From IMG/VR virus record IMGVR_UViG_3300008267_010268, positions 1 to 26,187 of that record: 26,187 nt of DNA. One strand, given 5' to 3'. Positions 1-26,187 of this stretch are shown here, piece after piece; positions within the stretch are counted from its first letter, which is position 1, and every line of letters starts with the position of its first letter. This DNA comes from a virus. The notes under the pieces were generated by a model. That model made no database searches, was not told where the DNA came from, and worked only from the letters and a program-made list of their open reading frames with translations. The position numbers and the translations under genes were made by a program.

Positions 1-150
1 GCGTTCCGAAACAAATACAACGGATAGTGTGCCCCACACGAAGATAAACGGAGTGATGTCCGTAGGAGGTTTGGTATCACAGTAAGGCTGTGTACGACTG
101 TTGACTAGTCGGCCCAAGAAAAGGTAAGAGTTGGTGGTACCTTGTTAGTT
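1..150 (+). ncRNA. Structured RNA segment (run of five hairpins), 5' end outside window
   Basis: No open frame is visible here. Five short perfect stems follow one another: 27-31/35-39, 48-52/59-63, 78-82/88-92, 95-99/107-111 and 121-126/138-143. The run leads directly into tRNA-Ile on the same strand. That density of perfect stems in 150 bases suggests a structured transcript co-transcribed with the tRNA. I do not recognise the family, and the true 5' end lies upstream of the window. It could be the 3' part of a large phage RNA like the one proposed at 3588-4405. Confidence 0.5.
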
Positions 151-155
151 AATAT

Positions 156-229
156 AGTCGGATAGCTCAGGTGGTGAGAGCGGCACGCTTATACCGTGAT
201 GGTCGTGGGTTCAACTCCCACTCCGACTA
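156..229 (+). tRNA. tRNA-Ile (anticodon UAU)
   Basis: A full cloverleaf can be drawn. The acceptor stem is AGTCGGA/TCCGACT (7 bp), the D stem GCTC/GAGC, the anticodon stem has four good pairs (CACG/CGTG) around loop CTTATAC with anticodon TAT, and the T stem is GTGGG/CCCAC around TTCAACT. The discriminator is A229 and CCA is not encoded. The 27-43 pair is mismatched. The anticodon reads AUA, a codon favoured by AT-rich phage genes. Confidence 0.9.
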
Positions 230-273
230 CAACTGAAAAACTATAGTTCATATCTAACTCGCCATTTGTTTAA

Positions 274-281
274 GATATTTA
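274..281 (+). promoter_or_regulatory. Weak match to the TATTTATA late-type motif
   Basis: ATATTTACTATAAAA starts here, 16 bases before the ATG at 298. It resembles the TATTTATA-TAAAA element before the structural genes but has C in place of T, so it is a weak match. Confidence 0.3.
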
Positions 282-297
282 CTATAAAACCTAACAA

Positions 298-798
298 ATG
301 AAACACGTATTTTTTGTACTATGTACAATTTTAACCATTAATGCCTTTTCACAAACTTTTAAAGACCCTGTGTCTTTTAAGTCCGACTTATGGCTTGTTC
401 AAACTTTTGAGGAAGGCACATTCGTTGCTCCTGATACTATCTCAATAACTTGGGATATTAAAAAAGTTAAACAGGGTAAACACGCCATTTATGTTGATAT
501 CTCTAAAAAGGGAACATTGATTGGAATTAAATACCCAAATAAACTTACATTAAGTTCAGAAGGGTTACCCAATAATGGATTTATGGTTGAGAAATGGTTT
601 AGCCGTTACTCAATGTATATCCAAAGTATGGTAAAGGATGAAGAAGGATATATTTGGACAGTTACCGTTGGTAAGGATGCGGTTTCTGATGATAATAAGG
701 GATTGGAAAATGGTAGAATATATGTTGTCATACAAGACCCAAAACATATAAAACCAAGTTGGTATTTCACCATTAAGTCATTTGGAAGTAAAAAATAA
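298..798 (+). CDS. Secreted hypothetical protein, 166 aa
   Basis: I do not recognise a family. Residues 1-19 form a classical signal peptide (a Lys-His start, hydrophobic VFFVLCTILTINAF, then SQ), the style common in Flavobacteriia, so the mature protein should be periplasmic or exported after Gln. The mature part is about 147 residues, basic at the C-terminus (GSKK), with alternating hydrophobic residues that suggest a beta-rich fold. It sits between tRNA-Ile and tRNA-Cys and is followed after only 6 bases by tRNA-Cys. That position between tRNAs is typical for accessory (moron) cargo. A host-derived secreted protein is the most likely origin; the function is unknown. Confidence 0.75.
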   Translation: MKHVFFVLCTILTINAFSQTFKDPVSFKSDLWLVQTFEEGTFVAPDTISITWDIKKVKQGKHAIYVDISKKGTLIGIKYPNKLTLSSEGLPNNGFMVEKWFSRYSMYIQSMVKDEEGYIWTVTVGKDAVSDDNKGLENGRIYVVIQDPKHIKPSWYFTIKSFGSKK

Positions 799-804
799 TT
801 ATAA

Positions 805-875
805 GGTCGGATGTCCGAGCGAATAGGTGAATGTTTGCAAAACATTTTAGGGTGGTTTAACTCCATCTCCGACCT
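805..875 (+). tRNA. tRNA-Cys (anticodon GCA)
   Basis: The acceptor stem is GGTCGGA/TCCGACC (7 bp). The anticodon stem AATGT/ACATT carries loop TTGCAAA with anticodon GCA at 837-839. The T stem is GGTGG/CCATC with one wobble and loop TTTAACT. The discriminator is U875, as usual for tRNA-Cys. The D arm is short and weak (two good pairs), the least typical part. CCA is not encoded. Confidence 0.85.
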
Positions 876-893
876 CTTTTTTAAAATAATAAT

Positions 894-986
894 ATGGAAA
901 AGAAACCTTTTGTAGATAGCGGAAAATTGTTTATCACATCGATAATACTATTTATTATCATGATGATTATAATGTTTTTTCTTTGA
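894..986 (+). CDS. Small single-span membrane protein, 30 aa
   Basis: An ATG frame of 30 codons begins 18 bases after tRNA-Cys. A polar start (MEKKPFVDSGK) is followed by about 19 hydrophobic residues rich in Ile, Met and Phe up to the stop, which would make one membrane span with almost no C-terminal tail. No homologue can be named. It is small enough to be a chance frame in AT-rich DNA, but the clean polar-then-hydrophobic layout supports a real small membrane protein. Confidence 0.4.
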   Translation: MEKKPFVDSGKLFITSIILFIIMMIIMFFL

Positions 987-1036
987 TTTTTTAGATTAAA
1001 TCATTTATATTTTGGGTAAACTCAATAACTAAAACT

Positions 1037-1786
1037 ATGAAAAATTTATTCCTAACTTTATTTACTTTATTATCGATTAATTTGTTTTCACAATGTGAGA
1101 ATGACTCAATTAACCCCTATTTTGTTAACTTCGAGCCTGAGGTTACAATTTCATGCGATGTTGACCTGAATGTTGTATTTCCTGTTGCTCTTGATGAGTG
1201 TGATGATAGTGTTGAGATTGCTTGGTATGAAGAAACTACAAATATTTATTGTGACAATTCAGCTTATGACCAGTGTGGAAATACCTCATACTCATCTCAA
1301 ACAATAATTTCAATTGATACAGTACCACCAGTCATTAATGGACCAATATATTTGGAAGTCAATGAAGGTAATAATATTGACACTTTATTTGTTACAGTTA
1401 CTGATAATTGTTCATCATTTAATGTAACTTATGTTGACACTGAAGTATCCTCACACAGTATTATAAGAGATTACACGGCGACTGATTATTGTGGAAATGA
1501 ATCTACATTTGAGCAAATAATTCATATTAATCACGATGAAGAGGAAGAAGAAGGTGGTGGTGGAAACAACAGAGTCGCAATTTGTCACAATTTAGGCAAC
1601 GGAGAATGGATTACAATTTATGTGGCACAACCTGCGGTCCAAGCTCACTTGAATCACGGAGACTATCTTGGTCCTTGTACCGAAATGGTAATAGACTGGC
1701 AACAAATTCTCCCAAATAGCGATTTACAAATGAGAGTTATTAAGGGAAAAGATAATAAGTACAAAAAATTTGTGAGAGTTAGATAA
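1037..1786 (+). CDS. Secreted Cys-containing protein with HYR-like domain, 249 aa
   Basis: Residues 1-19 are a signal peptide ending FSQ, cut just before Cys20, so a lipoprotein-like N-terminus is possible though no proper lipobox is seen. Residues about 94-166 (DTVPPVI, then VTDNCS, YTATDYCGNES) resemble the HYR or immunoglobulin-like repeats of Bacteroidota surface proteins. An acidic-glycine linker (about 167-177) follows. Residues 179-214 (RVAICHN, HLNHGDYLGPC) form a module seen at the end of many secreted Bacteroidota proteins. The C-terminal 30 residues are basic. It looks like a host-derived extracellular protein carried as accessory cargo; binding to a surface or polymer is an inference. 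Confidence 0.75.
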   Translation: MKNLFLTLFTLLSINLFSQCENDSINPYFVNFEPEVTISCDVDLNVVFPVALDECDDSVEIAWYEETTNIYCDNSAYDQCGNTSYSSQTIISIDTVPPVINGPIYLEVNEGNNIDTLFVTVTDNCSSFNVTYVDTEVSSHSIIRDYTATDYCGNESTFEQIIHINHDEEEEEGGGGNNRVAICHNLGNGEWITIYVAQPAVQAHLNHGDYLGPCTEMVIDWQQILPNSDLQMRVIKGKDNKYKKFVRVR

Positions 1787-1800
1787 ATCACTTATCTTTG
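1769..1800 (+). promoter_or_regulatory. Bacteroidota-type promoter before the receiver-domain gene
   Basis: TTTG at 1769-1772, 20 bases, then TATCTTTG at 1793-1800. This matches the Bacteroidota primary sigma consensus (TTTG, about 19-21 bases, TAnnTTTG). Only 4 bases separate it from the ATG at 1805, so the transcript would be nearly leaderless. Confidence 0.7.
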
Positions 1801-1804
1801 TACC

Positions 1805-2184
1805 ATGAAAAGGATTTATTTGGATGATGTTCGTTTGGTGAAATTGAAACTATTTCATTTGACCACGATTTGGGTGACACCGCCATGAATGAATATTTCA
1901 CAAATGTTTCACCAAATTACAAATTGGATTATAATAATATAACCGAAAAAACAGGTTATGATTGTACCAAATGGATTGTTGATTATTTTTATGAAATGAA
2001 TCCTGATAGGATTGAAATGAGTCGCTCAAAAAAAGGAAATACCAAAATTAAATTTCCTTTGGTCGTAGTTCACTCGGCAAATCCAATTGGTTCGGCGAAT
2101 ATTATGGGATATATTAATAATTTTTTGATGAATGAAAATAAACCTCAAACTTGTATTAGGGTTAATATTGACCACACGGTTTAA
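1805..2184 (+). pseudogene. Broken cyclic-phosphate-processing receiver (cREC-like) gene
   Basis: The frame opened by the ATG at 1805 begins MKRIYLDDVR, the conserved start of a small receiver-like family, but stops after 28 codons. Another frame, open from 1840, carries the rest of the family: EIETISFDHDLGDTAMNEY, then KTGYDCTKW and HSANPIGSANIMGYINNF, ending at 2184. In intact relatives as I recall them, some 30-40 residues separate the two blocks; here they almost touch and are out of frame. The simplest reading is an out-of-frame internal deletion of about 100 bp. Both acidic clusters expected around the active site (DD and DHD) survive on either side. The promoter is intact. A sequencing or assembly error is the main alternative. 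From the TTG at 1870 a 104-residue C-terminal piece could still be made. Confidence 0.65.
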
Positions 2185-2204
2185 TTAAACATTCGTATAT
2201 TTGT

Positions 2205-2238
2205 AAAAAGTATGACTCTATGTCATACTTTTTTTTTG
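2205..2238 (+). terminator. Rho-independent terminator
   Basis: Stem AAAAAGTATGAC/GTCATACTTTTT with loop TCTAT, followed by a run of T. It ends the receiver-gene transcript. A TATATTTG sequence at 2196-2203 directly abuts the stem but has no good upstream box. Confidence 0.85.
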
Positions 2239-2244
2239 TTTTTG

Positions 2245-2252
2245 ATATTTAT
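2245..2252 (+). promoter_or_regulatory. Late-type motif TATTTAT before the lysis pair
   Basis: ATATTTATC lies 31 bases before the ATG at 2284. It is an imperfect copy of the TATTTATA element found before the structural genes, placed between a terminator and the next gene as a promoter would be. Confidence 0.4.
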
Positions 2253-2283
2253 CTTAATATAATAACTGACTTAATAAAAACTG

Positions 2284-2619
2284 ATGATGGAGCAACACTT
2301 GGTTACAATTCTCGTTACACTAATAACGGTTTTAACTTCAAACGCGGCTTGGAAATATTATGAGAAAAGAATGTTGTTGAAGCAAAGGCAAGAAGAGAAT
2401 CAACACAAAGATGGGGAACTTTATAGAGATGATTTAAGAGAAAGAATTGTTAAATTAGAAACATTACTTGACGAATCATCCAAAGAAAAAGATAAGATGA
2501 GAGAAAACATCATCGTATTAACCACTTCACTCTCAAGATTAGAAGTCGAGGTGGATTTCTTAAGAAAAGAAAATGAAAAGTTGAGAGCAGAAAATCAACT
2601 TTTAAGAACTAGAGTATAA
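2284..2619 (+). CDS. Membrane-anchored coiled-coil protein (spanin-like?), 111 aa
   Basis: Residues 6-22 (LVTILVTLITVLTSNAA) form one membrane span close to the N-terminus. Residues 25-111 are charged heptad-like sequence (KLETLL, LSRLEVEVDFLRKENEKLRAENQLL), a long parallel coiled coil. The gene overlaps the following M23 peptidase by one base (TAATG), so the two are translationally coupled. One span plus a periplasmic coiled coil beside an endopeptidase is the layout of an inner-membrane spanin or a holin accessory protein, but there is no sequence match I can name, and a head or tail role cannot be excluded. Confidence 0.7.
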   Translation: MMEQHLVTILVTLITVLTSNAAWKYYEKRMLLKQRQEENQHKDGELYRDDLRERIVKLETLLDESSKEKDKMRENIIVLTTSLSRLEVEVDFLRKENEKLRAENQLLRTRV

Positions 2620-3335
2620 TGACAAATTTTTCTTACATAACAAATACCTCTAAAGGTAGAATAACATCCCCTTTTGGTAATAGGGTACATCCTACATTAG
2701 GTAAGGTCAAAAAACATTCAGGATTAGATATTGCTCACCCCACAGGAACTGAAGTACTAGCAATGACCGACGGAGTTGTCATTCAAAGTGAAATGGCAAA
2801 TAACGCTTGCGGTGGTACCATTGCAATAGACCACGGAATGGTTGATGGAAAAAAGCTTAAAACCAGATTTTGTCATAATAGTAAATTACTTAAAAAAGTA
2901 GGGGATAATGTTAAAAAGGGTGAGGTAATTGCGATTTCTGGAGGTGGTAAAAATGATGTTGGTAGAGGTCGTTCGACAGGCCCCCATATTCATTTTGAGG
3001 TATATGAAAACGGACAAACAGTAAATCCAAAACCATATTATGATGGCTCAAAATTAGGAGTGACACCCGATAGTGAAAATACGACTGATTCAGATACTAC
3101 TAAAGTTTCAGGTAAAGAAGATTTACCGACACCTGATGAGGATGACGAACAACAAATGAGTCCTGAGTTATCTAATGCTCTAAAAACTTTAACTCCGGAC
3201 TCTAAAGGTCTTGATGTGTTTGGTGGAAAATTGGACCCTTTAATGAAAGGGTTTGAAAAGGCGTTTGGTCAATTTGGTATGAATTCTATCGTTAAAGAAG
3301 ATGTTGATAGAATTAAAAATTTGATGAATCTGTAA
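2619..3335 (+). CDS. M23 peptidase (probable endolysin or virion endopeptidase), 238 aa
   Basis: A zinc metallo-endopeptidase of the M23 (LytM) family that cuts peptide bridges in peptidoglycan. The start GRITSPFGNRVHP is typical. Zinc ligands and catalytic residues are visible: H33-xxx-D37 (HSGLD), H86 in the RFCHNSK block, and H123-x-H125 (GPHIHFEVY). The catalytic domain occupies residues 10-142. The remaining 95 residues are an acidic, Thr/Ser-rich linker (about 145-180) and a C-terminal segment (LSNALKTLTPDSKGLDVFGG onward) that I do not recognise and that may dock to a partner. No signal peptide is present, so it needs a holin or delivery with the virion. It is coupled to the upstream membrane/coiled-coil gene. 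Confidence 0.88.
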   Translation: MTNFSYITNTSKGRITSPFGNRVHPTLGKVKKHSGLDIAHPTGTEVLAMTDGVVIQSEMANNACGGTIAIDHGMVDGKKLKTRFCHNSKLLKKVGDNVKKGEVIAISGGGKNDVGRGRSTGPHIHFEVYENGQTVNPKPYYDGSKLGVTPDSENTTDSDTTKVSGKEDLPTPDEDDEQQMSPELSNALKTLTPDSKGLDVFGGKLDPLMKGFEKAFGQFGMNSIVKEDVDRIKNLMNL

Positions 3336-3352
3336 TTTTTTTACGATTTTGC

Positions 3353-3382
3353 TTGTTTGGTGAGTATTTATCCTTATCTTTG
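3353..3382 (+). promoter_or_regulatory. Tandem promoter 1 of the RNA region
   Basis: TTG at 3353-3355, 19 bases, TATCTTTG at 3375-3382, then TAAAA. A Bacteroidota primary sigma promoter with predicted start near 3388. Confidence 0.7.
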
Positions 3383-3540
3383 TAAAAGATTTGACACCTA
3401 CAGGTGATGAAAGATACTCGGAAAGTTAAATCTAAAAAAAAACTACAAATAAATTTGGTGAAATGAAAAAGTCACCATATATTTGTAAAGGATTTGAGAC
3501 GGACAACGATTAAGATACAAGTCTCGAATCTTAAAAAAAG
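3375..3540 (+). repeat. Two tandem promoter-plus-hairpin units
   Basis: Unit 1: TATCTTTGTAAAAGATTTGA, closing stem 3388-3395/3425-3432, with an inner perfect hairpin CACCT/AGGTG, then TCTAAAAAAA. Unit 2: TATATTTGTAAAGGATTTGA, closing stem 3491-3500/3521-3530 (10 bp, one wobble), then TCTTAAAAAAA. The units lie 103 bp apart and share order, start sequence and closing stem while their loops differ, which points to duplication followed by divergence. Each could yield a short RNA of about 45-60 nt. Confidence 0.5.
3454..3485 (+). promoter_or_regulatory. Tandem promoter 2 of the RNA region
   Basis: TTTG at 3454-3457, 20 bases, TATATTTG at 3478-3485, then TAAA. A near-perfect Bacteroidota promoter. 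A hairpin GGTGA/TCACC lies between its two boxes. Confidence 0.75.
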
Positions 3541-3551
3541 TTTAAGAAAAA

Positions 3552-3582
3552 TTGGAAGATTGAAAAATTTGACTTAAATTTG
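3552..3582 (+). promoter_or_regulatory. Tandem promoter 3, proposed start of the large RNA
   Basis: TTG at 3552-3554, 20 bases, TAAATTTG at 3575-3582, then TAAAA. Predicted start near 3588, immediately before a stem TTCGG/CCGAA (3591-3606). Confidence 0.7.
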
Positions 3583-3587
3583 TAAAA

Positions 3588-4405
3588 CAATTCGGGAATG
3601 ACCGAAAAGTTCTTTGAAAGATTTTGGGCCGTGTATGGTCCTTTAAAATAAACTACGAAAGTAGGATAAAGTGGTCTCCCCCGTGTTAAGGAGACTGCGG
3701 CTTCAGAAATGGAGCTCGAGTACACAAGTGGGATATCACAAGACCTTTAGTACCGAGGGTAACACTGTAGGGAAAGTGGAATTGTGACCTGGGAATGTGG
3801 ATTCTCAAGTTGAGTTCGGAAGAACAATAAGAATAACCCATAGGAATCAAGTAAGAAATGTGGCTTCCAACTACAATATTGCGGATTCCAATACCGAAGG
3901 GGACTTAAAACCGAAAGGTAAGGTGGAGAACGAGTGGTGTCGCTACTACCCCTAAAGATGACCTACCAAGGTCTCTTTATGAAGTAATCTGAAAGTATGG
4001 AGATAGGGATATCTCACGGAGTAGTTTAGTATTCCGTCACCCAAAAGGAGGCGGAGCTTACGGTGGACCACTACTCTGACACATCCACGACACAAATCTT
4101 AAATTATGAACAATAATTAAAGGAAAAGTGTCCATCACGGTACAACGGAAGTTGCCCACATAGCTTAGAGATGTTCTGAGCATAGTGAGACCCCAAGTTG
4201 AACTATATTTTTACGAAAAACCTCTAATCTCGCAAGGATTAATTGGGAAGGCATTCTCGAAGAGAGCTGAGTAGTAAGAGAGTAGTTGTATCGTCAAGGA
4301 TTGATTGGCCTTACCAATTGGCAATGAGTAATACAAGACAAAATCTTGTGGATAAGAGTAGAAAAAATAATGACTCTAAAGGTACTCAATCAAAGCTGTA
4401 ATCTC
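3588..4405 (+). ncRNA. Candidate large structured phage RNA, about 800 nt
   Basis: This stretch has no credible coding frame but many strong local helices: 3591-3595/3602-3606; 3653-3656/3661-3664 with a GAAA loop; 3674-3679/3690-3695; 3814-3817/3822-3825 with a GGAA loop; 3954-3963/3970-3978 with one bulge; 4000-4005/4010-4015 with a GGGA loop; 4016-4020/4033-4037; 4304-4308/4314-4318; 4333-4338/4344-4349; 4355-4359/4374-4378. Three loops are GNRA type, typical of tertiary docking. Its base composition is also richer in G and C than the neighbouring genes. Large ornate RNAs of this size (GOLLD and ROOL classes) are known from phages and often sit near tRNAs, as here. I cannot assign the class by eye; it may be a new one. 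The transcript end is uncertain. Confidence 0.6.
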
Positions 4406-4413
4406 AGGCTTAG

Positions 4414-5097
4414 TTAATTTATCTTACAACCTTTTTTAAGGTTATCCTCCTTCCATAATGGCTGTAAATTTGTATAATGAGATAATTTATATATTTCAGT
4501 TTCATCTTTAGCCGAAGACAAGGGGATTATATGGTCAATATGCCACTCGTGTCTATTTGACCAACTCATACCCAATACAAACTGATTTTCTAAATGTTCC
4601 AATAGTTGTTGGGGAGAACAACCTATAATTTCAAAAGTTTTACTATTTTTCTTATAACCTTTAGTTTTAAGAAAACTATTCATCCTATTCCTAAGATTTA
4701 TTGATAGTCTAAAAATTACATCTTGTTGATATTTTTCTTTTCTTTTATTGTAAAATAAAATTTTATTTTTTATCCTCCAAGGAATTGAAGGCTCTTTTTG
4801 TTCTACTAATACATTTTCTTTATTTATTTTTAATTTTTCTCTATAACTTTTACTTCGTTCATTTTCTTTTTCCTTATTTTTTAGGTAATAAATTCTAAAA
4901 TTTTCATTTAGTTCTTCTCTATGTTTTTCTCTGTATTTTTTTGAATAACCATTAATAATCTCTTTGGATTTTAGTTTTTTTATTTTTTTGGAACATTCAG
5001 AGCACTCACTCCTGAAACCATCTTTGGAGTATTTGTTTTTTTGGAACTCATTAGTATTTTTTTCAATACTACATTTACTGCAAATCTTTTTTGTCAT
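4414..5097 (-). CDS. HNH homing-type endonuclease with N-terminal zinc ribbon, 227 aa
   Basis: A free-standing phage HNH nuclease. The N-terminus has two CxxC pairs (C6, C9, C32, C35), a zinc ribbon typical of this group. A long Lys/Glu-rich helical middle follows. The HNH core is at the C-terminus: WHIDHIIPLSS with H186, D188 and H189, then TNLQPL (N210) and KEDN (N219). I chose the ATG at 5097; a TTG at 5121 is in frame but lies inside the preceding ribbon-helix-helix gene and has no support. The start overlaps that gene by 23 bases, so the two form an operon. Translation runs toward the large structured RNA, whose 3' end is only about 10 bases from the stop. Such genes usually spread by cutting alleles that lack them. 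Confidence 0.9.
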   Translation of the reverse strand: MTKKICSKCSIEKNTNEFQKNKYSKDGFRSECSECSKKIKKLKSKEIINGYSKKYREKHREELNENFRIYYLKNKEKENERSKSYREKLKINKENVLVEQKEPSIPWRIKNKILFYNKRKEKYQQDVIFRLSINLRNRMNSFLKTKGYKKNSKTFEIIGCSPQQLLEHLENQFVLGMSWSNRHEWHIDHIIPLSSAKDETEIYKLSHYTNLQPLWKEDNLKKGCKIN

Positions 5098-5230
5098 AAT
5101 AATCCGATAATAATTTTTCAATTAATTTTGACTTATTAATAATATCACCTTCTAATTTATTATTAATTTTTTGACTAAGAGTAATTGATATTTTAACTCT
5201 TTTTTTTGTTTCATCTAATCTTGGTCTCAT
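5075..5230 (-). CDS. Small ribbon-helix-helix DNA-binding protein, 51 aa
   Basis: The frame reads MRPRLDETKKRVKISITLSQ and continues KINNKLEGDIINKSKLIEKL to a short tail. The layout is that of Arc/MetJ/CopG proteins: a beta strand with alternating residues (VKISITL, residues 12-18) whose side chains would enter the DNA major groove, helix A (QKINNKLEG) and helix B beginning with a Ser N-cap (KSKLIEKLLSDYY). It overlaps the HNH gene start by 23 bases. It probably represses its own operon or guides the nuclease; that role is inferred. It is too short to be noticed by length alone, but the family pattern is clear. Confidence 0.75.
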   Translation of the reverse strand: MRPRLDETKKRVKISITLSQKINNKLEGDIINKSKLIEKLLSDYYDKKDLQ

Positions 5231-5233
5231 AAT

Positions 5234-5241
5234 AATAAATA
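5234..5241 (-). promoter_or_regulatory. Late-type motif before the minus-strand RHH-HNH pair
   Basis: Read on the minus strand the sequence is GGATATTTATTATTATG, with TATTTATT only 3 bases before the start codon. The motif follows the direction of the gene it precedes. Confidence 0.35.
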
Positions 5242-5280
5242 TCCGTAAAAAAAGTAAAATACCGATTTTTTAAAAAAAAA

Positions 5281-5311
5281 TTGACAAATGTGAATATTAT
5301 TAGTATATTTG
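5281..5311 (+). promoter_or_regulatory. Bacteroidota-type promoter for the tRNA-Met-like transcript
   Basis: TTG at 5281-5283, 20 bases, TATATTTG at 5304-5311. The predicted start is about 25-30 bases before the tRNA-like sequence. Confidence 0.75.
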
Positions 5312-5344
5312 TGTTGTTATATATTTAATTTATAACTAATACAT

Positions 5345-5417
5345 TGTGGAAGGGAGAAACAGATTCCTCGTCAGTCTCATAAGCTGAAGACATCCGGTGC
5401 AACTCCGGTTTCCGCAA
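5345..5417 (+). tRNA. tRNA-Met-like, anticodon CAU
   Basis: The acceptor is TGTGGAA/TTCCGCA (one G-T pair) with discriminator A. The anticodon stem TCAGT/GCTGA holds loop CTCATAA with anticodon CAT at 5378-5380. The T arm is CCGG/CCGG with loop TGCAACT. Weak points: position 8 is G instead of U, the D loop lacks the GG pair, and the outer T-stem pair is a mismatch. It lacks initiator features such as GGG/CCC in the anticodon stem. It could be an elongator Met tRNA, an Ile tRNA after modification of C34, or a tRNA-like domain of a longer RNA. Confidence 0.6.
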
Positions 5418-5528
5418 CTAAATAGAAGTGGGTTTCACCTGTTGCAGGCAACATAAAGTAAGAATCACAACTTGACTGGTCGTAACCTTCCGTAGTGGTT
5501 AATGTGGACACTATGGACTATTAAAAAT
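5418..5528 (+). ncRNA. Structured RNA continuing from the tRNA-like sequence
   Basis: No coding frame. Stems are TGTTG/CAACA (5440-5453) and an 8-bp helix CCGTAGTG/CACTATGG (5490-5516, one wobble). It is bounded by the tRNA-like sequence upstream and a strong terminator downstream, so one promoter would give an RNA of about 230 nt. The 3' part might be a trailer removed during tRNA processing, or a functional RNA. The family is not recognised. Confidence 0.45.
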
Positions 5529-5554
5529 AAGGTGAGGAAACTCACCTTTTTTTA
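5529..5554 (+). terminator. Rho-independent terminator
   Basis: Stem AAGGTGAG/CTCACCTT with a GAAA loop, followed by seven or more T. It ends the tRNA-like transcript. Confidence 0.9.
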
Positions 5555-5563
5555 TTTTTTATA

Positions 5564-5571
5564 TATTTATA
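5564..5571 (+). promoter_or_regulatory. Candidate late promoter TATTTATA
   Basis: TATTTATATAAAAAA ends about 10 bases before the ATG at 5587. One of roughly ten copies, each just before a plus-strand gene; the core is the reverse complement of the T4 late promoter core TATAAATA. Confidence 0.5.
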
Positions 5572-5586
5572 TAAAAAATTAATACA

Positions 5587-5946
5587 ATGAGAAAAATAGT
5601 AAGACTTACAGAATCAGATTTAGTAAGATTGGTTAAAAGGGTTATAAATGAACAGGATGGAAAAAGTGACCCTTTGGTAAATGATGTAGACCCAGTTAGT
5701 TATTTAAAAAATAAATTGGGTTATAGAGTTGAGGACACAAGAAATGCGAGCGGATTTACAACACTTTACAATGGTAATACCCCCGACACAAGTAAAAAAG
5801 TTATTTCAATATATCACCCTATTGGTGCAAAAAATAATTATTATATATCAGTAAGAAAAAATGGAGTTGATAAAAAGTTTGATGGAGGTAGTTTAGGGTT
5901 TGGAAAAAACCTTTTTGATAAAGTTATAAATTACGTTAATATATAA
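5587..5946 (+). CDS. Small protein with candidate capsid-targeting N-terminus, 119 aa
   Basis: Residues 1-23 (starting MRKIVRLTESDL and ending VINEQ) match residues 1-23 of the protein at 8399-8776 in 13 positions, with conservative changes at most others. The rest of the two proteins is unrelated. The segment looks like an amphipathic helix and ends in I-N-E followed by Gln, the type of site cut by T4-like prohead proteases; the same I-N-E is found at residue 60 of the major capsid protein here. By analogy with T4 internal proteins, this suggests a removable signal that carries the protein into the prohead. The remaining 96 residues (YLKNKLGYRVEDTRN, IYHPIGAKNNYYISV) are unrecognised. It has a late-type motif upstream and a terminator right after the stop. 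Confidence 0.8.
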   Translation: MRKIVRLTESDLVRLVKRVINEQDGKSDPLVNDVDPVSYLKNKLGYRVEDTRNASGFTTLYNGNTPDTSKKVISIYHPIGAKNNYYISVRKNGVDKKFDGGSLGFGKNLFDKVINYVNI

Positions 5947-5952
5947 AAAAAC

Positions 5953-5978
5953 AAAACCCCTCCGAAGAGGGGTTTTTT
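5953..5978. terminator. Bidirectional terminator between the small gene and tmRNA
   Basis: Stem AAAACCCCTC/GAGGGGTTTT with loop CGAA, and A/T runs on both sides. It serves the plus-strand gene ending at 5946 and the minus-strand tmRNA ending at 5993. Confidence 0.9.
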
Positions 5979-5992
5979 AATTTAACAAAGTG

Positions 5993-6367
5993 TGGAGGTA
6001 TGGGGAGTCGAACCCCTTCCTACTCATCTTAACTACTAAGCCCTACATGTTTAGGTCAACATCGATTCTCAATGTTCCGAAATATTGGTTTTTGAGCTCT
6101 TAAAACCACAAACGAGTTTTGTTTCTTTTAGGGTAGAAACCACACCGCAACTACGACTTCTGTTCCAAGGTTGTGTGTCTGCCGACCCGTTTTGTAGGCT
6201 AATCCTAGATTAGGCTACTGAAATGTTCTCCTCAGTACGGATAAGACCAACTGCAGAGAGTTTGTTGATAACGTTGTCGTTTATCATGTGAACCAGTTTT
6301 ACAAGGTTAGTTCAGCCTCGACATGCTCCGAGTAATCAACCATGCTAGTCAATTCCAAGTTACCCCC
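5993..6367 (-). ncRNA. ssrA: tmRNA (transfer-messenger RNA), one-piece, 375 nt
   Basis: tmRNA frees stalled ribosomes and adds a degradation tag to the unfinished protein. On the minus strand the 5' end GGGGGTA pairs with TACCTCC at the 3' end, giving a 7-bp acceptor stem with discriminator A; CCA is not encoded. The tRNA-like 3' half carries GGGGTTCGACTCCCC as T arm and the conserved CATGTAGGGCTTAGTAG-type region. The 5' half has GGAGCATG...CGAGG and TTGTAAAAC as in bacterial tmRNA. The tag frame ends at TAA (6210-6212). Aligning AACGAC with the E. coli tag start puts the resume codon near 6284, giving an unusually long tag of about 24 residues that starts INDNV and ends EENISVA. It has its own host-type promoter and a terminator. 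Confidence 0.95.
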
Positions 6368-6387
6368 ATATTTCAAATAACGTGATA

Positions 6388-6418
6388 CAAAGATATAAAT
6401 AGTTTATCGGTATTCCAA
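6388..6418 (-). promoter_or_regulatory. Bacteroidota-type promoter for tmRNA
   Basis: On the minus strand: TTG (6418-6416), 20 bases, TATCTTTG (6395-6388). The RNA would start about 20 bases before the mature 5' end. The upstream box lies next to the plus-strand late-type motif at 6420-6427, so the two promoters diverge from one point. Confidence 0.8.
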
Positions 6419-6419
6419 G

Positions 6420-6427
6420 TATTTATA
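6420..6427 (+). promoter_or_regulatory. Candidate late promoter TATTTATA
   Basis: TATTTATATAAAAAG, 14 bases before the ATG at 6442 and back to back with the tmRNA promoter. Confidence 0.5.
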
Positions 6428-6441
6428 TAAAAAGTTTTTTA

Positions 6442-7506
6442 ATGGAACTATATAAATCGCTTTTACAATTTCGTGATTCAAATTTAAACCCTATATTTGT
6501 TAAAGAGGCCGATGATGATAGAATTGTAAAGGTTACAAGAGTAAATGAAAAAAATAGAGGAAAGTCTTTAGTTGAATTAAGATTCACTGAGGAAGAATAT
6601 ATGAATATATTCATAGATGACAAAGACAATTACAATAATAATGCTTCAATAATCGCCGCTTGTGAAAGTAGATATTCAGGTAACTTATTTGTTGACACTT
6701 ATTGGGGTGATGATGAGATGAGACAAGGGTACACACTTCATTATCTTAATGAAGAAAATTTAACTTTATTTAAAAATATTATAAAATTGGTTAACCCTCC
6801 ACTTGCTTATTTTGAAATTGGTAATAATGAAGATGTTGGTGAATTTTTCTATCAGAATTTTAGTAATGAGGCTAGTGAAATTGGAGGTTATTATGCGGAC
6901 TATTATGACGAAACGTTAAAGGCCGGTTGTTTAGAATATGTTAATAAAAAATTATGTGGTAAATTTGATAATTTTGGAATTATTGAAAAAGAGTGTAAAG
7001 AAGTATACCTTACAACTGTTAGTAGTTTAATTTATTTTTGGGACAAAACAAAAACTCCTCACGAGGATAGTTTGATTGACATGTTTAAGAATTTCGTTGG
7101 ACAAAATAATTTAGAGTTTGACGAAGATTTATATGAGGATTATTATGCATATTGGGGCAACGAGAATTGGGATGGAGATGGGTTCAATAGAGAGGTTAAC
7201 AGAATTTTGGATAGGTTATATAATAGGTTAGTTGAGAATACAGACCCTGAAGAACTTGAAAAAATGCAAAAATTTTATAAGTTATTGGACAAACTTAACT
7301 ACGGAGCCGGTCAATGGTATAATTTTCCAGCACAAAAAACTTTTGGAAAGAAAAACGAAAATAAAATATTCAAAATTGAAGGGTTTGAAGATGGAAAAAT
7401 TAAAATATTACATAAACCTGACAAAAACAATTTTTACGGTGTCGAAAAAAGGTATGTAGAGGTTGATGATTTCTATAACTTTTTGTATCACCCTGAATTA
7501 TTTTAA
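6442..7506 (+). CDS. Unknown acidic protein, 354 aa
   Basis: No family recognised. The protein is acidic and rich in Tyr, Phe, Asn and Asp, without signal peptide or membrane span. Residues 1-60 (MELYKSLLQFRDSNLNPIF, then KVTRVNEKNRGKSLVELRF) may be a separate small beta domain. The middle (about 110-240) is predicted helical by eye. The C-terminus (LNYGAGQWYNFPAQKTF onward, ending FYNFLYHPELF) looks like a compact domain. The start follows a late-type motif by 14 bases. The gene lies between tmRNA and the M20-like peptidase with 42 bases to the next start, suggesting an accessory cytoplasmic role, but none is assigned. Confidence 0.75.
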   Translation: MELYKSLLQFRDSNLNPIFVKEADDDRIVKVTRVNEKNRGKSLVELRFTEEEYMNIFIDDKDNYNNNASIIAACESRYSGNLFVDTYWGDDEMRQGYTLHYLNEENLTLFKNIIKLVNPPLAYFEIGNNEDVGEFFYQNFSNEASEIGGYYADYYDETLKAGCLEYVNKKLCGKFDNFGIIEKECKEVYLTTVSSLIYFWDKTKTPHEDSLIDMFKNFVGQNNLEFDEDLYEDYYAYWGNENWDGDGFNREVNRILDRLYNRLVENTDPEELEKMQKFYKLLDKLNYGAGQWYNFPAQKTFGKKNENKIFKIEGFEDGKIKILHKPDKNNFYGVEKRYVEVDDFYNFLYHPELF

Positions 7507-7535
7507 ATTAATTTTATTTATTCACAAACTTGACC

Positions 7536-7543
7536 TATCTTTG
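7536..7543 (+). promoter_or_regulatory. Bacteroidota-type -7 box before the peptidase gene
   Basis: TATCTTTG five bases before the ATG at 7549. The upstream box is poor (TTTT at the expected distance), so this is a weaker promoter. If used, the message would be leaderless. Confidence 0.5.
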
Positions 7544-7548
7544 TCAAT

Positions 7549-8376
7549 ATGCAAAGAGACCTAAATTTACTTAAATCTGTTTTATCCGTACCAACAAAAA
7601 CTTATCAAGAAGATTTGATGATTGAGTTTTTGATTGATTGGTTAACCAAAAATAACATTGAATATTCTGTTGATGAACATTGGAATGTTTATGCGACAAA
7701 GGGTGAAACTACAGATGATAATTTTTATTATCCTTGTGTAGTTGCTCACACCGATACCGTACATGATATCGATGTTATTAATATTAGAGAAGAAGAACTG
7801 GAAAACTATCAAGGTGAAATAAAACCATCCCTGAAAGCTTATAACGATTTCGGTAGACCGACCGGTATTGGTGGTGATAATAAATGTGGTGTTTTTGCTT
7901 GTTTGGAATTATTAAAAGAACTTGACCATTTAAAGGCTGTGTTTTTTGTTTCAGAAGAAACAGGATGTCACGGTTCAAGAAAGGCTGACCCAAATTTCTT
8001 TTCTGACGTTGGTTATGCGATTCAATTTGACGCTCCGTTTAACTGGATGGTAACTGAGTTTTGTATGGGGGTTAAATTGTTTGAAAAATCAGAAGAATTC
8101 TTTAAAAAATGTGACAATGTAATAAAAGAAACATTCCAAGGTAGACAAAAGTATGGGTCTCATCCTTATACCGACGTTTACGCACTAAAGAATAAGTTTG
8201 ATTTCTCTTGTATAAACATTTCAATTGGATATTACAATTATCACACTGAAGAAGAATACGTTGTGATTGAGGACACTTTCAATGGTGTTGATACAGGTAA
8301 AAAAATGATTGAGTCATTGGGTAATAAAAAATATTATTTGACCCCTCGTAAGGATTCTCAGTTTTTACTTTTCTAA
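7549..8376 (+). CDS. M20-like zinc metallopeptidase, 275 aa
   Basis: A peptidase of the dizinc M20/M28/M42 clan (aminopeptidase or tripeptidase type). The five metal-site elements appear in order: H67-T-D69 (VVAHTDT), D110 in GIGGDNKCG, the catalytic E136-E137 (FVSEETG), D161 (QFDAP), and H232 (YYNYHTEEEY). The glycine-rich segment around D110 is close to peptidase T. At 275 residues it lacks the extra dimerisation domain of full M20 enzymes (about 400), so it is closer in size to a single catalytic core. No signal peptide, so cytoplasmic. It may trim peptides released by Clp-type proteolysis; this link is an inference from the neighbouring tmRNA and Clp genes. Confidence 0.82.
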   Translation: MQRDLNLLKSVLSVPTKTYQEDLMIEFLIDWLTKNNIEYSVDEHWNVYATKGETTDDNFYYPCVVAHTDTVHDIDVINIREEELENYQGEIKPSLKAYNDFGRPTGIGGDNKCGVFACLELLKELDHLKAVFFVSEETGCHGSRKADPNFFSDVGYAIQFDAPFNWMVTEFCMGVKLFEKSEEFFKKCDNVIKETFQGRQKYGSHPYTDVYALKNKFDFSCINISIGYYNYHTEEEYVVIEDTFNGVDTGKKMIESLGNKKYYLTPRKDSQFLLF

Positions 8377-8378
8377 GA

Positions 8379-8386
8379 TATTTATA
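8379..8386 (+). promoter_or_regulatory. Candidate late promoter TATTTATA
   Basis: ATATTTATAAAAAAAA directly after the peptidase stop codon, 12 bases before the ATG at 8399. Confidence 0.5.
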
Positions 8387-8398
8387 AAAAAAAATATC

Positions 8399-8776
8399 AT
8401 GGGAAAAGTTATAAGATTGTCAGAATCCGATTTGGAAAAAATAGTACAAAAAGTAATTGAGGAACAAGAAACCCAAGAAGGTTTAGGTGACATATACCAA
8501 GGTTTAAAGGGTGTTTGGAGAGGAGAAGGTTATGATTATTTTAAATACTTAAGTTCTTTAAGAGGTATTACTCGTAAATTAAAAAAATTAGATGAACCTA
8601 ATGTTAGAGTCATGGGCGATTTATATCAACTCAGGACTAAAGTGGATACATCTAAAATGCCAACGGATAAAAAAAGTAATTTACTTAATACTATCGACGC
8701 TGCTATGGACCACTTCAAATCTTATTCAACTCTGATTAATAAAATTGAACAACTATCAACACAAAAATTAGCATAA
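8399..8776 (+). CDS. Small helical protein with candidate capsid-targeting N-terminus, 125 aa
   Basis: Residues 1-23 (MGKVIRLSESDLEKIV... ending VIEEQ) are the second copy of the N-terminal sequence seen at 5587-5946; I-E-E before Gln23 fits the IxE rule of T4-type prohead proteases. The remaining residues are a separate, mostly helical sequence (LKGVWRGEGYDYFKYL, LYQLRTKVDTSKMP, NTIDAAMDHFKSYSTLINKI) with no recognised family. The pattern of one shared signal on unrelated bodies is what T4 internal proteins show. It is preceded by a late-type motif and ends at a terminator shared with the convergent Clp gene. Confidence 0.8.
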   Translation: MGKVIRLSESDLEKIVQKVIEEQETQEGLGDIYQGLKGVWRGEGYDYFKYLSSLRGITRKLKKLDEPNVRVMGDLYQLRTKVDTSKMPTDKKSNLLNTIDAAMDHFKSYSTLINKIEQLSTQKLA

Positions 8777-8804
8777 AAAAAAGGGGATTTATTCCCCTTT
8801 TTTC
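8777..8804. terminator. Bidirectional terminator between convergent genes
   Basis: Stem GGGGA/TCCCC with loop TTTAT, flanked by A6 and T6. It overlaps the stop codon of the Clp gene (8789-8791) and can end transcripts from both sides. Confidence 0.85.
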
Positions 8805-10834
8805 TTTCTTGGTTTTTTAACCGTAATAGGTTTATTTTCAATAATATTTATTTCTTTATTGTCTACAGATAGTCGATATTCTCCATTTTCGATAATATTG
8901 CCCTTTAGAACTTCTTCAGAAATATAGTCTTCAATTTTATCTTGAATGGCTCTCTTAAGAGGCCTAGCTCCAAACTGCTCGTCAAAACCAACTTCAGATA
9001 TTAGTTCAACAACATTTTCTTCGTAAGAAATATTGTATTTTAAATTTACTAAACGCTTACAAAGTTTATCAAGTTCAAGTTTAACAATTTGTTGTATGTC
9101 TTCTTTTTTCAAATTGTTAAATACAATAACCTCATCAATACGATTTAAAAATTCAGGAGCGAAAAACTTTTGAAGTTCTTTTTTAAGAACATCTCTCTTA
9201 TATTCTTCCTCAATATAAGAGTTAACACTCTTAAAACCAATTCCAGCACCGAACTCTTGTAATTTTTTGGCTCCAATATTCGAGGTCATAATAATGACAC
9301 AATTTTTAAAGTTGATTTTTCTTCCCAATCCATCGGTTACGTGACCATCGTCTAACACCTGAAGTAAGGTTGAAAAAATATCCTTATTGGCTTTTTCAAT
9401 CTCATCAAATAATATAACCGAATATGGTTTATTCTTAACTTGTTCTGTCAACTGCCCGCCTTCATCATAACCAACATATCCTGGAGGAGCTCCAATCAAT
9501 CGAGATATTGTATGTTTCTCTTGGAATTCGGACATATCAATTCTGATAAGATTATCTTCACTACCAAAAATTTGTTTTGCAAGTTCTTTTGCTAACAATG
9601 TTTTTCCAATACCTGTAGAACCTAAGAATATGAATGAACCAATTGGTTTGTTTGGGTCCTTAATCCCTAATCTATTTCTTCTAATTGATTTGGCGATTTT
9701 AGATACTGCGGAATCCTGACCAATAACCTTTCCTGAAAGTTCCTCCTCTAATGACGCCAATTTTTTGGTTTCATCTGAATTTAATTTAGAGATAGGTATT
9801 TTGGTCATATTTGATACCGTTTCATAAACTAAATCAGTGGTTATTTCCTTTTTTTGTAATATCAAATCATCATCGAATTTCTTTTTCTCATCCTCTAGTT
9901 TCCCCAAAATTTTCTTTTCCTTATCCCTAAGGTTTGCCGCTTCTTCATAGTTTTGTTTCTTAACAACTTCTATTTTTTGTTGTTTTATTTCGGCGGCTTG
10001 TTGTTTTAGTTGGTCAATTACTTCGGGTACTTTAATCTCAACTTGACTTCTGGCACCCACTTCGTCGATAATGTCGAAAGCCTTATCAGGGAATTCTCTA
10101 TCTGTAATATATCGCTCAGCCAAATCAACGCATAGGGTTAAAATTTCGTCAGAATATTTAACTTTGTGATAATTTTCATACTTATCCTTGATATTTTTCA
10201 AAATAAGAAATGTCTCATGTTTTGTTGCAGAATCAACAATAACTTTTTGAAATCTCCTTTCTAAAGCCCCATCCTTCTCAAAATTCTTTCTATACTCATC
10301 CAACGTCGTTGCTCCGACACATTGAATCTCCCCACGGGCAAGTGCTGGTTTAAATATGTTGGACGCATCTAACGAACCTGATGAATTTCCGGCACCAACT
10401 ATTGTATGAATTTCATCAATAAAAACAATAATATTTGGTGACGATTGTAATTCTTCGATGATAACCTTCATTCTTTCTTCAAACTGACCACGATACTTAG
10501 TTCCCGCAACAATCGATGTCATATCTAAAGATACAATTCTTTTGTCCATAAGATTTCTAGGGCAATCTCCATTGAAAATTTTAATGGCTAATCCCTCAAC
10601 AATAGCGGTTTTACCACAACCTGGTTCACCAATGATGATTGGATTGTTCTTTTTTCTTCTCGCCAAAATCTGAGCGATTCTTGTTATCTCTCTTTCTCTA
10701 CCAATAACAGGGTCTAATTTACCTTCCTCAGCTAGTTTTATTAAATCTCTACTGAAATTATCAAGGACTGGAGTTGACGAATCTCCTTTTGATTTGCTTT
10801 TGCTCTTTCCGTCATTATCCATTGGTTCGGTCAT
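8789..10834 (-). CDS. ClpC-like AAA+ unfoldase lacking the N-domain, 681 aa
   Basis: A two-ring ATPase that unfolds proteins and feeds them to a protease. D1 has Walker A GEPGCGKT (69-76), pore loop AGTKYRGQFEER (110-121) and Walker B FIDE (138-141). A ClpC-type UVR middle segment (YEEAANLRDKEKK) lies around 290-325. D2 has Walker A GSTGIGKT (405-412), pore loop GYVGYDEGG (452-460), Walker B FDE (476-478) and sensor region TSNIGA. GIGF at 531-534 matches the IGF/VGF loop that docks on ClpP. The usual 150-residue N-domain, which binds adaptors such as MecA, is replaced by about 25 polar Ser/Lys residues; normal ClpC is about 800-850 aa. No ClpP is present in the window, so host ClpP would be the partner. 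The gene runs opposite to its neighbours. Confidence 0.93.
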   Translation of the reverse strand: MTEPMDNDGKSKSKSKGDSSTPVLDNFSRDLIKLAEEGKLDPVIGREREITRIAQILARRKKNNPIIIGEPGCGKTAIVEGLAIKIFNGDCPRNLMDKRIVSLDMTSIVAGTKYRGQFEERMKVIIEELQSSPNIIVFIDEIHTIVGAGNSSGSLDASNIFKPALARGEIQCVGATTLDEYRKNFEKDGALERRFQKVIVDSATKHETFLILKNIKDKYENYHKVKYSDEILTLCVDLAERYITDREFPDKAFDIIDEVGARSQVEIKVPEVIDQLKQQAAEIKQQKIEVVKKQNYEEAANLRDKEKKILGKLEDEKKKFDDDLILQKKEITTDLVYETVSNMTKIPISKLNSDETKKLASLEEELSGKVIGQDSAVSKIAKSIRRNRLGIKDPNKPIGSFIFLGSTGIGKTLLAKELAKQIFGSEDNLIRIDMSEFQEKHTISRLIGAPPGYVGYDEGGQLTEQVKNKPYSVILFDEIEKANKDIFSTLLQVLDDGHVTDGLGRKINFKNCVIIMTSNIGAKKLQEFGAGIGFKSVNSYIEEEYKRDVLKKELQKFFAPEFLNRIDEVIVFNNLKKEDIQQIVKLELDKLCKRLVNLKYNISYEENVVELISEVGFDEQFGARPLKRAIQDKIEDYISEEVLKGNIIENGEYRLSVDNKEINIIENKPITVKKPRKKKGE

Positions 10835-10881
10835 AACTATTTTTTTTTTAATAATAACAATTATTTTTTAAAAAAAAAGTT

Positions 10882-11124
10882 ATGGGAATAATCAAAGAAG
10901 AAATTATCGGAACAAAAATTATTAATGAAATTCAGTCAAGTAATCTTAAAAAAACTGAATATGATACTGAAACCAAAAAAATGTTGGTTGAGTTCAATAC
11001 AGGTGCGAAATATGAATACTCTGAGGTCCCCCACCAAGTTTATACTCAGTTTAGAATGTCAGAATCACAAGGAAAATTTTTTAATTCAAAGATTTCTAAG
11101 ACGTATAAATATAGAAAAATTTAA
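10882..11124 (+). CDS. KTSC-domain protein, 80 aa
   Basis: Residues 17-78 form a KTSC domain, a small fold related to the C-terminus of lysyl-tRNA synthetase: SSNLKKTEYDTETKKMLVEF, a GAKYEYSEVP strand pair, and FFNSKISKTYKY at the end. The domain is common in phages and plasmids and its biochemical role is not established. The gene is divergent from clpC-like with 47 bases between starts and lies 30 bases before the next gene. The 47-base gap is almost pure A/T, and I see no clear promoter box in it. Confidence 0.8.
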   Translation: MGIIKEEIIGTKIINEIQSSNLKKTEYDTETKKMLVEFNTGAKYEYSEVPHQVYTQFRMSESQGKFFNSKISKTYKYRKI

Positions 11125-11142
11125 CAATTAACACTACTCAAA

Positions 11143-11150
11143 TATTTATC
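11143..11150 (+). promoter_or_regulatory. Late-type motif TATTTATC
   Basis: AATATTTATCTCTG, only 4 bases before the ATG at 11155; the last motif base is C rather than A. Confidence 0.4.
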
Positions 11151-11154
11151 TCTG

Positions 11155-12831
11155 ATGAGTAGTTTAAAAGATATTCTTTCAAGTTTTCATCTACAAGATG
11201 AACTGAATCCAAAAATTTGGTCCAAAGACGGACAAAAAATGAATCCAAAGGTCCGTGAAAGACTATTGGAGATAACCAATGACTTTGTAGAATTTTTGGG
11301 TGTTGACATCATTGTTACTGATGTGATAATGACAGGTTCACTGGCCAATTATAATTGGTCAAAATTTTCTGATATTGATTTACACATAGTTGCAAATTTT
11401 TCTCAATTCTCAGAAGAACAATTACCTCTATATGAAGAGTTATTTAAACTTAAAAAAACTTTATATAACGACAAACATAATATAAAGATTTTCGGTTATG
11501 ACGTTGAGTTATACGTTCAAAATGAAACTGAAATTCATTTTAGTAGTGGCGTTTATTCCGTGTTGTTTGATGAATGGAGTAACGAACCTAAAAAAGAATC
11601 AGTTAAAGTTGATAAAGAACTTATTAAAGTTAAATCACAACAATGGATGGATATTATTGATAGTGTGATTGAAAATGCGTCTGATGAGCCATTAGAAAGG
11701 GCTAAAAAAATAATAAAAAAATATAAAGATAAGTTAAAAAAATATAGAACATGCGGTTTAGAAAAGGATGGGGAATATTCAGATGAGAATTTGGTCTTTA
11801 AAGTTCTAAGAAGAAATGGATATATTGAAAAATTATTTAATTTTGAAAACCAACACACCGATAAACAACTGTCTTTAAAAGAACAAGAGGAGGATGAGGA
11901 ATATTCAAATGTCATATCTAGTTTAGTTGATTTATCGAAAAAAAATATAACATTAATTAACGAACCAAAACCAAAAGGTCAAAAAACTTTTAATCCTGAT
12001 ACTGAAATACTCCAAAATGCTTTAATTTTAATGGGTTATCCTTTACCTAAATTTGGAGTTGACGGTAAATTTGGAAAAGAAACACAAACTGCCGTAGAAT
12101 CTTTCGAAGATGAAAATGGGTTGAATGTTGACGGAAAAGTTGATTCAAATGATTTCAAAAAAATGTCAGAAGTTATTTTTAAAAGAAAACCTGTTAAAAG
12201 TTTAGAACCTATAAAATCAAAGGAAACCGAATTAATTGTTAAAAAAGAACCAAAAATTGTTGTTCCATCAGGTTCAGTTGATTTTAGACAAATTACAAGA
12301 AATGTAATCAACAATTTGGAAGGTGGTTATTATAATCCAAATTGGCATAGTACAAAAGGAATGGGAAGGTCTGGTGAAACCATGTTTGGAATCGATAGGA
12401 GACACGGAGGTAAATACAATACAAGCGCACCTGGAATTAAATTTTGGAGTATAATTGATAAAAATAAAAATCCAAAAACTTGGAAATATAATTATAGAGG
12501 AGGAAGTTTGGAGGGAGAATTAACTGATTTAGTTGTTGATATAATTCAGCCATTCTATAATGAATTCAAGGATAGATATCTTTCACCTGAAGCTAAAAAA
12601 ATTGTTGATAGCGACTCAAGATTAACTTTCCATTTCGCTTATGCTGTTTGGAATGGTCCAGGATGGTTTAGAAAATTTGCAAGAGTTATTAATAAATCAG
12701 TTGAGAAAGGTCAAACTAATCCAAATATACTAGCAAAAACCGCAATTAGAAGTAGAGTTGATAGTGGTAATAGTTTGATTGCTAAGGGTGGTAGAAAGAT
12801 TGATGACGTTCTTGGAATTAACGCGGCTTAA
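11155..12831 (+). CDS. Nucleotidyltransferase / peptidoglycan-binding / lysozyme-like fusion, 558 aa
   Basis: Three domains can be seen. Residues about 10-180 are a polymerase-beta-type nucleotidyltransferase of a kind found in marine phages: G61-S62 in MTGSLANYNWSKFSDIDLHI with metal ligands D73 and D75, then FGYDVELYVQ (third carboxylate) and HFSSGVYSV. Residues about 180-260 are a charged helical linker. Residues about 280-342 are a PG_binding_1 domain (LQNALILMGY, GVDGKFGKETQTAVESF). Residues about 375-558 resemble GH108-type muramidases: NLEGGYYNP with the EGGY catalytic-Glu motif, then GETMFGIDRRHGG and FAYAVWNGPGWFRKFARVIN. Joining a nucleotidyltransferase to a wall hydrolase is unusual. 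It may be a virion protein that opens the wall and also acts inside the cell, or the first domain may have a structural role. Confidence 0.82.
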   Translation: MSSLKDILSSFHLQDELNPKIWSKDGQKMNPKVRERLLEITNDFVEFLGVDIIVTDVIMTGSLANYNWSKFSDIDLHIVANFSQFSEEQLPLYEELFKLKKTLYNDKHNIKIFGYDVELYVQNETEIHFSSGVYSVLFDEWSNEPKKESVKVDKELIKVKSQQWMDIIDSVIENASDEPLERAKKIIKKYKDKLKKYRTCGLEKDGEYSDENLVFKVLRRNGYIEKLFNFENQHTDKQLSLKEQEEDEEYSNVISSLVDLSKKNITLINEPKPKGQKTFNPDTEILQNALILMGYPLPKFGVDGKFGKETQTAVESFEDENGLNVDGKVDSNDFKKMSEVIFKRKPVKSLEPIKSKETELIVKKEPKIVVPSGSVDFRQITRNVINNLEGGYYNPNWHSTKGMGRSGETMFGIDRRHGGKYNTSAPGIKFWSIIDKNKNPKTWKYNYRGGSLEGELTDLVVDIIQPFYNEFKDRYLSPEAKKIVDSDSRLTFHFAYAVWNGPGWFRKFARVINKSVEKGQTNPNILAKTAIRSRVDSGNSLIAKGGRKIDDVLGINAA

Positions 12832-12843
12832 TTTAAAATTAAA

Positions 12844-12869
12844 TATTTATATTTCGCCGTATATTTATA
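12844..12869 (+). promoter_or_regulatory. Double late-type motif TATTTATA
   Basis: Two exact copies at 12844-12851 and 12862-12869, 31 bases before the ATG at 12901. Duplication suggests a strong late promoter for the four-gene operon that follows. Confidence 0.55.
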
Positions 12870-12900
12870 TATAAAAATTAATTTTTTAAAAAAAAACAAA

Positions 12901-14196
12901 ATGGGAAATTTAAGACCAATTGGTAGTGAGAAATTAGAAGGTATGGATAAAATTAACCGTATCATGGAAATTGCACGTTATAACGAGCACATCCCACAAC
13001 CAATAAATGAAGACTCATCTAATGAATATAAAATTACGTTGGCCGATGGGTTTAACTATCAAATAGTTAAAGAAAAGAATGGTTACGTCCTTAAAAAAGG
13101 ACTTAATGAGTCTTATGATTATCTTGAACCTATGAAAAATAGAAAACACTATTCTTCATATTCTGCGGCATTTAAGAGATTAAATCTAATTGCTAAAGAA
13201 GTTAATATTAACGAAGGTCAAGATAAGAATATTTCATTGTTTACTGAAAGCGAAGACTCTGAGAAAAAATATTATTTAAAACTTAATACCAATGAACAGG
13301 CAGCACCCGCACCCGCGCCAGCACCCGCACCAGCACCTGTATCTGCTCCGGCACCCGAGGCTGAAGTACCGGCAGCTCCCGTAGAACCTGAAGCGGAAAT
13401 GCCTCCTATGGATGATATGGCGGATGAGGGTCAAGACGATGAAATTGTAACATTTAAGACAATTCAAAAATTGACTGGAAAATTGGGTCAAAAATTAAGA
13501 ACATTAAATGCTGATGAAGAAAACAAAATGACATCAGATGATGTAAAATACGTGATTAATTCAGTTCTTTCTGCTTTGGATTTGAATACTTTGCAGCCTG
13601 AGGATAAGGAAGAAATTATGTCTAAGTTCGAAGGTGGTGAAGATATGGGTATGGAACCTGACATGGGTGATGAAGAAATGGGAATGGGTCCTGAAGGTGA
13701 AGAAGAGGAAATGCCAGTGGCTCCTGAAGGTGAAATGGCGGAAGGAGATATGGGAATGTCAATGGATGATATTAGCTCAATGTTTGATGATGAAGAGTCT
13801 GATGATTTTGATTATCCATCACAACCAAGACATAGAAAAATTAAAGATAGAAGAATTAGTGACGACCACGCATACAAAATGGAAGAAATGATTGAGGGTA
13901 TTTTCTCTGAATCTAAAATTGATAAAATTTTAAAGAAGTATTTCCAAATTGACGAGGCAGAAAAAAGAGAGGTTCAAAATAAAAAACCAAAAGTGGTTTC
14001 AGAAGAAGTTGAACGTAAAAAATTAGTTAAGAGAGTTCAATATGTTTCTGAAAGTGAAACTCAGTATTTGAAATCAAAGAAGCTTATTACTCAATACCCT
14101 GATGCTAAATTGTTAGGAAAAACAAAGAACAAAAATTTGGTTTTCCAAGTAAATGAATCTAAAATTAAGATTACTCCTAAGGGTGAGGTTATATGA
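12901..14196 (+). CDS. Acidic, Pro/Ala-linker protein, probably virion or core component, 431 aa
   Basis: No named family. Layout: residues 1-130 a basic-mixed domain (MGNLRPIGSEKLEGMDKIN, then KITLADGFNYQIV and HYSSYSAAFKRL); 138-175 a Pro-Ala linker with an alternating PA run; 180-235 a short helical domain (KTIQKLTGKLGQKLRTL); 240-300 a Met-Glu-Gly-Asp-rich acidic stretch; 300-431 a basic C-terminal domain. Several I/L/V-x-E sites (PINED, LNES, VNES) could be cut by the prohead protease. The block MFDDEESD also occurs in the gp22-like scaffold at 23131-24624. The composition resembles prohead core proteins. It is the first gene of an operon; its stop overlaps the next start (ATGA). Confidence 0.78.
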   Translation: MGNLRPIGSEKLEGMDKINRIMEIARYNEHIPQPINEDSSNEYKITLADGFNYQIVKEKNGYVLKKGLNESYDYLEPMKNRKHYSSYSAAFKRLNLIAKEVNINEGQDKNISLFTESEDSEKKYYLKLNTNEQAAPAPAPAPAPAPVSAPAPEAEVPAAPVEPEAEMPPMDDMADEGQDDEIVTFKTIQKLTGKLGQKLRTLNADEENKMTSDDVKYVINSVLSALDLNTLQPEDKEEIMSKFEGGEDMGMEPDMGDEEMGMGPEGEEEEMPVAPEGEMAEGDMGMSMDDISSMFDDEESDDFDYPSQPRHRKIKDRRISDDHAYKMEEMIEGIFSESKIDKILKKYFQIDEAEKREVQNKKPKVVSEEVERKKLVKRVQYVSESETQYLKSKKLITQYPDAKLLGKTKNKNLVFQVNESKIKITPKGEVI

Positions 14197-14606
14197 GTTA
14201 TTTGATATTTGTAAATGAATTAGGACCAAATTATAAGGGAGATAACATATACGAGTTTATTTTTTCTGACGATTTGGAAGGTGTGTGGGGAGATTCATGG
14301 GAATCAAAACCATCAAACGGATATCCCCTCCCACCTGATTTAGAATATATAAAAAAAGTTGGAGTTTTGAAAAACGACATAATAACAATGTCCGTGATTC
14401 AAAACTCTGATTATTTTTCAATGGTTGATGCAATTGATGGTGTAATTGCTTTGTGTTGGGAAAACGAAAGTGAATCCATTGATTTTGATAGGCACAAGCG
14501 TTTAGTTTTTAGATTTGGGGAACCAGAAGAAACCGTTAAAAATAAATTATACGAAAGAGACATCGTATTAGAATTTGAAAAAAAAATACAATATGAAAGC
14601 CAATAA
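14193..14606 (+). CDS. Conserved phage protein of unknown function, 137 aa
   Basis: The sequence has the look of a family I recall from uncultured T4-like phages: a YEFIFS block near residue 22, WGDSWESKPSNGYPLPP, KVGVLKNDI, then an IQNSDYFSMVDAIDGVIALC core and WENE. No function is known for it. It overlaps the previous gene by four bases (ATGA) and the next gene by 14 bases, so its level is tied to the structural operon. No signal peptide or membrane span. Confidence 0.8.
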   Translation: MSYLIFVNELGPNYKGDNIYEFIFSDDLEGVWGDSWESKPSNGYPLPPDLEYIKKVGVLKNDIITMSVIQNSDYFSMVDAIDGVIALCWENESESIDFDRHKRLVFRFGEPEETVKNKLYERDIVLEFEKKIQYESQ

Positions 14607-15603
14607 AAAAATAATGGAGTTATTAAATCACGGATTTAGTAATTCTTTGCTTTCGTCTTTAAATGAAAGACAAGTCGATTCTTTATACCAAAGATTAGAT
14701 GAATCTAAAAAGGAAAATAAAGAACAGGTTACCACAAGCGCAACCACGGTCCAAATTGTCGGACCAAAAGGTGGTACAGCCACAGTAGGAGGAAAACCGG
14801 TTACTTTAACACCAACTTCAGGAGGTATGGCAATTGAGTCTGAGAGTGAAATGAATGAGGATGATGATACCGATATCGCCTTGGCGTTACAATCTAAAGA
14901 AACTAGTGAAGAGGAATCTAACGATGGGGATGTTTTATTGGCTATGAATGACCCTGAAATGGCGGTTACATTCGGTGCTCAAGATTTAGGAGAAAAATTT
15001 GAATCAAAAAAACAACAGAAATATTTTTGGTACAAGTGTGGTGATGGTAAAACAAAAGAACAGAAAAAGTGGTGTAAGATGGCAAAAGAATTTTCTGATT
15101 CTACTAAAAATTTTAGTAAATTACCTGAAAAAAAGAAAAAAGAAACAAAAGAAGAATTTGGAATGGGAGATTATACAAAAAAATTATCATCAGTGTTAGC
15201 AAATAATTTAGAAAAAGCTGCGTATAATATGAAACCTGTTGTTAAATTTGGCGAAAGTGTTTTAGAAAAGAAAATTAGTAATTTAGTAGAAAAACATTTA
15301 CCACCTAAGATGAGTAAAAAAGATTTAGTGAATATGATTAATGAGGCGGGAAAAGAAGTTGAGACTCCTGTAAAACCGGATGTTAAACCTGAAAGACCAA
15401 AGCCTCAGACCCCATACCAACCAAAACATAAACCAGCACCAAAAGCCGGTGAAAGAGAAGTAGAAACCCCTGTCAAACCTGACGTTAAACCAGAAAGACC
15501 GAAACCACAGACCCCATATCAACCAAAACATAAACCAGCTCCAAAAGCCGAGGATATACCACAATGGTTAACTTTCGGTGCAATTGGTATTAACTTAAAA
15601 TAA
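14593..15603 (+). CDS. Structural-operon protein with Pro-rich tandem repeat, 336 aa
   Basis: I chose the ATG at 14593 (MKANKKIMELLNHG); a TTG 18 bases upstream is in frame but less likely. Residues 1-45 are helical with LNER and LDES, candidate IxE/LxE cleavage sites. Residues 50-80 contain a Gly-Thr-rich strand (VGPKGGTATVGGKPVTL). The middle is acidic, followed by a Lys-rich zone around YFWYKCGDGKTKEQKKWC. Residues about 255-319 are two identical 31-residue Pro/Lys repeats separated by GER, then a short end (IPQWLTFGAIGINLK). The repeat probably acts as an extended spacer. Function unknown; its position in the operon suggests a virion or assembly protein. Confidence 0.78.
   Translation: MKANKKIMELLNHGFSNSLLSSLNERQVDSLYQRLDESKKENKEQVTTSATTVQIVGPKGGTATVGGKPVTLTPTSGGMAIESESEMNEDDDTDIALALQSKETSEEESNDGDVLLAMNDPEMAVTFGAQDLGEKFESKKQQKYFWYKCGDGKTKEQKKWCKMAKEFSDSTKNFSKLPEKKKKETKEEFGMGDYTKKLSSVLANNLEKAAYNMKPVVKFGESVLEKKISNLVEKHLPPKMSKKDLVNMINEAGKEVETPVKPDVKPERPKPQTPYQPKHKPAPKAGEREVETPVKPDVKPERPKPQTPYQPKHKPAPKAEDIPQWLTFGAIGINLK
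15355..15549 (+). repeat. Two direct 93-bp coding repeats
   Basis: Copies at 15355-15447 and 15457-15549, separated by 9 bases. They differ at 12 positions, all third-codon and all silent, so both encode the same 31 residues (begins EVETPVKPDVKP, ends KHKPAPKA). Confidence 0.95.
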
Positions 15604-15604
15604 T

Positions 15605-16930
15605 ATGAGTTTCAATCCAAAAATGAAAAAAGTTATCAACGAAAAAACCAATTTGGAAAAAAAATTGGTAACAGAAGGTCTCACAAAAAAAGAAAGTGAT
15701 AGATTGAAAAATTTAAAATTAAAACTTAATGAGGCACCTATTGATTACGAAGGTCCTGAAAGGATGGGTCGTGACATCGAGAGAAAAATAACTAGTAAAG
15801 AAACTCCATATTCTGAAAATCCGGCTTTACCAAAGGGGGACAGAGACTTTGTCGAGTTAGTTTCCTCAAAAAGATTCAAAGATTCTGTCGACACTGTAAG
15901 ACGATATTTGGGTACTACCGCACCTTTACAGGGAGGTAATCCACTCATGCAACTTATGGGTATGGCCATGCAGTCTCTACAACAAGTAATGAGAATTGAA
16001 TTTCAAAATAAAGAATATCTCGAAAGATTGGCGGTTGATTTGGTTAAAAAAGAAATGGGAATTCCTGACGGGGCGATGCAATTTGATGCAAAGTTAGTTT
16101 CAGGACCAATGTCTTCCGCAGAAGGAATGAGGTCCACGCCTCAGAAACCAAGTAAAGAGGAAGTTAAACAGGCCTTTAAACATAAAGAAGAGCTGGAAGA
16201 TTTTGCAGATGAGTTTGAAAAATTCAATCTTGAAAAGGCAAAGAGACGTTTCATTAACTCATTAATTCAAGGAGCATCTAAAAAAGGACATTATATGTTT
16301 GAGTTAGTTAGAGATGAGTTAACTAGTCTTGACCCAAATTTAGTAAATCTATATGGTGTTAACCAATCACTTATGGACCACCTTTATTGGGTAATGCCTG
16401 ATATGGAAGGTATGGCGGCAAGTGGTGGAGGTCAGATGGGACAAACAAGTGTTGACCCTGAAACCGACCCACCAACTGTAAAGGCGAGAGCCGCGACATT
16501 CCCACTCCTTATTCACGAACTGATTAAGGGTATTTATGAAATATTTGGTACTCACGGTTTACCTGATGACCCACGTCAAGCCGAAATGGTTATGGGAGCT
16601 GAAGACACCCTACCCGCAGAAATATGGGATATGAGATTAGGTCCGGTATTTTGGGAAAAATTCACCGAAGCGTATCCAATCGAGTTATTTGATGAAGATA
16701 AGAAACATATTCAACATTATTTGTTCATGAGATTTTCTAAATTACCGGCAGAAGAATTTTTCAAATTCGCTAAAGCGGTATTAAACGGAGACCCATCAGG
16801 AACAAAGGCGATGCAAAGAATGGTTGATGAGATTGTTTCAGATTTAAAGAAACAAGAATATGAACAAGAGTCTTCCAAATGGGAAGACGATGATATCGAC
16901 GATGTTGACCTTTCAAGTTTAGGTCTATAA
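15605..16930 (+). CDS. Unknown structural-operon protein, 441 aa
   Basis: Starts one base after the previous stop. Residues 1-60 are charged and contain VINEK, LVTEG and KLNEAP, each an I/L/V-x-E site; KLNE-AP fits a prohead protease cut and would release an N-terminal piece of about 43 residues. The body has helical segments (GGNPLMQLMGMAMQSLQQVM, FNLEKAKRRFINSLIQGA), a Met/Gly-rich loop (MEGMAASGGGQMGQTSV) and a Trp-containing domain (WDMRLGPVFWEKFTEAYP). The C-terminus is acidic (EDDDIDDVDLSSLGL), a common docking tail. It is followed by a terminator. No family is named; it sits directly upstream of the terminase where T4 has the small terminase, but at 441 aa it is far larger than T4 gp16. 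Confidence 0.78.
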   Translation: MSFNPKMKKVINEKTNLEKKLVTEGLTKKESDRLKNLKLKLNEAPIDYEGPERMGRDIERKITSKETPYSENPALPKGDRDFVELVSSKRFKDSVDTVRRYLGTTAPLQGGNPLMQLMGMAMQSLQQVMRIEFQNKEYLERLAVDLVKKEMGIPDGAMQFDAKLVSGPMSSAEGMRSTPQKPSKEEVKQAFKHKEELEDFADEFEKFNLEKAKRRFINSLIQGASKKGHYMFELVRDELTSLDPNLVNLYGVNQSLMDHLYWVMPDMEGMAASGGGQMGQTSVDPETDPPTVKARAATFPLLIHELIKGIYEIFGTHGLPDDPRQAEMVMGAEDTLPAEIWDMRLGPVFWEKFTEAYPIELFDEDKKHIQHYLFMRFSKLPAEEFFKFAKAVLNGDPSGTKAMQRMVDEIVSDLKKQEYEQESSKWEDDDIDDVDLSSLGL

Positions 16931-16933
16931 TTA

Positions 16934-16957
16934 AAACCCCCACTTAGTTGGGGGTTT
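16934..16957 (+). terminator. Rho-independent terminator
   Basis: Stem AAACCCCCA/TGGGGGTTT with loop CTTAGT, four bases after the stop at 16930. The T run is short and merges with the next late-type motif. Confidence 0.75.
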
Positions 16958-16959
16958 AA

Positions 16960-16967
16960 TATTTATA
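16960..16967 (+). promoter_or_regulatory. Candidate late promoter TATTTATA for the terminase
   Basis: TATTTATATACAAA lies directly after the terminator. The terminase reading frame is already open at this point, so the promoter overlaps it. Confidence 0.5.
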
Positions 16968-16974
16968 TACAAAT

Positions 16975-18675
16975 ATACGTACCTATTTACAAACTTATGA
17001 CAATACCGTTTCGAAATATGTTCCCTTAGAACTATTTCCTGACCAAATTTCGTTACTTGATGACTATGAAAACTTTAACGAAAATATTGCATTAAAATAT
17101 CGACAAGCAGGTGTGTCCACAGTAACCGCTGCGTGGGTATCAAAAAAACTTGCGTTTGCCAAGAAAAATAAACCTGAAAAAATCCTAATTATTGCCAACA
17201 AACTTGACACTTCACAAGAAATGGCAAATAAAATAAGGGCCTTTATAACTCAATGGCCTGATTGGGTGGGAGCTGGATTTTCAGCAGAAAAAGATTCTCA
17301 AAAACATTACAAATTAAATAATGGTTGTGAGGTAAAGGCCGTTGCAACATCAAAGGACGCACTTCGTGGATTCACACCAACAATATTAATATTTGACGAG
17401 GCGGCATTTATCGATGCTGATTCTGATTTTTGGGCAGCTTGTATGGCGTCCCTATCTACGGGTGGTAAGGTAATCGTTGTGTCAACACCTAACGGATATG
17501 ACCCAATTTATTATGAAATTTATGACCAAGCATTAAGAAATATGAATGATTTCAAGATTTCAGAGATGTATTGGTTTAGAGACCCAAGATATACTAGAGA
17601 TTTATATCTTGTTAAGACAAAGGATATTATTCATTATTTGTTAAACAAAGAAGAATATAGTCATGATGATATTATAAGTTGGGAAAGTATCCCTTTCGAT
17701 GATAGAAACTATGAAGAACTTAAACTGATTATGGATACGGGATACAAACCATGTTCAAATTGGTTTGAGGGGATGGTTAAGAAATTAAAATACGACAAAC
17801 GTAAAGTTTCTCAGGAGTTGGAATGTAACTTTTTGGGTTCTGGTGATAACGTATTTGACTCAAATTTGTTACAAAGAGTTAGAGAAAATTATATAAGAGA
17901 ACCCCAAAATAAAATGATGGGTAACGCTCTTTGGATTTGGAAAGAACCTGTTGTCGGTCACAAATATGTTATGGGAGTTGACGTTAGTAGGGGAGACAGT
18001 GAAGACTTTAGTTCTTTTCAAATTATAGATTTTGATGAGAGAGAACAAGTTGCCGAGTACGTCGGTAAATTACCTCCTGATACAATGGCTGAGGTTTGTT
18101 ATAAGTGGGCTAACATGTATTCTTGTTTTGTTGTAATTGATATTACCGGTGGTATGGGTGTTTCTACTGCAAGAAAAATGCAAGAAATAGGATTTAAAAA
18201 TCTATATGTTGACGGTGTTGATGTTGCAAATAAATGGAAATGGGACCCAAAAGCTGCCGAAAAAATACCAGGTATTAATTTTAATAATAAAAGAGTTCAA
18301 ATTATTGCTTCGTTTGAGGAAGTCATGAGACATGATTTCAAAATTTACAGTAGTAGATTATTCAATGAAATGAACACATTCGTTTATATTAACGGAAGAC
18401 CTGACCACCAAAAAGGGCACCACGATGACTTAATTATGTCAATCGCAATGGCAACATATGTTGCAGAATCATCGTTTAGTCAGTTAACTAAAGTTACAGA
18501 ACAAACTAAAGCCATGATTGAATCTTGGTCGGTTAGTAATAATGAAAATGTTACTAATCAACTTGCGTTTAATCCTGTTATTCCTAATTTTAATGAAAGA
18601 ATGAATCAAAACAGTCAACAAAATGTAACCAAAGAAGATTATATGAAATACGGTTGGCTATTTGGTGGTAGATAG
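16975..18675 (+). CDS. Large terminase subunit (gp17-like), N-terminus unresolved
   Basis: The DNA-packaging motor: ATPase plus nuclease. Family sequence begins at about 16975 (IRTYLQTYDNTVSKYVP) and runs without a stop to 18675, but the first ordinary start codon in frame is a GTG at 17113, which falls inside the Walker A segment (KYRQAGVST), so it cannot be the true start of an active protein. An ATA at 16975 is the only near-cognate start close to the homology edge. Walker B is ILIFDEAAFID, motif III is VVSTPNG. The nuclease has VMGVDVSRGDSEDF, VVIDITGG and GHHDDLIMSIAM. The Walker A lysine is replaced by Val, a form I believe is normal for this clade. T4 gp17 has about 160 residues before Walker A against about 45 here. 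Confidence 0.9.
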   Translation: MRTYLQTYDNTVSKYVPLELFPDQISLLDDYENFNENIALKYRQAGVSTVTAAWVSKKLAFAKKNKPEKILIIANKLDTSQEMANKIRAFITQWPDWVGAGFSAEKDSQKHYKLNNGCEVKAVATSKDALRGFTPTILIFDEAAFIDADSDFWAACMASLSTGGKVIVVSTPNGYDPIYYEIYDQALRNMNDFKISEMYWFRDPRYTRDLYLVKTKDIIHYLLNKEEYSHDDIISWESIPFDDRNYEELKLIMDTGYKPCSNWFEGMVKKLKYDKRKVSQELECNFLGSGDNVFDSNLLQRVRENYIREPQNKMMGNALWIWKEPVVGHKYVMGVDVSRGDSEDFSSFQIIDFDEREQVAEYVGKLPPDTMAEVCYKWANMYSCFVVIDITGGMGVSTARKMQEIGFKNLYVDGVDVANKWKWDPKAAEKIPGINFNNKRVQIIASFEEVMRHDFKIYSSRLFNEMNTFVYINGRPDHQKGHHDDLIMSIAMATYVAESSFSQLTKVTEQTKAMIESWSVSNNENVTNQLAFNPVIPNFNERMNQNSQQNVTKEDYMKYGWLFGGR

Positions 18676-18683
18676 TATTTATA
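18676..18683 (+). promoter_or_regulatory. Candidate late promoter TATTTATA for the portal gene
   Basis: Begins at the base after the terminase stop codon, 28 bases before the portal ATG. Confidence 0.5.
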
Positions 18684-18711
18684 TTATTGATAAAGTGTTT
18701 AAATTAACTTA

Positions 18712-20535
18712 ATGGAAAATAATAAACAGTTAACCGTATGGCAAAGATTAACAAGAGCGTTTGGACCGAACGCATTACTTAATCAAGATTACCCAACATA
18801 TAAGTTTGACAAACAAGAACTATTAAAGACTACCTCAAAACAGGAATATGAAAAAGAGTTATTACAGGCTCAACAAACATATTATCTTGCAAATCAGTGG
18901 ACTAAAATTGAAAGTAATCTTTATACCCAAGCGGTATATTACGAACCAACAAGATTGGCATCATTTTATGATTACGAATCAATGGAATATACGCCAGAGA
19001 TTTCTGCTGCCTTGGACATATACGGAGAAGAATCCACTACAGTTGACCAAAATGGTTATATGTTGCAGATTTATTCTGAGTCAAAAAGAATTAAAGGTAT
19101 TTTAACTGATTTATTTAATAATGTATTAGATATTAACACAAACTTACCAATGTGGACAAGAAACACTTGTAAGTATGGTGATAATTTTGTGTATTTAAAA
19201 TTGGATTCTGATAAGGGTGTTGTTGGATGTATGCAACTTCCAAATATTGAAATTGAACGTTTGGAAAGAGGTATGCCGGCAAAAAGTCAAAATGTTGAGG
19301 ACCCAAAAGAAAATAGAGGTTTAAGATTTAAATGGAAAGCAAAAGACATGGAGTTTAACTCGTGGGAGATAGCTCACTTTAGATTAATGGGCGACGATAG
19401 AAAACTTCCTTATGGTACTTCTATGTTAGAAAAAGCTCGTCGCATTTGGAAACAATTATTGTTGTCAGAAGATGCAATGTTGATATATAGAACATCAAGA
19501 GCCCCTGAAAGAAGAGTATTTAAAGTATTTGTTGGTAACATGGATGATAAAGATGTTGAGGCATATGTACAACGTGTGGCTAACAAATTTAAAAGAAGTC
19601 AAGTTGTAGATAGTCAAACAGGTAATGTTGATTTGAGATTTAATCAAATGGCGGTCGACCAAGATTATTTTATCCCTGTTCGTGACCCGGCTCAATCATC
19701 TCCAATTGAAACATTAGACGGAGCTAAAAACCTGTCTGAAATTGCGGATATTGAATACATCCAAAAGAAATTATTGACCGCACTTCGTGTACCTAAAGCG
19801 TTTTTAGGATTTGAGGAAGTTGTTGGTGAAGGTAAAAATTTATCACTACAGGATATTCGTTTTGCTCGAACAATTAACAGAATTCAAAAGTGTATGATTG
19901 CGGAAATGAACAAAATCGCAATTATTCATCTTTTTTTACTAGGTTTTGAGGACGAATTAACTAATTTCACTTTAGGATTAACTAACCCATCAACCCAAGC
20001 CGATTTACTTAAAATTGATGTTTGGAAAGAAAAGATGTTATTATACAAAGACGCAGTTGCGGCAATCGAAGGTATTGCTCCTGTATCGGTTTCTTGGGCT
20101 AAGAAACATATTTTAGGTTTCTCTGACGAAGAAATTAAACTTGATTTACAACAACAAAGAATTGAAAAAGCGGTAGGTGCCGAGTTAACAAACACTGCAA
20201 CAATTATTGCTCATACAGGTGTATTTGATAATGTGGATAAATTATATGGAGGTCCGGGTACAGGGGCAACCGCATCATCTGAAGCGACTCCTCCACCACC
20301 TCCGGGAGGTGATATGGGAGGATTAGGACCTGAACCTGGAGGGGCCGAATTACCGCCTCCACCCCCACCAGGAGGTGAAGCCGGAATTACTCCCGAATCA
20401 GAAAATAGAGATAATCTAAATATTTTATTAGAATCGGACTCTGTGTTTGAAGAAGATTCTTACATAGATTTATCTAAAGCAAGAAATTCATTAGGTCAAA
20501 TGGAATCTCAACTAGAAAAACTTCTGAGAGATTGA
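18712..20535 (+). CDS. Portal protein (gp20-like), 607 aa
   Basis: Forms the dodecameric ring at one head vertex through which DNA enters and leaves. Recognised by blocks shared with T4 gp20: YTPEISAALDIYGEEST, GTSMLEKARRIWKQLLL, SRAPERRVFKVFVGNM, then the DYFIPVRDPAQSSPIETLDG and EIADIEYIQKKLLTALRVPK region, followed by a long helical barrel part. The C-terminal 90 residues have two Pro-Gly clusters (TPPPPPGGDMGG and ELPPPPPPGGEAG) and a short helical end (ARNSLGQMESQLEKLL), longer and more Pro-rich than T4. The LLES before an acidic tail could be a protease site. It directly follows the terminase; T4 has genes 18 and 19 between them. Confidence 0.95.
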   Translation: MENNKQLTVWQRLTRAFGPNALLNQDYPTYKFDKQELLKTTSKQEYEKELLQAQQTYYLANQWTKIESNLYTQAVYYEPTRLASFYDYESMEYTPEISAALDIYGEESTTVDQNGYMLQIYSESKRIKGILTDLFNNVLDINTNLPMWTRNTCKYGDNFVYLKLDSDKGVVGCMQLPNIEIERLERGMPAKSQNVEDPKENRGLRFKWKAKDMEFNSWEIAHFRLMGDDRKLPYGTSMLEKARRIWKQLLLSEDAMLIYRTSRAPERRVFKVFVGNMDDKDVEAYVQRVANKFKRSQVVDSQTGNVDLRFNQMAVDQDYFIPVRDPAQSSPIETLDGAKNLSEIADIEYIQKKLLTALRVPKAFLGFEEVVGEGKNLSLQDIRFARTINRIQKCMIAEMNKIAIIHLFLLGFEDELTNFTLGLTNPSTQADLLKIDVWKEKMLLYKDAVAAIEGIAPVSVSWAKKHILGFSDEEIKLDLQQQRIEKAVGAELTNTATIIAHTGVFDNVDKLYGGPGTGATASSEATPPPPPGGDMGGLGPEPGGAELPPPPPPGGEAGITPESENRDNLNILLESDSVFEEDSYIDLSKARNSLGQMESQLEKLLRD

Positions 20536-20543
20536 TATTTATA
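20536..20543 (+). promoter_or_regulatory. Candidate late promoter TATTTATA
   Basis: ATATTTATAATAAAAAA, overlapping the end of the portal stop region and 12 bases before the ATG at 20556. Confidence 0.5.
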
Positions 20544-20555
20544 ATAAAAAAGAAA

Positions 20556-21278
20556 ATGATTAAGTTCGGAAATATTAAATCAAAGATTGAAGAAAAGTTA
20601 CTTGAATCTTATTCTAACAATACTTTTAAATCTGAAATGAAGACTTTTAAGTCTTTGGTTTTAGGTAATAAAAATATTAGTAAACTATTTTATCTTTACG
20701 ATGAGATGAGTTCTAATAAAGGTTTAAATGAATCTTTGGTTAATGACTACATTTATGAGTGTATTACAGTTTATGAAAATACCGTAAATAAAATCGACGA
20801 ATCTACAATCTCTAAATTGAAATCTTGGGTTTCAAATGTTAAGTGTGACAACAAATATGAAAATATTGACAATTTATTTTCAACTGATGTTTTAACAATT
20901 GAATCTCGTTTAAAGAGTAAAAAAATTATTTCTGAAAATTTAATTAAATCACCTGAAACCAAAAAGACAGAAACTGTTAATTTACCAATATCAACAATGG
21001 TTAATATTGCAAATAAAACATTTTCAAATTATGTCGAAAATTTAAATGAATCTGATAGACAGGAATTAATTAAATTTTTAAAGACAGAGGATTCTGAATT
21101 AGAACCACAATTTGAGTCAATTAAAGATGAGGTTAAATCAAAATTAACTTCATTAAAAGAAAACACGACAGATACTGACACTTTAAATAGAGTTGAGGAA
21201 ACAATAACAAAAGTTGATTCTGAGACGTATAACAAATTGTCATTCTTCAAATTAAAAGGATTAAACGAAAGCCTTTAA
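20556..21278 (+). CDS. Probable prohead core protein in gp67/68 position, 240 aa
   Basis: I chose the ATG at 20556 (MIKFGNIKSKIEEKLLES); an in-frame TTG at 20532 lies within the portal stop region. The protein is Lys/Glu/Asn/Ser-rich and mostly helical, with several L-x-E/I-x-E sites (LLES, GLNES, NLNES, SLKEN) and a C-terminal GLNESL. It has no recognised family. Its place between portal and prohead protease is where T4 has core genes 67 and 68, whose products are cut by gp21; the high number of possible cut sites fits this. The stop overlaps the stop of the convergent bS21 gene by two bases. Confidence 0.72.
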   Translation: MIKFGNIKSKIEEKLLESYSNNTFKSEMKTFKSLVLGNKNISKLFYLYDEMSSNKGLNESLVNDYIYECITVYENTVNKIDESTISKLKSWVSNVKCDNKYENIDNLFSTDVLTIESRLKSKKIISENLIKSPETKKTETVNLPISTMVNIANKTFSNYVENLNESDRQELIKFLKTEDSELEPQFESIKDEVKSKLTSLKENTTDTDTLNRVEETITKVDSETYNKLSFFKLKGLNESL

Positions 21279-21466
21279 TTTTCGGAATCTTTCTTTTTTT
21301 GAACGTATTTGGCTTTTTTAAGAATATCTCTCTTTTTAACAGATTTTTTGGTATATTCTTTTCTATTAACCAACTCAGCGGTTTGTTTTGTTCTAATAAC
21401 CTTGCTCTTGAGAATTTTAAGTGCCTTCTCAATGTTCGTATGTTTATCTAACTTAACAATTATCAT
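21275..21466 (-). CDS. rpsU: Ribosomal protein bS21 homologue, 63 aa
   Basis: Full-length bS21 of the small ribosomal subunit: MIIVKLDKHTNIEKALKIL, a basic helix, then NRKEYTKKSVKKRDILKKAKY and a Lys-rich end. Spacing and residues match bacterial bS21 throughout (MIIV start, ENIxxALK, KPSVKRRE-type block). Tyr54 in KAKYVQ is kept; in Bacteroidota ribosomes bS21 with bS18 and bS6 hides the anti-Shine-Dalgarno end of 16S rRNA and this tyrosine is reported to contact it. A phage copy may replace host bS21 and shift which messages are translated. It stands alone on the minus strand inside the head operon. A TATATTTG box lies about 45 bases before the start; no strong Shine-Dalgarno sequence is present, unlike host rpsU in some Flavobacteriia. 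Confidence 0.92.
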   Translation of the reverse strand: MIIVKLDKHTNIEKALKILKSKVIRTKQTAELVNRKEYTKKSVKKRDILKKAKYVQKKKDSEN

Positions 21467-21510
21467 ATATAAGAAATATCTCTAAATGAATTTTTTTTTG
21501 ACTATCGATA

Positions 21511-21518
21511 CAAATATA
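21511..21518 (-). promoter_or_regulatory. Bacteroidota-type -7 box for bS21
   Basis: TATATTTG on the minus strand with GTTTA as a weak upstream box about 18-20 bases away. The leader would be about 40 nt. Confidence 0.55.
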
Positions 21519-21560
21519 CTTATTTTTTTTAAAAATAAACTTGTATAATATGAAAAGTTG

Positions 21561-22031
21561 ATGAAAAAGGGGAAGACCTCACAAATTCAGGGGTTCAAAA
21601 CAGCCAAGGTAATCTATGGCACAGTTGATTCGGTTAATTTCAAATCAGTATACCTCAACATTCAAACATGGGTTGACCCCAAAATAAACTCAGAAAATTG
21701 GAATAGGATAGTTTTAAACTTAAGTAGGGCAATAAAACATTCAGTTTTAGAATCATTAGATAAAATTTTATTTGATAACAAATTTATAGTTGATTTAGAT
21801 TTAAGGTCTAGTGGTTTACAAAAAGGAAAAAAGTCATTTTTAAATTTAGAAATAAATTTTTACTTATCAGGTTCAGAAACGGATTTCAAGTCAAGGAGAA
21901 TTAAAGATGCTTTAAAAAAAGTATGTAAACAAGTATTCCAAGATAATTTTACAAATAACGAATATTTTAAATTTCACTTAACCAAAACTAAAAAAACTAA
22001 GGTAGAAAAAACAGAAACCGATAATCTTTAA
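21561..22031 (+). CDS. Unknown protein next to prohead protease, 156 aa
   Basis: ATG at 21561 chosen (MKKGKTSQIQGF); the TTG one codon upstream is unlikely. Basic at both ends, with a central region of strands and helices: VIYGTVDSVNFKSVYLNIQT, then NWNRIVLNLSRAIKHSVLES, then FLNLEINFYLSG. No signal peptide, membrane span or motif that I recognise. It is divergent from bS21, with 94 bases between starts, and 22 bases before the protease gene. An assembly function is plausible only from position. Confidence 0.7.
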   Translation: MKKGKTSQIQGFKTAKVIYGTVDSVNFKSVYLNIQTWVDPKINSENWNRIVLNLSRAIKHSVLESLDKILFDNKFIVDLDLRSSGLQKGKKSFLNLEINFYLSGSETDFKSRRIKDALKKVCKQVFQDNFTNNEYFKFHLTKTKKTKVEKTETDNL

Positions 22032-22039
22032 TATTTATA
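22032..22039 (+). promoter_or_regulatory. Candidate late promoter TATTTATA for the protease gene
   Basis: Exact copy at the end of the preceding gene's stop codon, 14 bases before the ATG at 22054. Confidence 0.5.
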
Positions 22040-22053
22040 AAGAAAAATTAAAG

Positions 22054-22779
22054 ATGAATCATCAAATCATACAACCTGGTCAAATCGGAAAGGGAATACT
22101 TGTTGAATACGACGCAGGGTATATATCACCAACCGAACAACGTAATGCGGATTTAATACGTGAATCTAAGGGAATGCTTGACCACTCAAAACCATTTGAG
22201 TTCTATGCGGTATTACAAAAGTATAATACCCCAAATAGAAACGGAAGAGTATATCCTGAGAAAGTATTAAAGAGAGAAGCGGATAATTATAAAAAAATGA
22301 TTGACAAGGGTATTGCGTTATCTGAACTTAACCACCCTGAATCTTCACTTGTTGATTTAGATAGAGTTTCACATGCAATAACTGAAATATGGTGGGAAGG
22401 ACCTGTTTTAATGGGTAAATTAAAACTATTAACTTCACCAGGGTTTCATGAAAGAGGAATTGTTTCAACTAAGGGAGACCAAGCCGCAAATCTGTTAAGA
22501 CAAGGTGTTACTTTAGGTATTTCATCTCGTGGAGTTGGGTCTTTAAAAAAGGTTGGAGAACATAATGAAGTTCAGAATGATTTTGAAATAATTTGTTTTG
22601 ACCTTGTGTGGTCACCATCTACACCTGGCGCTTATTTATTCTTAGAACCAAATGATAGATTTAATTTTGAAGAAAACTTAGAGGAAGAGAATAAAATGAA
22701 GTCTCAAAGAGTTTCTGATGAAAGTTCAAACAAATCGCTTGACTTAATGAAAAAATTGAACGATTATTTGAAGTACTAA
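22054..22779 (+). CDS. Prohead maturation protease (gp21-like, family S80), 241 aa
   Basis: The protease that digests the scaffold and trims capsid proteins before DNA packaging; in T4 it cuts after Glu in (L/I)-x-E sites. Visible blocks: YNTPNRNGRVYPEKVLKRE, LSELNHPE with catalytic H94, LDRVSHAITEIWW, then GVTLGISSRGVGS with catalytic Ser at 157 or 158, and FDLVWSPSTPGAYL. About 45 acidic and basic residues follow the catalytic part (FNFEENLEEENK), a likely self-cleavage tail. Length is close to T4 gp21 (212). The substrate rule in this phage is inferred to be IxE from the capsid protein. Confidence 0.93.
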   Translation: MNHQIIQPGQIGKGILVEYDAGYISPTEQRNADLIRESKGMLDHSKPFEFYAVLQKYNTPNRNGRVYPEKVLKREADNYKKMIDKGIALSELNHPESSLVDLDRVSHAITEIWWEGPVLMGKLKLLTSPGFHERGIVSTKGDQAANLLRQGVTLGISSRGVGSLKKVGEHNEVQNDFEIICFDLVWSPSTPGAYLFLEPNDRFNFEENLEEENKMKSQRVSDESSNKSLDLMKKLNDYLKY

Positions 22780-22790
22780 AAATAATAAAA

Positions 22791-23000
22791 ATGAACGAAA
22801 AATATTTTGTAGCAAAAATTACAACAGACATGCCTGACACAGAGACAGGTAAAATTAAAAAACTAAGACAAGAAAAATTAGTTAAAGGTTTTTCACCAAC
22901 AGATGTAGAGGCAAAAGTGACTAAAGTTTTTGAAAATTATTCTGAAGATTGGAGAATAACTGCAATTGTTGAAAGTAAGATTGATGAGGTGATAGAATAA
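22791..23000 (+). CDS. Small protein, DUF4494-like, 69 aa
   Basis: Begins 11 bases after the protease stop. The pattern YFVAKI, then KIKKLRQEKLVKGFSPTDVEAKV, and WRITAIVESKIDEV resembles the core of DUF4494, a Bacteroidota family of unknown function (strand, loop, strand, then a YLVDA-type block followed by a helix containing T-E-A-E-A). Here the protein is shorter than the usual 150 or so residues, so only the core is present. It is followed by a terminator. Assignment is by pattern only. Confidence 0.65.
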   Translation: MNEKYFVAKITTDMPDTETGKIKKLRQEKLVKGFSPTDVEAKVTKVFENYSEDWRITAIVESKIDEVIE

Positions 23001-23024
23001 TCTTAGTATAACAATAAGAAAGAA

Positions 23025-23050
23025 AAGGAGGGTTTATCCCTCCTTTTTTT
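23025..23050 (+). terminator. Rho-independent terminator
   Basis: Stem AAGGAGGG/CCCTCCTT with loop TTTAT and a T run. It separates the protease transcript from the scaffold-capsid transcript. Confidence 0.9.
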
Positions 23051-23103
23051 ATTTTATTTAATTCAAAATATCAATTATAGATAATTTTTTTGAATTTGTA
23101 CAA

Positions 23104-23111
23104 TATTTATA
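23104..23111 (+). promoter_or_regulatory. Candidate late promoter TATTTATA for scaffold and capsid genes
   Basis: AATATTTATATAAAAATT, 19 bases before the ATG at 23131, directly after a terminator. The major capsid gene has no copy of its own and probably depends on this one. Confidence 0.55.
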
Positions 23112-23130
23112 TAAAAATTAAAAACCAAAA

Positions 23131-24624
23131 ATGGCAAAAGAAAAATCAATTGTTGAAGAGGCAATCATCCAAATGAAAAACTTGGAAGAAGCGGTTGCTG
23201 AAAATGCAAAAGGAATACTTGCTTCTACTATGAAGGAAGAAATCAAAGAACTAGTAAAGGAATCTCTATCTGAACAAGAAGAAGAAGAGATTGGAATGAC
23301 TGATGTAGACATGGAAGGACCTGAAATGGAAACAGATGACGAAATGGATTCTGATGACATGGAAATGGGTATGGACATGGATACTGATGACGAAGAGGAA
23401 GATATGGAAGAACCAATCGACCTTACCGACAAGTCAGACGAAGAAGTACTTCGTGTATTTCAACTTATGGGACCTGATGACAACATCATCGTTACAAAAG
23501 ACGATGCTGGTAACATCAATATCAAAGATGAAGAAAATGAATACATGATTGTAGGTGAATCTGACGAAGAAATGGAAGAAGAATTCTATGAGGGAGAAGA
23601 AATGGAAGAATCTATGGAAATGGAAGAAGAATCCGATGAAATGGAAAAACCATATTCTACTGACGAATCAATTGAAGACATTGTTTCTAGAATGTTTGAT
23701 GATGAAGAATCAGACGAAGAAGAAATGGATTCGGACGATGACATGGAATTTAGCGATGAATATTCAGAAGGTGATGAGATTATGTACGAAATCGAAATGT
23801 CTGATGACTCCGATAATGAAGAGGAGGGAGAAGAAAATGAAGGGATTATGTACGAAATCGAAATGTCTGATGAAGACAATGAAGAGGAAGAGTATGACGA
23901 ATACAATGAATCTTTAGAAGAGTCTAAAAAGGCGTTCAAAGCAAAAGGTAAGAACACGGGTAAACCAAAATTCTCATATAATAAAAATCCAAATCAAGGC
24001 GAAGGTTTTAAAGTTCTTAAAAAGAATCCTGACAAAACTATGGGTACAGGTAACGCTAAAAAAGTTAATGTATACAAAGATAAGGAAACTCTTGATGGTG
24101 AATTTAAACACAAGCCAAAGAAAGTGGAATCAAATGAAGCATCAAGAACACTTGGTAGTGGCAAAAGATGGGGTAGAAAAGGTTTGAACAAACCAAAAGC
24201 GGCTCCACGTCACTTAAAAGTTGAGTCTGTAGATTCTTCTGAATTACAAATTCTTAGAGAGAAAAACGAAGAGTACAGAAAGGCACTTAACGTGTTCAGA
24301 AATAAATTAAACGAAGTTGCGGTTTTTAATTCAAATTTGGCCTATGCAACACGTTTGTTTACCGAACACTCAACATCTAAGCAAGAAAAAATTAACATCT
24401 TGAAAAGATTTGACGGTGTTGAAACTCTTAAAGAATCAAAGAATTTGTATAAAACAATCAAGGAAGAACTTTCAACTGTACAAAGTCAACCAATGAATGA
24501 GTCAATCGAGCGTAAAATTGAATCGACTCCATCGACAGGTTCTGCGGTTAACTTAATTGAGTCAAAAACTTATGAAAATCCTCAATTCCTCAGAATGAAA
24601 GACTTGATGGCAAAATTAAAATAA
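23131..24624 (+). CDS. Prohead scaffold/core protein (gp22-like), 497 aa
   Basis: The internal scaffold around which the capsid assembles, later destroyed by the prohead protease. Position between gp21-like and gp23-like genes is the T4 arrangement. Residues 1-50 are helical (KSIVEEAIIQMKNLEEAV, ELVKESLSEQ). Residues 50-270 are extremely acidic, with runs of Glu and Asp and Met-Glu pairs, interrupted by a short folded module (VLRVFQLMGPDDNIIVTKDD). YEIEMSD occurs twice near 230 and 250. Residues 270-350 are basic, and residues 370-497 are helical and resemble the gp22 C-terminus (LREKNEEYRKALNVFRNKL, YATRLFTEHS, ending FLRMKDLMAKLK). It is larger than T4 gp22 (269 aa) because of the acidic part. 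Confidence 0.88.
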   Translation: MAKEKSIVEEAIIQMKNLEEAVAENAKGILASTMKEEIKELVKESLSEQEEEEIGMTDVDMEGPEMETDDEMDSDDMEMGMDMDTDDEEEDMEEPIDLTDKSDEEVLRVFQLMGPDDNIIVTKDDAGNINIKDEENEYMIVGESDEEMEEEFYEGEEMEESMEMEEESDEMEKPYSTDESIEDIVSRMFDDEESDEEEMDSDDDMEFSDEYSEGDEIMYEIEMSDDSDNEEEGEENEGIMYEIEMSDEDNEEEEYDEYNESLEESKKAFKAKGKNTGKPKFSYNKNPNQGEGFKVLKKNPDKTMGTGNAKKVNVYKDKETLDGEFKHKPKKVESNEASRTLGSGKRWGRKGLNKPKAAPRHLKVESVDSSELQILREKNEEYRKALNVFRNKLNEVAVFNSNLAYATRLFTEHSTSKQEKINILKRFDGVETLKESKNLYKTIKEELSTVQSQPMNESIERKIESTPSTGSAVNLIESKTYENPQFLRMKDLMAKLK

Positions 24625-24651
24625 ACTCAAAATTAAATAAAAATTAAAACA

Positions 24652-26187
24652 ATGGGAGCATTATTAGAATCAGGTCTTGTTGGTAACATTGGTCTTAAGC
24701 ACCTTAAAGTTATCAAAGAAGATACTATTAACAAATGGGACAAATTAGGGTTCCTTGAAGGTCTTAAGGGCCACCTAAAAGAGAACGTAGCTCAGCTTTA
24801 TGAAAACCAAGCTAGTTACTTGATTAACGAAGCAACTTCTGACGGTTCTTCAGGTTCATTCGAAACTGTTGTATTCCCAATCGTTAGACGTGTATTCTCA
24901 AAATTACTTGCTAATGATATCGTATCAGTACAAGCTATGAACTTACCTATCGGTAAATTGTTCTACTTCGTACCTAAGATTCAGGCTTATGCGGGTGGTA
25001 ACCCATATTTTGACCCACAAACACCATTAAATAATTATGATGGTTCTTCAGGTTCTCACTTGGGTCCTGTAGGTGCTCCTGGTAACTACCCTGGTTCACC
25101 AACATCAGGATATACAACTGGTAACCAATTCCAAAAGAATCTTTATGATTTGTTCTATGAAGGTAACGAAGGTCAATTAGACCCTCCAGGTTTGTTTGAC
25201 TATTCAAAAGGTCAGTGGTCTGCAATTACAGTTACTACAAATGTTCAAGTTTGGTCAAACGGAACATTGATTGACTATACTAACGAATTCGAAGGTTTGA
25301 ATGTTAGAAAAGTTATCGTTTCTATGTGTGGTTTTGCTAACGCAGGTAACGGTAAATTGATTGGTCCTGATGGTAATGAGTATGACTCAGAAACTTTCTT
25401 GTCTGACTTGAGAATTTACTCAACAAATGACTTCCAAGGTGGTGGTTGTACAAACTTATTGGACGACGCTGGTAATCCAAATTCATTATTGTTCAGAGTT
25501 GTTACTCAACAATATGGTCAAGGTATCGTTTCAGGTTTGAATGTTCGTACTGCAACAACATGGCCAACTGACGGAAATGGTGGTTCTTATAATGATATTT
25601 GTAGCCCAACAGGTTGCATCTACTTAGAAGTTGACCTTTCTTGTCCAATTTGTGCTACTTGTGATTCAACATCTTTAGATGGTTACACAGGTACAACTAT
25701 TAGCGGTCTTGGTGTTAATGACTTTAACGCTGTATTCAGACGTTATAAGAACTTAGAATTCGAAGACCAAATCGGTGAGGTTTCTTTTGACCTTGAGTCT
25801 GTAACTGTTTCAGTTGCTGAAAGAAAGTTAAGAGCTCAGTGGTCTCCAGAACTTGCACAAGACGTTGCGGCATTCCACAACATCGACGCTGAAGCTGAAT
25901 TGACAGCTTTATTGTCAGAGCAAGTTGCTGCTGAAATTGACCGTGAAATTCTTCGTGACCTTCGTAAGGGTGCCGCTTGGAACTTACGTTGGGACTACAA
26001 CGGTTGGAGAAGAATTTCTCAAACTACATCTTACACTCAGAAAGATTGGAACCAAACATTGATTACTGTAATCAACCAATTGTCAGCTCAAATCCACAAG
26101 TCAACTCTTCGTGGTGGAGCTAACTGGATTGTTGTATCATCTGAAGTTTCAGCAATCTTTGATGACTTGGAATATTTCCACGTTTCA
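24652..26187 (+). CDS. Major capsid protein (gp23-like), 3' end outside window
   Basis: 512 codons are present and the frame is still open. Residues 1-60 are the N-terminal propeptide (MGALLESGLVGNIGLKHL, to SYLINE); a cut after E60, before ATSDGSSGSF, is predicted by the T4 rule (T4 cuts after E65). The mature part shows T4-type blocks: ETVVFPIVRRVFSKL, IGKLFYFVPK, then the conserved region EVSFDLESVTVSVAERKLRA, QWSPELAQDVAAFHNIDAEA, EIDREILRDLR. Between them, residues about 110-350 are an insertion-like, Gly/Asn/Thr-rich region with a cluster of five cysteines (317, 322, 331, 334, 337). Codon choice is shifted to C-ending forms (AAC, TTC, TAC) compared with neighbours, as expected of the most expressed gene. 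Confidence 0.95.
   Translation, partial: MGALLESGLVGNIGLKHLKVIKEDTINKWDKLGFLEGLKGHLKENVAQLYENQASYLINEATSDGSSGSFETVVFPIVRRVFSKLLANDIVSVQAMNLPIGKLFYFVPKIQAYAGGNPYFDPQTPLNNYDGSSGSHLGPVGAPGNYPGSPTSGYTTGNQFQKNLYDLFYEGNEGQLDPPGLFDYSKGQWSAITVTTNVQVWSNGTLIDYTNEFEGLNVRKVIVSMCGFANAGNGKLIGPDGNEYDSETFLSDLRIYSTNDFQGGGCTNLLDDAGNPNSLLFRVVTQQYGQGIVSGLNVRTATTWPTDGNGGSYNDICSPTGCIYLEVDLSCPICATCDSTSLDGYTGTTISGLGVNDFNAVFRRYKNLEFEDQIGEVSFDLESVTVSVAERKLRAQWSPELAQDVAAFHNIDAEAELTALLSEQVAAEIDREILRDLRKGAAWNLRWDYNGWRRISQTTSYTQKDWNQTLITVINQLSAQIHKSTLRGGANWIVVSSEVSAIFDDLEYFHVS
24829..24834 (+). other. Predicted maturation cleavage site in the capsid protein
   Basis: Codons for E60 and A61 in LINE-ATSD. I-N-E fits the (L/I)-x-E rule of T4 gp21, and the position matches the T4 gp23 cut (after residue 65). 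Predicted, not shown. Confidence 0.65.

Follow-up and report, generated by a model that had tools for sequence, protein, structure and literature searches.

The closest described systems are the 47 bS21 phages reported by Chen et al. in 2022 (PMC9723584), with complete genomes of 293-331 kb, which were grouped into clades a-e and for which freshwater Bacteroidetes hosts were predicted. These phages carry the same gene in the same orientation and block as the locus analysed here, with Tyr54 or another aromatic residue in the protein, and the phage bS21 was proposed to substitute into host ribosomes. Metatranscriptomes furthermore showed that bS21 is transcribed late, together with the structural genes (PMC9723584). 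In F. johnsoniae, the host gene rpsU is preceded by an extended Shine-Dalgarno (SD) sequence and is best translated by ribosomes without bS21, while ribosomes replete with bS21 start more readily on SD-less mRNA and less readily on rpsU mRNA as compared to those with truncated or Y54A bS21 (PMC9976891); the bS21 phages have been discussed in light of this autoregulation by McNutt et al. in 2023 (PMC9976891). For a pelagiphage bS21, entry into E. coli ribosomes was demonstrated by Mizuno et al. in 2019 (PMC6375957). The gene and setting described below are hence already known, and our sequence is a further record of the kind published by Chen et al. (PMC9723584). Additions beyond the cited papers are the SD-less leaders of phage bS21 genes, an RTATTTAT motif, and the loss of bS21 with its neighbours kept.

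The bS21 Locus and its Head Block

The window, i. e., the whole stretch of DNA analysed, is a 26,187-base IMG/VR virus fragment (Table 1). Its head genes follow the T4-like order terL-portal-protease-scaffold-capsid; portal, prohead protease, capsid, and terminase genes all lie on the plus strand, and bS21 is reversed between two conserved genes of unassigned function. A reversed bS21 inside a conserved head block, placed between two unassigned genes in terL-portal-protease-capsid, is the arrangement described for clades a-e of Chen et al. (PMC9723584), and the role proposed for the protein is likewise the same.

Table 1. Features of the bS21 locus and the surrounding head block (window positions).
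Feature	Position	Strand	Remarks
Terminase large subunit	17113..18675	+	PF03237, E 2.9e-12; N-terminus incomplete in window contig
T4-like portal protein (gp20)	18712..20535	+	PF07230, E 1.9e-76
Conserved head-block protein, no assigned function	20532..21278	+	convergent with bS21, 4-base overlap
bS21 (rpsU-like) gene	21275..21466	-	63 aa, ATG start; Tyr54 kept; two predicted helices (12-35, 41-62)
AT-rich divergent intergenic region including bS21 leader	21467..21557	-	no extended SD; weak RTATTTAT variant; inverted repeat
Conserved head-block protein, no assigned function	21561..22031	+	divergent from bS21
Prohead protease (gp21, S77)	22054..22779	+	PF03420, E 9e-25
Major capsid protein (gp23), cut by contig end	24652..26187	+	PF07068, E 5e-44

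Some further features of the window are worth mentioning. At the terminase gene, no in-frame start is present in 16960-17113, and about 20 N-terminal residues are missing as compared to the near-identical contigs L002 and L003, so that the window record either carries a short deletion or was misassembled at this point. A ClpA/ClpB-like AAA+ chaperone is encoded at 8789-10834, on the minus strand like bS21; Clp genes were also noted in bS21 phages by Chen et al. (PMC9723584). Two small proteins (5587-5946 and 8399-8776) begin with a nearly identical motif (RKIVRLTESDLVRLVKRVINEQ and GKVIRLSESDLEKIVQKVIEEQ, respectively), which may represent a common N-terminal tag.

A Divergent bS21 Protein

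In a Pfam profile search, residues 4-56 of the protein matched PF01165 (Ribosomal_S21) with 33 bits (E 4.8e-8), above the gathering cut-off of 27 bits. The score against the NCBIfam equivalog TIGR00030 (21.6 bits) falls below the stricter cut-off of 28.95, as expected for a divergent copy, and a weak Pfam match to RF-1 (E 0.017) was set aside as it lies below the cut-off. Among solved structures, the closest match is bS21 from the F. johnsoniae ribosome (7jil chain z, E 9e-6); the alignment is gap-free over residues 1-61, so that residue 54 is Tyr in both proteins. The lengths also agree (63-64 residues), whereas the phage protein differs from this host bS21 (7jil; PMC9976891) by many fixed changes in residues 4-30 and its gene by the missing extended SD. 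The predicted model comprises the two helices given in Table 1 (pLDDT 84, pTM 0.39) and suggests a small, bS21-like two-helix fold; all 12 matches of this model in a Foldseek search against the PDB were ribosome entries, with weak E-values of 0.4 or more.

Across 27 aligned phage bS21 types, residue 54 is Tyr in 23, His in three, and Phe in one. An aromatic residue at this position, the mark of the Bacteroidota-type bS21 that hides the 16S tail, would place the phage proteins with this type, including a putative stacking on A1534. Comparison of the 27 phage proteins with 39 Flavobacteriales bS21 revealed near-complete differences at positions 4, 5, 7-10, 18, 21, 23, 24, 28, and 30. Within residues 4-30, the phage-specific fixed changes are R18→I/L, R21→S/G, F23→V/I, D24→I, and T28→Q, with Ile24 and Gln28 being invariant in the phage set (27/27). 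Positions 15-17, 20, 22, 26, 40, 42, 46, and 51-52 are common to both groups, as is Tyr/His/Phe at 54. Judging from these alignments, the changes are found mainly in the first half of the protein, in agreement with Chen et al. (PMC9723584).

The preliminary description of this DNA had recognized a bS21 gene inside the head operon of a Bacteroidota phage, running against the head genes and encoding a protein that retains Tyr54 but differs at other residues. All three points stand, as also seen by Chen et al. 2022 (PMC9723584): the Pfam match and the T4-like head genes bear out the first, the minus-strand position amid plus-strand head genes, seen in 63 of 65 relatives, the second, and the gap-free 7jil alignment along with the residue comparison, with its many changed positions, the third.

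Conservation and Loss of the Gene

A scan of IMG/VR yielded 65 viral contigs with close bS21 relatives. In 63 of these, a reversed bS21 lies between the same two neighbours in the same head block; the two exceptions (L054 and L065) have no head genes in common with the window block. The longest bS21-bearing relative checked is a 203-kb contig, the window itself being a 26-kb fragment. The median pairwise dN/dS of bS21 is 0.18 (141 pairs), and the phage gene is hence under purifying selection. In a tree that includes bS21 of Bacteroidota, a single branch (SH-aLRT 98) separates the phage sequences from the others; the phage rows of this tree were chosen by similarity to the query, and its 64 columns resolve little else. 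A chance ORF at 21275-21466 is ruled out by the 65 viral relatives, a dN/dS far below 1, and the kept position and strand. Phage bS21 is a real and ancient gene under selection, whose place and orientation within the head block are fixed. Among other phages, the huge phages LR756502, LR745206, and LR756501 encode bS21 proteins with 43-50 % identity, but differ in having no common head genes within 8 kb.

Both bS21 neighbours (20532-21278 and 21561-22031) are found in nearly all bS21-bearing loci and also in bS21-less relatives; two scans with the prohead protease yielded further relatives. Altogether, 34 loci (30 distinct contigs) keep both neighbours and lack bS21, among them a 309-kb contig devoid of bS21 along its entire length. 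In a portal tree with a single, distant outgroup and several supported nodes between the bS21-less clade and the base, thirteen bS21-less loci form one clade (support 97) nested within bS21-bearing phages. A second case is provided by the bS21-less locus L218, whose flanks can be aligned directly with those of L203, the bS21 ORF being absent (about 11 nt versus 190); the closest relatives of L218 in this set, L203 and L039, both fall outside the thirteen-member clade. The nested clade and this separate case together indicate at least two losses of bS21 and, as both neighbours were kept, that it is dispensable and not essential everywhere. Neither neighbour depends on bS21, and a strict coupling of bS21 to one of them was thus rejected. 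These relatives differ from the data of Chen et al. (PMC9723584), in which all 47 genomes contained bS21 and two outgroups without bS21 also lacked its neighbour. A head block without bS21 is likewise present in the isolated Flavobacterium phage immuto. At L181 (4390-4520) and in its relatives of the bS21-less clade, the site left empty contains a hairpin followed by a T run, which by eye resembles a terminator.

Leader Sequences

For SD scoring, the 25 nt before each start were paired with UCACCUCCUUUCU, the 16S tail of F. johnsoniae; a strict search for the 16S 3'-end pattern in 20 Flavobacteriales found nothing. The leader of the window bS21 has a pairing energy of -2.9 kcal/mol, and no extended SD was found among the phage bS21 leaders (none below -7.2 kcal/mol), as compared to -17 to -20 kcal/mol for rpsU leaders of F. 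johnsoniae-type hosts. Going by these energies, the phage gene stands outside the F. johnsoniae-type feedback loop. Many other Flavobacteriales sampled likewise have no SD before rpsU, and the actual phage host may differ from the sampled ones; an SD-less phage leader therefore need not be a phage adaptation. The earlier statement that window genes have no SD sites is essentially right: of 25 genes, 24 show a pairing weaker than -4 kcal/mol, and one overlapping gene (14193) reaches -8.9 kcal/mol. Divergent bS21-like genes without an SD were also observed in Aquimarina (L068, L070, L073, L075, and L078), in the three genomes checked (L068, L070, and L073) beside a normal bS21 gene.

Shortly before their start codons, 11 of the 21 window genes carry the motif RTATTTAT (shuffle mean 0.42, with 0/300 shuffles as high), which probably represents a promoter of the phage. 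Read on the opposite strand, the motif core TATTTATA gives the T4 late box TATAAATA; a T4-type late promoter with TATAAATA itself was rejected, since it is located upstream of 1/21 genes and not enriched. In most clades, a variant, (G/A)ATATTT(C/G)T, stands exactly 14 nt before the bS21 start. In the window leader, a weak variant (GATATTTCTT) is located at this same distance from the ATG; its score is unremarkable when taken by itself (p 0.20), and the variant is only suggestive of a functional signal. A conserved A/T-rich inverted repeat is furthermore situated around 21520-21541.

A Possible Role in Host Ribosomes

We consider it probable that phage bS21 replaces or tops up host bS21 late in infection and keeps the ribosomes SD-blind. 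The protein would then enter host 30S subunits, in place of or beside host bS21, and its Tyr54 would keep the 16S tail tucked away. Such tail-hidden ribosomes would still start on SD-less messages, that is, on those of nearly all phage genes, and the SD-less leader would allow phage bS21 to be made without waiting for bS21-free ribosomes. In favour of this reading are family, alignment, fold, synteny, purifying selection, the aromatic residue 54, the SD-less leaders of bS21 and of the window genes, late expression (PMC9723584), and the precedents of F. johnsoniae (PMC9976891) and the pelagiphage (PMC6375957). Of the latter, the bS21 of HTVC008M is also phage-borne and was shown to enter ribosomes, but is of alphaproteobacterial origin with an alphaproteobacterial host (Mizuno et al. 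2019, PMC6375957). Replacement or top-up is opposed by the near inactivity of E. coli ribosomes carrying the pelagiphage bS21 (about 5 % active, PMC6375957), by the repeated loss of bS21, and by the SD-less leaders that many Flavobacteriales have as well.

A conceivable, if less probable, scenario is that phage bS21 merely adds to the supply of a ribosomal protein that is loosely bound, at a time of heavy late translation, and that its sequence changes are neutral. The poor performance of bS21-depleted ribosomes on SD-less mRNA (PMC9976891), late expression (PMC9723584), and the loss of bS21 in some lineages would all fit such a supply, whereas the invariance of Ile24 and Gln28 (27/27) under purifying selection suggests more than drift. 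Somewhat more doubtful is a specialisation of the ribosomes, in which the changed N-terminal half would lead to a preference for phage messages over those of the host. The phage-specific fixed changes do cluster in residues 4-30, and the changed N-terminal helix was placed by Chen et al. where mRNA would presumably bind (PMC9723584); however, no common leader signal known to be read by ribosomes was found, and host and phage messages are both SD-less. An exploitation of the host feedback loop seems rather improbable: phage bS21 would fill the ribosomes and hide the 16S tail, so that the SD-dependent host rpsU would be silenced and the SD-less phage rpsU would escape, shifting the pool to the phage version without a protease.

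The preliminary description had furthermore assigned bS21 to a host-type promoter and, in consequence, to expression at another time than the head genes. The sequence TATATTTG at 21518 (minus strand) indeed fits TAnnTTTG, the Bacteroidota -7 box consensus. However, the window contains 28 copies of TAnnTTTG on its minus strand and 30 on its plus strand, the string is not enriched upstream of genes (1/21 versus 0.75 in shuffles), and in an alignment of 19 leaders the copy at 21518 has no counterpart in other clades. A host-type promoter as driver of bS21 was hence rejected. The published metatranscriptomes, in which bS21 is transcribed late with the structural genes (PMC9723584), speak against separate timing, and the RTATTTAT variant at bS21 argues in the same direction. 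Expression from a host promoter, be it early or separately timed, is thus very unlikely. A role outside the ribosome, for example in RNA binding or in the virion, might be imagined for so small and strongly basic a protein encoded in the head block, and packaging was raised as a possibility by Chen et al. (PMC9723584), but it is very unlikely indeed given that Tyr54 and most of the conserved bS21 positions are retained and the predicted fold is bS21-like.

With phage bS21, nature provides a test case for the question of whether the swap of one protein allows a virus to retune ribosomes. The Bacteroidota case is the best defined, since bS21 there controls how accessible the 16S tail is as well as how much bS21 is made, and the SD-less phage leaders and bS21-less sister phages provide ready comparisons for this question.
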